Positions 1 to 64,000 of a stretch of 64,000 nt of DNA are shown in pieces. The notes beneath the pieces were generated by a model. The model searched no databases. It had not been told where the DNA came from and saw only the letters and a program-made list of their open reading frames with translations. This DNA is from Cohnella algarum (lineage in GTDB: Bacteria; Bacillota; Bacilli; Paenibacillales; Paenibacillaceae). The first letter of the stretch is position 1. The number at the start of each line of letters is the position of its first letter. Where the stretch lies: contig NZ_JAFHKM010000002.1 in NCBI RefSeq assembly GCF_016937515.1, forward strand, positions 1,235,001-1,299,000, read 5' to 3'. A program made the position numbers and the translations under genes.

Positions 1-1533
1 GCGCTGTTTCAAAAATCGCAGACATTTACGTTCCGCAATCTCGACCGGTTTACGTCGGGCTCGCTCATTACCCGGTTGACCGGCGACGTCGTGCAGGTTC
101 AAAACCTCGTCCAGATCATTTTGCGGATGCTGATCCGAAGCCTGTTTCTTTTCCTCGGCAGCATCGTCATGGCGCTCGCGATCAGTCCGAGCCTATCGCT
201 GCTGCTCGCCGCCGCCGTTCCCGTGCTCTTTGCGTTTTTGTACGTGCTGCTGCGGCTGTCCGTACCGTTATACCGCGACGTGCAGAAGAAGCTGGACCGC
301 GTCAACACCGTGCTTCAGGAAAATCTGGCGGGCATTCGCGTCGTCAAAGCGTTCGTGCGTGAGCGGTTCGAAAATTCGCGGTTCCGCAAGGCCAACGAGG
401 AACACTACGGCATGTCGGTCCGCGCGGGCCGGCTGCTCGCCGTGAACATGCCGTTCATGACGCTTGCGCTCAATTTGTGCATCGTCGCGGCGCTCTGGCT
501 GGGCGGGGCCCAGACGTGGGAGGGCGGCCTTGAGGTCGGCAGCCTGGCGGCGTTTTTGACGTATACGACGCAGGCGCTCATGTCGATGCTGTCGCTCGGC
601 AATACGCTCGTGAACATTTCGCGCGCCAAAGCGTCCGCCGAGCGGATCGACGAAGTGCTGCGCACCGTGCCGGACATGGCCGAGCCGGAGGCGGACCGTT
701 CCCGGAGCGCCGAATCTGAGGAAAAAGCCGGCGCGGCGGCTTCCCCGGTTTCGAACGGCCCCCGGCCGATCCGGGTCGCGCCGGGCCGCATCGAATTCGA
801 CAACGTCGTCTTCCGCTACCAAGCTTCCGAAGGGGAGCCCGAGCTGCAAGGCATTTGCCTGACGATCGAGCCGGGGCAAACGGTCGGCATTCTCGGCTCG
901 ACCGGCTCCGGCAAGTCGACGCTCGTCAGCCTGCTTCCGCGGCTGTACGATCCGACCGAGGGCCGCGTGCTCATCGGCGGCGTCGACGTGCGCGACATTC
1001 CGTCGGACCGGCTGCGCCAAGAGGTCGGCATCGTCCTGCAGCAGGCGATTTTGTTCAGCGGCACGATTCGGGACAACATCCGGTTCGGCCGGCCCGACGC
1101 CGCGCAGGAAGAAGTCGAGGCGGCCGCCCGGGCGGCGGAGGCGCATGACTTCATTTGCTCGTTTCCGGAAGGCTACGATACCGTCATCGGGCAGAAGGGC
1201 GTCAACCTGTCCGGCGGGCAGAAGCAGCGCATTTCCATTGCGCGGGCGCTCCTCGCCGAGCCGGGCATTCTCATTTTGGACGACAGCACGAGCGCCGTCG
1301 ACCTCGCCACGGAAGCCCGGATCCGGCGGGCGCTGTCCGAACGCCTTCGGGGCTGCACCCGGCTCATCATCGCGCAGCGGGTCACATCGGTAATGGAAGC
1401 CGATAAAATCGTCGTGCTGGAGGACGGGAAAATCGCGGCCGAAGGCACGCACGAGCAACTGCTCGCCGGCAGCGCGATCTACCGCGACATTTACGAATCC
1501 CAGACGGGCAAGGAGGCGATCCGCCATGCTTAA
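1..1533 (+). CDS. ABC exporter half-transporter, degenerate-site subunit (5' partial)
   Basis: This is a membrane-spanning ABC half-exporter whose reading frame is open from base 1, so its N-terminus lies outside the window. The visible part has the last transmembrane helices and a complete ATPase domain: Walker A GSTGSGKST near 894-921, signature LSGGQKQR near 1207, Walker B ending LDDSTSAVD near 1290. The catalytic glutamate after Walker B is aspartate, and the switch histidine is glutamine (IIAQRV). Family knowledge: this is the degenerate half of heterodimeric exporters such as BmrC/BmrD or TM287/288. The stop overlaps the start of the next gene by 8 bp, which has the canonical residues, so the two should form one pump. 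Substrate unknown; drugs or lipids are typical. Confidence 0.93.
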   Translation, partial: ALFQKSQTFTFRNLDRFTSGSLITRLTGDVVQVQNLVQIILRMLIRSLFLFLGSIVMALAISPSLSLLLAAAVPVLFAFLYVLLRLSVPLYRDVQKKLDRVNTVLQENLAGIRVVKAFVRERFENSRFRKANEEHYGMSVRAGRLLAVNMPFMTLALNLCIVAALWLGGAQTWEGGLEVGSLAAFLTYTTQALMSMLSLGNTLVNISRAKASAERIDEVLRTVPDMAEPEADRSRSAESEEKAGAAASPVSNGPRPIRVAPGRIEFDNVVFRYQASEGEPELQGICLTIEPGQTVGILGSTGSGKSTLVSLLPRLYDPTEGRVLIGGVDVRDIPSDRLRQEVGIVLQQAILFSGTIRDNIRFGRPDAAQEEVEAAARAAEAHDFICSFPEGYDTVIGQKGVNLSGGQKQRISIARALLAEPGILILDDSTSAVDLATEARIRRALSERLRGCTRLIIAQRVTSVMEADKIVVLEDGKIAAEGTHEQLLAGSAIYRDIYESQTGKEAIRHA

Positions 1534-3322
1534 CCCGAACGCGAGGCCTCCGCGCGGGATGCCGGTCGCCAAGGAGCGCGCCCGCCATACGACGGCGACG
1601 TTAAAAAGAATATGGGACTACCTGAGCCGGAGCCGCTACGGTCTCGTCGCCGTCGTTCTGCTCGCGATCGCCGGAACCGGGGCCGGGCTCGCCGCCCCCT
1701 ACCTGCTCGGCACGGCGATCGACCGGTTTATTTTGGAACGCGACCGCGAGGGGCTGCTTCGATTGTGCATGATTTTGGCGTCCATTTATGTTTTCAACGG
1801 GGTGGCCGGCTGGCTGCAGGCCCATTTGATGGCGGGAATTTCCCAGCGGACGGTCCGCAGCCTGCGCGACGATCTGTTCGCCCGCCTGCAGAAGCTGCCG
1901 GTCCGTTTTTTCGATCGGACCCCGCTGGGCGACTTGATGAGCCGGGCGACCAACGATATCGAAAACGTTTCGACGACGCTCAACCAAAGTTTTATCCAAA
2001 TCATGACCAGCATGGTCACGCTCGTAGGTTCGTTGATTCTGATGCTGACCTTGAACGTCTGGCTGACGCTCGTCAGCATCGTGACGATTCCGCTCGTCAC
2101 GCTGGCGACCAAGGCGATATCGGCGCGGACGCGGCGGCACTTCGCGGATCAGCAAAGGAGCCTGGGCGAATTGAACGGGTTCATTCAGGAGACGCTGGCC
2201 GGGCAAAAGGCGATCAAGGTGCTGCGCCGCGAGCGCCCGTCGATCGAGCGGTTCGGCGCCATGAACCGCGAGCTGCGGGCGGCCGGAACGAAGGCGCAGA
2301 CGCTGTCGGGCCTGTTCGGGCCGGTCATGAACGTGTTCGGCCACCTGAACTTCATCCTGATCGCGGCGATCGGCGGCTGGATGGCGTTCCGGGAGTGGAC
2401 CACCGTCGGCATGATCGTCAGCTTCCTGAACTATTCCAAGCAGTTCAGCGGGCCGATCAACGAACTGGCCAACCAGTACAACATGATCCAGGCCGGGGTG
2501 GCGGGCGCCGAGCGGGTGTTCGAGATCGCGGACACGGCCACCGAGCACGAGGACGAAGCCGCCGTCGGCGGACTCGACCGGGTGAAGGGCCGCGTCGCGT
2601 TCGAAGGCGTCTCCTTCGGCTACCGTCCCGACAAGCAAACTTTGCGCGACGTCACGTTTACCGCCGAGCCCGGCCAACTGATCGCGCTCGTCGGCCCAAC
2701 CGGCGCGGGCAAAACGACGATCATCAACCTTCTCACCCGATTCTACGAGCTGGATGAGGGCCGCATTACGATCGACGGCAAGGACATCCGCGCCATCGAC
2801 AAAAACGAGCTGCGCAGCCGGCTCGGCATCGTGCTGCAGGACGCGTACACGTTCTCGGACACCGTTCGCGAGAACATCCGGTACGGCCGCCTGGACGCAA
2901 CCGACGAAGAGGTCGTCGCCGCGGCGAAGCTGGCCAACGCCGACGGCTTCATCCGGCGGCTGCCGCACGGCTACGACAGCCCGCTCGCCGCCGAAGGCGG
3001 CAATCTGAGCCAGGGCCAGCGGCAGCTGCTCACGATCGCCCGGGCGATTTTAGCCGACCCGGCCATTCTCATTCTCGACGAGGCGACGAGCAGCGTCGAC
3101 ACGCGGACGGAGCTGCACATCCAACAGGCGATGGCCGCGCTCATGCGCGGGCGCACGAGCTTCGTCATCGCGCACCGGCTCAACACGATCAAAAGCGCCG
3201 ACCTCATCCTCGTCATCGACGGCGGCCGCATCATCGAGCGCGGCACCCATGACGAGCTGCTGGGACGGCAGGGCTTCTACGCGCGGCTGTACAACAGCCA
3301 GTTCGCGCAGCCTGCCGGTTAA
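1526..3322 (+). CDS. ABC exporter half-transporter, catalytic subunit
   Basis: A 598-residue ABC half-exporter with an N-terminal six-helix transmembrane domain (about residues 35-330) and a C-terminal ATPase. Walker A is GPTGAGKTT, the signature is LSQGQRQL, Walker B ends LDEATSSVD with the catalytic glutamate, and the switch is VIAHRL with its histidine. It therefore supplies the working ATP site of the heterodimer with the upstream gene, which carries the matching LSGGQ. The ATG at 1526 lies inside the previous gene, pointing to translational coupling. A strong terminator follows 5 bases after the stop, so the operon ends here. Substrate cannot be told from sequence. Confidence 0.95.
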   Translation: MLNPNARPPRGMPVAKERARHTTATLKRIWDYLSRSRYGLVAVVLLAIAGTGAGLAAPYLLGTAIDRFILERDREGLLRLCMILASIYVFNGVAGWLQAHLMAGISQRTVRSLRDDLFARLQKLPVRFFDRTPLGDLMSRATNDIENVSTTLNQSFIQIMTSMVTLVGSLILMLTLNVWLTLVSIVTIPLVTLATKAISARTRRHFADQQRSLGELNGFIQETLAGQKAIKVLRRERPSIERFGAMNRELRAAGTKAQTLSGLFGPVMNVFGHLNFILIAAIGGWMAFREWTTVGMIVSFLNYSKQFSGPINELANQYNMIQAGVAGAERVFEIADTATEHEDEAAVGGLDRVKGRVAFEGVSFGYRPDKQTLRDVTFTAEPGQLIALVGPTGAGKTTIINLLTRFYELDEGRITIDGKDIRAIDKNELRSRLGIVLQDAYTFSDTVRENIRYGRLDATDEEVVAAAKLANADGFIRRLPHGYDSPLAAEGGNLSQGQRQLLTIARAILADPAILILDEATSSVDTRTELHIQQAMAALMRGRTSFVIAHRLNTIKSADLILVIDGGRIIERGTHDELLGRQGFYARLYNSQFAQPAG

Positions 3323-3326
3323 ACGC

Positions 3327-3370
3327 GCAAGGAGCGCCTTCCGAGGGAGGGCGCTCCTTGCTTCCTTTTG
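3327..3370 (+). terminator. Rho-independent terminator of the ABC exporter operon
   Basis: A perfect 12-bp stem (GCAAGGAGCGCC at 3327-3338 with its complement at 3350-3361) is followed by a T-rich run. It sits 4 bases after the stop at 3322. Confidence 0.9.
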
Positions 3371-3509
3371 GTGCGGGTTTTTTTTGGGGGGGGGTTGCTG
3401 TTTCGCTGATTTGCGGCCGGTTCCGGGCGATTCCGCTGCTTTCGGCGGTTTCGTCCGCTTTTTGCTGCACGAATCCGGCTCGATACACCCGTTTAACGGC
3501 CTCCGAGGC

Positions 3510-3569
3510 CGCCTCGATATCCTTGACCGTCAGCACGAAGTGATCCAAACGATCGAGCTCCAATTTCAA
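3510..3569 (-). pseudogene. Stub of a VOC (glyoxalase-fold) protein gene
   Basis: Reading leftwards from a TTG at 3569, the first 19 or so residues (MKLELDRLDHFVLTVKDIE) match the usual N-terminus of VOC/glyoxalase proteins. A ribosome site (GGGGGG, 8 bases upstream) is still in place. After that the frame runs into sequence with no VOC character and on into the exporter terminator. The remaining roughly 100 residues of a VOC domain are missing, so this is a truncated remnant. A T8-G9 homopolymer tract lies just downstream near 3378-3394 and may mark the breakpoint. Confidence 0.6.
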
Positions 3570-3598
3570 CGGTCTCGCCCCCCTTTCCCCGAATGAAT

Positions 3599-4135
3599 CT
3601 ATTCTTCTTTGATGACCAGCTTTCCGATTTTGTGCCCGATCAGCACAAGCGGGATGACAAAAAGCCCGGCAGGCGCATACGTCAAAATCTCCCGGAGCGT
3701 CAAAATCTCATCCTCGATCAACCGATAAAACAGGTAAATCCCGTAAGGAAGAAGGATCAGCACGCTCGTCACGACTCCGGGCGTAAGCGACCTGGCGAAC
3801 AAAGACTGCCCCACATGCGTCAATACGTGAAAAAGCATGAGCGCGTTCGCGCCGACGAACAAAACAAAGCTTTGCCGCTCGACCGCTAAGTAGGTGACGG
3901 GAACGAAAACGACGAATTCGGTCAATACGGCCGCCGCGAACTGCGACGATTTCACGCCGGCCATACCGTTTACCAAGCCGCCGGCCCAGCCGGGCGCGAT
4001 TCCTTTTATTCTGGCGCCGTGCTTTTTCCACCAGGACTCGACGAAAATGATTTCTTCCAAATCGTGAATCATAAACGCGGCCAGAAACAGCCACATCAAG
4101 GAACCGATCGTGATCGCGGATTCGACGTGAACCAA
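3599..4135 (-). CDS. HXXEE-domain membrane protein
   Basis: A 178-residue membrane protein with about five hydrophobic segments. The motif HDLEE, near residue 24 at the end of the first helix, is the defining HxxEE signature of the family; no biochemical function is established. The start is TTG at 4135 behind AAGGG. The gene stands alone between the exporter operon and the repeat/IS region. I see no terminator or regulator that would link it to a neighbour. Confidence 0.8.
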   Translation of the reverse strand: MVHVESAITIGSLMWLFLAAFMIHDLEEIIFVESWWKKHGARIKGIAPGWAGGLVNGMAGVKSSQFAAAVLTEFVVFVPVTYLAVERQSFVLFVGANALMLFHVLTHVGQSLFARSLTPGVVTSVLILLPYGIYLFYRLIEDEILTLREILTYAPAGLFVIPLVLIGHKIGKLVIKEE

Positions 4136-4420
4136 ATGTTCTTCACCCTTTTTGCCGAATTTAAGCCCTGTACCCTATTATTCTGTGCATATATACTAAG
4201 CCTGGGTCTAACGACTTTTCCGAGAGATAAAAGACGCTTTCGATCACGCCTTAAATATTTCGCCATGCAAATTGTTTGCCAGGCAAAAGAATACCCTCAT
4301 TTAAGGTTCGCTGGAATAAGGTTCGCCGGAAAACCTGCAAAACCTCTTTTTTCCCTCCTCCGGAACGCTTCGGCCACCCGATTTTGCCAGTTCCGGCTTT
4401 CTATGCCTGGCTTCGCTTCA

Positions 4421-4598
4421 GTGGATTTTGTCCAACCCAAAATGGCTTTTTTGCCGATTTCGCAAGCTTCAGTGGATTTTGTCCAATCTGGCGAGGCCTT
4501 TTGGGCAATTCCGTCCAAATTCCAAGTTCCCCGTTGGATAAAATCCACTGTAGACCGGGATTTCCCCGCTTTCCGCTCCGCCGATTGGATAAAATCCA
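4421..4598. repeat. Palindrome element P1, copy A (interrupted by the IS)
   Basis: Four short palindromes start at 4421, 4472, 4533 and 4584: two of type GTGGATTTTGTCCAA, then two of type TTGGATAAAATCCA. The steps are 51, 61 and 51 bp. The spacers match the other copies (GGCGAGGCCTTTT after box 2, CTGTAGACCG after box 3). The right edge of box 4 is cut by the IS at 4598; the rest of the element resumes at 6095. No protein is claimed for it. Confidence 0.85.
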
Positions 4599-6094
4599 CT
4601 ATACATGCAATAAACCTAACGCGAAATCCAGTACCGAGTTGGTTTGTCATTATTATTTCCTTTGACCTAATATTTTACATGTCGTTTGGATGGGGAGAGG
4701 AAAAACGAGCAACAGGGGAGGAATCGCAGAAAAAATTGCCAAAAAAAGGTTTGGATCCAAATGGTTTCGTTACGGGACTAGAATCTTCACAACCTCACGT
4801 TCATTTTTGCCTCTGCCAGGTTGAATCCGAGGGACGGTCTTGGCTTGTTTTCGCTTTTGCCTTCCCCGACTGGTTCGTTCCGTAGGTTTATTCAAGATGG
4901 CGACGAACCGCTTCCACGGGTATTGGCTGTAATGACGCAAATAACGAACAAAGTTAAACAGGGTCAACTTGTTCGGCGTTTGCCGATGCACGAGCTCGCA
5001 CAACAGATAGCTAATGACGCCCAGATACAACTGAGCCCATACGGCATTCGGATCATGGTTGTGAAAGGTGATCGTCGTCAGGTGTTGCTTGATCCACTTA
5101 AAAAACAACTCAATTTGCCATCTGCAGCGATAGACTTCCCCTACGTCCGCGGCGCTAAGATCGAAGCGGTTGGTCAGCAGCCTGTAGGTCCGACCCTTCT
5201 CGTCCTGGAACTCCACCAAGCGAAACGGCCGATGGGTTTTCGTCTTCTTGTCGTAGATCGTGACGGTTGCATCCCGCAGGATCGGCGTGTCGGCCTTCAC
5301 AGGGTGCTCCTGCAATACCGTGAACGTGTTGGTCGTTTTAAGTCGGGCCACAAAGGTAATGCCGTCTTTCGCCCATGCACAAAAGCGCGTGTAATTCACG
5401 TAGCCCCGGTCCAAAATGTAGGTCAGATCCTTGCGTGTCACGAGCTCATCAACCGCCATCTGATCAGAGACCCCAACCGTGGACAAGACGATCCGGTCCG
5501 GAAAGGGATTTTCTTCGTCCAAGCATAGCAGCCGAGTGTGCATCTTCACCCCCTTGGTTCGATCCTGATAAAAGGCCCAATCGCCAAACACAAACGGAAG
5601 AAGGAAACTGCTTGAATCGATAGGGGCCAGTTTACCCAAATGACCAACTCCCTTGGCGCCTGGCATCAGTTGTTGCAGTCGGGAGGCTAACCGTTCGAAG
5701 ATGCACTGCAAGTAATCCAAGGGCAGTTTCGCCAGCTTTCGATTCAGCGTCGAGGCATGAACGGAAGACACGCCAGCCAGTTTTTGAAGATAAGGATCTG
5801 TAGTCAAATGGAGCTGAATATCTTCCAAGGTCTTTCGCTGCTGAATTTCCCCCTCGATACATAACAGGATGGCCGCGGTGATCGTCAATTTCTTCGCATA
5901 GCGATCCGCCAAAGGAAGTTTTCCCATATGGAGCTTAAGTTCTTTTAAACACTTGCGCATAACCGTTTTTTGGTGTATATTGCCCATGGGTTAGTTCTCC
6001 TTTGTAGGGAAATGGGCAATTTTGTCTGCTTCCTCTACAATAGGAGACTTTTTTTATTTTGGCTAGCTTCATGTCAGGTTTTTTGCATACGTAG
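4599..6094 (-). mobile_element. Complete IS4-family insertion sequence, 1,496 bp
   Basis: The ends are imperfect inverted repeats of about 22 bp: CTATACATGCAATAAACC at 4599, and the complement of CTACGTATGCAAAAAACC ending at 6094. The element is flanked by a 13-bp direct repeat, TGGATAAAATCCA, at 4586-4598 and 6095-6107. IS4-type elements make duplications of about 9-13 bp, so this fits. It carries one transposase gene. The target is the core of box 4 of repeat P1, so the insertion site is itself a palindrome. Confidence 0.88.
4770..5987 (-). CDS. IS4-family transposase
   Basis: A 405-residue DDE transposase with an RNase H-like catalytic core. The likely acidic residues are in PIDSSS (near 142), ILDRGYV (near 210) and YRCRWQIELFFKWIK (near 313). 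The last matches the IS4 signature Y-x2-R-x3-E-x6-K exactly. The ATG at 5987 has GGAG nine bases upstream. The frame is intact and the IS has both ends and a target duplication, so the element may still be active. The basic, Arg/Lys-rich C-terminus is probably DNA binding. Confidence 0.95.
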   Translation of the reverse strand: MGNIHQKTVMRKCLKELKLHMGKLPLADRYAKKLTITAAILLCIEGEIQQRKTLEDIQLHLTTDPYLQKLAGVSSVHASTLNRKLAKLPLDYLQCIFERLASRLQQLMPGAKGVGHLGKLAPIDSSSFLLPFVFGDWAFYQDRTKGVKMHTRLLCLDEENPFPDRIVLSTVGVSDQMAVDELVTRKDLTYILDRGYVNYTRFCAWAKDGITFVARLKTTNTFTVLQEHPVKADTPILRDATVTIYDKKTKTHRPFRLVEFQDEKGRTYRLLTNRFDLSAADVGEVYRCRWQIELFFKWIKQHLTTITFHNHDPNAVWAQLYLGVISYLLCELVHRQTPNKLTLFNFVRYLRHYSQYPWKRFVAILNKPTERTSRGRQKRKQAKTVPRIQPGRGKNEREVVKILVP

Positions 6095-6174
6095 TGGATA
6101 AAATCCAACACAGGCTCACGGTCACGGGCCTGCCACACTGGTTTGACGCACTAGCTCGCGGTCACCGGCCTCCG
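6095..6174. repeat. Right remainder of P1 copy A with a small direct repeat
   Basis: After the IS, the second copy of the target duplication (6095-6107) runs into ACACAGGCT, which matches what follows box 4 in the other P1 copies (ACATAGGTT, ACGTAGGCT). Beyond it, CTCACGGTCACGGGCCTGCC at 6115 and CTCGCGGTCACCGGCCTCCG at 6155 form an imperfect 20-bp direct repeat, 40 bp apart. No gene is visible between the IS and the terminator at 6215. Confidence 0.6.
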
Positions 6175-6214
6175 CCCCCAAAGCCATGCGCAACGCCCGC
6201 AAACGCCCCGCATC

Positions 6215-6255
6215 AAAAAAGGACAACAAGCCGCAAACCCGCGGCCCATTGTCCT
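6215..6255 (-). terminator. Rho-independent terminator of the six-gene sugar operon
   Basis: Read on the minus strand, AGGACAA pairs with TTGTCCT around an inner GCCGC/GCGGC stem, followed by TTTTTT (6215-6220 on the plus strand). It lies about 20 bases after the glycosyltransferase stop. Confidence 0.88.
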
Positions 6256-6275
6256 CGTTCGATCAACTTCGTTCT

Positions 6276-7571
6276 TCAGTCCTTAACCTCACTCGGCCCC
6301 CCGCTCCCCAGCCGCTCCAGCAGCGCCAAATACTGCGCCCCGACCGCCTCGATGCCGTATGTCTTCCTCGCTTTGCGCTCGCCCTCGTCCGCCAGCCGGC
6401 TCCGCAGCCGCCCGTCGTCCAGAAGCGCGCAAATGCGATCCGCGCACGCCTCTTCGTCGTTCAGCTCGTACAACGAGACCGCCAGCTCGCCGGTCAGCAG
6501 CTCCGGCAGGGCGCCGACGCGCGGCACGACGGCCGGGCAGCGGCAGGCCATCGCCTCCAGCACGGTCATGCCGAACGACTCGTTCGTCGACGTGCTGACG
6601 TAGACGCCGCCGCCGGAAGAAACGGCGCTGTAAAAACGGTACATCGCGTCGTAATCGATTTTGGGGATCCACTCCAGATTGGCCAGCCCCATTTGCTCCG
6701 TTTTTTCCCGCAGCAGCCGCTTGACCTCCTCGGGAGCGGTGTACCCGCCGACAAGCCAAAACTTCAAATCGCTCCGCCGCTCATTCAGCCGGGCCGCCAC
6801 TTCCAGAAACGACGTCCAGTTTTTGTGCGCATCCAGCTTCCCGACCCACAGCACGATTTTATCCTGCCCGGACCGCGCTGCGCCTGCGGCCGCCGGTTCG
6901 CCAAAACCGGCCCCTGACGGCGCCCCCGAATCCGGCAGTTGCCTCGACTCGCGCTCCCGACCGGACGCATCCGTTCCGCGCCCCTGCCTCGGCTCGCAAT
7001 CCCGACCGGACGCATCCGTTCCGTGCCCTTGCCCCGGCTCGCGCTGCCGGCCGGACGCATCCTGCCCCCGCTCCGGAGCCGCCAATTCCGGCACCCCTGC
7101 CGCCGGATCGAACCGGAACAAATTCATATCCAGGCAGTTGTCGACCGCAATGGCCCCCGAAATGCCCATCTCTTCGAGACGCTCCTTCATATATGCGGAA
7201 GGCGTCAACACGTAGTCGAAAGGCAAATCGTCCTTCGCCTCGGCGAGCTGCCGCAGCGCGTGCTCGTACGTCGTGTGCACCTCGTGAATGACCGTCCCCG
7301 AATCGTTTGTCGACTTAAGCGCGTCGTACAGCTCGTACGTATCGATCGTGATGAGAAAATCGAAATCGTGCGCCTCGATGTACGCCCGAATCTCTTCGAC
7401 GGTCGGAAGAATCCGCACCTTGTCGTAGCCTTCGAACGCAACCCGGCCGCCGTAATCCCCGACGAAGCCGAAATGAACCTCGCACCGGTCCCGCAAAAAT
7501 TTCAGCCGGTTCGCGAGCTGCGTCGTCACGCCGCCGAGAATGCAAAATTGATACAAATAAAAGATTTTCAT
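6276..7571 (-). CDS. GT4-type glycosyltransferase with a tandem-repeat linker
   Basis: A 431-residue GT-B-fold retaining glycosyltransferase. The N-terminal acceptor domain starts MKIFYLYQFC with a GGVTTQ loop; the C-terminal nucleotide-sugar domain holds ESFGMTVLE, an E-x7-E motif. Between them, about residues 165-220, is an inserted hydrophilic linker with about three copies of a 15-residue unit (TDASGRxxEPRQGxG), encoded by a 45-bp DNA repeat. I know of no such insert in this family. The ATG at 7571 overlaps the stop of the beta-propeller gene by 4 bp (ATGA), so the two are coupled. It is the last gene of the operon. Sugar donor and acceptor are unknown. Confidence 0.87.
   Translation of the reverse strand: MKIFYLYQFCILGGVTTQLANRLKFLRDRCEVHFGFVGDYGGRVAFEGYDKVRILPTVEEIRAYIEAHDFDFLITIDTYELYDALKSTNDSGTVIHEVHTTYEHALRQLAEAKDDLPFDYVLTPSAYMKERLEEMGISGAIAVDNCLDMNLFRFDPAAGVPELAAPERGQDASGRQREPGQGHGTDASGRDCEPRQGRGTDASGRERESRQLPDSGAPSGAGFGEPAAAGAARSGQDKIVLWVGKLDAHKNWTSFLEVAARLNERRSDLKFWLVGGYTAPEEVKRLLREKTEQMGLANLEWIPKIDYDAMYRFYSAVSSGGGVYVSTSTNESFGMTVLEAMACRCPAVVPRVGALPELLTGELAVSLYELNDEEACADRICALLDDGRLRSRLADEGERKARKTYGIEAVGAQYLALLERLGSGGPSEVKD
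6945..7080. repeat. 45-bp tandem repeat inside the glycosyltransferase gene
   Basis: The sequence CCGGACGCATCC recurs at 6961, 7006 and 7051, exactly 45 bp apart. The frame is kept because 45 is a multiple of three. Units differ at a few bases, so they are not a recent perfect duplication. The encoded linker length could vary between strains. Confidence 0.85.
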
Positions 7572-9520
7572 AAGCCCTCCGCTGAAAAAGGCGCCGCCCC
7601 CCGCTTTGCATCGCACCGATGCAGCACGGTTCCTTTGGCGTAGTACAAGCTGCCGTACCGATCCTCCGCCAGCAGGCGTACGCCCTCGTCCAGCACTTCG
7701 GCCCGATCGGCTTCCGGATCGTACGCGAAAAGGCGGTTCATGGATACGCCGTACAGCCGGCCGTCCCGCCAGAGCAGCTCGTTGCCCCCGCGCCAAAAAT
7801 GCGTCTTCCCCGGCCAGCCGGCATCGAACAGCGAAACCGTTGCCAGCGTCCGTTTTTCCCGGGGATCGAACTTGAACAGCAAGCCGCCCGTAAGCCCCCA
7901 CAGCATCCCTTCGTCGTCCGCGGCCAGCCCCGATATCGCCTTCTCGCCCGGCACCGGGACGCCTGTCCAGACCGTTTCGCGTCTTTCCCAGTCCCAAACG
8001 AGCAGCGAAGCCTCGTCCCGCGCCGGAGCGACGCCCAGCCCGCCCCATACCGAGCCGCCCGCGAACAGCAGGCGATCCCGGCACAGCAAGGAAACGACGC
8101 TTTGCTCCGGCAAAAGATGGCGGTACACTTCGACGATGCCGGTCTCCGGATCGTACAGCGTCACGGCGCCGCCATGCCGGCCGTAGCCGGGCACGGTGCC
8201 GATCGCGAGCATTCGCCCCGCCCAGGCGAAGACGAACGGCCGATCCTGCTCTTCTTCGCGCAGCGAAAACAGCATTTTCGGATTTTCGCCCGTCCGCCAC
8301 GGCCTTGACGGATCGTATTCGAAAATGTTCGCCTTCGGGTACACTCCGATATACAGCCGGCCGCGCCCCGCGATCAAGCCTTCCGACTGCCCGATTCCGG
8401 CGAACGACGAGGCGATCCTTCCGGTTTCCGCATCGATTTTCGCCAATCCGCCGGCAAAATAGCCGCCGACAAACATCGAGCCCTCGGGACCGGCCGCGAT
8501 CGATTGCAGGATGACGGGCTGGCCCGGAAGCTCGGGCTCGAACGTGCCGTGGCGGTCGCCCTCCGGATCGTAAACCCAGTAGCTTCCGTCCCGATGGACG
8601 CCGACGAGGCAGCGCCCCGAAGGATTCAGCGGGTGCCCGTCCAGCCAGCCGTAGTCGCCGGCCGGCTCCGGCATCGCGAGCGACGTAAACGCAAGCGACT
8701 TCGTTTCGGGATCGTAGCGGCACAGCCGGTCGTCTTTGACGAAATAAACGTTGCCGTTTACGTCGGGCCGCGATACGCTCAGCCCGGAACATCCCTCGAT
8801 CCGGTCGGCCCATTCGCCGCGCGTCAGATCGTACACGAACAGCCGATTCGACGGCGTCAGCCGGGCGAACAGCTTGCCCGATACGATATTCAGATCATAG
8901 ACGAGCTGCTCGCCGCCGACCTCGTCCGGCAGCGTTAGCTCGGCCTTGTCTCCCGTCACGGGATCCAGCTCGATCAGGTGCGGGGCTTGCGTTCCCATGC
9001 CGATGTAGAGCTTGTCCTCCCACGCCTCCATCGACCGCACGTACTGCTCGCCCGGCACGATGACGCCGTAGTCGCGAAAGCGGCCCGTCCGCGGGTCGTA
9101 TTGAAACGCCTTGCCGCCGGGATAGCAGCCGCCGTAGATATTCCCTGCCCGGTCGACGGCGAGCCGCCAGGTGTACGTTTCCCCCGGAATGATCTCGCCC
9201 AGGTTTTCCACGCCGCGCTCCCGCGTATAGCGGTACAGGATTCCGCTCCCGCCGATATAGACGCCGCTCGGCGCATAGACAACGCCCCAGCAGTGGTCGG
9301 AGCCTTCCAGCGGAAAGCTCCCCTCCCCGACGGCTTGAAACGGATCGATCACGTGAAGCATGCACGGCGCGCCGCAGGACACCGCGTAAATCCGCTCTTT
9401 TCCGGGATCGCCGCCATAGGCCGACGCCCATACCGCCATCCCGCGAATCGGCTCGCCGATTTCAAGCGCCGCGGAAGGCGCTTCCCCTCCTCCGGCTTGC
9501 CGGTTTCCTATCGTTGTCAT
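7568..9520 (-). CDS. Beta-propeller repeat protein, function unknown
   Basis: A roughly 650-residue protein made of repeated four-stranded blades. Each carries a motif of the form F/Y-x-YDPxTG or a close variant (LYRYTRERG, FQYDPRTGRF, LFVYDLTRGE, CRYDPETKSL, WVYDPEGDRH, FEYDPSRP, TLYDPETGIV, FKFDPREKR, FAYDPEADR). This is the look of Kelch/NHL-type propellers. There is no signal peptide, so it is probably cytosolic. The ATG at 9520 is chosen over a GTG at 9529 because AAGGAG lies 8 bases before the ATG but touches the GTG. It sits between the dehydrogenase and glycosyltransferase genes. It may bind or sense a carbohydrate or cleave one (some lyases are propellers); this is a guess. Confidence 0.8.
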   Translation of the reverse strand: MTTIGNRQAGGGEAPSAALEIGEPIRGMAVWASAYGGDPGKERIYAVSCGAPCMLHVIDPFQAVGEGSFPLEGSDHCWGVVYAPSGVYIGGSGILYRYTRERGVENLGEIIPGETYTWRLAVDRAGNIYGGCYPGGKAFQYDPRTGRFRDYGVIVPGEQYVRSMEAWEDKLYIGMGTQAPHLIELDPVTGDKAELTLPDEVGGEQLVYDLNIVSGKLFARLTPSNRLFVYDLTRGEWADRIEGCSGLSVSRPDVNGNVYFVKDDRLCRYDPETKSLAFTSLAMPEPAGDYGWLDGHPLNPSGRCLVGVHRDGSYWVYDPEGDRHGTFEPELPGQPVILQSIAAGPEGSMFVGGYFAGGLAKIDAETGRIASSFAGIGQSEGLIAGRGRLYIGVYPKANIFEYDPSRPWRTGENPKMLFSLREEEQDRPFVFAWAGRMLAIGTVPGYGRHGGAVTLYDPETGIVEVYRHLLPEQSVVSLLCRDRLLFAGGSVWGGLGVAPARDEASLLVWDWERRETVWTGVPVPGEKAISGLAADDEGMLWGLTGGLLFKFDPREKRTLATVSLFDAGWPGKTHFWRGGNELLWRDGRLYGVSMNRLFAYDPEADRAEVLDEGVRLLAEDRYGSLYYAKGTVLHRCDAKRGAAPFSAEGL

Positions 9521-9679
9521 CTCCGTCACTCCTTGTCGGCCAGCCGATCTTCAAGCGCTTCATCGCGCCAGCCCTTATTCGGTCGCCGTATTGCGCGACG
9601 CTTCTAGGCCGGCGCCCCGGGCCGTCCTCCGCGAGGCGCGCCGCTCCTTGCCCGTTCCCCGATGCCGTTTCACCGCCCC

Positions 9680-10729
9680 CTATCCCTGCCGGACCGCTTC
9701 CGATTCGGCGAGCTTGTACCCCGCCGCCCCCGGATACGCGAGCAGCGCGCCGAGCAGGCTGTTCGGCGATTCCTCATAGCGGCGGTAGGCATCGGCGCAG
9801 CGGTCGACCGGAAAAACGGCGCCGATCAACGGCTTGACGGAAATATCGCCTTCCGCGATGAGCCGGATATACTCGGCCATGTTGCGTCCTTCCGTCCAAC
9901 GCACGTAGCCGGCGGGATAATCGATCCCGTCCTTCTCGTACACCGGATCGTAGCGCCCGGGACCGCCCGCCCGGGAAATGAGCACCTGGGCTTCCTTGGC
10001 GAACATCAAATCCCGGGAAAAATCCGGCTTGATGTCGCCGACGATCAGCACCTTGCCGCGATCCCGGACCCATTCCAGCGCACGGTCGATCAGCTCCCCC
10101 GTTTTGCCGCCGGCGCAGACGATCGCCGCGTCGACTCCCGCGCCCGCCGTCATTTCCGCGACCTGCGCTTCGACTTCCTCCTGCGTGTACGCGACATGGC
10201 GAATGCCGAGCTCGCCGGCGATCGCCGTCCGTTCCGTCATTTTATCGTACAGCAGCACCCGGTAGCCGGCGGCTTTCGCGATTTGCGCGATCAGCTGGCC
10301 CAAAATGCCGGCCCCGACCAGCAGCAGCGATTCGCCGAATTGCAGCGACGTCTGCCGCAGCGCGTGCACGGCGATGGCGCCTAGACCGACCGTCGACGCT
10401 TCCTCCGGGCTGACGCTGTCCGGGACGGGAACGAGCAGCCGTTTCGGCATGAGCAGCCACTCCGCGTGCTTGGCGTAAGGGGCGCCGTAGCAGGCGACGC
10501 GCTGGCCGATCCGCCAGTGCTCCATTCCTTTTCCGACTTCCCGAACGATGCCCGCCGCGCTGTAGCCGAGCACAATCGGGTTCGCTTGATAAAGACCGTT
10601 CATCATCACTTCCGTTCCCGGACTGATGGCGGAATACTCGGTCTGAACGAGCGCGAAGCCGTCTTCCAGCTCCGGCCTCGGAACTTCCGACATGCGAATT
10701 TGCCCCAAATGGGAGATGACCGCCTTCAT
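9680..10729 (-). CDS. MDR-family dehydrogenase lacking the usual zinc ligands
   Basis: A 349-residue medium-chain dehydrogenase/reductase. The N-terminal GroES-like domain has SAISPGTE where zinc alcohol dehydrogenases carry the catalytic cysteine. The Rossmann domain begins GAGILGQ near residue 140, so it should use NAD(P). This variant resembles the group related to BchC and to bidomain sugar oxidoreductases, acting on hydroxyl or keto groups of sugars or polyols. Start chosen at ATG 10729 (MKAVIS), with GGAG upstream; a GTG four codons earlier is possible. It follows the permease genes by 57 bases in the same operon, so it likely acts on the imported substrate. Confidence 0.82.
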   Translation of the reverse strand: MKAVISHLGQIRMSEVPRPELEDGFALVQTEYSAISPGTEVMMNGLYQANPIVLGYSAAGIVREVGKGMEHWRIGQRVACYGAPYAKHAEWLLMPKRLLVPVPDSVSPEEASTVGLGAIAVHALRQTSLQFGESLLLVGAGILGQLIAQIAKAAGYRVLLYDKMTERTAIAGELGIRHVAYTQEEVEAQVAEMTAGAGVDAAIVCAGGKTGELIDRALEWVRDRGKVLIVGDIKPDFSRDLMFAKEAQVLISRAGGPGRYDPVYEKDGIDYPAGYVRWTEGRNMAEYIRLIAEGDISVKPLIGAVFPVDRCADAYRRYEESPNSLLGALLAYPGAAGYKLAESEAVRQG

Positions 10730-10786
10730 TTCCAATTCCACTCCATTCTCTCGTTCGTCGAATGGCTCCAGCGTAGGCGCTGCGCT

Positions 10787-11665
10787 CTATTCTTTGATCG
10801 CGCCGATCATGACGCCTTTTACGAAGTATTTTTGCAAAAACGGATAAATGACCAAAATCGGCACCGTAGCTACGATAATGGTGGCGTACTTGATCGCCTC
10901 GCTCATCCGGAACACGGCGTCCTGCGTCGCTCCGGACAGCATGTTTTGCGCCGAGGACTGGATCAAAATCTCCCGCAAAATCAGCTGCAGCGGATACAGG
11001 TTCGGGTCCTGCAAATAAATCATCGCCGAAAACCAGCTGTTCCAGTGGCTGACCGCGTAAAAGAGCGTCATGACCGCGATAACCGGCATCGACAGCGGAA
11101 GCACCATTTGCCACAAAATGCGGAAATCGTTTGCCCCGTCGATTTTGGCCGACTCGATCAGGCCTTCCGGTATCGATTGAAAAAACGTCCTCATGACGAT
11201 CAGGTTGAACGCGCTCACCGCGCCCGGCAGCAAAATCGCCCAATAGGTGTCGTACAGCCCCAGCTCGCGGACGTTAAGGTACGACGGAATCAAGCCGCCG
11301 CTGAAAAACATCGTGAACACGATCAAGGCCATGAGGACGCTTTTGCCCGGTAAATTGGTCCTGGACAGCGGGTAGGCGCCCATCGTCGTCAGCACGAGGT
11401 TGATCAGCGTGCCGGCGACGACGTAAATCATCGTATTTCCGTAGGAGCTCCAGATTCTGTCGTCATCGAAAACGAGTTTGTAGGCATCGATGGTGAAATC
11501 GATCGGCCAGAACGTCACCTGCCCCGAGGCGATGGCGTAGGGATCGCTGAAGGAGGACACGAGCACGTACCACATCGGATATAAAAACGCGAACGAACAA
11601 ACTAGCAAAAATACCACGTTCAAGCCGTCAAACACGATTTCTCCCGGACTGCGTTTCGTAACCAA
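10787..11665 (-). CDS. Carbohydrate ABC transporter permease (YtcP/LplC type)
   Basis: A 292-residue inner-membrane permease with six predicted helices. The EAA loop, ESAKIDGAND near residue 185, is where the ATPase docks. The C-terminus YFVKGVMIGAIKE is typical of this permease type. No ATPase gene is present in the operon; family knowledge says these importers share a common MsmX-like ATPase encoded elsewhere. The start is TTG at 11665 behind GGGGGGAG. It pairs with the permease gene 12 bases upstream. Confidence 0.92.
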   Translation of the reverse strand: MVTKRSPGEIVFDGLNVVFLLVCSFAFLYPMWYVLVSSFSDPYAIASGQVTFWPIDFTIDAYKLVFDDDRIWSSYGNTMIYVVAGTLINLVLTTMGAYPLSRTNLPGKSVLMALIVFTMFFSGGLIPSYLNVRELGLYDTYWAILLPGAVSAFNLIVMRTFFQSIPEGLIESAKIDGANDFRILWQMVLPLSMPVIAVMTLFYAVSHWNSWFSAMIYLQDPNLYPLQLILREILIQSSAQNMLSGATQDAVFRMSEAIKYATIIVATVPILVIYPFLQKYFVKGVMIGAIKE

Positions 11666-11677
11666 CGCTCTCCCCCC

Positions 11678-12646
11678 TTACCACAAGCTGTTCTTCGTCG
11701 TTCTCCGGCTGATGGCGTTCGCCACGACCAGCAACGTGAAGTTGATGATGGAATTGAACAGGCCGACCGCGGCCGAGAAGCTGTAGTCCGCTTCCATCAC
11801 GCCCCGTCTGTACACGAACGTGGAGATGACGTCCGCCGTCTCGTACGTTCCCGGGTTGTAGAGCAGAATGATTTTGTCCCAGCCGACGCTAAGCAAATTG
11901 CCGATGTTCAAAATGAGCAAAATCAGCACGGTAGGAAGAATGCCCGGCAACGTAATATGAATAAGCTGCTTCCAGCGGTTTGCCCCGTCCACGACGGCCG
12001 CCTCGTACAGGTTCGGGTTGATGCCCGACAACGCGGCCAAATAAATGATCGAATTCCAGCCAACGCTTTGCCAAAGTCCCGATCCGACGTAAAGCGTCCG
12101 GAACCATTCGGGCAGGATCAGAAATTGAATCGGCTCCGAGATCAGTCCGAGGCCGACCAGCAGGCTGTTGATGATGCCGTCGGACTTCGTAAAATCGATG
12201 ATCATGCCGCAGATGACGATGAGCGAAATAAAGTGAGGCAAATACGAAATCGTTTGCAAGACCGACTTCATCTTGCGGGAGCGAAGCTCGTTCAGCAGCA
12301 GCGCAAAGACGATCGACGCCGGAAAAATGATAATGAGCGAATAAAAGCTGATGAGGAACGTGTTTCTCAGCAGCCGCCAAAAGTAGTAGCTTTCGAAAAA
12401 CTTTTCGAAATGCTCGAAGCCGACCCAAGGACTGCCCCAAAAGCCGGCGTACGGGTTGAAATCCTTAAACGCGATAATCAATCCGTACATCGGTTTATAC
12501 TCGAAAATGAGAAAATACAGCATCGTCGGAAGCAGCATCAAGTATAAATACCGGTTTGCCGCTATTCGCCTCCACGTTCGCGCGAGCTTTTTGGAGGTCG
12601 TCGGCTCTTTCGGCCGGCTGGCCAACGTTTTTGCGGTCATGGCCAT
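11678..12646 (-). CDS. Carbohydrate ABC transporter permease (LplB/YteP type)
   Basis: A 322-residue permease with a cytoplasmic basic N-terminus, six helices and the EAA loop YEAAVVDGANRW near residue 205. The C-terminal RRTTKNSLW matches the LplB/YteP group, the partner of LplC-type permeases. ATG at 12646 has AAGGAG eight bases before it. A long hairpin separates it from the binding-protein gene upstream, which would allow more binding protein than permease to be made. Confidence 0.92.
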   Translation of the reverse strand: MAMTAKTLASRPKEPTTSKKLARTWRRIAANRYLYLMLLPTMLYFLIFEYKPMYGLIIAFKDFNPYAGFWGSPWVGFEHFEKFFESYYFWRLLRNTFLISFYSLIIIFPASIVFALLLNELRSRKMKSVLQTISYLPHFISLIVICGMIIDFTKSDGIINSLLVGLGLISEPIQFLILPEWFRTLYVGSGLWQSVGWNSIIYLAALSGINPNLYEAAVVDGANRWKQLIHITLPGILPTVLILLILNIGNLLSVGWDKIILLYNPGTYETADVISTFVYRRGVMEADYSFSAAVGLFNSIINFTLLVVANAISRRTTKNSLW

Positions 12647-12677
12647 AGGTCGTCTCCTTTCGGGATGCGAGGGGTCA

Positions 12678-12711
12678 AAGAGCGGCCCCCATGCCGTGGG
12701 GAGCCGCTCTT
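12678..12711 (-). terminator. Intercistronic hairpin between binding protein and permease genes
   Basis: AAGAGCGGC and its complement enclose an inner CCCCA/TGGGG stem, giving a very stable hairpin with no T-run. It lies between the binding-protein stop (12736) and the first permease start. It fits an mRNA-stabilising or partly terminating element that sets the gene dose within the operon. Confidence 0.75.
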
Positions 12712-12735
12712 ATCCCATCGAAATTTGCCCTCGGA

Positions 12736-14415
12736 TCAGTTTCCGTTAAACCGATCGTAAGCGGACTGGTATTGAGCCAGCACTTCTTTGATGCCCATTT
12801 TTTCAAGCTGCGCGATCACTTGATCGTAGGTGTCCGGCGAAGTGCGGCCCATGATCATTTGGTTGATCGTTTCGGTCACGTACGTCTGGATGTCGGCCAT
12901 GAGCGGAGTGACGATGTCGTTCTCCTCCGAGGTGAACTTGACCGGCGGGAGCTTTTTGTCGTATTCGAGGTAGTCCGCGTACAGCTCGAGCGGATTTTCC
13001 GTTTGCCCGTTCGCGACGCGGATCTGCTCGGAATAGCGCGTATCCGCGACCGTCGACCACGTTCCGCCGCCGATCGTATGGTTCAGCAGCTCTTGCGTAT
13101 TCGTCAGGCCGTTCGTCGGATACAGCACCTCTTGCTTGAATACCGGTTGGCCGTCCACGATGTCGTACGATTGGCCTTCGACGCCGAAGTTGTTTAGCAG
13201 AATGCCTTCTTCGGAGTATTGGTAATCCAGCCATTTGACGACTTCTTCCGGATTTTTCGTTTGCGAGGAGACGGCAAGGCCTTGATCGCCCACCTGCCAG
13301 CGGAAGGACACGTGTCCCCGGTCTCCGTTCGGGCCTTCCGGCGGCAATACCGGCGAAATTTTGAACGTGTCGTGCTTGCCGGCCATGAGCGTCGTGAAGT
13401 TGCCCATATAGGAGCCGGACCAGCCGAACCAGGCGCCGGCCACGTCGGTCGTCACCTTTTCCGTCAAGGTGTCGAACGTCGTGTCGACCAGGTATTCCGG
13501 ATCGAGCAGCTGTTCGCTGTACAAGCGGTTGAGGAACGTCACGACATCCTTGAACCGCGGGTCGGCAGGACCGTATTTGACCTGGCCGTCTTCGACGAAG
13601 AACGGGCTGTTCATGCCGACCGGAACGCCGAATGCGGGCGCGAACAGCATGACGATGTTGTCCAGGAACACCGAAACGAGCGGGATTTCGTCTTTTTTGC
13701 CGTTGCCGTTCGGATCCTGCTCCCGGAACGCCTTCAGCACGTTGTACCAGTCTTCGGTCGTCGCCGGCTGCTGGAGATTCAGCTTATCCAGCCAGTCCTG
13801 ACGGATTTGCGGGAACATTTGCACGAGGTCCTTCGACTCCAGAATGAGGTTGGGCATGTAGTAAATGTGCCCGTCCGGCGTCGTCAATTGGCCGCGAATG
13901 TCGGGGTTTTCATCCAAAATCTTCTTGAAGTTCGGCGCATGCTGCTCGATCAGGTCCTCCAGCGGAAGCAGCGCTCCCTGCTCGCCGTATTTGACCGCGT
14001 CCGCGCTCCATCTTTCGTAATAGATCATGTCAGGCAGCGATCCGGACGACATCAGCAGCGTGAACGCATCGGCGCTCGCGCCTTCCGCCGCGTGCTGGAA
14101 GTCGATGTGAACGTTCGTGTTCTCTTCCATTTTCTGAAACGAGGCTTTCTCGTTGAAGTTCGTGCCGCGGAAGTTGCCGCCGATCGGAGACCACAAGCTG
14201 AGGTTAAGCTTTTCTTCCGCGATCGGAAGCGAAAGTCCCCCGACGTCGCGTCCCCCGGACGGCGCGCTCGGCGAAGCCGCGGACGACGAGGAAGGAGATG
14301 ACGAGGCGCTCCCCCCGGAGCCTCCGTTATTGTTCCCGCTGCACGCGGATAAAACGGCGGAAATCAGAAGCAGAGCGGATAATAGCAGCGCAAACCTTTT
14401 TTTCGCCACGTTCAT
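12736..14415 (-). CDS. Lipoprotein solute-binding protein of a carbohydrate ABC importer
   Basis: A 559-residue extracellular lipoprotein. The N-terminus is a lipoprotein signal with lipobox LSAC (cysteine near residue 25), then a Ser/Gly-rich tether, then a type-1 solute-binding fold of the large LplA/YtcQ size class (about 500 residues). It captures a sugar, probably an oligosaccharide, and delivers it to the two permeases downstream. ATG at 14415 follows GGGGG seven bases away. It is the first gene of the six-gene operon, transcribed from the consensus promoter at 14593-14621. Confidence 0.93.
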   Translation of the reverse strand: MNVAKKRFALLLSALLLISAVLSACSGNNNGGSGGSASSSPSSSSAASPSAPSGGRDVGGLSLPIAEEKLNLSLWSPIGGNFRGTNFNEKASFQKMEENTNVHIDFQHAAEGASADAFTLLMSSGSLPDMIYYERWSADAVKYGEQGALLPLEDLIEQHAPNFKKILDENPDIRGQLTTPDGHIYYMPNLILESKDLVQMFPQIRQDWLDKLNLQQPATTEDWYNVLKAFREQDPNGNGKKDEIPLVSVFLDNIVMLFAPAFGVPVGMNSPFFVEDGQVKYGPADPRFKDVVTFLNRLYSEQLLDPEYLVDTTFDTLTEKVTTDVAGAWFGWSGSYMGNFTTLMAGKHDTFKISPVLPPEGPNGDRGHVSFRWQVGDQGLAVSSQTKNPEEVVKWLDYQYSEEGILLNNFGVEGQSYDIVDGQPVFKQEVLYPTNGLTNTQELLNHTIGGGTWSTVADTRYSEQIRVANGQTENPLELYADYLEYDKKLPPVKFTSEENDIVTPLMADIQTYVTETINQMIMGRTSPDTYDQVIAQLEKMGIKEVLAQYQSAYDRFNGN

Positions 14416-14518
14416 GGTTCAACCCCCTGTAACTTGTTCGAAGTGATAATGGATGTCCGAAAAGCCGGGCAAGGCGAACGACGCTACTTGCCTTTTAATG
14501 GAACGGTAACCTTGGAAT

Positions 14519-14586
14519 TGATACCCAACTGATTTATCATCACCCTCTTTTGGTTGGTCAAACCGTTAATCTGATTCCCAACTGAT
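14519..14586 (-). promoter_or_regulatory. Duplicated operator-like sequence in the sugar operon leader
   Basis: TGATACCCAACTGAT at 14519-14533 and TGATTCCCAACTGAT at 14572-14586 are identical at 14 of 15 bases, with a 53-bp offset. The upper copy lies at the expected transcription start of the promoter next to it, the lower copy in the leader. Two copies in helical phase around a start site suit a repressor that loops DNA. The regulator is not encoded next to the operon. Confidence 0.55.
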
Positions 14587-14592
14587 GTACAC

Positions 14593-14621
14593 ATTATATT
14601 TCACACCCATTCGAGTGTCAA
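14593..14621 (-). promoter_or_regulatory. Consensus sigma-A promoter of the six-gene sugar operon
   Basis: On the minus strand TTGACA (14616-14621) and TATAAT (14593-14598) are separated by 17 bases, a perfect match to the vegetative consensus. Transcription would start near 14586 and run into the binding-protein gene with a leader of about 170 bases. So strong a promoter usually needs a repressor, which fits the repeats at the start site. Confidence 0.85.
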
Positions 14622-15189
14622 TATAATTGTTATAAACATGACCTTAGTAGTTATATTTATTAACATAAATAAGCGCATATCAAAGAGAATTCGGCTGGAA
14701 ATCGCGAAAATAAAAGGAAATATGTTGGAATTCACGCATTAGAACGAGTTGGCACAAAATAATAAGCGCTTTCATTTTAACATGAATCGGAAGTTGCGGG
14801 AAGAGCATTAAGTTATTATACTGACTCACAACGAACATTATAACTTATACATTGTAAATTAGAAATACATCAATTGATGTTTTTTTGAAAATTTGCCGTT
14901 GCTGCGCAAGTTGCGTCTCCTCGCTCGCAGGCTTACGGCTGAGATTTTCGCCATTGCATTCGGCGAAAACGCGTTTCGGAATCGCCGGAGGGGTCCGCAT
15001 CGGTTCGCCGATTTTAGCGCCGTATCGCGAATCGGATTTTCCGGCAGCCGCTTTCTTTCGCCTCTCAAGCTGACGAATCGCTCACCTGGCCTGCCGGGGC
15101 CTTCGTCCGTTCCGAACCCCCGCCAGCCGCCGAACGCCACAACTTTTTCCGCCTTTGCCGGACCGGCTCTCCTTGCTCCGCCTGGCTTC
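14622..15189. other. Intergenic stretch without a gene; one cre-like site
   Basis: AT-rich up to about 14890, then GC-rich. AATAAGCGCTTTCA at 14761-14774 (reverse TGAAAGCGCTTATT) resembles the catabolite-response element bound by CcpA, but is about 150 bp upstream of the promoter, so its role is unsure. AAGTTAT near 14811 and ATAACTT near 14840 form a weak inverted repeat. ACATCAATTGATGT followed by T7 near 14867-14887 looks like a weak terminator with no gene before it. I see no credible coding sequence. Confidence 0.4.
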
Positions 15190-15372
15190 ATTGGATTTCG
15201 TCCAACCAAGGCCGGCTTTTTCGCCAGATCCGCCGTCTTCGTTGGATTTTGTCCAATCGGGCAAGGCCTTTTTGGAGATTTTGCCCGGAATCTCCCTCTC
15301 TCGTTGGATAAAATCCACTGTAGACCGAAGTTTTCGCGATTCTCGCTCCGCCGATTGGATAAAATCCAACAT
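15190..15372. repeat. Palindrome element P1, copy B
   Basis: Boxes start at 15190, 15241, 15303 and 15354 (steps 51, 62, 51): TTGGATTTCGTCCAA, TTGGATTTTGTCCAA, TTGGATAAAATCCAC and TTGGATAAAATCCAA. The orientation and spacer motifs are as in the other copies. It lies between the upstream region of the sugar operon and the 3' end of the MMPL gene. Confidence 0.9.
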
Positions 15373-15641
15373 AGGTTGCCTAAGCTGGATTCTTACCGTA
15401 TGAACGACAGCCGCCAACCCCAACAACACCTGCAAGTTTCTAAAATTCCCGGAAGCGCCGACACCCCTCTACTAGTCCCGCTATCCCCCTGGCCATTACC
15501 GAATCTGCCTACTTTTCCCTGCTAATTCACGCTAACCTCTGCCATTCACGTTCCCCCAGCTATTTACGCTAACCTCTGCTAAATCCCCCTTGCTTCTCCC
15601 CGCAATTCACACTAACCCCTACGAAAACTCTACTTGCCATG
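15373..15641. other. Gene-free stretch with a short scattered repeat
   Basis: ATTCACGCTAACCTCTGC at 15525, ATTTACGCTAACCTCTGC at 15562 and ATTCACACTAACCCCTAC at 15605 are variants of one 18-bp sequence, 37 and 43 bp apart. A lone ATTCACG occurs at 15544. No coding sequence or promoter is apparent. Confidence 0.5.
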
Positions 15642-15683
15642 AAAAAAAGCGAAAAAGCCGGACGGCATCCGGCTTTCTCGCTT
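15642..15683 (-). terminator. Rho-independent terminator of the MarR-MMPL operon
   Basis: A 16-bp stem, AAGCGAGAAAGCCGGA against TCCGGCTTTTTCGCTT, with a 5-base loop. On the minus strand it is followed by TTTTT. It lies about 150 bases beyond the MMPL stop. Confidence 0.9.
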
Positions 15684-15835
15684 ATTCGCCGCGATTGCGG
15701 CATCGGTCAATGACGCCCGCCATACGGCCTGCCGCGCCATCCTTGCGGTCAAATCGCGCGGCATTTTGCCAGCTTATAATCGCCATGCTGCCCGTCACGC
15801 CCATCCGGTCTTGCCGACCGCGCGGAGACGAGCGC

Positions 15836-18800
15836 TTAGCTTTCCAGGGAAACCGAGCTTCCGCTGCCCGGAACGTCTCCGGGCGCCGCCTTCGCCTTGC
15901 TTCCCATGAAGGGCCACCAGTTCGCTTCGCCGAACATGCGGACCATGACCGGAATGAACAACGGCAGCATCACCAGTGCGTAAAGGAACAGCCCGGACAA
16001 CACGATGGTCGCGATTTGCAGCAAGGACAGAACCCCCGAGGGGAGCATTGCCGCGAACGTGCCGCCGAGAATGACGGCGGCGGACATGATGACCGTGCCC
16101 ATGCTTTTCATCGCGCTAAGGATCGCTTCCTGCGGTCCCATGTGACGGTTCTCCTTGAAGCGGTCCATCAGGAAAATGCTGTAATCGACGCCGAGCGCCA
16201 TCAGCATGACGAAGCCGAAAAACGGCACGACCCAGCTCGACCCGGAATACCCCAGCATGTCGACGAAGATCAGCTCATTGATCGCCATCGACGTGTAATA
16301 CGTCGCGAGCAGCGACAGGATCAAATAGATCGGGATGACGACGGAGCGGAACATGACGATCAAAATCAGAGCGATGCCGACCAGCATAAGTACGACAGTG
16401 CGAGAGTAGTCCGCCTGCGAAATGTTCCGCAGGTCGTTGTTGATGCTGGACACGCCGCCGATCGCATAGTTCGCGTTCTCGTAATCTGTCCCTTGCAGCG
16501 CCCGGGCAACCGCCGCTTCCACGTCTTCCGTCTTGGTCAGCGTTTCGATTTCATACGGATTGCCCGCAAAGACGACGTCGAATTTCGCCGTCTGCCGGTC
16601 TTCCGACAGGTACGTGTCGAGCGCCACCTGGAAATCCTCGTTCGCCAGCGCCTCGTCCGGCGCGAACCAACCGCCCAGCTGCGGGTCGGAGGCGGACGAA
16701 AGCTCGCCCAGGTAACCGCGGGCCGATGCCAGCCCGTCCTCGATTTGCGTCAAGCCTTCGACGCTGTCGTTCAGCCCGTCCGTCAATTGCGCCAGTTGGC
16801 CGCTCAATTGCGAGAAGCCGTCGGCAAGCTGCTGCTGCCCGTCGGCGAGCTCGCCGATGCCGACCGTCATTTCCGGCAGCCGACCGATGATTTGCCCCTG
16901 CCCGGCGGCCGCTTGCTCGATGCCCTGCTGCAGGCTGGCGATGCCCGCGGACAGCGAGCGAAGCCCTTCGGTCAGCTGCGCCTGACCCGCCGCCGCTTGC
17001 GCAAGGCCGCCGTTGGCCTGGCCGAGCCCTTGCGAGATGCCCGCAAGCTGCTCGTTCAACTGCGCATATTGCGCCCCGATCTGCTCGGCGCTGGCCGCAA
17101 GCTCCGCGACCGCTCCTTGCGCCCGGAGAAAATCCTCATCCTGCCGCAGCTCCGGATATTTGTCCGCCAGGCCTCCGAGCCCTTGCCCCAGGTCGGACAG
17201 CCCGGCCGCAAGCCCCTTCTGCGCTTCCGCCGCCTGATTGTATCCCTGCGTCAGCTGTTCGAGCCCCGATCCGAGCTGATCGTAGCTGCCCGACAACTGC
17301 GCGCTGGCGGCCGCGAGCCGCTCGGCGCTTGCCAGCGCCTGCTTGAGCCCGTCGTTCAGCTCTCCGGCGCCGGCCGAGCCGTCCTTCAGCCCCTGCTCGA
17401 TGCGCTTCAACCCGGCCCCAAGCTCCCCGATTCCCGCCTTCAGCGAATCGGTGCCGGCCGCAAGACGCTGCGCCCCCTCCGCAGCGTTTTCCAGCTGCGG
17501 GGCCTGCTCGACCAGACTGTCGCCCGCGCTCTTCAAGCCGGAGGCGACCTGGCCGATTCCGTCGGCTCCTTCTCCGAGGCCGCTGTCCAGCGTTTCCGCC
17601 TGATTGGCGACCTGGAAGTCGGCGAGCGCCTCGCCGGTCGGGCGGGTCGCGCTGCGGACCGCCTTCACGCCGTCCACTTTCGCAAGCTCGCGGGACACCT
17701 GCTCGATCATCGCGAGCCCGTCCGTATCGTCAAGCGGTCTTTCGCTTTTCAAAACGACGGTGGACGGCAGCGAATCGCCCGGTCCGAAGCTGCCGGAAAT
17801 CAGATTGAACGCTTTGACGGAATCGTATTTGTCCCCGATTTCATCAAGCGAATTGTAGGAAACGTCCCCTTTGTACGAAACGAGCAGCGGCACGAGAATG
17901 ACGCCCAGGATCGCCAGGGACCAGAGCGGGCGCCGCAGCGAAAACTTGCCGACCGCTCCCCAGACGCGGCTCGGCTTATGCTCCAGCGCGCCGCGCGACG
18001 GCCAGAAAATCGCCGGCCCGAGCACGGCCATGAAGAACGGCACGAGCGTAAGGAGCGCCACCAGCAACACGGCGACGCCGACCGCGACCGCGACCGCGGA
18101 CCGGTAAAGCCCGAATGTCGAAAAGCCGATGGCGGAAAACCCGACCAGCACCGCAAGCCCCGAGACGAGCACCGTCCGGCCCGACGTGCGGTAAGTCGCC
18201 GCGATCGCCTCCAGCCGGTCCGCCCCGTGCGCGAGCTCCTCTTTGAACCGGCTGATCAGCAAGATGCAATAGTCCGTCCCGATGCCGAACATGACGGCGA
18301 CCAGGAAGATTTGCGTAAAGTTCGAAAGCGGAAAATCCATGTACTTGACCAGGAACGCCACGACCGACTGCGAAGCGATATAGCTGATCCCGATCGTCAG
18401 CAGCGGGATGAACGGAGCGACCGCCGAGCGGAACACGACGAACAGAATCGCCAGGATGAATACGACCGTAATCCATTCGGTCTTTTTCAGGCCTTCCTCC
18501 GAACTTTGAACGACATCCTCCTGGATGACCCAGTTGCCCGTCAAGTAGTGATCGACAGGCACGTTCGCCAGCGCCTCGTACAGCGATTCGGAAGCTTCTT
18601 CGTTCGTCCTGCCGTCCATCGTCACGTTCGCCAGCGCCAACACCGTCGTCCCATCCTCGGACACCATCTGGGACGCCAGCTCCGGCGTATCGAAATGCTG
18701 GATCAGCGAGGCGACGCCGAGCTCATCCTGACGCGCCTTGAGCGACTCCAGCCCGGTACGGATCGCCTCCATGTCGCGATCGTCCAAACCTTCGCCGTCG

Positions 18801-19021
18801 TGAAACACGAGGACGGTCGACTGGCCGCCCTGTCCCGATCCTTCGCCCGCCATCTCGTCCAGCATGGCCGCGGCGTTGGTCGACGAGTACCCGTCCGGCA
18901 CTTCGATTTGCCCTTTCTCGCGAACGAGCTCTTGCATGTTGGGGGCGGTCAGTACGAGCGCCGCGACTCCCGCAATCCACAAAACGAGCACAAGCCATCT
19001 GAGTTTGACGATTGTCTTCAT
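15836..19021 (-). CDS. MMPL/RND-family membrane exporter
   Basis: A 1,061-residue transporter with two RND-type halves, each a cluster of membrane helices (about 175-375 and 860-1040) preceded by a large outside loop. The first loop follows helix 1 near residue 30. The second (about 395-860) holds a long stretch of repeats of the type L-x2-G-L-x2-L, predicted coiled or helical, as seen in YdfJ-type MMPL proteins of Firmicutes. Likely a proton-driven exporter of lipids, drugs or similar amphiphiles. It follows the MarR gene by 5 bases and is closed by a terminator, so the regulator very probably controls it. Confidence 0.92.
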   Translation of the reverse strand: MKTIVKLRWLVLVLWIAGVAALVLTAPNMQELVREKGQIEVPDGYSSTNAAAMLDEMAGEGSGQGGQSTVLVFHDGEGLDDRDMEAIRTGLESLKARQDELGVASLIQHFDTPELASQMVSEDGTTVLALANVTMDGRTNEEASESLYEALANVPVDHYLTGNWVIQEDVVQSSEEGLKKTEWITVVFILAILFVVFRSAVAPFIPLLTIGISYIASQSVVAFLVKYMDFPLSNFTQIFLVAVMFGIGTDYCILLISRFKEELAHGADRLEAIAATYRTSGRTVLVSGLAVLVGFSAIGFSTFGLYRSAVAVAVGVAVLLVALLTLVPFFMAVLGPAIFWPSRGALEHKPSRVWGAVGKFSLRRPLWSLAILGVILVPLLVSYKGDVSYNSLDEIGDKYDSVKAFNLISGSFGPGDSLPSTVVLKSERPLDDTDGLAMIEQVSRELAKVDGVKAVRSATRPTGEALADFQVANQAETLDSGLGEGADGIGQVASGLKSAGDSLVEQAPQLENAAEGAQRLAAGTDSLKAGIGELGAGLKRIEQGLKDGSAGAGELNDGLKQALASAERLAAASAQLSGSYDQLGSGLEQLTQGYNQAAEAQKGLAAGLSDLGQGLGGLADKYPELRQDEDFLRAQGAVAELAASAEQIGAQYAQLNEQLAGISQGLGQANGGLAQAAAGQAQLTEGLRSLSAGIASLQQGIEQAAAGQGQIIGRLPEMTVGIGELADGQQQLADGFSQLSGQLAQLTDGLNDSVEGLTQIEDGLASARGYLGELSSASDPQLGGWFAPDEALANEDFQVALDTYLSEDRQTAKFDVVFAGNPYEIETLTKTEDVEAAVARALQGTDYENANYAIGGVSSINNDLRNISQADYSRTVVLMLVGIALILIVMFRSVVIPIYLILSLLATYYTSMAINELIFVDMLGYSGSSWVVPFFGFVMLMALGVDYSIFLMDRFKENRHMGPQEAILSAMKSMGTVIMSAAVILGGTFAAMLPSGVLSLLQIATIVLSGLFLYALVMLPLFIPVMVRMFGEANWWPFMGSKAKAAPGDVPGSGSSVSLES

Positions 19022-19026
19022 GAGCC

Positions 19027-19479
19027 TTAACCCCTCTCTTGCCTGTAAACTAATACATCCGCCAGCTTCTCGTAAGTCGTCAGAAACCGGTCGGCTTCCT
19101 CATCCGTGAACGAAACCAGGTAATCGGCCAGCAAATGATCCACCTTCTCCCCCAGCTCCTCAGCCAGGCGCCTGCCTTCCTCGGTCAGCAGAAGCGAGAT
19201 GACGCGCCGGTCCTTCTCGTCCGGGACCCGCAGCACGAGCTGCTTGTCGAACAGGCGGGTCATAATCGCGGTAATCGAGCTCTTGCCGACGCAAAACGCC
19301 TCCGCCAGCTCGGTGGACGTGCACTTGCCGTGCGTCAGCAAATAGTCCGTAATGAAATACTGGTCGACCGTCAAATCTTCCGGCATCAGTTCCTTGATCA
19401 GCGAATGCAGCCTTCGCTGAACCGTAAACATCGTGCGCTTGTAGCGGTCGATCGCCTGCTTGCGCACCTGATTGTCCAT
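19027..19479 (-). CDS. MarR-family transcriptional regulator
   Basis: A 150-residue winged-helix repressor. The core helix-turn-helix is STELAEAFCVGKSSITAIMT near residues 55-75, followed by the wing DEKDRRVISLLLTEEG, a MarR hallmark. Such proteins dimerise and let go of DNA when bound by small phenolic or amphiphilic ligands. The exporter gene follows at once, so this is a drug- or lipid-responsive export operon that probably represses itself. Upstream, ATAGTT and AACTAT flank a possible -10 near 19500, a candidate operator. ATG at 19479, GAGG eleven bases away. Confidence 0.93.
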   Translation of the reverse strand: MDNQVRKQAIDRYKRTMFTVQRRLHSLIKELMPEDLTVDQYFITDYLLTHGKCTSTELAEAFCVGKSSITAIMTRLFDKQLVLRVPDEKDRRVISLLLTEEGRRLAEELGEKVDHLLADYLVSFTDEEADRFLTTYEKLADVLVYRQERG

Positions 19480-19724
19480 AATAGTTTCACCCTCAAATGG
19501 TTGTACAATAGAACTATTTTACGATAAAACAATATCAAATCGGAAAACCGGTGTCAATTGCCGGAAATCGCGAAGCAAGAAACTCGCTTGACTTGACGGC
19601 GTTCCTGGAAAGACAAAACTTCCGGGGACAATCCATGGTGGAGGTGTTAGCGGAATAATACGAGAGGAGGTCTTGCGGCCGCCGTCTTTCGTCAACCACC
19701 GCTAGCTTGCGAATGTCGGGTTGA

Positions 19725-20115
19725 GATGAGTCGTCACGACTCAACCGGATCGGCCGCTTGCGTGCGATGGCGGCAAGATGAGTCATTTTTACTCAAATGC
19801 GTATGACTGCGTGCGTTTTGCAGGCCGAGATGAGTCGCTACGACTCAACCGGATCGGCCGCTTGCGTGCGATGGCGGCAAGATGAGTCATTTTTACTCAA
19901 ATGCGTATGACTGCGTGCGTTTTGCAGGCCGAGATGAGTCGTCACGACTCAACCGGGTCGGCCGCTTGCGTGCGATGGCGGCAAGATGAGTCATTTTTAC
20001 TCAAATGCGTATGACTGCGTGCGTTTTGCAGGCCGAGATGAGTCGCTACGACTCAACCGGATCGGCCGCTTGCGTGCGATGGCGGCAAGATGAGTCATTT
20101 TTACTCAAATGCGTA
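19725..20115. repeat. Palindrome array P2: four 104-bp units, eight boxes at 52-bp steps
   Basis: Boxes start at 19727, 19779, 19831, 19883, 19935, 19987, 20039 and 20091, always 52 bp apart. They alternate between TGAGTCGTCACGACTCA (or CT for TC in the loop) and TGAGTCATTTTTACTCA. The 104-bp units are nearly identical. Units 1 and 3 share the TC loop and units 2 and 4 the CT loop, so a 208-bp dimer was probably duplicated. The array lies between the MarR and MFS genes; 19535-19724 shows nothing else I can name. Confidence 0.92.
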
Positions 20116-20210
20116 CGGCTATATGCCTTCGAACCCGCCCAAGGCCCCGGTTGCCGGGACGGCGGACGGACTTTAAGGCCTATTTACGCCGTCGGGTTAT
20201 TCTTAGCTCT

Positions 20211-20249
20211 CATGCACAGGCGCGCGGGCTATGTTAGCCCGCGTGCATG
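20211..20249 (-). terminator. Stable hairpin after the MFS gene
   Basis: CATGCA with GCGGGCT, and AGCCCGC with TGCATG, form a strong stem around a 5-base loop just past the MFS stop. There is no T-run on the minus strand, so it may protect or only partly end the transcript. Confidence 0.6.
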
Positions 20250-20254
20250 ACGAC

Positions 20255-21487
20255 TTACACGAGCTCCCGTCTTTGGCGCAGGCGAACGTACAGCAGCAGA
20301 CAGGTCGCCGAGCATAAAAGCGCCAATACGGCGATAAACCCGTACCCCGCCTGCAGCCCGAGCAGCTCGCTGCCCGCCGTACCCCGCGCCGAAAACAGCT
20401 GCCGCACCCATTCGATGATATACCCGATCAGCAAATTGCCGACGACGCTCGCGATGCCCATCAGCGTAACGGTGAACGTGATGGCCGTATCCACGCCTCC
20501 GGCATAGCGCTTGGACAGCATGGCCATCACCGTCGGATAGATCGGCGCGATGCCGATGCCGGCAATCGCGAACAGAACGGCCCCCTTTTCCCCGATCACG
20601 ATCGCCGCGAGACTGCACAGCCCGGAAAAGGCCGAGAAGATCATAACGGACACCGTATACCCGATTTTATCGGTGATCGGACCGACCAGCAGCCTGGACA
20701 GCATAAAGCACAGGAAAAAGACCGACAGCATTCCGGAAGCGTCTCCCGTGTCCCAGCCGTACGCTTTTTCCAAAAAATAAACGAGCCAGCTGCCCACCGC
20801 AAGCTCCGACACGACGCCGAAGGAAAGAACGGCGACGATCAGCCAGGCGATCGGATCCCGCAGCAGCCCCCGCACGGAAATCCGGTGTTCGCCTCCGCGG
20901 TCGCCTTCCGGAAACCGGCCGAACAGGGAAGGGATGACGGGAAGCAGGGAAAGCATCAGCATGATCAAGTACATGCCGCGCCATCCGAGCTCGCCGCCGC
21001 CGAACTGCCACCCCATCATAGAAGCGGCGAAAATCGGGGCGACCGTCGAACTGAGCCCGTAGAAAAAATGGGAGAGGTTCATCATCGTGCCGGTGTTTTT
21101 CGTGAAAATCCGGGCGGCCATGATCGCCAGGCCGATTTCCAGCATGCCGTTGGCGATGTACAAAAGAAAGTAAGATGCCGACAACGAGGCATACGATGCG
21201 GATATGTACATCAGCACGCCGGAGGCCGCCATCGAGACGAAAGCGATGATGCCGGTCAGCTTGATGCCGATTTTATTCGATAACGCGGACGTAAACGAGC
21301 ACGCGAGCAAATAGCCGAGCGAATTGAGCGACAGCAGCAGGCCGAGCTGCCCTTCGTTCAGGCCGAAATCGGTCTGCATTCTCGGAATGGCCGGTCCTTT
21401 TATATTTTCCGAAAATCCGAAAATCAAAAATCCGCCGAACACGACGAGCAGCAGCAAAAGATAGTTGGTACGGCTTGAATCGCGCAA
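20255..21487 (-). CDS. Major facilitator superfamily transporter
   Basis: A 410-residue protein with about twelve membrane helices. Conserved features are the N-terminal NEGQLGLLLSLNSLGYLLAC region and the central loop (FPEGDRGGEHRISVRGLL) between the two six-helix halves. It resembles sugar/organic-acid MFS carriers (FucP-like), but the substrate is not evident. The start is TTG at 21487 with GGAGG eight bases before it. A promoter at 21526-21554 serves it alone. Confidence 0.88.
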   Translation of the reverse strand: MRDSSRTNYLLLLLVVFGGFLIFGFSENIKGPAIPRMQTDFGLNEGQLGLLLSLNSLGYLLACSFTSALSNKIGIKLTGIIAFVSMAASGVLMYISASYASLSASYFLLYIANGMLEIGLAIMAARIFTKNTGTMMNLSHFFYGLSSTVAPIFAASMMGWQFGGGELGWRGMYLIMLMLSLLPVIPSLFGRFPEGDRGGEHRISVRGLLRDPIAWLIVAVLSFGVVSELAVGSWLVYFLEKAYGWDTGDASGMLSVFFLCFMLSRLLVGPITDKIGYTVSVMIFSAFSGLCSLAAIVIGEKGAVLFAIAGIGIAPIYPTVMAMLSKRYAGGVDTAITFTVTLMGIASVVGNLLIGYIIEWVRQLFSARGTAGSELLGLQAGYGFIAVLALLCSATCLLLYVRLRQRRELV

Positions 21488-21525
21488 AATGGGTTTCCTC
21501 CGGCAATATGAAATAGACGATGCGA

Positions 21526-21554
21526 CGATAATACGATTTTATTTCGAAGATGAC
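21526..21554 (-). promoter_or_regulatory. Promoter of the MFS gene
   Basis: On the minus strand TTGTCA (21549-21554), 17 bases, then TATTAT (21526-21531). The predicted start gives a leader of about 30 bases to the TTG codon. Confidence 0.7.
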
Positions 21555-21723
21555 AAGAAAAATCGCGGATAAAAACGCAAAAACCGCAGGCGCCGCCGAC
21601 GCTCGGCGAGCACCGGTGAACGGTCTCGGCAAGCGGACGGCAGCCCTGCGGGCAGCCGGACTTGCTATTCGCGGTTTGCGCTCGCGGTCTTTCGCCCCCG
21701 GACAACGTAGCATCGATGCGGGC

Positions 21724-22803
21724 TTACGACGGAGCAGGGGTCGGGATCGCGACGTTCGCCCGTTCCCCTTCGCCCGCTTCCGCCGCCTCCGGCGCTTCGG
21801 TTGCCGCTTCCGGAGCTTCCGGCGGTTCGATTGCATCCAGAGGCCGTGCCGGGACGCCGACTCCGTCGTCGATGCAGCGCTTCGCGAATTCGGCGACCGC
21901 CTTGCGGTACCCTTCGGGGTCGATCAGCAGCGAATTGCCGTGCTGCGCCTTGGCGACGATAAGCCTCTCTTTGGGCGACCGGATCGCCTCGTACAATTCG
22001 TCGGCCATCGAGGGCGGCACGAAGGCGTCCCTGCCCCCGTGGATGAGCAGGATCGGCCGCGAATTTTTCCGAACCTGGCGGACAACCGATGCTTCCCCGA
22101 AAAAAAATCCCGCCCTCAGCTTGCAAATCAGGCTCGTCAGCGGGATGAACGGAAATGCCGGCAGCCTGAACATTTGTTTTAACTGGTACGTTAGAATGCC
22201 CTTGAGCGAGCTGTACGCGCAATCGGAGACGATGCCCTTCACTTGTTCCGGCAGCGGCTCCCCGCTCGTCATCAGCACCGTCCCTCCGCCCATGGAAACC
22301 CCGTGCAGCAAAATCCGGACGTCCTTGCCTTCGCGATCCACCAGGTATCGAATCCAGCGAACGTAGTCCTTGCGATCCGGCCAACCGAAGCCGATGTGCC
22401 GGCCTCCGCTGCTGCCGTGGCCGCGATTGTCGGGCATGAGCACCGTATAGCCCAGCTCCCGGTAAAAGTGGGCGAAAACCGTCATATCCTCTCCCCGGCC
22501 GGAGTAGCCGTGGGCCAACACAACCGCCTTGTTGACGGCGCCCCCGTCCTCCGCCTCCAAATAATGGCCGCGGAGCGTTATCCCGTCCTCCGCCCCGATT
22601 TCGACGCGCTCGAACGGCTGTTTGCCGAACCAGTCTTGCGCTTGCTTCACGATCGACGGATCGAGCTGGGGCACGTTCGGGTCCTTTTGCATGAACGTTT
22701 TCCGGTTTCGCCCGAACGCAAACCGGTACAAATACAAGCAAGTCGAAACGATCAGAGCCATCACGACGCCCAAGACGACCAACGCAATTGCCCATGCCGG
22801 CAT
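21724..22803 (-). CDS. Membrane-anchored alpha/beta hydrolase
   Basis: A 359-residue protein with one N-terminal membrane helix (about residues 5-27), then an alpha/beta-hydrolase domain. The nucleophile elbow is GVSMGG, preceded by HGYSGRGED and PDNRGHGSS; a later DAF and QHGNS could supply the acid and histidine. The C-terminus is a Pro/Glu/Ala-rich tail of about 40 residues. Start chosen at ATG 22803 because AAGGAGG lies eight bases upstream; a TTG ten codons earlier has no such site. The fold fits an esterase or peptidase facing one side of the membrane; substrate unknown. Confidence 0.85.
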   Translation of the reverse strand: MPAWAIALVVLGVVMALIVSTCLYLYRFAFGRNRKTFMQKDPNVPQLDPSIVKQAQDWFGKQPFERVEIGAEDGITLRGHYLEAEDGGAVNKAVVLAHGYSGRGEDMTVFAHFYRELGYTVLMPDNRGHGSSGGRHIGFGWPDRKDYVRWIRYLVDREGKDVRILLHGVSMGGGTVLMTSGEPLPEQVKGIVSDCAYSSLKGILTYQLKQMFRLPAFPFIPLTSLICKLRAGFFFGEASVVRQVRKNSRPILLIHGGRDAFVPPSMADELYEAIRSPKERLIVAKAQHGNSLLIDPEGYRKAVAEFAKRCIDDGVGVPARPLDAIEPPEAPEAATEAPEAAEAGEGERANVAIPTPAPS

Positions 22804-22884
22804 GCCAACTTCCTCCTTCGGACCGGATTTCAAGCCGTGTGCCTCTAGTTTCCCGGTCCGGCCGAAAGTTCATACGCGAATAAA

Positions 22885-22937
22885 AGAAGGGACAGTCCGC
22901 AAGGCGCCATGACGCCCGGCTTTTCGTCCCTTCTTGC
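22885..22937 (-). terminator. Terminator of the two-component operon
   Basis: AAGAAGGGAC and GTCCCTTCTT form the outer stem on the minus strand, with TTTTA after it, just beyond the response-regulator stop. Confidence 0.8.
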
Positions 22938-22939
22938 CG

Positions 22940-24097
22940 CTATGCGCGGCCGCTGCAAATGTCCGCATACAGCCGCTTGGTCAGCTCCGACGGCTCGATC
23001 GCCAATTCGTCGAACCGGTCGGTCAATTGGCGGTACACCCGATGAACTTCGTCGTGCTGGCCCAGCCTTCGATGGCCGCTCATCAGCAGCCGGTACGCTT
23101 CCTCGTTGTACGGCCAGGTCTGAATGTAGACGCGCGCCGCCTTGATCAGCCGGGCATCGTCTCCTTGCGATTCGTATCTTCGAAGAAGCTCCATCCGCAG
23201 ATTGGCGATCTCCTGGTCCAAATGCCGAATTTCGGGTTCGGCCCAAGGATAGTCCTCGTCCATAAACAACGGCCCCGCGTACATCGAAAGGACGCGCTCC
23301 AGTTCCTTGGTCGAAAGCTGCGACGCCTGCTTCATCGCCTGCAGCGACTCCTTGAGCTGACGGTAATCGGACTCAAGCAAGTCGGAACCGAGCATGTACT
23401 TTTCCTCCTCGTAAACGACCGCTTTAACCAGACCGTACTGCCTGAACTCCCTGCGCAAATAGCTGACGCACGTATGCAAATACACTTTCGCCTTATGAAA
23501 CGGCTCCTCCGGCCACAGCTTGTCCAAAATATGATCGCGGTGCACGAACTCGTGAAGGTGCAGCGCAAGGCAAGCGAACAGTTCCTTTTCCTTCCCGGTC
23601 CGCCATTTCAAATAGTCTCCGCGGCCGTTCATCGCCCCGACGCCGCCCAGCAGCTTGATCCGGATCGGCTCGTCTGCCTGCTCCGCATCGCGTCCCGCGG
23701 CTTCTTCGGCGCTTTTGCCGACGGATTCGAAGAACGATTTCCCTTTGCGGATGCGCTGCACCGTCTTTTCCAGCCGGCTCGTCTCCAGCGGTTTGAGCAA
23801 ATAATCGATGGCCGCCTGTTCGAACGCCGAAATCGCATAGCGATCGTACGCCGTCACGAAAACGATCTGCGTTTCCAGATTTTCGGCCAAAATGGTCTCG
23901 GCCAGCTCCACCCCGCTCATGCCGGGCATTTCGATATCGAGGAACACCGCGTCCGGACGCAACTTCCGGATCATTTCCAACCCTTCGTACCCGTTCCCCG
24001 CCATGCCCACGACTTCGACTTCGCCCGTTTTCTGCAGCAGGATGCTCAAAATGTTGAGCGCATGCTCCTCGTCGTCCACCAGACAAGCGCGTATCAT
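22940..24097 (-). CDS. Response regulator with winged-helix and BTAD-like output
   Basis: A 385-residue regulator. A receiver domain fills residues 1-118, with the acidic pair D8/D9, phosphorylation site D54 in VFLDIEMPG, the switch threonine in FVTAYD and the lysine in LLKPLE. After a linker comes a winged-helix DNA-binding domain (about 145-245, LGGVGAMNGRG...ACLALH) and a helical bacterial transcriptional activation domain (about 250-380). This receiver plus SARP-like layout is known in Paenibacillus-type bacteria. Its start overlaps the kinase stop by 4 bp (ATGA), so the kinase is its partner. Confidence 0.9.
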   Translation of the reverse strand: MIRACLVDDEEHALNILSILLQKTGEVEVVGMAGNGYEGLEMIRKLRPDAVFLDIEMPGMSGVELAETILAENLETQIVFVTAYDRYAISAFEQAAIDYLLKPLETSRLEKTVQRIRKGKSFFESVGKSAEEAAGRDAEQADEPIRIKLLGGVGAMNGRGDYLKWRTGKEKELFACLALHLHEFVHRDHILDKLWPEEPFHKAKVYLHTCVSYLRREFRQYGLVKAVVYEEEKYMLGSDLLESDYRQLKESLQAMKQASQLSTKELERVLSMYAGPLFMDEDYPWAEPEIRHLDQEIANLRMELLRRYESQGDDARLIKAARVYIQTWPYNEEAYRLLMSGHRRLGQHDEVHRVYRQLTDRFDELAIEPSELTKRLYADICSGRA

Positions 24098-27021
24098 GGC
24101 TCATCCCTCCCCTCTTTTTCGTCGCGTTCGTCAAGCGGCAGCCAAAACGTCACCTTCGTCCCCCGGTCCGGTACGCTTTCCAGCAGCGGACGCTTGCCAG
24201 TGCGATGCGTCAATCTTTTCATAATGTTTGCGAAGCCGACGCCACGCTCGCCGGCCTTCGGCTCCAGCAGCTCCTTTCGTCTGGCTTCCGGCATGCCGAC
24301 CCCGTCGTCCTCGACAATCACTTCCGCAAAGCGGTCTTTGCGGCGGATCGAAATCGAGACGGTTCCCCCGTTCACTTTGCGCGCCACGCCGTGCCGGATC
24401 GCGTTTTCGACGAGGGGCTGAATCGTCAGCGGCATGATCGACTGTCCGAGCAGCTCTTCGTCGTATTCGAACTTTACGTTGAGCCTTTGGCCGAATCTCG
24501 CCTTTTCGATGTCGACATAGGCTTGAATCAGCTCGATTTCCTGCTCGAGCGGCACGATTTCTTCCATCCGGTTATGGTGGAACAAAATCCGCAAATACGT
24601 GCTGAGCACGGACAGCAGCTCGCCCGCCCGCACCCCGTCCGTGTAGCAGAGCGACATGATGGTGCCCAGAGCGTTGTAGAGAAAATGGGGCTTGATCTGC
24701 GATTGCAAAAACGCCATCTCGTTTTGCGCCGCTTCCCGCGCCAGACGCTTCATCGCGAGCTGCGTGCGAATGCGGACGCGGACTTCCCCGGCGTCGATCG
24801 GCTTGGCGATCACGTCGTTTCCGCCCGCCGACAGGCAAGCCTCCACGTCGGCTTGCGTGCTTGCCGCCATCAAATACAAAATCGGAAGCTCGATCTGGGT
24901 AAACAGCTTGCGAATTTGCCTTCCCGTCTCGTATCCCTTGCCGCCCGACAGCATGACGTCCAGCAAGACGAGGTCCGGCCTTTGCGGCCGGCTGACGAAT
25001 TCGAGCGCTTCCTTGTCCGTATGGGCCGTAACGACCCGATAGCCTTCGATCGCCAGCAAGTTGGCCATGATCTCGGAATTTTTCCACTCTCCGGCGATCA
25101 GGACGGTGTCGGTTCCCCCGGCAACCCCGGCGCTCCCGGCCGAGCGAGCCGCGGGTTCGGAAGCGGCCGCCGTCTCCGCCCGGCTTTTCTCCGCGCCGGC
25201 CAGCGCCGTGCCGGATGCGGCCGGAAGCCTGACCTCGAAGCCGATCCCGTCCTCGGAAACGCCGGCCTCCTCCATCAGTTGTCCTCCCATCCGCTCGATC
25301 AATTGCCGGGCGACGGAAAGCCCGATCCCGAAGCCGGCCTGTTCCGCCGCGTGCGTCTCCGGCGCGCCGCCGCCCTTCGCCTTGATCGCCACGACAACGT
25401 CTTCGCCGCCGCGCGCGCTGCTCACGGCCAGCTCCCCGCGCGCCGTATGCTGCAGCGCATAGCTGACGAGATTGGACATGACCTGCTTAAGGCGCGCTTC
25501 ATCCGCGACGACATAGCGGGCATCGTCCGCGATTCGCCGGGACAGCGTCACCTTTTTCTCTTTGGATAAAAAGCCGTGCATCTCGAATTGGATCGAAACG
25601 ACGGCGGCCAGATCGACCGATCCAAGCTCGACTTCCAGCTTGCCGTCCTCGATTTTCGCCAAATCGATAACGTCGTTCACCATGTTGGACATCCGAAATG
25701 CCGTGTTGCGGATCAGCAGCAGCTTGTCCCGGTTTTGCCGGACGCCGGCGGTTCCCGAAGGCGCATCCATCGCCGCTTGCGACAGGTTGATGATGCCGTT
25801 GAGCGGCGTATTCAGCTCGTGGGAAGTGCGAAGCAGAAATTCGGTTTTATATCGGTCGGCCTCCTTCAATTGCCCGGTCAATTTTTCCATCGAGCGGTAG
25901 GTATCGATGTAGCGGACCGCGAACATCATAAAGGTCAAAACGCCGAACGAATAAGCGAGCGCATCGGTTAAAATAAACATGGCCAGGCTGTCGTCCAACA
26001 TATTGATGACCATATTCAACGGGAACAGCGTCAGGCTGAGAAGCGAAGCGATAAAAAGCTGCATCTCTCTTTTCCCGAAGGCCCCGTACTCCCCCCTCAT
26101 ATACAGCACGCTTAACGCTATGGCTAACAGACCGTAGGAAAGCGGAAGGCTGGCCAGAAAATACTCGAGCGCGTACGCGTAGACATAGTAGGGCACGAAA
26201 ACGATAAACGCGCAGTAGGCAAGCACGGTGCCGCCCGCAACGGTAAGAACGGCTCGGAATACCGGCAGCTTCCTGAACATCGAATAAACGAAGCCGAGCA
26301 TTATCGGAAACGGAAGGAACATCGTCAAATCCTTGAGCTTCCAGGTCAATTCGAAAGGGGCTTCGGGAAATACCTGCAAAAACGACCGTTCCCCGTTGAG
26401 CAGGATCGTGACGGCAAACAAGAGGTTGAACGCCCCGAACAGCAAAAAGCTTCTTTGGCGGCTCAGGAAAAAATGAGTGAGAAAGTAAAACAGACTGAAC
26501 GCAAACAGCAGCAGAACGCCCGCCCACTCCAGCGAGATTTGCAGGAACCGGGCAAACTGGATGTCGGAATGGAGGCCGAGCCGGAGATGCGAAACGATGC
26601 CCCCGGTTTTGAAATCGAAATTGGCCACCTGGATGACGATATCGAGTTTGCCGTCTTCGGGAACGTAAAAGCTTACCGGATACGGCATGTTGCCCGGCCT
26701 GTATTCGTCCCGGGTCGGCGCAGGCTCGCCCGAGCCTCCGACGAGCTTGCCGTTGACGAAAATGTTTTCGGAAAAGCGGATGATCCGCTTTTGAATGGCC
26801 AGCAATTCGTCCGTCGGATCCACCCGAACCCGCAGCCGGTAGGTCGCGCTGCCCCAGGCTCCGATGCCTTCGCCGTTCCAAACGCCGGGAACGTTCAACA
26901 GCCTTTTGCCCGCGACGCTCCCGGCCTGGAGCTCTTCCGGCGTCAGCAATTGCCCGGGATAGAACTCCCACTCGCCGTCCAACGCGACCCGGCCCCGTTC
27001 CTTCAGATCCCACCCGCTCAA
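24094..27021 (-). CDS. Hybrid histidine kinase with two kinase modules (5' frameshifted)
   Basis: Order of domains: an extracellular 7TMR-DISM-like sensor (about 1-160), seven membrane helices (about 165-380), a HisKA domain with SHELNTPLN near residue 400, an ATPase, a receiver domain (DLVLLDVMLS near 700), then a second LytS-type kinase with IKPHFLYNAL and PLVENAIRHG plus an ATPase near the C-terminus. Two kinase modules around one receiver is an elaborate phosphorelay. The frame opens only at 27021 because of a shift near 27046-27050; the first helix is in the neighbouring frame at 27056-27170. It is coupled to the response regulator downstream. Confidence 0.88.
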   Translation of the reverse strand: MSGWDLKERGRVALDGEWEFYPGQLLTPEELQAGSVAGKRLLNVPGVWNGEGIGAWGSATYRLRVRVDPTDELLAIQKRIIRFSENIFVNGKLVGGSGEPAPTRDEYRPGNMPYPVSFYVPEDGKLDIVIQVANFDFKTGGIVSHLRLGLHSDIQFARFLQISLEWAGVLLLFAFSLFYFLTHFFLSRQRSFLLFGAFNLLFAVTILLNGERSFLQVFPEAPFELTWKLKDLTMFLPFPIMLGFVYSMFRKLPVFRAVLTVAGGTVLAYCAFIVFVPYYVYAYALEYFLASLPLSYGLLAIALSVLYMRGEYGAFGKREMQLFIASLLSLTLFPLNMVINMLDDSLAMFILTDALAYSFGVLTFMMFAVRYIDTYRSMEKLTGQLKEADRYKTEFLLRTSHELNTPLNGIINLSQAAMDAPSGTAGVRQNRDKLLLIRNTAFRMSNMVNDVIDLAKIEDGKLEVELGSVDLAAVVSIQFEMHGFLSKEKKVTLSRRIADDARYVVADEARLKQVMSNLVSYALQHTARGELAVSSARGGEDVVVAIKAKGGGAPETHAAEQAGFGIGLSVARQLIERMGGQLMEEAGVSEDGIGFEVRLPAASGTALAGAEKSRAETAAASEPAARSAGSAGVAGGTDTVLIAGEWKNSEIMANLLAIEGYRVVTAHTDKEALEFVSRPQRPDLVLLDVMLSGGKGYETGRQIRKLFTQIELPILYLMAASTQADVEACLSAGGNDVIAKPIDAGEVRVRIRTQLAMKRLAREAAQNEMAFLQSQIKPHFLYNALGTIMSLCYTDGVRAGELLSVLSTYLRILFHHNRMEEIVPLEQEIELIQAYVDIEKARFGQRLNVKFEYDEELLGQSIMPLTIQPLVENAIRHGVARKVNGGTVSISIRRKDRFAEVIVEDDGVGMPEARRKELLEPKAGERGVGFANIMKRLTHRTGKRPLLESVPDRGTKVTFWLPLDERDEKEGRDEP

Positions 27022-27170
27022 GTCCAGAATGCCGCCTTTGGCGACGGGGGAGGGGCTTTGTCGAATTTATTGACCAACATAATGGCAACGACCGCCGCAA
27101 CGCAAAGGACCAAAACCGCCAAATAGCCGTCTATGAAAAAAAACGTGCGTTTCCGTTTCAGCTGTCTCAC
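27022..27170 (-). other. Out-of-frame N-terminal segment of the hybrid kinase
   Basis: From GTG at 27170 the minus strand reads VRQLKRKRTFFFIDGYLAVL and a further hydrophobic stretch, a typical basic start plus first membrane helix. It meets a stop near 27015. Adding one C to the C5 run (27046-27050) would join it to GGILDLSGWDLK and restore a protein of about 1,025 residues. Whether the base is truly missing or an assembly fault cannot be told here. Confidence 0.75.
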
Positions 27171-27477
27171 CCGCGCCTTATGTAAAAGATTTGCCTGTCG
27201 GGCCGATTCGAGCTTCCCGAAATGAATCGGGTCCGTGCCTCAATTCTACAACGGTTTCGATTGCCCGGATATCCCGTTCTTTTGCCGTCCGGACCGAGAT
27301 GCTTTTCATTATGCGCCGAGGCGCTTAACATTTGCTGAAAAACGCGGGAGCCCCCATCGATCCTGGACAGCTTTGCAATCTTACGCAGGATTTCGCCAAA
27401 TCGGAATGGGTAGTCGGCGTGTCGCGATCTTCGTTGAAGTTTTGTCCGATAAAATCCAGCGGAGGGAGCCCCGGCGC
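27171..27477. other. Gene-free stretch with a decayed P1-like pair
   Basis: No credible coding sequence. CAGGATTTCGCCAAA at 27386 and TTGAAGTTTTGTCCGA at 27434 look like worn P1 boxes 48 bp apart, followed by GATAAAATCCA. The match is poor, so this is only a possible relic. Confidence 0.3.
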
Positions 27478-27520
27478 AAAAAACCCGTCCTCGGCCGGAA
27501 GGGCCGCAAGACGGGCTTTC
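27476..27520 (-). terminator. Terminator of the nitroreductase gene
   Basis: AAGCCCGTC and GACGGGTT pair on the minus strand around an inner GGCC-rich loop, followed by TTTT. It begins about 15 bases after the stop. Confidence 0.82.
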
Positions 27521-27533
27521 GCGAAGCGGAATT

Positions 27534-28181
27534 TTAAAACGTGTTCCAAACCGTCACGTCTTCGACGGGCAGCCGGGAAGTCGGACGCCCCGGGGTGGCC
27601 GCTTTGCCGACGGCGATGAGCATGACCGGCACGTAGGGGTCCGGAATGCGGAATTCGGCGATGAGCTGCTCCGCGTTGTAGCCGCCCATCGGAACGGTGT
27701 CATAGCCGCGGGCTTTCGCCGCCAGCATCAGCTGCATGCTGACGAGTCCGCCGTCGATCAGCGCGATTTTTTCTCTCCGTTCCGACGGAAGCGCGCCATA
27801 GAGCTTGGTGGAATTCGCCGTAAACGTTGCGGCGAACTCCTCCGTCATATACCCGGCTTCGACCGCCAGGCGGTTGATTTTCTCCGATTGCTTGTAAGCA
27901 TCCCTGTCGCCCAGCACGGCGATGACGGCGGACGCTTCGACGACTTGCTGCTGATTGTTGGCGATCGGCAACAGACGCTTTTTCGCTTCCGAATCGTTGA
28001 TCACCAGAAAGCGCCAAGGCTGCAAATTGCTGCTCGAAGGCGCCAGCGTCGCCTCCTTCAGCAGATCTTTCAATTCCTGTTCGGAAATTTGCGCCGAGGC
28101 GTCGTAATGGCGGACGGAACGGCGTTCCCGGATGACCGATTCGAAGCTTGCCTGCGATTGCGCGGCGGATGAGACAGACAT
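27534..28181 (-). CDS. Nitroreductase-family flavoprotein
   Basis: A 215-residue FMN-dependent NAD(P)H oxidoreductase. The N-terminal RRSVRHYD and APSSSNLQPWRF are the phosphate- and flavin-binding segments of the family; the C-terminal GGYN and later loops complete the active site of the dimer. Overall it is closest to the YodC/MhqN type, which reduces quinones or nitro compounds under electrophile stress. ATG at 28181 has AAGGAG eight bases before it; the GTG at 28190 abuts that site and is rejected. Single-gene unit with its own terminator. Confidence 0.9.
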   Translation of the reverse strand: MSVSSAAQSQASFESVIRERRSVRHYDASAQISEQELKDLLKEATLAPSSSNLQPWRFLVINDSEAKKRLLPIANNQQQVVEASAVIAVLGDRDAYKQSEKINRLAVEAGYMTEEFAATFTANSTKLYGALPSERREKIALIDGGLVSMQLMLAAKARGYDTVPMGGYNAEQLIAEFRIPDPYVPVMLIAVGKAATPGRPTSRLPVEDVTVWNTF

Positions 28182-28409
28182 GTTCTCCACTCCTTTTTGG
28201 TTTCGATTGAACCCTTATTGTTACTATGCTAATATAATACACAGTAAATGCGACAAATGAACTGTAACGTCATATTGCACAGTATAAACCCCACTCTATA
28301 CCGATGTCAATGCTGGGATAAATCTCTTTTCCCCAAACTCCCCATGCCTGCCGCGCTGCCGCGACCGGCCGCATCTCAAGTTTTCCCAAGCCGCCTGCCG
28401 ACATGCCTC

Positions 28410-30758
28410 TTACGAAAACCCGATATCGTCCAGCATCGCTTCTCCGGGACCCTCCGGGAACAAAAACGTGATGCGGACTATCTCGTCCGGATCGAATGCC
28501 GGATTCGCTTCGGCGAACAGCTCCAGCGGGAGCTCGTACGTTTGAAATACGGCTTGTACGGACTCGTCGTATTTGCCGTCGTCCATCGTCTCTTCCAGCA
28601 AGGAAAAATAGGTGAACGTCGTGGCCGGCGAGGGCAGAATCGGCATGACGTCGCTTATCGCCACGCGCGCCGACGCTCCGGACGCATCCGCGAGCTCGAC
28701 TTCCGCCTCGGACAGCGAAATGCCCGCTTCGCCCGGCTGCGGTTCCGCCGCGCCGCCCTCCGCATCCGGCCTGTCCGGCGACTCCGGCCCGCTTTCGGGC
28801 TCGGTCTCCGATTCGCCGCCCCGATCCGCGGCCCCGTCCGACATGGAAAAAACCAGGCTGACGCTGCCGCCTTCTTTCTCCCCCGCGAACGGCCCGTCCA
28901 TCGCTTCCTCCGCAAGAAGCGTATAGCGGGCTTCTTCCTCCCATTTCAAGGCGACCGCCCGGTTGCCGGTTTTACGGCCGTCCCGGTCCGTCGTTTCCTC
29001 ATGCGTCCAGTAGGACGTGCCGGCCGCTTCCGCGTCGATCCTGTCCGCGGGAGCTTCGATGTCGCTCGTTTCCTCGAAGCGGGCGACGGGCACGAATGCC
29101 GCGCTCTCGTAGCGGCTCCAGTATCCCGTATCCGGCAGAAAAAGCGCCCCCGCCCGATAATCGCGGAACAAGGCTTCATAACCGGATTCGCCTTTCAGCA
29201 CCGTCTCCGCGAACGCCGTCAGGTACGCTTTCGCGATCTGCCGCTGGTCCTCGCCCGAAAGAGACGGAGAGCGCAAAAACAAAGCGGCCGGCATCGCCTC
29301 GTCCTTGCTCCCCCACGTCGTATTGAATTGGCCGTGGTTGGCGCCGTCCACGTACAACGAAGCTTTGAACCCTTCGGAAGACGGCGAAAAGCCGGCGCGT
29401 CCGTACTGCCTTTCGCCGTAAAAACTCGTAATATCGGCATCCGCCGCCCCTTGCAGCACGAGGTACGAAACGTCGGTCAGCCGCGTGACACGTCCGTCTA
29501 CCGCCGTATCCGTAGGCGCCAGCGCCGCCACGCCCGCGATCGAATAGCTGTCCGGATCCGGCAAGCCGGCACCCTCCCCGAACCACTGATCGGCCGCGGC
29601 CGCCATGGCCGCCGCCTGGCCGCCTCGCGAGTGCCCGATCAGCGCGATCCGGTCAAAATCGATCCGATCGTAAAAAGGCGTCGACGCGTCCGCGGCGAAA
29701 GCCTGCAGCTGCCGGATGTGCTGCAGCAAAAGCCACGCCCGCGGCTTCATATCCTCGTCGGGAATGCCCGACCAGACGGAAAAATTCAAAAAGTTTTCGT
29801 CGACGGAAACCGCGGCGATTCCCCGACTCGCCAGCTGTTCCCCCAGGTAGGCGTACCCGCCGTCGGAGAAATCCTCCATCAGATGATTGCCGTGCACGAT
29901 CAGGGCAAGCGGAAAAGGCCCCTCCCCTTCCGGCATCCACACTCGGCCGTTCAGCGGAAGGGACGTCTCGTCGAACCCCCAGAATCGTTCTCGGAGCCAC
30001 GCCCAATTGCGGATATAGGCCGATCCGTCGACGGAGGCCGACACGACGGCCGCCCCCTCGCCGTATTCCGGCCGGTGCCGGTCTTGCCCGCTCCCGTACG
30101 TAAAGGCCTCGAACGCATAGCTTCCCGGCCGGGAGGGATCGTCCGCCCGCAAGGGGGCGATCGCTTCGCCCGCTGCCTCCGGCGACGGCAAGGCCGCCGG
30201 CTCGGCCGCCGTTCCTCCCGACGCTGCGGTCGTCGCTCCGACGGCCAGGAGCGCCCCGGCAACGGCAAGCCACGCCCCCAGCTTGCGCCGCCATCCGAAG
30301 CGGCGGCTGAACGTCATTCGCGCGGCAGTCCCCGCAAGGGCGAGGGTTCCGACCGAAAAGAAAGCGAAACCAAGCGAAAACCACAGCCCGAGATCGCCGA
30401 AAAACAAGATCAGCGCGACCTCCGATAACGCAAAAAGCGCGGCGCCGCACGCGAAGCCGGGCAGCGCGAGATGCAGCACCGCGAGCAGCCACGCGACGAG
30501 GCTTCCCGCGAGCAGCAAGCCGATCGTATGAAGCGCGACCGCCCCCGCGATGTCGAAGCCGGCGCCGAACCCGGTCGGAGCGCCGAGCGCGCCCAAGGCG
30601 GCCATCGCCCCGCCGGCGGCCCACATGCCGGCGGCGGCGGCGCGCCACGGGGCGGTGTCCCGCGCCAGCATCCGCCTGCGCCCCGGACGCAATCTGCGCC
30701 CGAGGCGCGCGGCCATCGGAGAAGGATGTATCGTTTCGTGCCGCAAAGTCGGTTCCAT
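28410..30758 (-). CDS. Large alpha/beta hydrolase with N-terminal membrane domain
   Basis: About 782 residues. The first about 190 hold roughly five hydrophobic segments; the rest is outside or inside as one block. The hydrolase core has LIVHGNHLMEDF (oxyanion region), the nucleophile elbow GHSRGG, an acid in QGAADADIT and GANHGQF with the likely catalytic histidine. This resembles chlorophyllase/PET-hydrolase-like lipases. A C-terminal region (about 560-780), with an acidic Pro/Glu/Ser stretch, has no fold I recognise. Start chosen at ATG 30758 (MEPTLRH) because GAGG lies eight bases upstream. It follows the DUF3900 gene by 66 bases. Confidence 0.82.
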   Translation of the reverse strand: MEPTLRHETIHPSPMAARLGRRLRPGRRRMLARDTAPWRAAAAGMWAAGGAMAALGALGAPTGFGAGFDIAGAVALHTIGLLLAGSLVAWLLAVLHLALPGFACGAALFALSEVALILFFGDLGLWFSLGFAFFSVGTLALAGTAARMTFSRRFGWRRKLGAWLAVAGALLAVGATTAASGGTAAEPAALPSPEAAGEAIAPLRADDPSRPGSYAFEAFTYGSGQDRHRPEYGEGAAVVSASVDGSAYIRNWAWLRERFWGFDETSLPLNGRVWMPEGEGPFPLALIVHGNHLMEDFSDGGYAYLGEQLASRGIAAVSVDENFLNFSVWSGIPDEDMKPRAWLLLQHIRQLQAFAADASTPFYDRIDFDRIALIGHSRGGQAAAMAAAADQWFGEGAGLPDPDSYSIAGVAALAPTDTAVDGRVTRLTDVSYLVLQGAADADITSFYGERQYGRAGFSPSSEGFKASLYVDGANHGQFNTTWGSKDEAMPAALFLRSPSLSGEDQRQIAKAYLTAFAETVLKGESGYEALFRDYRAGALFLPDTGYWSRYESAAFVPVARFEETSDIEAPADRIDAEAAGTSYWTHEETTDRDGRKTGNRAVALKWEEEARYTLLAEEAMDGPFAGEKEGGSVSLVFSMSDGAADRGGESETEPESGPESPDRPDAEGGAAEPQPGEAGISLSEAEVELADASGASARVAISDVMPILPSPATTFTYFSLLEETMDDGKYDESVQAVFQTYELPLELFAEANPAFDPDEIVRITFLFPEGPGEAMLDDIGFS

Positions 30759-30824
30759 TCGCAACGCCTCGTTCCGCCGTTCTTTTTCGCATTTCAAGCG
30801 CCATGAATCGGCACTTACGCTGCC

Positions 30825-32180
30825 TTAAGCCTCTTCGTTCCGCCGGGCCACCCGCGCAAGCACATCCTCCAGCTCGTCCGGATACAGCAGCTCGACCGGG
30901 GAGAGCCCTTTCTCGAACTCGAACGTATCCCCTTCGATCAGCACGACGTATCGCCCCCTGAACCGGGCGATGTGCAGGCTGCCGCCGTAATCCGACATCC
31001 GCCCCTTGACGGAAATGTCGTCCAGCTTGAATTTAAGCTCCAGCTCCGGCTGAAGCTCGACAATTTGCGCCGTCGCTTCCATGACGTCGTCGTGCGTCCA
31101 TTTTTCCTGCAGCTGCCTTTTGTCGCTGGCCGCCCAGGCTTCATACTGGCTGGCTTCCCGCTGCCGCCCGGGATGGCCTTGCGCTCCGGCGCCCGCGCCG
31201 CCGGGCTCGCCGGCATGCGCGCCGTAATCCGGGCTGTAATCCGGGCCGCCGCCGTCGGCGTTCCCCGCTCCGTCGCGCCGCCGATCTTCGGCTTCCGCCC
31301 CGCCGTCTTCGGCAAGCCGGAGCGGCGACTCGGCCGCGGGCTCGCCGCCCGCTTCCGGTTCCCGCGCCCGCTCGTACGCCCCGTCGTCCGCGGCCGTTTC
31401 GGCGGAAGCCGCGACGTATGGAGCCGCGTAAGGCGGCATCGCGTCCTCTTCGCCTTCCCCGCCTTGCCACTTCGTCTCCATATATTGCTGAACGAGATCG
31501 AGCACCTGGTCGGTCACGATTTCGGGCTTCGACTTTTCGTAGGAGACGTACTTGAGAAAGTCCTCGAAATAGCGGGCGTGCGAGGCCTGGTGAATTTTCA
31601 GCTCGAACGGCTCCAGCATCCCTTCCTCCGGCATGTTCGGATACTGGATCGATTTGATGTTGCGGGCGCTGATCGCCATTTCGACGTGCGAGATGAGGCT
31701 TTTTTCGTCGGAGACGCGCGCGATTTTGGACTCGAAATCGCACTTCAGCACGAAGACGAACGGATCGTCGAACAGCTCGTTCAACTTGCCCTGCGCGACG
31801 ATGAAGGCTCCCCCCCGCACCGCGCTCGTGTTCATGTACAGCCGCACCATATCGTCGCAGGCGTAATGAAACTGCTGCTTGTCCCGCGCCGAACGAAGCT
31901 TTTGAAACAGATTGTAGTTCGGATTGCTGTCCGGATCGTGCCCCGGCTCCACCACAAACCGGCCGATTTTCGTCGGGGCGTTTTCCGAAACGGCATGGAC
32001 GTCGGCTTTTCGCTTGGCGATTCGCGCGAACTCCGAGTCCAGAAACGATTTGATTTCGCTTTCCTCGTAATCGAACTGATCCAGCGTCTGGTAGTGCTTG
32101 TACCGCCTGCCCGAATCCGGATCGCCGGCTCCTTCCGTCTGAATCACGAAAAACGACAAATATTGTATGGAAAATTTCAT
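30825..32180 (-). CDS. DUF3900-like protein with a disordered insert
   Basis: About 451 residues from ATG 32180 (MKFSIQYLSFFVIQ), the expected N-terminus of the DUF3900 family of Bacillales. I recognise the family from that N-terminus; it has no known function. Residues about 255-355 are a Gly/Ala/Pro/Glu-rich stretch that looks unstructured and splits the N-terminal domain (about 1-250) from a compact C-terminal part (about 370-451, LELKFKLDDISVKGRM). A frame extends 30 codons further upstream but without family match. No signal peptide, so probably cytosolic. Confidence 0.68.
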   Translation of the reverse strand: MKFSIQYLSFFVIQTEGAGDPDSGRRYKHYQTLDQFDYEESEIKSFLDSEFARIAKRKADVHAVSENAPTKIGRFVVEPGHDPDSNPNYNLFQKLRSARDKQQFHYACDDMVRLYMNTSAVRGGAFIVAQGKLNELFDDPFVFVLKCDFESKIARVSDEKSLISHVEMAISARNIKSIQYPNMPEEGMLEPFELKIHQASHARYFEDFLKYVSYEKSKPEIVTDQVLDLVQQYMETKWQGGEGEEDAMPPYAAPYVAASAETAADDGAYERAREPEAGGEPAAESPLRLAEDGGAEAEDRRRDGAGNADGGGPDYSPDYGAHAGEPGGAGAGAQGHPGRQREASQYEAWAASDKRQLQEKWTHDDVMEATAQIVELQPELELKFKLDDISVKGRMSDYGGSLHIARFRGRYVVLIEGDTFEFEKGLSPVELLYPDELEDVLARVARRNEEA

Positions 32181-32407
32181 GCTCCTGAAAAAGGCTCCTT
32201 TTCCGGACGGCCGCGCGCCGCCCGATGCTTCCCGTCGCGCGGGATGTTCCCGCTCTTCATTGTATAGCAAGACGGCGCGGTTTGGAAAAGGGGAATTTCG
32301 GGACTTCGGCTTGACGGGGCTATTGAGGGGCTAGGCGGGCCGAGCACGGCCCTGAGAGACGACCCGTTAGGATCAAAAACAGCGTCCGGCCAATGTCCGG
32401 GAGATGC

Positions 32408-33073
32408 TCAGGAGAGGTCGGACCTTACCCGGGCCATCGAAATCCGGAGCGACTCGCGCGTGTGGACGAGCATAAGCGGAGTCAGCTTTTGCTTGCTGCG
32501 GCTCACGCGGTTCGCCCCTTCCGGATGCATGAACCGCAACAACGTCTGCAAATAGACGGTCGACGTCCTTTCGAACCCTTTGGACGGTAGCGGCTTGCAT
32601 TCGAACCCCAAGCCGTGAATAAGCCCCCGATGGAGCAGGGTGACGCCCACCAGCGCCTTCACTTCGATCAACTCCGGCCTCGTTTCCATCGCCTCGTCGA
32701 TCCGTTTCAACGACGCCCGCGCCAGCCTTGCCGTCTGCAAAGCCGCCCGATCGGGCCCTAGCGTCCGCGCCAGCTCCAGCATCTGTCGGTTGTCCAGGTG
32801 CAGCTCGCCGATCCGGTCGCCGGGTTCGATCCTCGTGCCGTCCTCGCAGTCGATCGCTTCTCCCGTGTGACGTTTGACCATGACCTTGCAGATGCCGAAC
32901 TCCAGCACATAATCGCATCCGAGTTTCATACCCCAGCCCGCGAGCTTCTCCCATAGAAGCCATATCTTCTGCATGACCGTATAGTTGGCAGCCCGCGGCG
33001 CTCGCGCTGAAGGCAGCGTTTGGCCCGCCGCCGCTGCCGGGCATTCAAGGGAATTCGTTTCCCGTCCGTTCAT
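32408..33073 (-). CDS. YkoP-like protein
   Basis: A 221-residue protein resembling the YkoP family of Bacillales, often linked to polysaccharide deacetylases or glycosyltransferases. Visible marks are KIWLLWEKLAGWGMKLGCDY, the segment DGTRIEPGDRIGELHLDN and the C-terminal helical region. No signal peptide or membrane helix is clear. Start chosen at ATG 33073 with GAGAGG just upstream. It is divergent from the efflux pump genes. No enzyme activity can be assigned. Confidence 0.65.
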   Translation of the reverse strand: MNGRETNSLECPAAAAGQTLPSARAPRAANYTVMQKIWLLWEKLAGWGMKLGCDYVLEFGICKVMVKRHTGEAIDCEDGTRIEPGDRIGELHLDNRQMLELARTLGPDRAALQTARLARASLKRIDEAMETRPELIEVKALVGVTLLHRGLIHGLGFECKPLPSKGFERTSTVYLQTLLRFMHPEGANRVSRSKQKLTPLMLVHTRESLRISMARVRSDLS

Positions 33074-33235
33074 TTCCTCTCCCCGCTTCCGTCCGTATTC
33101 GTTCGAAGATCCATCTTCATTGTAGCCGCGCCGAATCCATTCGCCCCTCACCCGGCGTCGCATCGGATGCCCCACCTTTTGTCCCGTGAGGGACTGGACG
33201 GAGATCGGGGTTTTGCATTTTAGCCAAAAATGGTG

Positions 33236-33264
33236 TTGTCAAAAAACTGCGTATATAATATATT
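33236..33264 (+). promoter_or_regulatory. Promoter of the ABC efflux pump
   Basis: TTGTCA (33236-33241), 17 bases, TATATT (33259-33264). The -10 overlaps the first operator copy. Confidence 0.7.
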
Positions 33265-33295
33265 GTTTATGATATATACTGTTTATGAAATACAC
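33260..33295. promoter_or_regulatory. Tandem TetR operator candidates upstream of the efflux pump
   Basis: ATATTGTTTATGATAT (33260-33275) and ATACTGTTTATGAAAT (33276-33291) are adjacent copies, 16 bp apart, followed by ACAC. A related sequence, ATACTGTTTACAGGATACAC on the minus strand, lies upstream of the TetR gene at 36607-36626. Sharing it suggests the TetR protein controls both. Confidence 0.65.
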
Positions 33296-33323
33296 ATGAT
33301 TCGCGAAGGAGAGGAGCCTATCC

Positions 33324-34211
33324 ATGAACGACCTTGCAATCGAAACGAAAGGGCTGCGGAAATCGTTCGGCCGCCATACCGTGCTTGACGGAATCGACCT
33401 GACGGTCCCCGCGGGCGCCGTCTATGCGCTGCTCGGCCCGAACGGCGCGGGCAAAACGACGCTGATTCACATTTTATCGACGCTCGTCCCGCCGGACGAA
33501 GGCTTGGTCCGGGTGGCCGGATTCGACGTCAAAACCGAAAAAAACAAGGTCAAACACGCCATCAGCCTTACCGGCCAGTTCGCCGCGGTCGACGAAATGC
33601 TGACCGCCGAAGAAAACTTGCGCATGATGGGCCGGCTGTCCGGGCTCTCGCCCGCCGAAACGACGGCCAGAGCCCGCCAGCTGCTGAACCGCTTCGACCT
33701 GGCCGCCGCGGCCCGCAAGCGCGTCAAAACCTACTCGGGCGGCATGCGGCGGCGGCTCGATCTCGCGATCAGCCTGGTCGTGCCGAGACCGATTCTGTTT
33801 CTGGACGAACCGACGACCGGCCTCGACACGACAAGCCGGCGGGCCCTGTGGGAGATCATCCTGCGTTTGAAGGAACAAGGGACGACCGTTTTTCTGACCA
33901 CGCAGTACCTGGAAGAAGCCGATCAGCTAGCCGATCTGATTTCCGTCATTTCGGGCGGGCGCGTCATCGCGACCGGAACGGCGAAGGAATTGAAATCGCG
34001 CGTGGCCGGCGAAGTGATCGAATTGCGAGGGGCGGACGACGAGCTGCTCCAGTCGCTTCCCACGACCGGGCATCTCGCGGACATTCGGGAAACGCTGGAC
34101 GGGTTGTATCCGCTGTTTCCGCGGGAAACCCGGGTCGCCATTCGCAAACCGAGCATGGACGACGTCTTTCTGTCGCTCACATCCAAAAAAAAGGAGGGAA
34201 TTCCGTCATGA
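33324..34211 (+). CDS. DrrA-type ABC efflux ATPase
   Basis: A 295-residue ATPase. Walker A is GPNGAGKTT, the signature YSGGMRRRLD, Walker B ILFLDEPTTGLD, and the switch region FLTTQYLEEAD. The C-terminal domain of about 70 residues (AIRKPSMDDVFLSLTSKK at the end) marks the DrrA/daunorubicin-resistance group, which drives export of antibiotics or other amphiphiles. ATG at 33324 behind GGAGAGGAG. Its stop overlaps the permease start (ATGA). Confidence 0.93.
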   Translation: MNDLAIETKGLRKSFGRHTVLDGIDLTVPAGAVYALLGPNGAGKTTLIHILSTLVPPDEGLVRVAGFDVKTEKNKVKHAISLTGQFAAVDEMLTAEENLRMMGRLSGLSPAETTARARQLLNRFDLAAAARKRVKTYSGGMRRRLDLAISLVVPRPILFLDEPTTGLDTTSRRALWEIILRLKEQGTTVFLTTQYLEEADQLADLISVISGGRVIATGTAKELKSRVAGEVIELRGADDELLQSLPTTGHLADIRETLDGLYPLFPRETRVAIRKPSMDDVFLSLTSKKKEGIPS

Positions 34212-34993
34212 TGACTCCAACGACAAGCAAGTCCGCCTCTTTTCTCGTGACGAACGCCGTCTTCATCGGGCGCAGCATCCGATTGAGCTTGCGCAATGCC
34301 GAAGCGCTGCTTATGGCCATTCTGCTGCCCGTTCTGCTGATGCTGATGTTTACGTATGTGTTCGGAGGGGCGATCGATACGAGCGGAAACTACGTCAATT
34401 ACGTCGTGCCGGGAATCATTCTGCTGTGCGCCGGCTTCGGCTCGTCCGGCACCGCGGTCGACGTCGCGCTCGATATGAAGAACGGCATCGTCGACCGGTT
34501 TCGTACGATGCCGATCCGCAGCCTCGGCGTCATTACCGGGCACGTCGTCGCGAGCCTGGCCCGCAATTTGCTGGCGACCGCCATCGTCATCGGCGTCGCG
34601 CTTCTCGTCGGGTTTCGGCCTTCCGCGAGCGCGCCGGAATGGCTGGCGGCGGTAGCCGTCATCGCTTTGTTCATCCTGGCGCTCACCTGGCTTTTCGCCG
34701 CCATCGGCATGGTCGCCGGCAGTCCTTCCGCCGCCAGCGGATACGGCTTCATCCTGCTGTTCCTCCCTTATTTGTCCAGCGCCTTCGTTCCGACCGACAC
34801 GATGCCGGATTGGCTGCAAGGCGTCGCGGACCATCAGCCGATTACGCCCGTCATTGAACTCATACGCGGCCTGCTGATGGGAACCCCGATCGGCTCGAAC
34901 GGCTGGCTGGCCGTCGGCTGGTGCGCGGCGATTTTGCTCGCGTCCGTCGTTTGGTGCCTCGCCGCGTTCCGCCGCAAGGCCGGGCGCCGGTAA
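34208..34993 (+). CDS. DrrB/ABC-2-type efflux permease
   Basis: A 261-residue permease with about six helices of the ABC-2 type. Marked segments are VVPGIILLCAGFGSSGTAVD after helix 2 and MKNGIVDRFRTMPI in the cytoplasmic loop, which is diagnostic of DrrB-like proteins. It forms the membrane channel for the ATPase encoded just upstream. A second ATG lies at 34211; 34208 is preferred since it overlaps the upstream stop. AAGGAGG lies ten bases before. Confidence 0.92.
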   Translation: MMTPTTSKSASFLVTNAVFIGRSIRLSLRNAEALLMAILLPVLLMLMFTYVFGGAIDTSGNYVNYVVPGIILLCAGFGSSGTAVDVALDMKNGIVDRFRTMPIRSLGVITGHVVASLARNLLATAIVIGVALLVGFRPSASAPEWLAAVAVIALFILALTWLFAAIGMVAGSPSAASGYGFILLFLPYLSSAFVPTDTMPDWLQGVADHQPITPVIELIRGLLMGTPIGSNGWLAVGWCAAILLASVVWCLAAFRRKAGRR

Positions 34994-35147
34994 GGCGGGA
35001 AGTCGGCAAACGCGGGATGCCGGATGCCGGCTAGGCAAAGGACGCGGACTAAGAAAACGTCTGGACGCGCCCTTGGCAAGCCGGACATCCCGGCCGCTCG
35101 CGAACTAAAGGGGCTTGCCGGACTTTCGCGAGGCCCGGCGTGGCTTC

Positions 35148-35327
35148 ATTGGATTTCGTCCAACCAAAACCGCTTTTTTTGCGAAGCTCGCCGGCTCCGT
35201 TGGATTTTGTCCAACCAGGCGAGGCCTTTCCGGCGATTTCGGCCTCATTTCAAGTTCTTCGTTGGATAAAATCCACTCTAGACCGAGTTTTCCTCGCTTT
35301 TCGCTCTGTCCGTTGGATATAATCCAA
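35148..35327. repeat. Palindrome element P1, copy C
   Basis: Boxes at 35148, 35199, 35261 and 35312 (steps 51, 62, 51): TTGGATTTCGTCCAA, TTGGATTTTGTCCAA, TTGGATAAAATCCAC, TTGGATATAATCCAA. It sits between the efflux pump and its likely TetR regulator, so it may have entered an old three-gene locus. Confidence 0.9.
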
Positions 35328-35701
35328 CATAAGCCCCTCACCTGACCACCGCTTCCCCCGCCGCACGATCGACCGACCGCCGCCATGCAGCGAACCGCCG
35401 GCCGGGAGCTCAGTCAAGCGGCAGTTCAAGCTTATCTCATCGAATTCGGCAACTTCGGCAACTTGTCCGTTTTGGCAGGTGCGGAAAAATAACTCATCTC
35501 AACGACGGAGACGGGCTTTATTTTTGCTTTCTCCTTGCGTTCTTTGAAGCCTTCGTCTTGATTTAACTTTAAATAACCGGGAAAAATCGGGGATTGCCGA
35601 ACCGTTATGGTTGAAAATCATCCATACTCCAGGATGGTTCCCTATCGCAGATAAAGCTTAAACGCAGCGGATTCCTTTCGGAGATCCGCCGCACGGATTC
35701 T
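35328..35701. other. Gene-free stretch before the TetR terminator
   Basis: I see no coding sequence. A hairpin GCGGAT...ATCCGC at 35667-35689 has no T-run. CATCC...GGATGG near 35620-35640 is a second weak hairpin. Confidence 0.4.
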
Positions 35702-35729
35702 AAAAAATCGCCGGCAAAACTTTCCGGCG
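35702..35729 (-). terminator. Terminator of the TetR gene
   Basis: On the minus strand CGCCGG and CCGGCG pair around a 9-base loop, followed by ATTTTTTA. It lies 45 bases beyond the TetR stop. Confidence 0.8.
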
Positions 35730-35773
35730 TTCTCCGCGAAACCGGGCAAACCGATTCTGTGCCCCGGCCCCGT

Positions 35774-36574
35774 CTACTCGCCCTCGTTCGCCCCGGCGTT
35801 TTTGGAGGCGAGGTAATGCTCGATCCCGTCCAAAATCCGCTCCAGCCCGAAATCGAAATCGTTGCCGACCGTATTTTCGACCTCGCTTTCTTCCGTATAC
35901 GCGCCGGACGCGACGATCGGATACAGGTCCGGAAAGCGTTCGGGATCGAGCAGCAGCTTGAGGGCGGCCCCGTAGCCGACTCCGCTGAACGTTCCCAGGT
36001 CGGAGCCGGCCTGAATGGCCCGGTCCATGTCCCGCTGGAGAATGCCGGCCGAACGCGAGTAGCCGCTGAGCAGCAAGACGATCGACATTTTCTCGAAATC
36101 GTTCAACGGAAATCGGCGAAGCGGCCGAAGCGCCCAGTCGACCACCCGCAAATTGTTCGGCCCGAGCGGGACGCCCGTAATCGGAATATCCGCAAACCAC
36201 GGGTGAACCCGGAACACCTGAATGCATGCCGCGACATATTCCCGCATGCTTTGCCGCCAGTCCTTCTCCGGGTCGTCGGGCGGAATCGGAATCTCGCATA
36301 CGGCGTCCTGCATAAGGAAAAGCAGGTCCTCCTTGCCGGATATGTACCGGTAGAGGGACATCGGCGTAAACCCGAGCCTGGAGGCGACCCGATTCATCGA
36401 AACCGCGGGCAGCCCGTCCGAGTCGGCAATCTCGATCGCCGCGTCGACGATTTTTTTGACGTTTAATTCGCCCTTCGGGCCTCTCCGGGACGGCTTGGCC
36501 AATCCCCAACTGAGCTTGGCTCCGTTCGGAAAGTTTTTGAACGCTTCGTGGTCCGAAAAATCATGGCTATCCAT
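35774..36574 (-). CDS. TetR-family transcriptional regulator
   Basis: A 266-residue repressor. After an N-terminal tail of about 30 residues comes the helix-turn-helix domain (about 36-85: KKIVDAAIEIADSDG, then VASRLGFTPMSLYRYISGKED). The C-terminal ligand and dimer domain is of the larger TetR_C type found with antibiotic efflux pumps. The operator-like CTGTAAACAG upstream of its own start is also found upstream of the efflux pump 3 kb away, so it likely represses both. ATG at 36574. Confidence 0.92.
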   Translation of the reverse strand: MDSHDFSDHEAFKNFPNGAKLSWGLAKPSRRGPKGELNVKKIVDAAIEIADSDGLPAVSMNRVASRLGFTPMSLYRYISGKEDLLFLMQDAVCEIPIPPDDPEKDWRQSMREYVAACIQVFRVHPWFADIPITGVPLGPNNLRVVDWALRPLRRFPLNDFEKMSIVLLLSGYSRSAGILQRDMDRAIQAGSDLGTFSGVGYGAALKLLLDPERFPDLYPIVASGAYTEESEVENTVGNDFDFGLERILDGIEHYLASKNAGANEGE

Positions 36575-36606
36575 CTATCCGTCCTCCGCAGGCAACCCCA
36601 AAAAGT

Positions 36607-36629
36607 GTGTATCCTGTAAACAGTATATC
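36607..36629. promoter_or_regulatory. TetR operator candidate upstream of its own gene
   Basis: GTGTATCCTGTAAACAGTAT with inner palindrome CTGTAAACAG (36614-36623). Its complement shares ATACTGTTTA and ATACAC with the efflux-pump promoter region at 33276-33295. Confidence 0.6.
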
Positions 36630-36667
36630 ATAATCATGGACCGGGAGCCGGATCGGATCGCCAAAAA

Positions 36668-36691
36668 GAAGGCCTTTCCCGAACGGGAAAG
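36668..36691 (-). terminator. Terminator of the DUF4183 gene
   Basis: CTTTCCCG and CGGGAAAG pair with a 2-base loop; CTTCTTTTT follows on the minus strand. Confidence 0.78.
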
Positions 36692-36723
36692 ACGCTTTTA
36701 AATCGTTTCGCCGGCCGGCGGCT

Positions 36724-37107
36724 TCAGGTATTGACCGTCGACGTCGAAGCCGGCGCGAAATTCAGCACTTCGAGCACAACCGGGGAATCCGCAAGGATGG
36801 GGTCTCCGCCTGCGGGGACGGCGATGGCAAGCGAACCGACGCCGGTGGCGCCGGGCGTATAGGTGCAAATGCCTTCCATTTGAAGGACGCCGTTGACGTA
36901 TACGCTGAAATAGCTGTTGTCCGTCGCCAACGCCGGCAGTGCCGCGACCGCCGCGCCGGTATTGTCGAAAAAGCTGGCGGCATCGATGCTGAGCGTCGCT
37001 CCCGCGGCCGTTTCCGCCGTCGTCACGTAAAAAAACTTGTCGGAGGCGGGTCCGACCGTCACCGACGTCTGGATCGAGACGGCGAGTTTCATTAGTTGCA
37101 ATGCCAT
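36724..37107 (-). CDS. DUF4183-domain protein
   Basis: A 127-residue protein matching the DUF4183 domain, a beta-rich module found at the C-terminus of exosporium collagen-like proteins in Bacillales. It keeps FFDNTGAAVAALPALATDNS and YFSVYVNGVLQ, also seen in its neighbour as YYNLYVNGVLQ. No signal peptide, as usual for spore-surface proteins made in the mother cell. ATG at 37107 has AAGGAGG eight bases upstream. Confidence 0.78.
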   Translation of the reverse strand: MALQLMKLAVSIQTSVTVGPASDKFFYVTTAETAAGATLSIDAASFFDNTGAAVAALPALATDNSYFSVYVNGVLQMEGICTYTPGATGVGSLAIAVPAGGDPILADSPVVLEVLNFAPASTSTVNT

Positions 37108-37211
37108 GAGATGAACCTCCTTTCCCAAAAGGAGTTGCGCGTAGCTTTATACCATATTCAAGGAAAGATTCGACAGCTTGTGCGCATCCCTTGGGAAAAG
37201 AACACCGGTTT

Positions 37212-37844
37212 TCAGGAAACGCGGACGAGGAAGCCGACCGATTCGAGAATGATCGGAGCGCCCGCAATAATCGTCTGGCCCGTCGGCGCCAACGCAACCG
37301 AGCGCGAATCCACGCGATAAAGGCTTCCCTCCTGCAAAACCCCGTTCACGTACAAATTATAGTAACCGGATCTCCCGAAGTCCGGAAATTCGGTCGCGGG
37401 CTCGCCCTGATCGTTCTCGAACCGTTCCGCGGCCAAAACTTGCGGCTCCGACATTGAAATCGCGGAGGGAGGAACGAAGAAAAACCGCTGCACGACCGGA
37501 TGAACGGAGATGGCAGGCCATGCGGCCGGATCCGTTGGTCCCGCCGGACCCTCCGGTCCTGCAGCATCCGCAAAGCCTGCGGGACCCGCAGGGCAGGCAA
37601 GCCCAGCCGATCCGATCGGCCCGACCGGTCCTGCCTGCCCCTGCGGCCCGGGAGCGCCCGGCGGCGGATCGGCGAACCCGGCCTGCCGGAGCAATCGCGG
37701 CGGCGAGACGCGCTTTTTGCGGCATGCCGCGCTCGGCCGCCGGGCTTTGCGGCGGCGCCGCTGGCGCGGTCTCTTTTTGGAGAGAGCCGGGCAGGGGCGG
37801 ATTTTTCGCTTGCGCCGCTTTTTTTTGCGGGAGATGGACCTCAT
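37212..37844 (-). CDS. Collagen-like protein with C-terminal DUF4183 domain
   Basis: A 210-residue protein in three parts. Residues 1-56 are very basic (Lys/Arg-rich). Residues about 58-110 are Gly-X-Y collagen triplets (PGAPGPQGQAGPVGPIGSAG and on), partly broken by PADP- and AWP-type interruptions. The rest is a DUF4183 domain ending YYNLYVNGVLQ and beyond. Family knowledge: such trimers make the hair-like nap of the exosporium (BclA-like). The neighbouring DUF4183-only protein may co-assemble. ATG at 37844 follows GGGGGAG. Confidence 0.82.
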   Translation of the reverse strand: MRSISRKKKRRKRKIRPCPALSKKRPRQRRRRKARRPSAACRKKRVSPPRLLRQAGFADPPPGAPGPQGQAGPVGPIGSAGLACPAGPAGFADAAGPEGPAGPTDPAAWPAISVHPVVQRFFFVPPSAISMSEPQVLAAERFENDQGEPATEFPDFGRSGYYNLYVNGVLQEGSLYRVDSRSVALAPTGQTIIAGAPIILESVGFLVRVS

Positions 37845-38012
37845 CGCTCTCTCCCCCCTTTTGGCATGATGTATATTGTATGCGCCTGCCTTGCGAAGCG
37901 CACTTCCTTTTCCGGCGCAAAAAGAAACCCCTCCGCTCGCGAAAGGGCCTCGCCGGGCCCCCGCCGCTCAAAGGAGAGGTTGGTTTTATTCATCGAGCCC
38001 GCAAACCGCGGT

Positions 38013-39530
38013 TTAGCCGTTTTGCTTCTTCTCCGCGACCCAGGCGTCCAGTTGCTTTTGCAGCTCCGCATGCACCTTTTCGACGCCGGCTTTTTTCAGC
38101 TTGTCGATATATTCCGGCAAATATTCGGCGGGATCGACCGTGCCCGTGAACAGCAGCGGCTCGTATTCGGCCCGGATGGCCGCCACGTTGGCGTTTTCCG
38201 CCTTCACCGCCGTATCGTCGAAATTGAACCCGAACGTCGGCTGCACGACGGCGGACTGGTTCCACTCCTCGGTGACCTCCCACGTATCTTCCGCCTGGCC
38301 TTCGATCAGATAGCCGTTGAACACGTTGCCGAACACCCAGTTGGAAGCCGTATAGCCTCCGTTCGGATTCGTTTTGACGATGTTGTCGCTCAGCTTCTCG
38401 TAGTGCTTCCCTTCCAAACCGAAGCTCAGCAGGTTGAACAGCTCCCGGTCCGTATTGACCAGTTCGATCAGCATCATGGCGCGCTCCGGATTTTTGGAGG
38501 TGCGGCTGATTGCCGTCAGCGTCGCGATATTGGAGGTACGGGTCGTCGTCACGTCCGTGAGCGGAATGCCGATGATGTCCCGGCCGCCGTTTTTCGCCTT
38601 GATTTCCGCTTCGTAGCCCGGCTTCATCGTGTATTCGATGGACGCGGCGAACGTGCCGTTATGGCTGCTGTCGATCTGCTTGACCGTGGACGCGTCCTCG
38701 TTGATATAGCCTTTTTCGAACCAGCTGTGCATCAATTCGACGAATTGCTTGTATTCCGGCGAAGCTTCGAGGAAATTCACCTTATACGTCTCGTCCCCGA
38801 GCTTCACCCCGTAATCGTCGTAGCCCCAGAAAAACGGATGAAACTTCGTCAGCGGGCCGACGAGCATGAACGGTACGATGCCGGGCTCGTTTTGCTTGAT
38901 CAACTCGAGGAACGGCTCCAGGTCCTCATACCGTTTGACGCTGGCGGGGTCCAGCCCGTATTTGTCCGCATATTCCTTGATCACGTTGATGCCGTAGCGC
39001 GAAATGACCGTCTGGTAGTTCGGAACGGCATAGATTTGACCCTGGTGCTTCGTCGCGTCCCACGTAAAGTCCGGAATCGCTTTTTTCGTCTCGGGGGCGT
39101 ATTCGTCGATCAGATCGTCGAGCGGCAGGAACGCGCCCTTTTTCACGTTTTCGTCGTAGTTGAACGCCCAGTTCGCCGTCCAGACCAGGTCGAACTCCTC
39201 GCCCGCGGCGCTTGCCGTATTCAGCTTCGTCGTGTAGCTGCCGAAATCGATCGGCTTCAGCTTGACGGTCGCGTTGAGTTTCGGCTTGATGATTTTGTTG
39301 ACCTCGTCTTCGATCAGTTGCTGGTCCGGCGACACTTGGGCGACGCCGTAATACCACGTGAGCGTGACTTCGGGCAGCCCGCTCTCGCTTCCCGACGCGG
39401 AAGCCGGCGCGGACGATTCGCCGCTTGCCGCGGGCCCGTTGGTTCCCCCGCCGCTGCCGCCTCCGCTGCACGCCGTCGCGAACAAAGCCAGGCAAATCAT
39501 CAGAATGCCGACATACCGAACCTTTTTCAT
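38013..39530 (-). CDS. Lipoprotein solute-binding protein of the second sugar importer
   Basis: A 505-residue lipoprotein of the LplA/YtcQ-like class. Lipobox ATAC (cysteine about residue 21), Gly/Ser-rich tether, then a two-lobed sugar-binding fold. It is the last gene of an operon that starts with two permeases, an inverted order compared with the other two importers here. The start ATG at 39530 follows GGAGG. No signal for the exact sugar; the neighbouring beta-helix enzyme suggests a plant-polysaccharide fragment. Confidence 0.93.
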   Translation of the reverse strand: MKKVRYVGILMICLALFATACSGGGSGGGTNGPAASGESSAPASASGSESGLPEVTLTWYYGVAQVSPDQQLIEDEVNKIIKPKLNATVKLKPIDFGSYTTKLNTASAAGEEFDLVWTANWAFNYDENVKKGAFLPLDDLIDEYAPETKKAIPDFTWDATKHQGQIYAVPNYQTVISRYGINVIKEYADKYGLDPASVKRYEDLEPFLELIKQNEPGIVPFMLVGPLTKFHPFFWGYDDYGVKLGDETYKVNFLEASPEYKQFVELMHSWFEKGYINEDASTVKQIDSSHNGTFAASIEYTMKPGYEAEIKAKNGGRDIIGIPLTDVTTTRTSNIATLTAISRTSKNPERAMMLIELVNTDRELFNLLSFGLEGKHYEKLSDNIVKTNPNGGYTASNWVFGNVFNGYLIEGQAEDTWEVTEEWNQSAVVQPTFGFNFDDTAVKAENANVAAIRAEYEPLLFTGTVDPAEYLPEYIDKLKKAGVEKVHAELQKQLDAWVAEKKQNG

Positions 39531-39591
39531 GCCAGAACCCCTCCGTCAATCATTTTTAATTTATGAACATGGACAAAGCAGCTTCGCGCCG

Positions 39592-40488
39592 TTACCCCTT
39601 TAACGAACCTACCGTCATGCCTTGCACGAAATATTTTTGGAAAAACGGAAAAATGAACATCATCGGGCCCGCCACCAGAATGACCAGCGCCATCCGCATC
39701 GATTCGTTGGGCAACTGGCTCATGTCCAGCCCCAGGCTTTGGATGTACTCGCTGTTGTTGCGGAGAAAATCGAGCGTGTTCATAATCCGGACGAGCAGCA
39801 GCTGCAGCGGGACGAGTTTATCGTTGTCGATGAACAACAGCGCGTTGAACCACTCGTTCCAATAGTTGAACGCGATGAACAGGCCCAACGTCGCCAGCGC
39901 CGGCGTCGAAAGCGGGAGGATCATCTGGAAAAAGATGCGCCGCTCGCTCGCTCCATCGACCTTCGTGGATTCGATCAGCTCGTGCGGGATTTTGCCCATG
40001 AAGCCCTTCATGATGAGCACGTAGAAGGGAGACAGCATGCCGGGAAGGATGATCGCCCACAGCGAGTCTTTCAGGTGCAAATATTGCGTCATCAAAATGT
40101 AGAACGGCACCAGACCGCCCGAGAACAGCATCGTGAAAAAGATGTAAACCGTCAAGGGCACTCTCAGCCGGTAATCTCTTCTCGAAACGACGTACGCGAC
40201 CATGCTCGTGAGCAGCAGACTCAAGACCGTTCCGATGACGGTGATGAAAATGGTGTTGCCGTATGCCCGCAGCAAAGCGGCCGGCGACTGCAGAATGAAA
40301 TCGTACGCGACCAGGCTGAAACGGGACGGAATAAATGAATACCCGAACTCCGCCAGCGCCTTCTCGTCGGTCAGGGAAACGGATACGATGAGCAGAAACG
40401 GGGCCAGAATTCCGATCGACAGGAGCACGAAAAACAGATGAAAAATCGCGTTGCTAACCCGGCCGCCCTTCAAAGCCGATTCGTTCAC
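39592..40488 (-). CDS. Carbohydrate ABC permease (LplC type)
   Basis: A 298-residue permease with the EAA loop ESTKVDGASERR near residue 185 and the C-terminus YFVQGMTVGSLKG of its group. Start chosen at GTG 40488 (VNESALKGG) because GGAGG lies ten bases upstream; the longer frame to 40908 has no such site and overlaps the next gene in another frame. It is 14 bases from the first permease gene. Confidence 0.9.
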   Translation of the reverse strand: MNESALKGGRVSNAIFHLFFVLLSIGILAPFLLIVSVSLTDEKALAEFGYSFIPSRFSLVAYDFILQSPAALLRAYGNTIFITVIGTVLSLLLTSMVAYVVSRRDYRLRVPLTVYIFFTMLFSGGLVPFYILMTQYLHLKDSLWAIILPGMLSPFYVLIMKGFMGKIPHELIESTKVDGASERRIFFQMILPLSTPALATLGLFIAFNYWNEWFNALLFIDNDKLVPLQLLLVRIMNTLDFLRNNSEYIQSLGLDMSQLPNESMRMALVILVAGPMMFIFPFFQKYFVQGMTVGSLKG

Positions 40489-40502
40489 GGATGCCTCGCC
40501 TC

Positions 40503-41468
40503 CTACCAAAGGGAATTTTCCTCGTTGATTTTGCGGACGACGTAGTTGGCCGCCACCACCAGCACAAACCCGACCAGCGATTGATACAGCCCCACCGCGG
40601 CCGCCATCGACGTGTCGCCGCTGACGCTGAGCGCGCGATAGACGAACGTGTCGATGATGTCGACCGAGTTGTACAGAAGAGGCGAATTCCCCGATACGAA
40701 AAAGTGAAGGCCGAAATCGCCGCGGAACATGCTGCCGATATTCATGATGAGCAAAATCGTGATGAGCGGAGCCAGCATCGGAATCGTGATTTTGCGGACC
40801 ATTTGAAACCGGGTCGCGCCGTCGATCCGCGCCGCCTCGTAATAAGACGGATCGATCGCGACGATGCCCGCGTAATAGACCAGCGCGGAAAACCCGATCG
40901 ATTTCCACAGGTGGGCCACCGTCAGAATGGCCGGCCAGTTGGCCGGTTCCAAGTACCAGCGAACCCGCTCCGCCCCGAACGCTTGCAGCACCTGGTTAAT
41001 GAAGCCGTAGTCGTGGTGGAGGAAAATTTCCGCCAAATACATGATGACGACCCAAGAGACGAAGGTCGGCAGAAACATGACGGTCTGGTAATACTTGCTC
41101 CATTTTCGCGAAATTTCGTTCAGCAGCACCGCCACGAGCAGCGCGCAGAGCGTCGTCACGATAAAAAACCAGACGTTGTAAAGAACGGTATTGCGGGTAA
41201 CGATATACGCCTTCTCGGTCAGGAAAAAAAATTCGAAGTTGGCGAGCCCGACCCACTCGCTCCCCCAGATGCCCTTGTCGTACCGGTAATTTTTGAACGC
41301 GATGATGACGCCGAACATCGTCAGATAGCTGAAGACGAAAATATAGATCGCCGCAGGGAGCGCCAGAAGGCTGAGCTCCTTGTCGCTGCTCCTGAGCCGG
41401 GGCTTTCGGCGGGATTTCGGCCTGCCTTCGGCGGCGGCGCCGGACAGGACGGCTTCGGATTGGCGCAT
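40503..41468 (-). CDS. Carbohydrate ABC permease (LplB type)
   Basis: A 321-residue permease with EAA loop YEAARIDGATRF and C-terminal KINEENSLW, the LplB/YteP signature. It is the first gene of the permease-permease-binding protein operon. TGAAAGCGCTGCCG at 41541-41554, about 75 bp upstream, resembles a cre site. The ATPase is presumably the shared one encoded elsewhere. Confidence 0.91.
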   Translation of the reverse strand: MRQSEAVLSGAAAEGRPKSRRKPRLRSSDKELSLLALPAAIYIFVFSYLTMFGVIIAFKNYRYDKGIWGSEWVGLANFEFFFLTEKAYIVTRNTVLYNVWFFIVTTLCALLVAVLLNEISRKWSKYYQTVMFLPTFVSWVVIMYLAEIFLHHDYGFINQVLQAFGAERVRWYLEPANWPAILTVAHLWKSIGFSALVYYAGIVAIDPSYYEAARIDGATRFQMVRKITIPMLAPLITILLIMNIGSMFRGDFGLHFFVSGNSPLLYNSVDIIDTFVYRALSVSGDTSMAAAVGLYQSLVGFVLVVAANYVVRKINEENSLW

Positions 41469-41540
41469 GCGTTCGGTCCCCCTCTCGTATGATGTCTCGC
41501 GGACGGCTCGATGCGGCCCGCTCCCTCATCATGGCACACC

Positions 41541-41554
41541 TGAAAGCGCTGCCG
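41541..41554. promoter_or_regulatory. Cre-like site upstream of the second importer
   Basis: TGAAAGCGCTGCCG matches the left half of the CcpA cre consensus and part of the right. I could not find a matching promoter with confidence. Confidence 0.4.
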
Positions 41555-41722
41555 AAATCCTAAAAATCGCATTTCGTATCAATTTCGATCGCCGGATTTG
41601 CGAATCGCACCAAAAATCGTTTCCGCGCAGGCGGTGCCATCGGCTTGAGGCCACGCAGGCGTCGCGGCCGGGCTTGCCGGAGCACTTTAACCGTCGATTT
41701 CGGCCGTTATTGTTATGCTGGC

Positions 41723-41757
41723 AAAAAGGAGCCGCCCTCGTCGATCCGGGCGGCTCC
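41723..41757 (-). terminator. Terminator of the beta-helix gene
   Basis: GGAGCCGCC and GGCGGCTCC form a 9-bp stem; TTTTT follows on the minus strand. It lies just past the stop and separates this gene from the importer genes. Confidence 0.9.
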
Positions 41758-41762
41758 AGCCG

Positions 41763-44700
41763 TTACTTCGATTTAGCCGGCATCAGCTCGACCGCTTCTC
41801 CGTCCCCGCCGTAGTGGTAGACGTTGAAGTACCCTTCTCCGACGATCGGGTTGTTCGCATCGGCATCCCATTCGTTCAGGACGACGCGGGAGCCCGATTT
41901 CAGAATGAACCGTTCTCCGCCGGAGGAGCGGATGACGCCGATTTCGATCTCGTACTCGCGCCCGGCTTCGAACGCGTCGTTCGGGATGATCCGCACCATC
42001 GTTTGCCCCGGCTTCCACGTCTGGAATTCGATCTGATCCTCCTTGATGACGACGAGGTACCCTTTGTTGCCGTTCACCCAGGTCGGATCGCCGGCGCGGT
42101 CGGAGCGCAGCGCGAACCCGTACCAGCCTCCGTCATACGCTCCGAACTTGGCGTTGAACCGCAGAAGCTCGCTGCCGAACTTCTTGCCTTCGTACCCGAA
42201 CACGCCTTCGCCGGCGATGCGGACGTTCCCTTTGCGGAACTCGACCGCGTCCGAATCCGTCCAGCCCTTTTTGTCCTTGATGGCCTTGTTCAGCGTTTGG
42301 ACCGGATACTTCGGCCACGGCCGGACGGTCACGGCCGATTCGGCCCGGATCTCGCCGTCGTCTTCCGAGACGGCGCGGATTGCCGCCGATCCGGACTTCA
42401 CCGCCGTCACGACGCCCGCTTCGTCCACGGTCGCGACGGCCGGGTCGCTGGATTCCCACCGCACGTTCCGGTTCGACGCGTTCGGCGGCAGCACGGTCGC
42501 CGTCAACTGCTTTCTCTCGCCCATTTCGAGCGTCAGCGCTGCCGGGGACACTTCGATATCCGTGACCGGCTCCCGGAGCAGCGAAAATTTCACGTCGTCG
42601 AACCGCATATCCGCGACTCCTTCCACGTAGAACCCGACTTTGCCGCTCGGGCTGTGGGAAGGGTTCGCGCCTTGCAGGCGCAGCTCCCCGTCGACGTACA
42701 GGCTTACGTTCGGGCCTTGGACGACGAGCTTGATCGCATGAATGCCGCCGGGCAGCAGGTCTTCGCGGTCCAGCCCGACTTCGGCCAATGTGCGCCATTG
42801 CGAATCGTAAAGCGCCCATAAAGAGCCGCCGGCCGTCTTTTTGTAGAAAACGTATCCGCTGCCGTTCGATCCGTTGCGTTCGTACATCAGATAGTTCGCC
42901 CCTTCGGGCACCTCCGCGGGCATTTTCAGCCGATATTCGAGCACGTAGTCGGCGAATTCCCGCGGCGATTGGGCGTTCGCTCCCCCGACCAGGCGATACC
43001 AATGATTGCCTTCCTCATCCTCTTCGATGCTGCGATTGGGATCGACCGGCCAGCCGTTGCCGCCCGATTCGAAGTCGGTGAAGTGCATGACCCCGTCGCC
43101 GTCGGCAACCGTCACCTCGAGCGTGTCCGACAACGCCGGATTCGCGGCCGACCGCGCCGTAATCGTCGCTACTCCGGGCGCCAATGCCTGGATGCCGCCG
43201 TTCCCGTCAACCGCCGCAACCGCCGGATCGCTGCTGCCGTACGTCACCGAGACGTCCGCGGCGTTCCACGGAATGGCCTCGGCTTTGACGACGGCCGACT
43301 TGCCCAGTTCCAACGTGATCGCCTCGTAAGGGAATTCGACGTCGAGCAGCTCGACGGCATCCGGAGCGTGGGAAATCCCCACTTTCCCCTGCGTGCCGAT
43401 CGCCTCGAACGGAATGTCGGCGAAGCCGGGAATTTGGCTGAACACCGGCGCGTCTTCCCGCAGGCGCAAATCGCCGGAGGCCAAATTTTCGAAGCCCGGA
43501 TCCTGCGTCGTCACCCAGTTGTTTTCGTAATCAAGCAGGTCGAGAACGTCCCGCGCGCCTTCCGCATTGACGTCCGGCGACCGCTGAAGCGTCGGGTTGT
43601 ACACGACGTTGCGCTTGAAATCGTTGCTGTCCGGATAATAGCGGTTCTCTTCGAAAAAGTTCGCAAGCTCCGGATACTTGGTCAAATACGGGGTGCCGAT
43701 AAAATCGTTGTTGGCTTCGAAGAGCGCCTCCCATTGCGGCATGTAGTCGGTATCGATCTTGTTGCCCGGCGCGTTGCCCAGAAACATCTCATGGTTGTCG
43801 AACGGAACGTACGTGTCGACGAACAGGTTGTTGGTCGCCGAAATATAGGAGCCGGCGTTGTTTTTGATCGCGGCGTTTCCCATCTTGTAGAAAATGTTTT
43901 TCTCGATCGTCAACCCCATCGTCAGGTTGTCCGGGTAAACCCCCTCCACGCCCGGCTTGCCCTCGCCGATATGGTGGAAGTAATTGTGCCGGATGACCGT
44001 TCCCCGCTCCTGCGGAGTCGCCCCCGCGTTCATGTAAATGGCGCCGAGATCGGAAAACAGTTTGCAGACGTCATAAATGTCGTTGAATTCCACCAGATGA
44101 TCGTTGCCGAAAATGAGAATTCCCGGATGCGGGGCGTCGTGAATTTCGTTGCCGATCGCCTGGTTGCCGACTCCCCGCAGGACGACGCCCGGATTGTAAG
44201 CCTTGTTGTAAAAGGCGAAGTCGCGAATATGGGAGTTGACGACCCGGTTGTTCCCGGGTTCGAGCGTTGCCGCGCTTCCGCCGTTGAGCGTGACGGCCAG
44301 CGATCCGATATGATGAATATGGGTGCTTTCGATCAAGTGGCCGGTGCCGTTCAGCCGATCGTCCGGGACCGGATCCATCTGCTTGCTCGGGACGTTGACG
44401 AAGACGGCGCCGCCCGCGAAGTTGCTGATGTCGCAGTGCGAGATCGTCACGTTGCTGCCCCCGATGATGACCGCCGCCGTGTCGCGGCCGTACTCCAGCG
44501 CGAGCTCCTCGAACCGGATGTGGGAGGCCCCTATCGTCGTGATCATGGGCTTCTTCAGCGTCGTTACCGTAACGTCGCCGTTTCCGGAAAGAAAAGCCGC
44601 GTTCGGAAGCAAATACAGCACGCCGCTGTTCCGGTCGATGTAGTATTCGCCCGGCATGTCGATTTCCTCAAGCAGGTTTTCGGCAAAATGGAAATCGGGA

Positions 44701-45550
44701 TACCAGTTTTTTTGAATGCCCGACATTTCGCCGTACCGCAGCGTGATCGTCTTGTTTTCGGTATCGATGCTCGCGATCTTGTTGTAGGACCACTCCCAAC
44801 TGTAGCCGAAAATGCCGTCCAGCCAAATATCGTCCGCCTGCGTCCAATACATCGGACGATCGTATTCGTACTTGAACGTCCCGCCCCTCTCCTGCAGGTC
44901 CGGATCGTTCGCCGTCGGTCCGGGATCGACGATATCGCCCATTTGAACGGTCCCGTCATTGGGCCAGCGGGCCAGCGTCATGCCCTGCCCCCGATGTACA
45001 GCTGCATCGGCGGCAGCAGGCTGATATCGCTCGCTTTCCAGTAGCCGTGCCGGCTGATTTGGCCGTAGTCGGTCAACCCGTGAGCCGCCAGGTCGAACCG
45101 GACGACTTTGCCGCGCGCGGCCGGATCGATGATCCGCTGCAGCACGGCCGGGTCGGCGACGGGCTCGAAACCGGTACGGTCCAGGTTCGCGCCGCCCGAC
45201 AGCCGAACCGTCTCGCCAGGGTAGGCGCGATAGACGATCGGAGATTCGGCCGTGCCGGAATCCTCCTCCGTCAGCTCGAACGACTCGCTTCTCGGATACG
45301 TGCCTTCCCTTAAGTAGACGGTGACGCCCCCCGCCGGCAAACCCTCCCCGTTCTTGAGCGAGCGAACGGCGTTCCTCGCCGCCTCCAGCGTGCGGAACGG
45401 ATCGTTCGGCCCTCCTGAATTGGAATCGCTTCCATTTGGCGCCACGTAAAACGCCTTCGCCGCCCCCTCCTGCGCTTGACCGCTCGGGGCGGGAAGCCCT
45501 CCCAGCGCTAACGCGAACACCAATAGCGCCGCCAAAAACCGCTTGCTCAT
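41763..45550 (-). CDS. Secreted parallel beta-helix protein with Ig-like domains (frameshifted)
   Basis: About 1,262 residues if one base is restored. A signal peptide starts MSKRFLAALLVFALALGG; then a right-handed beta-helix typical of polysaccharide lyases and related enzymes (many N-x-x-I/V-x-x-N turns), two BIG2-type Ig-like domains (e.g. SSDPAVAAVDGNGG and SSDPAVATVDEAGV) and two laminin-G-like domains. It is a surface or secreted carbohydrate enzyme, perhaps a pectate-type lyase or galacturonidase. The frame changes at 44988-44992 (C5 on the plus strand): the first 190 residues are in one frame, the remainder in the next. Lies between regulator and importer of the same locus. Confidence 0.82.
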
Positions 45551-45671
45551 CCCACTTCACGCCTTTCCTTTTAGTGTGGATTGCGGTTTCATTCTGACAA
45601 AGGGAGTCGGCGGCGGCTATCCCAAAACGGAGACAACATGCCGTTAAACGTATCAGGATTTGCATTTTATA

Positions 45672-48124
45672 TCAATTCCGCGTGCCGTCGAGCCTTCTTT
45701 CTTCCCCGAGCGCGACGCTCATCCGGAATTCCTTCGGCGTCATGCCGAACCTTTTTTTGAACAGCGTAATAAAGTAGCTTGCATTGTTGAAGCCGAGGTA
45801 ATCGGCGATTTCCTTCACGCTGAAGCTGCTGCCGAGCAGCATTTCCCGCGCCTTCTCCAGCCGGTACCCGTTAATGTAGTCGCCGACGGAAACGTTCTCG
45901 TATTGCTTAAACAGGCGGCCGACGTAGGCCGAGGACATTTTGAAATTCGACGCGACCGACTGCAGGCTCAAATTGACGTCCAGCGCGTTTTTCTCCACGA
46001 ATTCCTTGATGGCGTCGACGACCACTTTGTTTTTGTCCTCCTTCTGGGCTTCTCTCTCCGCCAGACAGACCTGCTCCAGAAACAACGCGATCTTCTCCTT
46101 CATCCCGGCTAACGTGTCGGAGCGAATGACGCTCGTTCCGAGCGTCTGCATCGCGATCGAGTTGAAATGGCCGGCGAACACGGGCTCGCGAAGCACCTGT
46201 CGGACGACCAGCAAAATTTGTTGGACCGCGAACGTCATATCGTCGTACGGAAAAGCGGAGATCGCGTCAAACCACTTGTCGAGCAGCGCGAGAATCGCCT
46301 TCTCGTCGCGGGCGCGAATGGCCTCGCCGAGCTTTTTTTCCCATTCGACCGGAATCGCAACGTCGCGGCGGGCCATGTTGCCTTCCACGTCCTCCGGCGC
46401 GATGACGGCTCCGGGGCCGTACAGCACGCGGTACATCAGTTGCTGTACCGAGGCGCGGTAAGCGAGGCTGACCGCCCTGAAATCGTTCGCGGGATGGCGA
46501 ACCGCCGCGGAGAACGTTCGGCGATAAAACTGCCGGCAAGTATCGACCGCATCGCCGAGCAACCTCCGCACCGCCTCCGAGTCCGATCCGTCGGCCGACG
46601 TGCGCGCGACGGCGACCAGAAAATCGTTTTTCATATCGAGAACCCGAACCGGAAACGACCGGCCCACCGTTTCTTCGGTAATGTTGCACGCCGCGAACCG
46701 GAACAAATCGTCGCGAACGGACGAGCGGGAGCCCGGCGACGGCGGATCCGGCGTCAGGACGGCCACCGTCCAGCCCCGCCGCGCCCCCTCTTCCTTCGGG
46801 AACAGCCGGGGGAACGCTTTCCGGCACTCCTCCAATTCCTCCTCGGTCAGCGATTCGCTGTCGGCCATCCAGCGCCGCAAATAATAATCGTGCACGATTT
46901 GCTGGTTCCGGTTCTCTTCCTGGCGGGCGAGTCGCAGCTTGTTCAGCGTCAGCTCGTATACGCCGGAAATATAGCTCATCTCGTCTTGCGTCTTGGGCCC
47001 CCCGCTGCCGGGACGAGCGCGCTGCGCTTAAACAGGTCGGTCAGCTTGCGGATCGGCTGGTACAGGCGGTTTGCGACCGCGGCCGAAAGCGCGACGGAAA
47101 TCGCCAACGCGAATCCGATCAAAATAAAGGAAATATCGCGAAAAGACTCCACCCGCCCCATCACGTCGTCATAAGGCAAAACGCTCACGATCGTCCAATC
47201 GTTCACCCCGACGCTCATCTCGGACACGAGGACCTTCTCTCCGTCCATCCGGCTGATTTTGAACATTTCGGACTCCGGCCCGTTTGCGGTTGCCGGGCCG
47301 TTTGCGGACTTCCATTCGCTCGCGAACTTCCATTCCCTTGCGGAGTCCGGCCCGTCTGCGGACTTCGCTTCGTCCGCGGAATCCGCCCGTCCCTCGGTCT
47401 CCCCGGCCATCGGCGCGGCCTCGCCGCGATAGGTCAGCGCCTCCCCGTTCCGATCCAGCACGACGATTCCGCCGCCATGCCCTCCAAGGTTGTTCAGATT
47501 GGAAATATTGTCGAACACCCACTCCGGCCGGATATTGACGACGACGGCATTCGGAACCGCGCCGTTCGTCGGGTGGTTTTCGAGGACGAAAAAAGAGAAC
47601 AAATCCACGCTCTCGTTCCGACCGTCCGTCTTCATCGGAATGAGCCTTCCGCCGGTCGGACGCCCGGATTCCCGCAGGACGCGCAGCGTCATCTCCTCCA
47701 GTTCCTTCAAATGCGAGCGGGACCACGCTCCCGAGCCTCCAATGTACATTCGCTCCGCGACGCCGCTGTACACGGCGATGGAATCGACGAAGGAGGTGGA
47801 ATCGGCGACCGTATCGAGCATCCGCATCGTTTGGAATTTCGTGAAGGGATCCGGTTCTTTTGCGTTTTTCAAATAGACGATGCTTTGGTCGAAGCTCATC
47901 ATGATCGCGATATTTTGAACGATTTCATGCAAATAATTGATGTTGTATTTGATTTGGGACAACACTTTCTCGTTGGCTTCCTTCTGCGTCTCCAGGACGA
48001 TGTTTTTGGAGACTGCGTAATAAGCGACGGAGAAAATGACCAGCAGCCCGACGAACGACAGGTTGAAATACAGCACGATGCGCTGCAAATATTTGCGGCT
48101 TTTCAGCAGCCGGATGATGCCCAC
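45672..48124 (-). CDS. Membrane sensor/AraC-type regulator (frameshifted)
   Basis: About 817 residues if one base is restored. Order: membrane helix near residue 25-45, extracellular cache-like sensor (about 50-320), helix (about 330-355), a short HAMP-like segment LYQPIRKLTDLF, a long helical linker, and an AraC DNA-binding domain at the C-terminus (two helix-turn-helix units, QSVASNFKMSSAYVGRLFK and VKEIADYLGFNNASYFITLF). The frame shifts at C6 46998-47003: the upstream part ends GGPRRKTR, while the next frame gives GPKTQDEMSYISG, matching family layout. Start chosen at GTG 48124, nine bases after GGGGGG. It likely controls the neighbouring enzyme and importer. Confidence 0.85.
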
Positions 48125-48155
48125 CGGAGGAAGCCCCCCTTTCTTATGTAGAACT

Positions 48156-48184
48156 ATCATTTATGGAATGCGCTTTCATGTCAA
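48156..48184 (-). promoter_or_regulatory. Promoter of the sensor/AraC gene with cre in its spacer
   Basis: TTGACA (48179-48184), 17 bases, AATGAT (48156-48161) on the minus strand. The spacer contains GGAATGCGCTTTCA on the plus strand (48165-48178), i.e. TGAAAGCGCATTCC, a good cre match. CcpA bound here would block RNA polymerase. The -10 also rules out the ATG at 48160 as a start. Confidence 0.7.
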
Positions 48185-48279
48185 TCCAAAAATATGCGAA
48201 TCATATAAAAATGCAAAAGTTATCATCAAAACGGCTTTGCCGTGCTCCGCCCGTCAAACTTTTTTTTGGCTCAGCTTAG

Positions 48280-48513
48280 CTTGGAGTTTGTCCGATCAAA
48301 GCCAGCTTTTTGCTAACTGCGCGGTCCCCCTGATTGGATTTTGTCCAATCTGAAACCGGCTTTTAAGCTAGTCCTGCCGCCCTCGTTGGATTTTGTCCAC
48401 TCAGGCGAGGCCTTTTCGGCGATTTCGTCCGAAAAACCCGATTTTCGTTGGATAAAATCCACTGTAGACGGAGGTTTCCGTGTTTCTCGCTTCGGTCGTT
48501 GGACAAAATCCAA
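48280..48513. repeat. Palindrome element P1, copy D (five boxes)
   Basis: Boxes at 48280, 48333, 48385, 48447 and 48498 (steps 53, 52, 62, 51). The first is worn (TTGGAGTTTGTCCGA); the last, TTGGACAAAATCCAA, is the exact complement of the standard forward box. Spacers carry the same GGCGAGGCCTTTT and CTGTAGAC motifs. One extra box compared with the other copies, at the left. Confidence 0.88.
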
Positions 48514-48545
48514 CGTAGGCTTGTCCTGCATGCATGCGGAAGGAC

Positions 48546-48725
48546 GAGATGAGTCGCAATGACTCATTTGAGTGCGGCTATATGTGTTTGGCGGGCTGAG
48601 GTGAGTCACTACGACTCAACTGGATCGACAGCGTTCATGCGGAGGGGTAAGATGAGTCATGAGGACTCATTTGAGCGCGGCTACATGGGGATGGCGGGTC
48701 GAGATGAGTCGATACGACTCAACTG
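48546..48725. repeat. Palindrome array P2, second locus (four boxes)
   Basis: Boxes at 48550, 48602, 48653 and 48705 (steps 52, 51, 52): TGAGTCGCAATGACTCA, TGAGTCACTACGACTCA, TGAGTCATGAGGACTCA and TGAGTCGATACGACTCA. Related to the array at 19725-20115 but more diverged. It continues directly from P1 copy D with the same spacing. Confidence 0.88.
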
Positions 48726-48792
48726 CGGCGCTCCTTTGCCCCGCAAGCTTGCTCGAACGCCTTCGCAAGACGAAGAATTTAACATTCCTTCA

Positions 48793-48828
48793 TAAAAAAA
48801 TAAAGACGCGCCCTCGCTGGCGCATCTT
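48793..48828 (-). terminator. Terminator of the second polysaccharide locus
   Basis: AAGATGCGCC and GGCGCGTCTT pair on the minus strand (one G-T pair), followed by TATTTTTTT. Confidence 0.88.
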
Positions 48829-48843
48829 TGGCCTTGCAAACGA

Positions 48844-50730
48844 TTATAAGGGCAGCCGGTCGCTTGGCGCGAGCGGAAGCGTCGCTTCCGGCGATAATCC
48901 GCGGCTCGCTTCGCCGGCCGTTTCGCCGGGGACCCGTCTGGCCGTCACTCGGCTCCCGTTCCCCTCTTCCGTGACCATGACCGTCGGCGGCCGCTCCGCC
49001 TTCCCGCCGATCGCGAACGAGAAGAGGAACGCGGCTTTGCCGAGTGCGCGAAAATCGATCGTCCGCCGCTCGCCCGCATGGATAACCAAATCCAGGCCGC
49101 ACGTTCCTCCCTCCCGGACGATTTCCCAGCGCCAATCTTTCCGTTCCCGGCTTTTCTCCGGATTTACCCGAGCCGCTGCATCTTTCCCGTCGGATACGTC
49201 TCCCCCGACCACTGCGTCTTGCCCGTCCTTTGCGTCTCTCCCGGCCGAAACATCTTCCCCGGCCGTTGCCGCATGCCGGATCGACGCATCCTTCTCCCCG
49301 AAAGCCGCGTACAAAATTTCGAACCGCAGCTTGAGGCCGTCAACGGTCGCGTGCGCGATCCGCCCGGACGTTTCGAAGCCGACGCCGTCCAGCGCCCCGC
49401 CGAATTCGAAGCGGAACCGAAAATCCGAGGCCCGAATCGAACCGTCGATCCGGTCGAGGTTCGGGTGAGTGTCACCGCCGTTGGTGACGAACCTCGCCCC
49501 GAGCAGCCAAAAGTCCCGCTCCGCCGACGCGCTCAGCACGGCCGAACTGTAATCGTACCCGTCATGCAGGCAGCGCATTTGCAAATAAACGGGCTCGTTC
49601 CCGTTCGCGAAATAGGCGACCATCCCGCGCGTCTGATTCCACATGATCTCTTCGCTGAACGTTCCGACCGCGTATCGCGGCGCGATTTGCGTGACGGCCC
49701 GCTTCACGTAGCCCGTCTCCGCATTGCGATAATAGGTCGTCTCCACGACCCGCTCCTCCGGCCGGACGAACATGTCCAAATAAGGCTCCGGACATTCGCA
49801 CCCGATGCCGTACCATTCGGCGCTGTACTCCAGCTCGTCTTCGGCAAGGAGGAGCAGCCTGTTCCCCGAAGCCGCCTGCAGGAAAGACTTGACCGGTTTC
49901 GTCAGCAGCGTGCTGTAGCTGCGGCTGTGCGGCCCGGCCCACTGGCCGGTCGCCGGGTGAAAATGCTGGGCAATCATGCGCCAGGCGGCGTCCAGCAGGT
50001 CGGAGGCGATTTCCTTGGCCCGCAGCTGTACGGAAAATGCGCGGATTTTGGACAGTTCCACGATGGCGACCATCGTGTACGTCGGGCTGTTGAATTCCTG
50101 AAACGTCCCGAGCTCCTCCGTATGCCGCTTCAGCTTTTCCAGCCGTTGCAGGCCATACTCGGCAAACTCCTTCCGGCCGTAGAGCTCCCCTGCGATCAAC
50201 GTGACAAGCGCGCCCATAATCGCGATATTCGTGTAATGGGGACCCACGTCGCGCTTGATAATCGCTTCGCAGGCGCAGCTTGCCGCTTCCCGGATTCGTT
50301 CGTTCAGCTCATCCGGCAGCCTGCCGCCGTGCCGCAAAGCCGCCAGCACGAGCTCCTTGCCGCAAAAATCGGCCCAGTTCCAATCCGGAGGCGCCATCCG
50401 CGCCAGCGGCTCCTCGTAAAACCACGGCCAGATGCCGTACGTATCGTTGCCCGGGTCTCGATCCTGCAGGGCGATGACGCGCTCGATGATCGCGGAGGCA
50501 CGTTCCTCGTACGCGGAAATCCCCGTATTCAGCAGGCCGAGGGCGTACGCCAGCGACGGATAGGTCGGGTGCACCGTCGGATGCGTCTCCTTCGTCAGCG
50601 TCGTGTGATACCCGGGACTGCTGAACGGCAGCCGCAGCATGCCCGCATCCGGATCGAAGCTGCTTTCCTGAGACGCGATTTTTTTCAACAGCAGCGCTTC
50701 GTGGTCGAGCGCATTTGCCTTATTGCCCAT
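48844..50730 (-). CDS. Large protein of a sugar locus, perhaps a polysaccharide lyase or hydrolase
   Basis: About 628 residues, which I cannot place in a named family. The first about 350 are helical with Trp/Tyr-rich loops (GIWPWFYEEPLARMAPPDWN), as in alpha/alpha-toroid enzymes such as heparinase-type lyases; the rest is beta-rich. A short repeated linker (GxDVSAGRDAKDGQDAVVGG) near residue 505-540 separates two beta parts. No signal peptide is visible, so it would be cytosolic. Start chosen at ATG 50730 (MGNKAN), GAGG nine bases upstream. It is the last gene of the operon with binding protein and permeases; this placement suggests it acts on the imported sugar. Confidence 0.7.
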   Translation of the reverse strand: MGNKANALDHEALLLKKIASQESSFDPDAGMLRLPFSSPGYHTTLTKETHPTVHPTYPSLAYALGLLNTGISAYEERASAIIERVIALQDRDPGNDTYGIWPWFYEEPLARMAPPDWNWADFCGKELVLAALRHGGRLPDELNERIREAASCACEAIIKRDVGPHYTNIAIMGALVTLIAGELYGRKEFAEYGLQRLEKLKRHTEELGTFQEFNSPTYTMVAIVELSKIRAFSVQLRAKEIASDLLDAAWRMIAQHFHPATGQWAGPHSRSYSTLLTKPVKSFLQAASGNRLLLLAEDELEYSAEWYGIGCECPEPYLDMFVRPEERVVETTYYRNAETGYVKRAVTQIAPRYAVGTFSEEIMWNQTRGMVAYFANGNEPVYLQMRCLHDGYDYSSAVLSASAERDFWLLGARFVTNGGDTHPNLDRIDGSIRASDFRFRFEFGGALDGVGFETSGRIAHATVDGLKLRFEILYAAFGEKDASIRHAATAGEDVSAGRDAKDGQDAVVGGDVSDGKDAAARVNPEKSRERKDWRWEIVREGGTCGLDLVIHAGERRTIDFRALGKAAFLFSFAIGGKAERPPTVMVTEEGNGSRVTARRVPGETAGEASRGLSPEATLPLAPSDRLPL

Positions 50731-50818
50731 TTTTCCGATCCTCGCTTTCCGTTTCCGAACTTCGTTCATTTGCCGTCACGGTCATTTCCGCGCTTTCCGT
50801 AATCCGCTTCAATTGCGA

Positions 50819-52441
50819 TTACCGCATAAACTCCTTATTTTTCTCGTACCATTCCTGCGCCAGCTTCTCGACGTTTTCGCCTCCGAGGCGCTGCCATTCC
50901 TTGCGCACCTGCTCCAGGCCTTCCTCTGGGCTAAGCGCGTCGCCGCCGGTGACGACTTTGACCTCGATCTGCGCGGCGATCGGCGCGAACGTCGCGATCA
51001 GTTGGCTCGCTTCCGGAAAATCCGGGCTGTACGGAATGTCGCGGCGGTATTCGTTCTTCAGCGCGACTTCGAGCGAAGCCGACTTCGCCGTGGCGATTTT
51101 TTGCGAGATCGGATCCTGCGCGGCCATGACCGGAATCCAATCCGGCTTCGGGTCCCACTGGCTCAAAATCGCGTACTCCCGGGCGTAGAACGCTTCTTTC
51201 CGATATTTATCCGCGTCGATGCGCTGCGGGATTTCGCCGTTCACCAGCTTGTAATGCACGTTTTCTTCGCCTTGCTTCAGCGGCAGCCAGCCGTCCTCGA
51301 TCATCCAGTCGAGAAATTTGACGGCCGTCTCGATTTTGTCCTCGTCCATCTTGCTGTTGAAGGCGACCAGAACGTTCGCGGGCAGTTCCTGATAAAGACC
51401 GTTTCGGCCGTACTTCGTCGCCACCGGCTCGAGCGGGGCGATTTCGGCGTCCGGCACGTTGGCGAGCAGATCCTGCATTTCGGTATCCATGCTCCAGGAG
51501 CCGAGATAGATGCCGGCCTTCCCGGTCGTCCACAGCTGGCGGGAGCGCTGGAAGTTGCTGTCCGTAATGTACTCCCTGTCGATGAGGCCCTGGTCGAACA
51601 GCGACTTCTGGAACGCGAGCGACTCGGCAAACCGGTCGAGCGTGCGGCCGTACTTCATCCGGCCGTCCTCCAGGTACCATTGATTTTCATTGTTGAAAAA
51701 GAACGCCCGCATAATTTGCACGCCGTTGCCGTTGAAGACGATCGGCACCGTATCCGCCGCGCCGTTTCCGTCCGGATCCTCGTCCTTGAATTTTTTCGCG
51801 ACCTCGATCAGTTCTTCGACCGTCGTCGGCGCCGCAAGCCCCAGCTTGTCGAGCCAATCCTGGCGGATCCACATGCCGTGGTTGGCGATGACGTCGGTTC
51901 CGCGCGCGCTCGTAACCGCATACATTTTCCCGTTGATCGTGATGGCCGATTTCAGCTCGGGGTGCTCCGCCAGGTAGTTTTTCAAGGAAGTGCTGTACTT
52001 TTCGATATGCTCGTCGATCGGCTGAATCGCGCCCTGATTGGCGAGTTGGGCGATATAGGTTCGGTCGAACTCCCAGATCAGATCGGGCGCGCTGCCGGAG
52101 GCGATCAAGGCGCTCAGCTTCTGCTGCGCCTGGCCGCGGGGAACCGGCACCCATTTTACCTTTGCCGGGGAATTTTCGTCGATCCATTTCGTCCAGCGGT
52201 TGCTTTCGTAATTCCCCTCCTCCGTCGGCACCTCCCCGCGATCGAACATGGAAATGCCGATTTCCTGTTTCGTTTCGGCCGAGGCCGAGCTTCCGCCGGA
52301 CGATGCCGCGCTTCCGGAGGGAGAAGAAGAATTCCCTCCCGATCCCCCGGAGCTGCAAGCCGCCGCGGCCAGCATCAAAAGCGACAAGCCGGCCGCCAGC
52401 AGCGGTTTCCTCGTTTTGTTCCGTGCGTTCAAATCGTTCAT
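50819..52441 (-). CDS. Lipoprotein solute-binding protein of the third sugar importer
   Basis: A 540-residue lipoprotein with lipobox AAAC (cysteine about residue 29), a Gly/Ser-rich tether and a large sugar-binding fold of the LplA/YtcQ class. It follows the two permease genes, as in the second importer but unlike the first. The start ATG at 52441 follows AGGGG. Likely captures an oligosaccharide that the enzyme encoded downstream then processes. Confidence 0.93.
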   Translation of the reverse strand: MNDLNARNKTRKPLLAAGLSLLMLAAAACSSGGSGGNSSSPSGSAASSGGSSASAETKQEIGISMFDRGEVPTEEGNYESNRWTKWIDENSPAKVKWVPVPRGQAQQKLSALIASGSAPDLIWEFDRTYIAQLANQGAIQPIDEHIEKYSTSLKNYLAEHPELKSAITINGKMYAVTSARGTDVIANHGMWIRQDWLDKLGLAAPTTVEELIEVAKKFKDEDPDGNGAADTVPIVFNGNGVQIMRAFFFNNENQWYLEDGRMKYGRTLDRFAESLAFQKSLFDQGLIDREYITDSNFQRSRQLWTTGKAGIYLGSWSMDTEMQDLLANVPDAEIAPLEPVATKYGRNGLYQELPANVLVAFNSKMDEDKIETAVKFLDWMIEDGWLPLKQGEENVHYKLVNGEIPQRIDADKYRKEAFYAREYAILSQWDPKPDWIPVMAAQDPISQKIATAKSASLEVALKNEYRRDIPYSPDFPEASQLIATFAPIAAQIEVKVVTGGDALSPEEGLEQVRKEWQRLGGENVEKLAQEWYEKNKEFMR

Positions 52442-52491
52442 CCCCTTTTGAAATAGTCTAAACTATATCAAGGACTCATGGCCCTATGATA

Positions 52492-53397
52492 TCATCCTTT
52501 GACCGAACCGATTAAGACGCCTTTCACGAAATGCTTCTGCAAAAACGGATACACGACGAGAATCGGCGCCACCGCGATGACGATCGCGGCCGCCTTGATC
52601 GCTTCCGGCGTCAGCAGCACCTGCGTGACCCCTTCGCTGCCCGAAAAGCTGTTGAGCAGGCTTTGGTCGACTTGCTGGATCATCTGGTAGAGCTTGAGCG
52701 TCAGCGTCTGCAGCGACGACTTCGTAATATAGAGCATCACGCTGAAATAGGAGTTCCACCAGCCGACGGCGTAAAACAGGGACAGCGCGGCGATGATCGG
52801 CTTGCACAGCGGAAGGATGATCCGCAGCAAAATCCGCCAGTCCCCCGCCCCATCGATCGCGGCCGACTCCTCGATTTCCTCCGGCAGGCCTTCCATGAAC
52901 GTTTTCATGACGAACATGTTATACGTGCTGATAAGCGACGGCAGCCACAGCGCCCAGTAGGAATCCATCAAACCGAGCGATTTGATCAAAATAAAGTTCG
53001 GAATGACGCCGGTCACGAACAGCATCGTAAATGTGATCAGCATCAGCAGCGCGTTGCGGCCCATCAGCCGCTTTCGCGACAGCGGATAGGCGGCGAGAAT
53101 CGTGAACGCCATATTGAACAGCGTCCCGATGACGGTGACGACGACCGTGTTGCGCATCGCCAGAAAAAGCTGGCCGTCCTCGAACAACCGTTTGTACGCC
53201 TCCACGTTGATTTCCACCGGCCACAGCGACACTTCTCCGGCGGTAATCGCCCTGCTGCTGCTCAAGGACGAAACGATGACGTACCAGAACGGGTACAGCG
53301 CGATCAGCGCGCATATTCCCAGGACGATATAGTTGGCGGCCGAGCCCAGACAAGACCAGCCCGGCCGGGCCGCTCTTCGGGTATTCATGCTTACCAT
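52492..53397 (-). CDS. Carbohydrate ABC permease (LplC type)
   Basis: A 301-residue permease with EAA loop EESAAIDGAGDWR and C-terminus HFVKGVLIGSVKG. Start at ATG 53397 (MVSMNTRR), overlapping the upstream permease stop by 7 bp; ATG 53388 is the alternative. The much longer frame to 54141 is only a shadow of the upstream gene. Confidence 0.9.
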   Translation of the reverse strand: MVSMNTRRAARPGWSCLGSAANYIVLGICALIALYPFWYVIVSSLSSSRAITAGEVSLWPVEINVEAYKRLFEDGQLFLAMRNTVVVTVIGTLFNMAFTILAAYPLSRKRLMGRNALLMLITFTMLFVTGVIPNFILIKSLGLMDSYWALWLPSLISTYNMFVMKTFMEGLPEEIEESAAIDGAGDWRILLRIILPLCKPIIAALSLFYAVGWWNSYFSVMLYITKSSLQTLTLKLYQMIQQVDQSLLNSFSGSEGVTQVLLTPEAIKAAAIVIAVAPILVVYPFLQKHFVKGVLIGSVKG

Positions 53398-54425
53398 AAC
53401 CCCCTCTCCCCGAACAGCCGGGTCAGCCGGTTGACGCCCAGCACGAGGATCAAGCCGATGACCGACTGGAACAGGCCGAGCGCGGTCGTATAGCTGTAGT
53501 TCATGTTGAGCAGGCCGACCCGGTACACATAGGTGCTGATAACGTCGGCCACGTCGAGCACGGACGGATTTTGCAGGACGAGCGTCTGCTCCAGTCCGAC
53601 GTCCATCATCTGGCCCATGCGGAGGACGAGCAGAATCGCGATCGTGCTGCGGATGCCGGGCAGCGTAATGTGCCAGATTTGCCGGAGCTTGTTCGCGCCG
53701 TCGATTTTGGCGGCTTCGTAAAGCTGCGGATCGATCGCGCCCATCGCGGCCAGGTACAGGATCGTGCCCCAGCCGGCGTCGCGCCAGATGCCCGATACCG
53801 TGTAGGCGACCGGCCACCAGGACGAGTCCGCCATGAAGTAGATCGGCTCGATGCCGAAGACGTTGCTCAGCAGCCAGTTCACGATGCCGGTGCTGGGCGA
53901 AAGCATCGCGACGAAGATGCCGCCCAGGACGACCCAGGAAATGAAATGAGGCAAATAGAGCAGGTTCTGCACCGTCCGCTTGAAGCCTTCCTTGCGCACC
54001 TCGTTCAGCATCAAGGCCAAAATAATCGGCACCGGAAACCCGAAGACGAGACTGTACAGGTTTAGAAGCAGCGTGTTCCGCAGCACCCGCCAAAAGTCGA
54101 TGCTCGCAAACAGGCTTTGAAAATGGTCGAAACCGACCCACTTGCTGCCCAAAATTCCGTCTCCGAGCCGATAATCCTTGAACGCGATAATCTCGCCCGC
54201 CATCGGCGCGTATTTAAAGGCGAGATAAAACGCGAGCACCGGCAGCAGCATCAAATATAAATGCCGGTCCCGCTTAAGCCGGCTGCGGATGACGGAGCGG
54301 CTTGCGCCCGTCCTTGCCGCCCCCGGGCTTCCGCCCGCGAGCCGCGCGACTCCCGCCGGCGGGCCGCCGCCCCGGCTTGCGGGCGGCATTCTTCCCGGCC
54401 CTTTGCCGGTTCGATTTCCGTTCAT
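53391..54425 (-). CDS. Carbohydrate ABC permease (LplB type)
   Basis: A 344-residue permease with EAA loop YEAAKIDGANKLRQ and C-terminal LTRLFGERGLW. The N-terminal about 45 residues are Pro/Gly/Arg-rich, longer than in its two counterparts here. First transport gene of the locus, about 390 bases downstream of the regulator gene. Confidence 0.91.
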   Translation of the reverse strand: MNGNRTGKGPGRMPPASRGGGPPAGVARLAGGSPGAARTGASRSVIRSRLKRDRHLYLMLLPVLAFYLAFKYAPMAGEIIAFKDYRLGDGILGSKWVGFDHFQSLFASIDFWRVLRNTLLLNLYSLVFGFPVPIILALMLNEVRKEGFKRTVQNLLYLPHFISWVVLGGIFVAMLSPSTGIVNWLLSNVFGIEPIYFMADSSWWPVAYTVSGIWRDAGWGTILYLAAMGAIDPQLYEAAKIDGANKLRQIWHITLPGIRSTIAILLVLRMGQMMDVGLEQTLVLQNPSVLDVADVISTYVYRVGLLNMNYSYTTALGLFQSVIGLILVLGVNRLTRLFGERGLW

Positions 54426-54819
54426 GTTCGTTCACCCTTTCGTCGATGAGACCGTCTGGTCAGCCGGCGAACTCAGCGTACTCCGGGGCGGCCGTCGGCG
54501 ATAGAGACACGTTTGGAACACGGTGCTTTTTTTTGCGGAAACGGCGGTGTCTTTTTTGAGAAGGGTGCCTTTTCTTGCGGTGACAGGCGTATTTTCCTGC
54601 GGTTGCGAGGATTCGGCGCGGTTTGAGCCGAGGAAATCGCGCGAAAGGCGGTTCGGGCGAAAGGCGGATTTGGAGAAGGACGGGGAGGGGAGGGGGATCA
54701 AGAGGCGGCAAGTAGGAGCCGATTTACCCGCGAAGTTTAAAACGAAAAAGCGGGCGTGCGACGAGATCTACGAGTTCATCATGCGGATTTCCGCGCGTTT
54801 TTCTCGTTCCCTGTCCCGC
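54426..54819. other. Intergenic region with a worn 20-bp repeat
   Basis: GGTGCTTTT at 54522, GGTGTCTTT at 54546, GGTGCCTTT at 54564 and GGCGTATTT at 54586 begin four poorly conserved units of about 18-24 bp (general form GGTGYYTTTTTTGCGG). A short minus-strand frame through it is not convincing. No promoter could be assigned with confidence. Confidence 0.4.
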
Positions 54820-57150
54820 TCACGGCTCCTCCCCCTGTCCCGCCGCGGTCTGCGTCCGGGCCGACCAGTCCCGGTACTCCATCGGCGTCATGCCCGCATA
54901 CTTTTTGAACGTCCGCAAAAAACTGCGCGCATTCATGTATCCGACCGCTTCGGCGATCTCGTTGACCTTCATGTCCTTGCCCGACAGCAGTCTCTGCGCC
55001 TCGCGGATGCGGATTTCGATCAAATAATCGATGAAATTGCTGCCGGTATGCTCCTTGAACTGCTTGCTGATATACGTGGGACTCAACTGGAATTCGTGCG
55101 CGAGCCGGTCGAGGGACAAATCGCTTTCCTGAAAATGCTCCCCGATATACCGAAGCATCCGTTCGACGGCGGCGTTTTTTCCTTTTTGGCTGCGCCGCTC
55201 CTCCACTTGGCCGGCAAGCGATTCCAGGTAGGATACGACGATCCCGCTGACGTTCGCCAAGCTTCCGCTGCGGTTGATCCGTTCGTAAACGCCGTTGAGA
55301 CGGCCCGCCGAAGCGCCGATTTCGACCCCCAGGGAGCTTGCGGCCTGCGCCGGTTTCATGACAAGGTCGAAAGCGAGCTGGCGAATGAGCTCCGGGGGCA
55401 AATTGCTGTCCGCGGCTTCCTTCAGCGTCTCCTCCACGCAGGCTTTCATTTTGGCGGCATCCGCCTGCTTCAGCGCGTCCGCAACGCGGTCCGCCATCCG
55501 GGTCAGCCGGTAGTAATCCTGGCTGTCGAGCGGCTGAAGATCCTCGATCGAAATGACCGAGTGCCGGCCGAATACCATTTTATATTGCAGCGCTTTTTGC
55601 GACTCGTCGTACGACTTCGGAATGTCTTTCATTTCTTTGCAGCACCGGCCGACGCCGACGGTCACGACAAGGCCGAACTGCCCCCGCATCACGTCGAGAA
55701 GCTGCTCCAAAATCGCGAGCGCCCGCAGGTGGTTCTGCTCGGCGTCCCCTTCGGCGAAGCTGAACAGCACCGCCGCTCTCCCCTGGCCCAAATCGATGGC
55801 GACGCCCGCGTTTTCGGAATTGATCAGCTCCTCCGCCACGTTGCAGAACGCATACGTATACAGCGTTTCGTCCCGTGCCTGGAAATCGGCCCCTTCCTTG
55901 CCGATCTCGGCCGTGCATACGAGGAAACGCTCCGGAAACAGCCGAATGCCCACGGATTCCAAATGGTGCCGGACAGACGGATAATCCGTCCGATACCCGG
56001 CCAGCATATCCATCATCATCCGCCATTTCAGCACCGGCTTCGAATCCCGCATATGCTGCTCCAGATTGGACCGGTCCTGCACCAGTTGGTCGAACACCTT
56101 TTCCAGATAGGACAGCCCGGATCCCGGCCGCCCCTGCGGAATCCCCGCGCGGAACGACCCCGACATTTTGCCGACGAGCCGGTCGAGCGGCTTGAACGTC
56201 CACCGATTCACGTAAAAAAGGGCGAGCAAGGCGAGCGCGACCATGCCGGCGGCGAACGCCATCAGCAAGTTCCGCGTCACCTGCACCGGCTTGTAAATTT
56301 GCGACTCCGGCATGATGCTGATGAGCCGCCACCCCATATAGACGGAGTCGTGATAAAATACCGATTGCCGGATTCCGTCCACCTCGCCCGCGAAATAACC
56401 GCTGCCCGTTTTGGACAACGCCGTCCGGATGTAGGGGACCTCCTTCAGATTGCGGTAAATTTGCGTTTTGTCGTCGTGCGTAACGACGTTGCCTTCCTTA
56501 TCGATGATGAACAGGTGGCCAACCTTGTTGTCCCGGAAAACCTCCTTGATCATGTCGTACAGCACGTCTTCCTTGATGTTGACGGCGACCATTCCCTTGC
56601 GGTAGCCCGGACTGCTCAGGGTCGGGTAGGAGCGCACGAGCGTGACGACGTCCTGATTTTCGGTGCCGTCCCATACCTTGTGGGTCGTCAGCCATTTTAC
56701 ATACTCGGGCATGTTCTCGTAATCGTCGAGCCAGTTGTCCGCCAACGCGTCGTCGTCCTTGAAATAGGCTTTATCCGTTAAAATGTCACCGCTTACAGAA
56801 GAATAAACGAAAATCGATGCGAATTGGGGATTGGTCGTGATGAATTTTTTCAGCTTCGTGCTCAGGGCGTAAAAGTTCTCGTATCGCTGGGAATCCTCCA
56901 GGTAACTGTCCAGCATGAAATAAACGAACTCAAGCTCCTCGGTCAGCGTCAGCAAATCCTTCTCCGACTGGCGGAACGCGACTTCGATCTTTTCGTCGAC
57001 TTGCTTCAACAGGGCCAGGTTCGTGTTCCGCAAATCGCTTTCCAGCTTGCCGACCGTTCCGACGTAAGAAAGCCAGAAGGTCAGCGCGATGACGAGCAGG
57101 AAAACGCCTCCATAGATTAACATCGCTTTCGTCGAGATGCTGGCCTTCAT
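54820..57150 (-). CDS. Membrane sensor/AraC-type regulator
   Basis: A 776-residue regulator, intact. Helix near 9-30, extracellular cache-like sensor (about 35-290), second helix (about 295-320), HAMP-like segment, a long linker and a C-terminal AraC domain (LDRLAHEFQLSPTYISKQFK and VNEIAEAVGYMNARSFLRTF). The family senses sugars or related cues outside and turns on the linked transport operon inside. It is the upstream neighbour of the third importer and has its own promoter. ATG at 57150. Confidence 0.92.
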   Translation of the reverse strand: MKASISTKAMLIYGGVFLLVIALTFWLSYVGTVGKLESDLRNTNLALLKQVDEKIEVAFRQSEKDLLTLTEELEFVYFMLDSYLEDSQRYENFYALSTKLKKFITTNPQFASIFVYSSVSGDILTDKAYFKDDDALADNWLDDYENMPEYVKWLTTHKVWDGTENQDVVTLVRSYPTLSSPGYRKGMVAVNIKEDVLYDMIKEVFRDNKVGHLFIIDKEGNVVTHDDKTQIYRNLKEVPYIRTALSKTGSGYFAGEVDGIRQSVFYHDSVYMGWRLISIMPESQIYKPVQVTRNLLMAFAAGMVALALLALFYVNRWTFKPLDRLVGKMSGSFRAGIPQGRPGSGLSYLEKVFDQLVQDRSNLEQHMRDSKPVLKWRMMMDMLAGYRTDYPSVRHHLESVGIRLFPERFLVCTAEIGKEGADFQARDETLYTYAFCNVAEELINSENAGVAIDLGQGRAAVLFSFAEGDAEQNHLRALAILEQLLDVMRGQFGLVVTVGVGRCCKEMKDIPKSYDESQKALQYKMVFGRHSVISIEDLQPLDSQDYYRLTRMADRVADALKQADAAKMKACVEETLKEAADSNLPPELIRQLAFDLVMKPAQAASSLGVEIGASAGRLNGVYERINRSGSLANVSGIVVSYLESLAGQVEERRSQKGKNAAVERMLRYIGEHFQESDLSLDRLAHEFQLSPTYISKQFKEHTGSNFIDYLIEIRIREAQRLLSGKDMKVNEIAEAVGYMNARSFLRTFKKYAGMTPMEYRDWSARTQTAAGQGEEP

Positions 57151-57181
57151 CGTCTCGCCCCCATTCGTCCGGTTGTACCTA

Positions 57182-57209
57182 ATGATAGCGCATGCAAAAA
57201 TTTCGTCAA
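57182..57209 (-). promoter_or_regulatory. Promoter of the second sensor/AraC gene
   Basis: TTGACG (57204-57209), 16 bases, TATCAT (57182-57187) on the minus strand. Leader of about 25 bases to the ATG at 57150. Confidence 0.65.
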
Positions 57210-57472
57210 CGCCGCCTTATTGAGCGGGAAGGAGCCGGATCGGTCGGATGACGCTGGGCCAGCCGCGTATCCGACCCGCGGCTCGCCAATCGTCGGACGC
57301 GCCGAGCCGTCCCCCACATGCGAAGCTTGGTTGGATTTTGTCCATTCAAAAACGGCTTTACCGCCGTCCCCTAAAACTTTCCCGAACTCTAAAAATAAAT
57401 TTGCCGGCACTCCCACGATGGTTCCAATCCCGCAGCTCCGCTTATGATTCGAGCTCGATGCCTCTACCGGCT
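57210..57472. other. Gene-free stretch with one P1 box
   Basis: GTTGGATTTTGTCCATT at 57330-57346, followed by CAAAAACGGCTTTACCGCC, matches the start of P1 (compare CAACCAAAACCGCTTTTTT in copy C). The remaining three boxes are absent. No gene is visible. Confidence 0.6.
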
Positions 57473-57473
57473 C

Positions 57474-57504
57474 TAAAAATAGGCCAACCAGAAATCTCTG
57501 GTTG
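57474..57504 (-). terminator. Terminator of the 5'-nucleotidase gene
   Basis: CAACCAGA and TCTGGTTG form an 8-bp stem with a 4-base loop; TATTTTTAG follows on the minus strand. A further GC-rich hairpin lies at 57520-57545. Confidence 0.85.
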
Positions 57505-57561
57505 ACCTAATAATACGAAAGCCCCGGGACCGCGCAGGCCCCGGAGCCGTATAATCCTCCG

Positions 57562-59166
57562 TCAGTACGTCACCTTCCAGTTGCCGTCGCACGTCGCTCG
57601 AATCGTTTTGCGGGCTGAAATGTAGTCGGCCATGATTTCCGTCATGTCGGTCGGAACTTCGCGGACGACCGGCTTGCCCCGAAACATGTCGAAGTTGCCG
57701 CCGCCCCCCGACCGGTAGCTGTTCATGACGACCTCGTACGCCCCGTCCGGATCGAGCGGCTTTCCGCCTTGATTCAGCTTGACGACCCGCTGCCCCTCCG
57801 GCCGCGAAATGTCGAGCTCGTACTCGATGCCTTCCCACATGTCGTAATTGAAATGCTGGGGCTTCGGCGCCAAATAAGCGGGACAGATCCGCACCTGGCG
57901 TCCATCCCCATCCCCTTCCTCCAGCATGAAATAGCACGCGCTTTTTTCCAGACCCGCCTTGATGTCGCGGCCGCTCAGCAGCAGCACTTTGAGCGTGTTC
58001 GGGTAGATGTAGTTCGATACGATGTCCCGCATCGTGATCCGCTCGCCGAATCCTCTGGCCTCGTCGGTAAAGATCGCCGCGCAGGAGACGGCCGCGCCCG
58101 TCGTCTCCATCTGCACCCGGTTGACGAATTCGGTAAACGCATGGTCGGCAAGCCGCGCCGCGAACGGATCGGGGATCGCCATATTCCCCTCCGCTTTCCC
58201 GATCGGCTGGTCGAGCCACTCTTGCGTCTTTCGCTCGTCCTCGGCGAACATCGCGAGCAGCTCCGGATCGGCCGGCGTCGCGTCGTCCGCTTCGATGATT
58301 TCCGCCCGCTTGGCCGCGACGGACCAGTTGCCCGCTTCGTCCCGCTCAAACTCGATCCGGACTTTGGCGATCGCCTGCCCGGCGCTGCCCGGCTGCGCGA
58401 TCGTCACCCCGTGCAGCTCGCCGGCCAGCGTCCGGTGCTGATGGCCGGTCAGCAGCACGTCCACGCCTTCAAGCTCGCGGCACATCGCGAAGCCCTGGTT
58501 TTCGCCGGTTTGCGGCTCCGTCTCCTCGCCCGTCTCCAAATCGCGCTCGAAGCCGCCGTGATAGCAGACGACGACGGCGTCGGGCTTTTCCGTTGCGCGG
58601 ATATGGGCGACCCAACGCCGGGCCGACGACAACGCGTCCTCGAAGGCCAGTCCCGTTATGTTGTCCGGATGCTCCCAGTTCGGAACGTAATGCGTCGTCA
58701 GCCCGAGGATGGCGATGCGGACGCCCTCCTCCGTTTCGCGGACGAGATAAGGCTTGCCGAACGCCGGCTCCCCGTCCCGGCCGACGATATTCGCCGACAG
58801 CCAGGGGCAGTCGGAATCGGCCGCAACCTGCCGAAACAGGTCGAGCCCGTAGTTGAACTCGTGATTGCCCGGCACGGCCGCATCGTAACGCAGAAAATTG
58901 AGCGCGCGCGCCGCGGGATGTTCGCCTTGCCGGTCGTACTTGGCGTAGTGGTACATGAAAGGAGTCCCCTGGATCAAATCGCCGTTGTCCAGCAGCAGGA
59001 GAGACGGATCCCGCTCCCGCTCCGCGCGGATAACCGTGGCCAGCTTGGCCAGGCCGAGATTCCGTTCCCCGGGCCCGCGGTAATCCGTCGGGAAGATGTG
59101 CCCGTGAATATCGCTCGTGAAGAGCAGCGTCGCCGTCGCTGTAGTCGCAGTACTTGGTGAATTCAG
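57562..59166 (-). CDS. 5'-nucleotidase/metallophosphatase
   Basis: About 534 residues of the UshA/YfkN type. The N-terminal metallophosphatase domain shows DIHGH, DNGDLIQG, GNHEFN, CYHGG and TGHQHR, the two-metal site. The C-terminal domain (from about 330) binds the nucleotide (YDMWEGIEYELDIS). It releases phosphate from nucleotides. No signal peptide is visible. The start is unusual: TATAAT at 59197-59202 rules out the TTG codons above, and GGGAGG (59175-59180) lies 8 bases before CTG 59166, so a CTG start is proposed. Divergent from phnD across a Pho box. Confidence 0.85.
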   Translation of the reverse strand: MNSPSTATTATATLLFTSDIHGHIFPTDYRGPGERNLGLAKLATVIRAERERDPSLLLLDNGDLIQGTPFMYHYAKYDRQGEHPAARALNFLRYDAAVPGNHEFNYGLDLFRQVAADSDCPWLSANIVGRDGEPAFGKPYLVRETEEGVRIAILGLTTHYVPNWEHPDNITGLAFEDALSSARRWVAHIRATEKPDAVVVCYHGGFERDLETGEETEPQTGENQGFAMCRELEGVDVLLTGHQHRTLAGELHGVTIAQPGSAGQAIAKVRIEFERDEAGNWSVAAKRAEIIEADDATPADPELLAMFAEDERKTQEWLDQPIGKAEGNMAIPDPFAARLADHAFTEFVNRVQMETTGAAVSCAAIFTDEARGFGERITMRDIVSNYIYPNTLKVLLLSGRDIKAGLEKSACYFMLEEGDGDGRQVRICPAYLAPKPQHFNYDMWEGIEYELDISRPEGQRVVKLNQGGKPLDPDGAYEVVMNSYRSGGGGNFDMFRGKPVVREVPTDMTEIMADYISARKTIRATCDGNWKVTY

Positions 59167-59196
59167 ACGAAAAACCTCCCCATTCCCTACCAATAT

Positions 59197-59202
59197 ATTA
59201 TA
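59197..59202 (-). promoter_or_regulatory. -10 box of the 5'-nucleotidase gene
   Basis: TATAAT on the minus strand, 12 bp downstream of the nearest Pho repeat. No good -35 is present, as expected for a PhoP-activated promoter. Confidence 0.55.
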
Positions 59203-59214
59203 TGCATCTAACAA

Positions 59215-59242
59215 TTAACAGAAAGTTTACGGCCATTTTACA
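59215..59242. promoter_or_regulatory. Pho box: three TT(A/T)ACA repeats at 11-bp spacing
   Basis: TTAACA (59215-59220), TTTACG (59226-59231) and TTTACA (59237-59242), each separated by 5 bases. This matches the direct repeats bound by PhoP of the Bacillus Pho regulon. It sits between the divergent 5'-nucleotidase and phnD genes. Confidence 0.78.
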
Positions 59243-59250
59243 ATTCCGTC

Positions 59251-59279
59251 ATGACATTGCTGAAATGCTGTGATATGAT
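59251..59279 (+). promoter_or_regulatory. Promoter of phnD
   Basis: ATGACA (59251-59256), 17 bases, TATGAT (59274-59279). The Pho repeats lie just upstream. Confidence 0.65.
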
Positions 59280-59327
59280 TACCCCATATTACAATAAATA
59301 ACAGTTAGAGAAAAGTGGAGGGACACT

Positions 59328-60341
59328 ATGTCAAAGAAATTCACAACACTTGCCATGATGCTTGCTCTGGTATTCGTATTCCTTGCAGGTTGCGGCAGCA
59401 ACAATTCGAACAGCGGCTCCGGCGGCAACGCGTCCGAAAGCGCGTCTCCGAGTCCCAGCGCGTCGCCTTCCGCATCCGAGTCGCCGAGCGCATCGCCTTC
59501 GGAATCGCCGACCGGCTACGTTCCGACCACGCTGACGGTTCAATTCGTACCTTCGCAAAACGCCGACACGCTCGAAGCGAAAGCCAAACCGCTGGAAAAG
59601 CTTCTCAGCGATCAGCTCGGCATCGAAGTCAAAGTCAGCGTCTCTACCGACTATAACACGATTATCGAAGCGATGGCTTCCAAGCAAGTCGACGTCGGCT
59701 TCCTGCCTCCGACCGCTTACGTTCTCGCGAAGGAAAAGGGCGCGGCCGAAGTAATTCTGCAAGCGCAGCGTTACGGCATCGACGACGCGACCGGCGCGGA
59801 AACGACGGAGCTGGTCAACGGCTACAAATCGATGATCATCGTGAAAAAGGACTCCCCGATCCAATCGGTAGCGGATCTGAAAGGGAAGAAAATCGCCTAC
59901 CAGAACGTCACCTCCTCCGCCGGTTACGTATGGCCCGCGGCGGCGCTGATGGATGCCGGGCTGGATCCGCTGAACGACGTCGAGCCGATTACGGTCAAAG
60001 GCCATGACCAAGGCGTCATCGCTGTCCTGAACGGCGACGTGGATGCGGCCGCCATCTTCCAGGACGCCCGCAACACGGTGAAGAACGACTATCCGACCGT
60101 CTTCGAAGACACCCGCGTACTGACGTTCACGGAATTCATCCCGAACGACACGATCTCGGTCCGCTCCGACATGGACCCGGCCTTCATCGAAAAGCTGAAA
60201 GCGGCGTTCATCGCGATCGGCAAGGATCCGGAAGGCGGACAAATCATTTTCGACATTTACTCCCACCGCGGTTATGTCGAATCCGAAGACAGCATCTTCG
60301 ATATCGTCCGCGAATACAATGAAAAAGTAAAAACCGAGTAA
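59328..60341 (+). CDS. phnD: Phosphonate/phosphite/phosphate-type binding lipoprotein
   Basis: A 337-residue lipoprotein with lipobox LAGC (cysteine about residue 22), a Ser/Pro-rich tether of about 45 residues, and the PhnD-like fold (VQFVPSQNADTLEAKAKPLE, DVGFLPPTAYVLAKEKGAAE, KIAYQNVTSSAGYVWPAAAL). It captures a phosphonate or related oxyanion outside the cell for PhnC/PhnE. ATG at 59328 has GGAGG six bases before it. A hairpin after the gene may raise its dose above that of the transporter. Confidence 0.92.
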   Translation: MSKKFTTLAMMLALVFVFLAGCGSNNSNSGSGGNASESASPSPSASPSASESPSASPSESPTGYVPTTLTVQFVPSQNADTLEAKAKPLEKLLSDQLGIEVKVSVSTDYNTIIEAMASKQVDVGFLPPTAYVLAKEKGAAEVILQAQRYGIDDATGAETTELVNGYKSMIIVKKDSPIQSVADLKGKKIAYQNVTSSAGYVWPAAALMDAGLDPLNDVEPITVKGHDQGVIAVLNGDVDAAAIFQDARNTVKNDYPTVFEDTRVLTFTEFIPNDTISVRSDMDPAFIEKLKAAFIAIGKDPEGGQIIFDIYSHRGYVESEDSIFDIVREYNEKVKTE

Positions 60342-60418
60342 GCGAACCCCGCGCAACATCCGAACCGAACGCCAATCGGGAGCCCGCCCGGCGCGGCGGC
60401 TCCCCAAAATTTCAAACC

Positions 60419-60460
60419 AGCCAGTCGAATACTCGTTATTCGCTGGCTTGTCTTTTATTT
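60419..60460 (+). terminator. Hairpin after phnD, partial terminator
   Basis: AGCCAG-T-CGAATA pairs with TATTCG-CTGGCT (one bulge), followed by TGTCTTTTATTTT. phnC follows 32 bases later, so read-through is expected. Confidence 0.75.
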
Positions 60461-60491
60461 TATAACCCCCATTCAAAGGACTGATTGATCC

Positions 60492-61262
60492 GTGATCGAA
60501 CTCCGCAACGTATCCAAGACGTATCCCAACGGAACAAAGGGTCTGAACAACATTAATTTGACCTTCGAAAAAGGCGAGTTCATCGTCATCGTCGGGCTGT
60601 CCGGCGCCGGCAAGTCGACGCTGCTGCGTTCGATCAACCGGCTGCACGAAATTACGGAAGGCGACATTCTCATCGAAGGCAAGTCGATTACGTCGGCCAA
60701 AGGCGCCGCGCTGCGCCGGATTCGCCGCGACATCGGCATGGTGTTTCAGAGCTTCAACCTGGTCAAGCGTTCCTCGGTCATTCGCAACGTTCTGGCCGGA
60801 CGCGTCGGTTATCATTCCGGCTTCCGTACGCTGTTCGGGTTTCCAAAAGAGGACATCAACCTGGCCCTGCAAGCGCTGGGACGGGTTAATATAGCGGAAA
60901 AAGCGTACATCAGGGCCGACCAGCTGTCCGGCGGCCAGCAGCAGCGCGTCGCGATCGCCCGGGTGCTGGCGCAGGAAGCGAAGATCATTCTCGCCGACGA
61001 GCCCGTCGCTTCCCTGGACCCGCTGACAACCAAGCAGGTCATGGACGATTTGAAAAAAATCAACCAGGAGCTCGGCATCACGACAATCGTCAACCTCCAC
61101 TATATCGACCTGGCGCGGGAATACGCGACGCGCATCGTCGGGCTGCGGGCCGGCGAGGTCGTATTCGACGGACCGGTCGCCGAGGCGACGGACGAAAAGT
61201 TCGCGGAAATCTACGGCCGTCCGATCCAGGAAGACGAGCTGCTGGGAGAGAGCGCCGTATGA
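60492..61262 (+). CDS. phnC: Phosphonate ABC transporter ATPase
   Basis: A 256-residue ATPase with Walker [10 protein letters not shown], signature LSGGQQQR, Walker [13 protein letters not shown] and NLHYIDLA switch region, the PhnC group. Starts at GTG 60492; AAGGA lies eleven bases upstream. Its stop overlaps phnE1 by 4 bp (ATGA). It energises uptake through the two PhnE permeases. Confidence 0.94.
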
Positions 61263-62049
61263 ATACCCAAGCGCCCCCTACGCTGCCGAAGCCGCCAAGC
61301 AAGCTGAAGCATATCCTGACGGCGGTCATCGTCGTCCTGCTGCTGTGGGCCAGCGCCGTACAGACGGAAACCTCGCTGGGCAAGCTGTACAACGGCTTGC
61401 CGAATATGTGGGATCTCATCGAGGAAATGTTCCCGCCGAATTGGGCCTATTTCGACAATATCGCGGGCCCCATGCTCGACACGATCCGCATGGCGATCGC
61501 CGGGACCACCTTCGGCGCGATTATCGCCATCCCGTTTTCGATCCTTGCCGCAAGCAACATGATCCGATCGCCGTGGATCTACCAAATTTTCCGGTTTATT
61601 CTGAATCTGCTGCGCACGATTCCGGACCTGCTGCTTGCCGCGATATTCGTCGCCATTTTCGGCCTCGGCATCCTGCCCGGCGTTCTCGCCCTGGCCGTGT
61701 TTTCGATCGGCCTGATTGCCAAGCTGACCTACGAATCGCTGGAAACGATCGACAACGGGCCGCTCGAGGCGATGACTTCCGTCGGAGCGAGCAAGCTTCA
61801 ATGGATTTCGTTCGGCGTCGTGCCGCAAATCCTCCCCCACTTCATCTCCTACGTGCTGTACACGTTCGAGATCAACGTGCGGGCGGCGGCCGTGCTCGGC
61901 CTCGTCGGGCGGGCGGCATCGGCCTTTTCTACGAGAAGACGCTCGGCTTCCTTGAGTACGACAAGACCAACTCGATCATTCTGCTCACCTTGGCCGCCGT
62001 TCTGGTCATCGATTATATAAGTACGAAGCTGCGGGAGAAACTGCTATGA
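61259..62049 (+). CDS. phnE: Phosphonate ABC permease, first copy (frameshifted)
   Basis: About 263 residues if one base is restored. Six helices and the EAA loop ([19 protein letters not shown]) of PhnE. At 61907-61909 a G3 run gives [10 protein letters not shown], while the neighbouring frame gives [14 protein letters not shown], the expected PhnE C-terminus, on to the stop at 62049. One extra G would join them. The start overlaps phnC and the end overlaps phnE2, so the gene is embedded in an intact operon. Confidence 0.85.
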
Positions 62050-62819
62050 ACCGGAACCGATGGAAACGCTGGCTCATTTTTGTCGCCCTTGTGCTGATTT
62101 ACGTTTGGACATTCTGGGGCATCGAATTCGGCGGAATCAAAGAAACGGCGGGGCAAATCACGCGAGCGATCCTCGAAGGACTTTTCTCGCCGGACTGGGA
62201 TTACGTCTATTTGCCCGACGGCGAAGACCTGCTCCGGACGATGCTGGAGACGCTGGCCATCGCCGTGCTCGGCACGTTTATTTCCGCCATCCTGTGCATC
62301 CCGTTCGCCTTCTGGGCGGCCGCGGGCAAGAACAAGGCGAGGACGCTGTCCGGAACGGGCAAATTCGTCCTCAGCTTCATCCGGACCTTCCCGGAAATCA
62401 TCATGGCGCTCCTCTTCATCAAAGCGGTCGGTCCCGGGGCGTTCGCCGGCGCGCTGGCGCTCGGCCTGCATTCGATCGGCATGCTCGGCAAGCTGTTTTC
62501 CGAAGAGGTGGAAAACATGGACGCCGGACCGACGGAAGCGCTGATCGCGACCGGGGCAAGCCGGCTGCAGGTGCTCTGGTTCGCCGTCATCCCGCAGGTG
62601 CTGCCGGGATTTCTGTCCTACACGCTGTACCGTTTCGAGATCAACGTGCGGTCCGCAACGATTCTCGGCGTCATCGGCGCCGGCGGCATCGGCACGCCGC
62701 TCATTTTCGCCCTCAGCACCCGGTCCTGGGAACGGGTCGGCATCATTTTGCTCGGCATCATCGTCACCGTTACGGTGATCGACCTCATCTCCGGCTATTT
62801 TCGCCGCAAGCTGGCCTGA
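62046..62819 (+). CDS. phnE: Phosphonate ABC permease, second copy
   Basis: A 257-residue permease with about six helices and EAA loop DAGPTEALIATGASRLQVLWF. The C-terminal AGGIGTPLIFALSTRSWERV matches PhnE. ATG at 62046 overlaps the phnE1 stop (ATGA). Two PhnE subunits suggest a heterodimeric channel. A strong terminator follows. Confidence 0.93.
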   Translation: MNRNRWKRWLIFVALVLIYVWTFWGIEFGGIKETAGQITRAILEGLFSPDWDYVYLPDGEDLLRTMLETLAIAVLGTFISAILCIPFAFWAAAGKNKARTLSGTGKFVLSFIRTFPEIIMALLFIKAVGPGAFAGALALGLHSIGMLGKLFSEEVENMDAGPTEALIATGASRLQVLWFAVIPQVLPGFLSYTLYRFEINVRSATILGVIGAGGIGTPLIFALSTRSWERVGIILLGIIVTVTVIDLISGYFRRKLA

Positions 62820-62830
62820 CGCCAATGCGA

Positions 62831-62881
62831 AAAGGACCGCAGGCTTCATTCGCAAAAGCCTCCTGCGGTCCTTTCTTTTTT
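62831..62881 (+). terminator. Terminator of the phn operon
   Basis: AAAGGACCGCAGG and CCTGCGGTCCTTT form a 13-bp stem with a T-rich tail (CTTTTTT). The IS66 element begins 4 bases later. Confidence 0.93.
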
Positions 62882-62884
62882 GCC

Positions 62885-64000
62885 GTAAGCGTCAAATAGC
62901 CCCCACCTAGCGGCGGGAGCTCAGTTCGACTAATCTGTAGTTACTTTTTACTTAATCGGCACTCAGCCGGTAGCTCGTGCGACCATGGCATGAAGGGTTC
63001 GAGCGCGTCGGCATCGAGCGGTCCAGAGATTTGCGGCAACTGCTCGAAGAGGTACTTTAAGTAGTTGAACGGGTGCAGACCATTCTCCTTGGCCGATTCG
63101 ATCACGCTGTAGATTACCGCGCTAGCCTTCGCGCCGCGAGGCGTGTTGGCGAACAGCCAGTTTTTGCGCCCGATCACGAACGGTTTGATCGACCGCTCGC
63201 TCCGATTGTTGTCGAGCTCCAGCCGCCCATCTGACAGGAACGCAGTAAGCTTATCCCACTGATTCAAGCTGTAGGCGATCGCTTGACCGGACAGGCTCTT
63301 CGGCAAGGTTTTGGACCGTTGCTCCTTCAGCCATCCATGATAGGCGTTAAGCACCGGCAGGCTTTGCTCCTGCCTCTTCGCCTGTCGCTCTTCAGCGGAG
63401 ACTTCGGCAAGGTCCCGTTCAATTGCATACAGCTGGTTACAGTAAGCCAGGCCCTGTCCTGCAACGGTTCCCAGCTTCCTCATCTCCGGCGGCCCTGCCT
63501 TCAGCGCCTCGTCGTACTTGCGCCGGGCATGTGCCCAACAACCGACGAGCTTCACGTCTGCCACCTTGTGGTACCCAGGGTACCCATCCACATGCAAATA
63601 GCCTTTGAATCCGGACAGGAAGTTGCGCGGATGTTCGCTGCCCCGCGTCCGTTGGTATTCGTAGAGTATTGCCGGCGGCACATCACGTCCGGTCCGATAT
63701 AGCCACAGGTAGGACGTCGCTTCCGCGGACTTGCCTTCTTCGCGCAGCACCTGAAGCGTCGTCTCGTCGGCATGCAGCACTTCTTGCCGCAGCAGATACG
63801 CCTTCATGGCAGCAAACAGCGGAGACAGCCATTGCTCCGCACCATACATCATCCAGTTCGCCATCGTCTGGCGAGACAACGTATAGCCAAGACGCGCGAA
63901 CTGCTGCTCTTGCCGGTACAGGGGCAAGCCATCCACATATTTCTGCGTCATGACGTAGGCCATGCTGGACGGCGAAGCCAAGCTTCCGGGATAGACGGGC
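62885..64000 (-). mobile_element. IS66-family insertion sequence (partial, end of window)
   Basis: The end begins GTAAGCGTC at 62885, the usual tip of IS66 elements. The transposase starts its 3' end 56 bases further in. The other end and any 8-bp target duplication are outside the window; the 8 bases before the element are TTTTTGCC. Confidence 0.78.
62941..64000 (-). CDS. IS66-family transposase TnpC (5' partial)
   Basis: At least 350 residues of the IS66 TnpC protein, open to the window edge. Marks are ADETTLQVL and [13 protein letters not shown], and C-terminal [21 protein letters not shown], the family DDE region with its last acid in NNRSERS. IS66 elements usually also encode TnpA and TnpB; these would lie beyond 64000. 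The frame is intact as far as seen. Confidence 0.93.

Follow-up and report, generated by a model that had tools for sequence, protein, structure and literature searches.

Two palindromic repeat families in a composite array of Cohnella algarum, one of them oriented with the inferred direction of replication

Results

Nine palindromes from two families lie at one intergenic locus

We analysed a 64,000-nucleotide stretch of the Cohnella algarum genome (hereafter the window; positions 1235001-1299000 of a 6.19 Mb contig), with genes predicted by our own gene-calling script. Between two minus-strand reading frames, nine palindromes occupy positions 48281-48721 with steps of 51-53 bp, except for one of 62. 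All nine boxes are present, as stated in the original prediction of nine regularly spaced palindromes from two families. Boxes of the first family (P1) have the arms TTGGA-N5-TCCAA and those of the second (P2) TGAGT-N7-ACTCA. Taking the first arm base as the start, we place the P1 boxes at 48281, 48334, 48386, 48448, and 48499 and the P2 boxes at 48550, 48602, 48653, and 48705, giving start-to-start steps of 53, 52, 62, 51, 51, 52, 51, and 52. The P2 starts had been placed correctly and the P1 starts one base early; the predicted step of 52 across the P1-P2 junction holds by box centres and is 51 by starts. The usual P1 element does not include the first P1 box, TTGGAGTTTGTCCGA, which is degenerate. 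The features of the locus are:

46976-48160, minus strand: flanking reading frame of 394 aa that starts about 120 bp away from the array, with no Pfam or NCBIfam match at E 0.001
48281-48295, plus strand: fifth P1-like box of degenerate sequence, 53 bp upstream of the tetrad; five boxes also occur in elements L029 and L113
48334-48513, plus strand: P1 element of four boxes, two of TTGGATTTTGTCCAA type followed by two in reverse orientation, steps 52, 62, and 51; box-independent spacer-model match at 48401-48447 (E 3.1e-11)
48550-48721, plus strand: P2 array of four TGAGT-N7-ACTCA boxes, 51-52 bp steps, higher-order unit of 103 bp
48802-48829, minus strand: intrinsic-terminator-like hairpin with T tail, between the array and the gene at 48844-50769; the consensus scan gave 2 in the region against 1.7 expected from shuffles
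48844-50769, minus strand: flanking gene of 641 aa, 3' end toward the array; no Pfam or NCBIfam match at E 0.001

The P1 steps of 51 and 62 differ by 11 bp, about one helical turn, and so fit sites in phase on one side of the DNA, as had been proposed. The reading frame at 45672-46979 (part of an AraC-type regulator) overlaps the family-less 46976-48160 by four bases in a different frame, both on the minus strand. By eye, 54820-57150 looks like an undivided gene of similar layout, and the overlapping pair may be a split or frameshifted gene.

P1 is an interspersed intergenic tetrad whose boxes are conserved above their spacers

P1 is an interspersed intergenic family. The usual element has two forward and two reversed boxes with steps of 51, 62, and 51; among the 57 contexts examined, 46 have four boxes, nine have three, and two have five. 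The P1 core TGGATTTTRTCCA has 143 + 129 exact matches in the C. algarum genome (control, 0/0), and a P1 element used as a BLAST query gave at least 48 matches there, with 40 of the 124 first-look candidates scored. Pairs of P1 boxes, and likewise of P2 boxes, were found repeatedly at fixed spacing, so chance does not account for them. Because both boxes occur genome-wide at the same spacing, neither random scatter of box distances nor a single occurrence of the boxes, the outcomes named as fatal to the original prediction, was seen. The exact P1 pair was found in one of 295 family genomes, C. algarum itself, and was absent from a viral collection.

Since boxes that are to be judged should not also select the elements, we modelled the 47-nt central spacer by sequence alone, using 46 P1 elements, and searched the C. 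algarum genome with this model. With 150 of the 6336 first-look candidates scored, the search yielded at least 80 matches at E of 0.1 or lower; the 70 with E below 0.001 were used as the P1 set and ten weaker ones were dropped. Three of the 70 elements lie within a predicted gene. Other P1 tetrads in the window are:

4421-4599, plus strand: P1 tetrad, spacer-model match
15191-15369, plus strand: P1 tetrad, BLAST and spacer-model match
35149-35327, plus strand: P1 tetrad, BLAST and spacer-model match

Lone P1-like boxes without a tetrad lie at window positions 57331 and 6094, both in gaps between predicted genes.

In the 70 spacer-found elements, the identity of the box arms to their box-specific consensus is 0.949, 0.971, 0.987, and 0.951 for the four boxes. 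We also aligned 46 elements, leaving aside the 11 of 57 contexts that lacked four in-register boxes; between these elements, which had been picked by their boxes, pairwise identity averages 0.91-0.96 within boxes and 0.65-0.68 within spacers. The central spacer measures 46-48 nt in all 46 (47 in 42), although its sequence varies. Such conservation of the arms over the spacers would fit a putative protein that recognises the palindromes in phase, one of the two possibilities raised at the outset. By eye, the alignment contains sequence subfamilies, such as the elements with GTCATCTTCG ahead of box 2.

The only pairs above 0.92 identity among the 46 elements are three copies adjoining rRNA operons, and P1 boxes therefore look maintained in place. 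These near-identical elements (L235, L236, and L237, at about 920, 1815, and 1725 kb) lie just past the 5S end of rRNA operon copies. Rfam places 5S and 23S rRNA beside the 920 kb copy, and the same flank recurs at 99% at 1815 and 1725 kb. The identity among the three ends at box 1. We considered them as recently mobile copies and rejected this, as homogenisation of the rRNA operons explains the identity. The 1725 kb copy is separated from its operon by an insert of about 2 kb with two frames that we take to be IS21-type.

P1 orientation follows the inferred fork and copies are enriched near the origin

dnaA lies at 1706711, and GC skew changes sign in the same region. We derived replication direction from these two landmarks, with the terminus assumed to lie at 4.80 Mb, opposite dnaA. 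Of the 70 P1 elements, 68 are oriented with the fork so inferred (Fisher p 2e-17); the exceptions are those at 1554673 and 4035796. Elements lie on the plus strand up to 1656408 and on the minus strand from 1725516, flipping around dnaA. Agreement extends to 15/15 newly fetched elements outside the training set of the spacer model and to nine of the ten weaker matches. An artefact of composition was rejected as the source of the orientation: alignment of the whole element and the central spacer alone, which are not fully independent, give the same strand in 55/55. P1 is also enriched near the origin: 28 of 70 elements lie no more than 0.5 Mb from dnaA, where 11.3 would be expected (p 1.6e-6), as do 26 of 67 once the three rRNA-linked copies are removed.

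Because genes also mostly run with the fork, we checked the elements for which genes set no such direction. All 24 elements between convergent or divergent genes follow the fork, as do three of the four whose neighbours both run against it. Overall, the gene on the expected side has its 3' end toward P1 in 59 of 70 cases. The intergenic regions are codirectional for 44 elements, convergent for 19, divergent for 5, and unknown for 2. Relative to intergenic bases (41,669 codirectional, 8,747 convergent, and 16,321 divergent, counted in the window and 23 stretches of one other Cohnella genome, G012), P1 over-uses convergent regions and under-uses divergent ones. A terminator-like hairpin stands between gene and P1 in 18 of 47 intervals, against 1.8 in shuffles.

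Of the P2 arrays oriented in the same genome, 23 of 26 agree with the fork and 3 disagree; two more could not be oriented. Orientation was mixed in the G012 family, the one family tested in another genome, and in other Cohnella the polarity of P2 arrays shows no clear match to local GC skew. Polarity as a general property of such repeats is thus not borne out so far. Titles and abstracts on Cohnella and Paenibacillus repeats, on REP and convergent genes, on 52-nt repeats, and on replichore-oriented palindromic repeats gave no evident report of such polarity; most subscription journals lie outside this coverage.

P2 belongs to a wider set of palindromes on a 51-52-bp ruler

The pattern TGAGTCN6ACTCA has 229 forward and 208 reverse matches in the C. 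algarum genome (control, 0/0); since it is nearly symmetric, these are largely the same sites. P2 forms tandem arrays with steps of 51-52 bp and up to 23 boxes when mismatches are allowed. The number of exact boxes ranges from 2 to 20 in 28 arrays, with four or more in 23, and no array overlaps a predicted gene (0/28). Another P2 array in the window is:

19727-20107, plus strand: P2 array of eight boxes, 52 bp steps, two box types alternating

In P2-type arrays of C. algarum and other Cohnella, TGAGT and ACTCA are kept at the same step while the middle bases and spacers vary; this conservation is biased upward, since the boxes themselves served to find the arrays. Within an array the spacers are repeated between units rather than being unique, which does not fit CRISPR. 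Among the 295 family genomes, three contain an exact pair of P2 boxes at 50-53 bp, and all three are from the genus of C. algarum. Three consecutive P2-type boxes, sought in one genome each from 84,980 species, gave 19 stretches, all in three Cohnella species (records of C. algarum itself may be excluded from this collection), and the viral collection gave four contigs with one P2-like pair apiece.

It had been suggested that the two palindromes follow one ruler. This holds at the junction in 48281-48721 but at few of the nine composites, where the nearest P1-P2 centre distances are 52, 62, 85, 101, 109, 113, 128, 198, and 208; we rejected a shared ruler as a general rule. The scatter implies that the ruler is internal to each family and usually does not run across the P1-P2 junction.

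Other genomes of the genus, in stretches chosen regardless of repeats, carry tandem arrays of different palindromes with a 51-bp step. Among Tandem Repeats Finder (TRF) rows of period at least 30 labelled intergenic, from the window together with stretches of six genomes of the genus, 13 have a period of 51, one of 52, three of 102-104, and one of 48; three further rows of 51 were labelled coding by our gene caller. The window rows at P2 arrays have periods of 52, 103, and 104. In G012 alone, six or more distinct palindromes form 51-bp tandem arrays of their own:

L159, 18104-18396: palindrome array
L165, 16161-16421: palindrome array
L169, 19445-19624: palindrome array
L171, 5504-5718: palindrome array
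L177, 1473-1642: palindrome array
L178, 1670-2452: palindrome array

In Cohnella sp. AR92 (L083, 5205-5390), a third palindrome, GAATTAGTCTCATGTGAGACTAATTC, forms a 51-bp array a short distance ahead of a P2-type array. Of 17 tandem units, 9 have a dyad that surpasses shuffles (p below 0.05), by a test that is weak because the P2 unit itself does not pass.

Covariation does not favour an RNA of evenly spaced hairpins

The other possibility raised at the outset, an RNA of evenly spaced hairpins, fared poorly. In the consensus fold of the 46 P1 elements, computed for both strands, box 1 pairs with box 4 and box 2 with box 3. The covariation term is -0.37 on one strand and 0 on the other, and on each strand two pairs show any double change. 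Single-strand folds of eight stretches of the 48281-48721 locus reach z scores of -1.4 to -6.2 against shuffles, and most of them pair boxes with other boxes. The near absence of covariation, together with the terminator-like hairpin ahead of P1 in 18 of 47 intervals, argues against RNA.

Pairing within the P2 box varies by position. Pairs at positions 6/12 are near expectation (81 vs. 76.1 in C. algarum; 45 vs. 39.6 in other species), whereas those at 7/11 are above it in C. algarum (82 vs. 60.2) and below it elsewhere (18 vs. 39.0). At 8/10, Watson-Crick pairs fall below expectation (31 vs. 51.4 and 3 vs. 37.4, respectively), with G-T about as many (33 and 38). Positions -1/+1 are below expectation in both sets (17 vs. 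57.2; 15 vs. 39.7). Nothing in the whole window reached an Rfam gathering score; the best sub-threshold hit is a microRNA model at 26.3 bits against 97.

Discussion

A class of "constant size, variable sequence" tandem repeats of 52 nt, with no explained function, has been described in Bacillus (Subirana and Messeguer 2021, PMC8161180). There, the class is called particularly abundant in Paenibacillus, after an earlier paper of the same authors, and a protein polymerising on the repeats, or small RNAs, are proposed; Cohnella, too, is one of the Paenibacillaceae. As described there, the unit is 51-53 nt, and P2 has steps of 51-52. Many unrelated sequences share the one size, as in our TRF rows of mostly 51, and arrays are species-specific, mostly of 4-10 units with few longer, much like those found here. 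Short signals and their reverse often lie within one unit, which resembles our boxes, and the repeats are non-coding, as are all but 3 of 70 P1 elements and all 28 P2 arrays. The published class has at least four direct tandem units, as P2 has, whereas P1 alone is inverted with a 62-bp middle step. In the main text of PMC8161180 the words Cohnella, palindrom-, orientation, and convergent are absent and replication appears once, about repeats of 20-21 nt; polarity, origin enrichment, and a comparison of boxes with spacers were not found in the text examined. Hence, P2 fits the published class and P1 is a variant of it. As a member of that unexplained class the array is ordinary; the P1 tetrad is more, through its box constraint, inverted design, fork polarity, and origin enrichment, of which the inverted 2+2 design and the replication polarity go beyond the original prediction.

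Both families share features with other repeats. REP/BIME elements of enterobacteria are palindromes that lie between genes, frequently at 3' ends, and are grouped in direct or inverted order; intergenic location and such groups are common to both, whereas the array families here have a strict 51-52 bp ruler, replication polarity, and no link to a Y1 transposase that we could find. Specifically, the C. algarum genome has three PF01797 matches (two nearly full length), and exact P1 or P2 boxes are absent from their loci of 3.1-3.4 kb. BOX and other Gram-positive interspersed repeats are modular and intergenic, with a variable number of middle units. In these properties our families resemble them; to our knowledge, BOX-type repeats have no 51-52 bp ruler. 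Ter/Tus, the RTP fork-arrest sites, and FtsK-orienting motifs also have an orientation set by replication and are terminus-ward or short single motifs, whereas P1 is a long tetrad enriched near the origin.

Our best explanation is that two interspersed intergenic repeat families, joined here in one array, serve as in-phase sites on double-stranded DNA for a protein that dimerises, oligomerises, and has a role in the chromosome. One protein dimer would occupy the dyad formed by each box. With 51-52 bp close to five helical turns and 62 close to six, successive dimers would sit on roughly one face and could oligomerise along the DNA. The fork orientation and origin enrichment of the P1 tetrad suggest a chromosome role, which would be in nucleoid organisation or interaction with the fork rather than in control of neighbouring genes. 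We put the chances of this explanation no higher than even, mainly because polarity did not recur in the G012 family and is unclear in P2 of other species. Many different palindromes on one ruler, at least six in G012, also fit poorly with one sequence-specific protein.

The families could instead be selfish or passively spread repeats, whose single-stranded copies were inserted with the fork and amplified by slippage, and whose intergenic location reflects survival only; we consider this unlikely, yet more credible than any other rival. HUH transposases insert single-stranded copies with the fork, and lagging-strand insertion plus gene dosage could yield both fork polarity and origin enrichment. 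The under-use of divergent regions (5 of 68 classified P1 elements), the variable number of P2 boxes (2 to 20 exact boxes in 28 arrays), and a polarity confined, in the material tested, to the dispersed families of one genome are all in keeping with such spread. It accounts less well for boxes that, after long residence, are far more conserved than their spacers. We found no target-site duplication of the MITE type beyond the conserved ends in 46 P1 elements (old ones could have decayed), no exact P1 or P2 box lies within about 1.5 kb of the two longer Y1 transposase genes, and the closest copies adjoin rRNA operons, where homogenisation can explain their likeness.

Two readings centred on transcription are less probable still. 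A transcribed hairpin-array RNA, acting as sRNA or protein sponge, would agree with the transcription of 52-nt repeats reported for B. coagulans in two papers (PMC8161180; PMC8625621), with the locus folds, with the P2 7/11 pairs of C. algarum, and with the dyads of 9/17 units in the weak test. We judge it improbable given the P1 covariation terms and few double changes, the P2 deficits at 7/11 in other species, at -1/+1 in both sets, and in Watson-Crick pairs at 8/10, the lack of an Rfam family at gathering score in the window, an orientation that tracks replication where genes set no direction, and the terminator-like hairpin between gene and element. A transcription road-block or back-up terminator at gene 3' ends, slightly more improbable again, would explain the 59 of 70 gene 3' ends that face the element and the preference for convergent over divergent regions. 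Gene and fork direction are, however, confounded in most of these cases; elsewhere the fork wins (24/24 and 3/4), and P1 boxes lack a T tail. We therefore prefer phased double-stranded DNA sites, and rank the fork-coupled selfish repeat second.

It is conceivable, if on balance doubtful, that P1 represents a novel type of chromosome address element, in which putative phased protein sites form a tetrad that is enriched near the origin, oriented with the fork, and kept by selection at about 70 loci of one chromosome. Such an element would offer the first functional handle on the 52-nt repeats of Firmicutes. With boxes conserved against their spacers, 68 of 70 copies oriented with the inferred fork, and copies clustered near the origin, P1 makes the puzzle of the 52-nt repeats testable. 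It raises the questions of which protein would bind the boxes and whether flipping one element alters replication or nucleoid structure.
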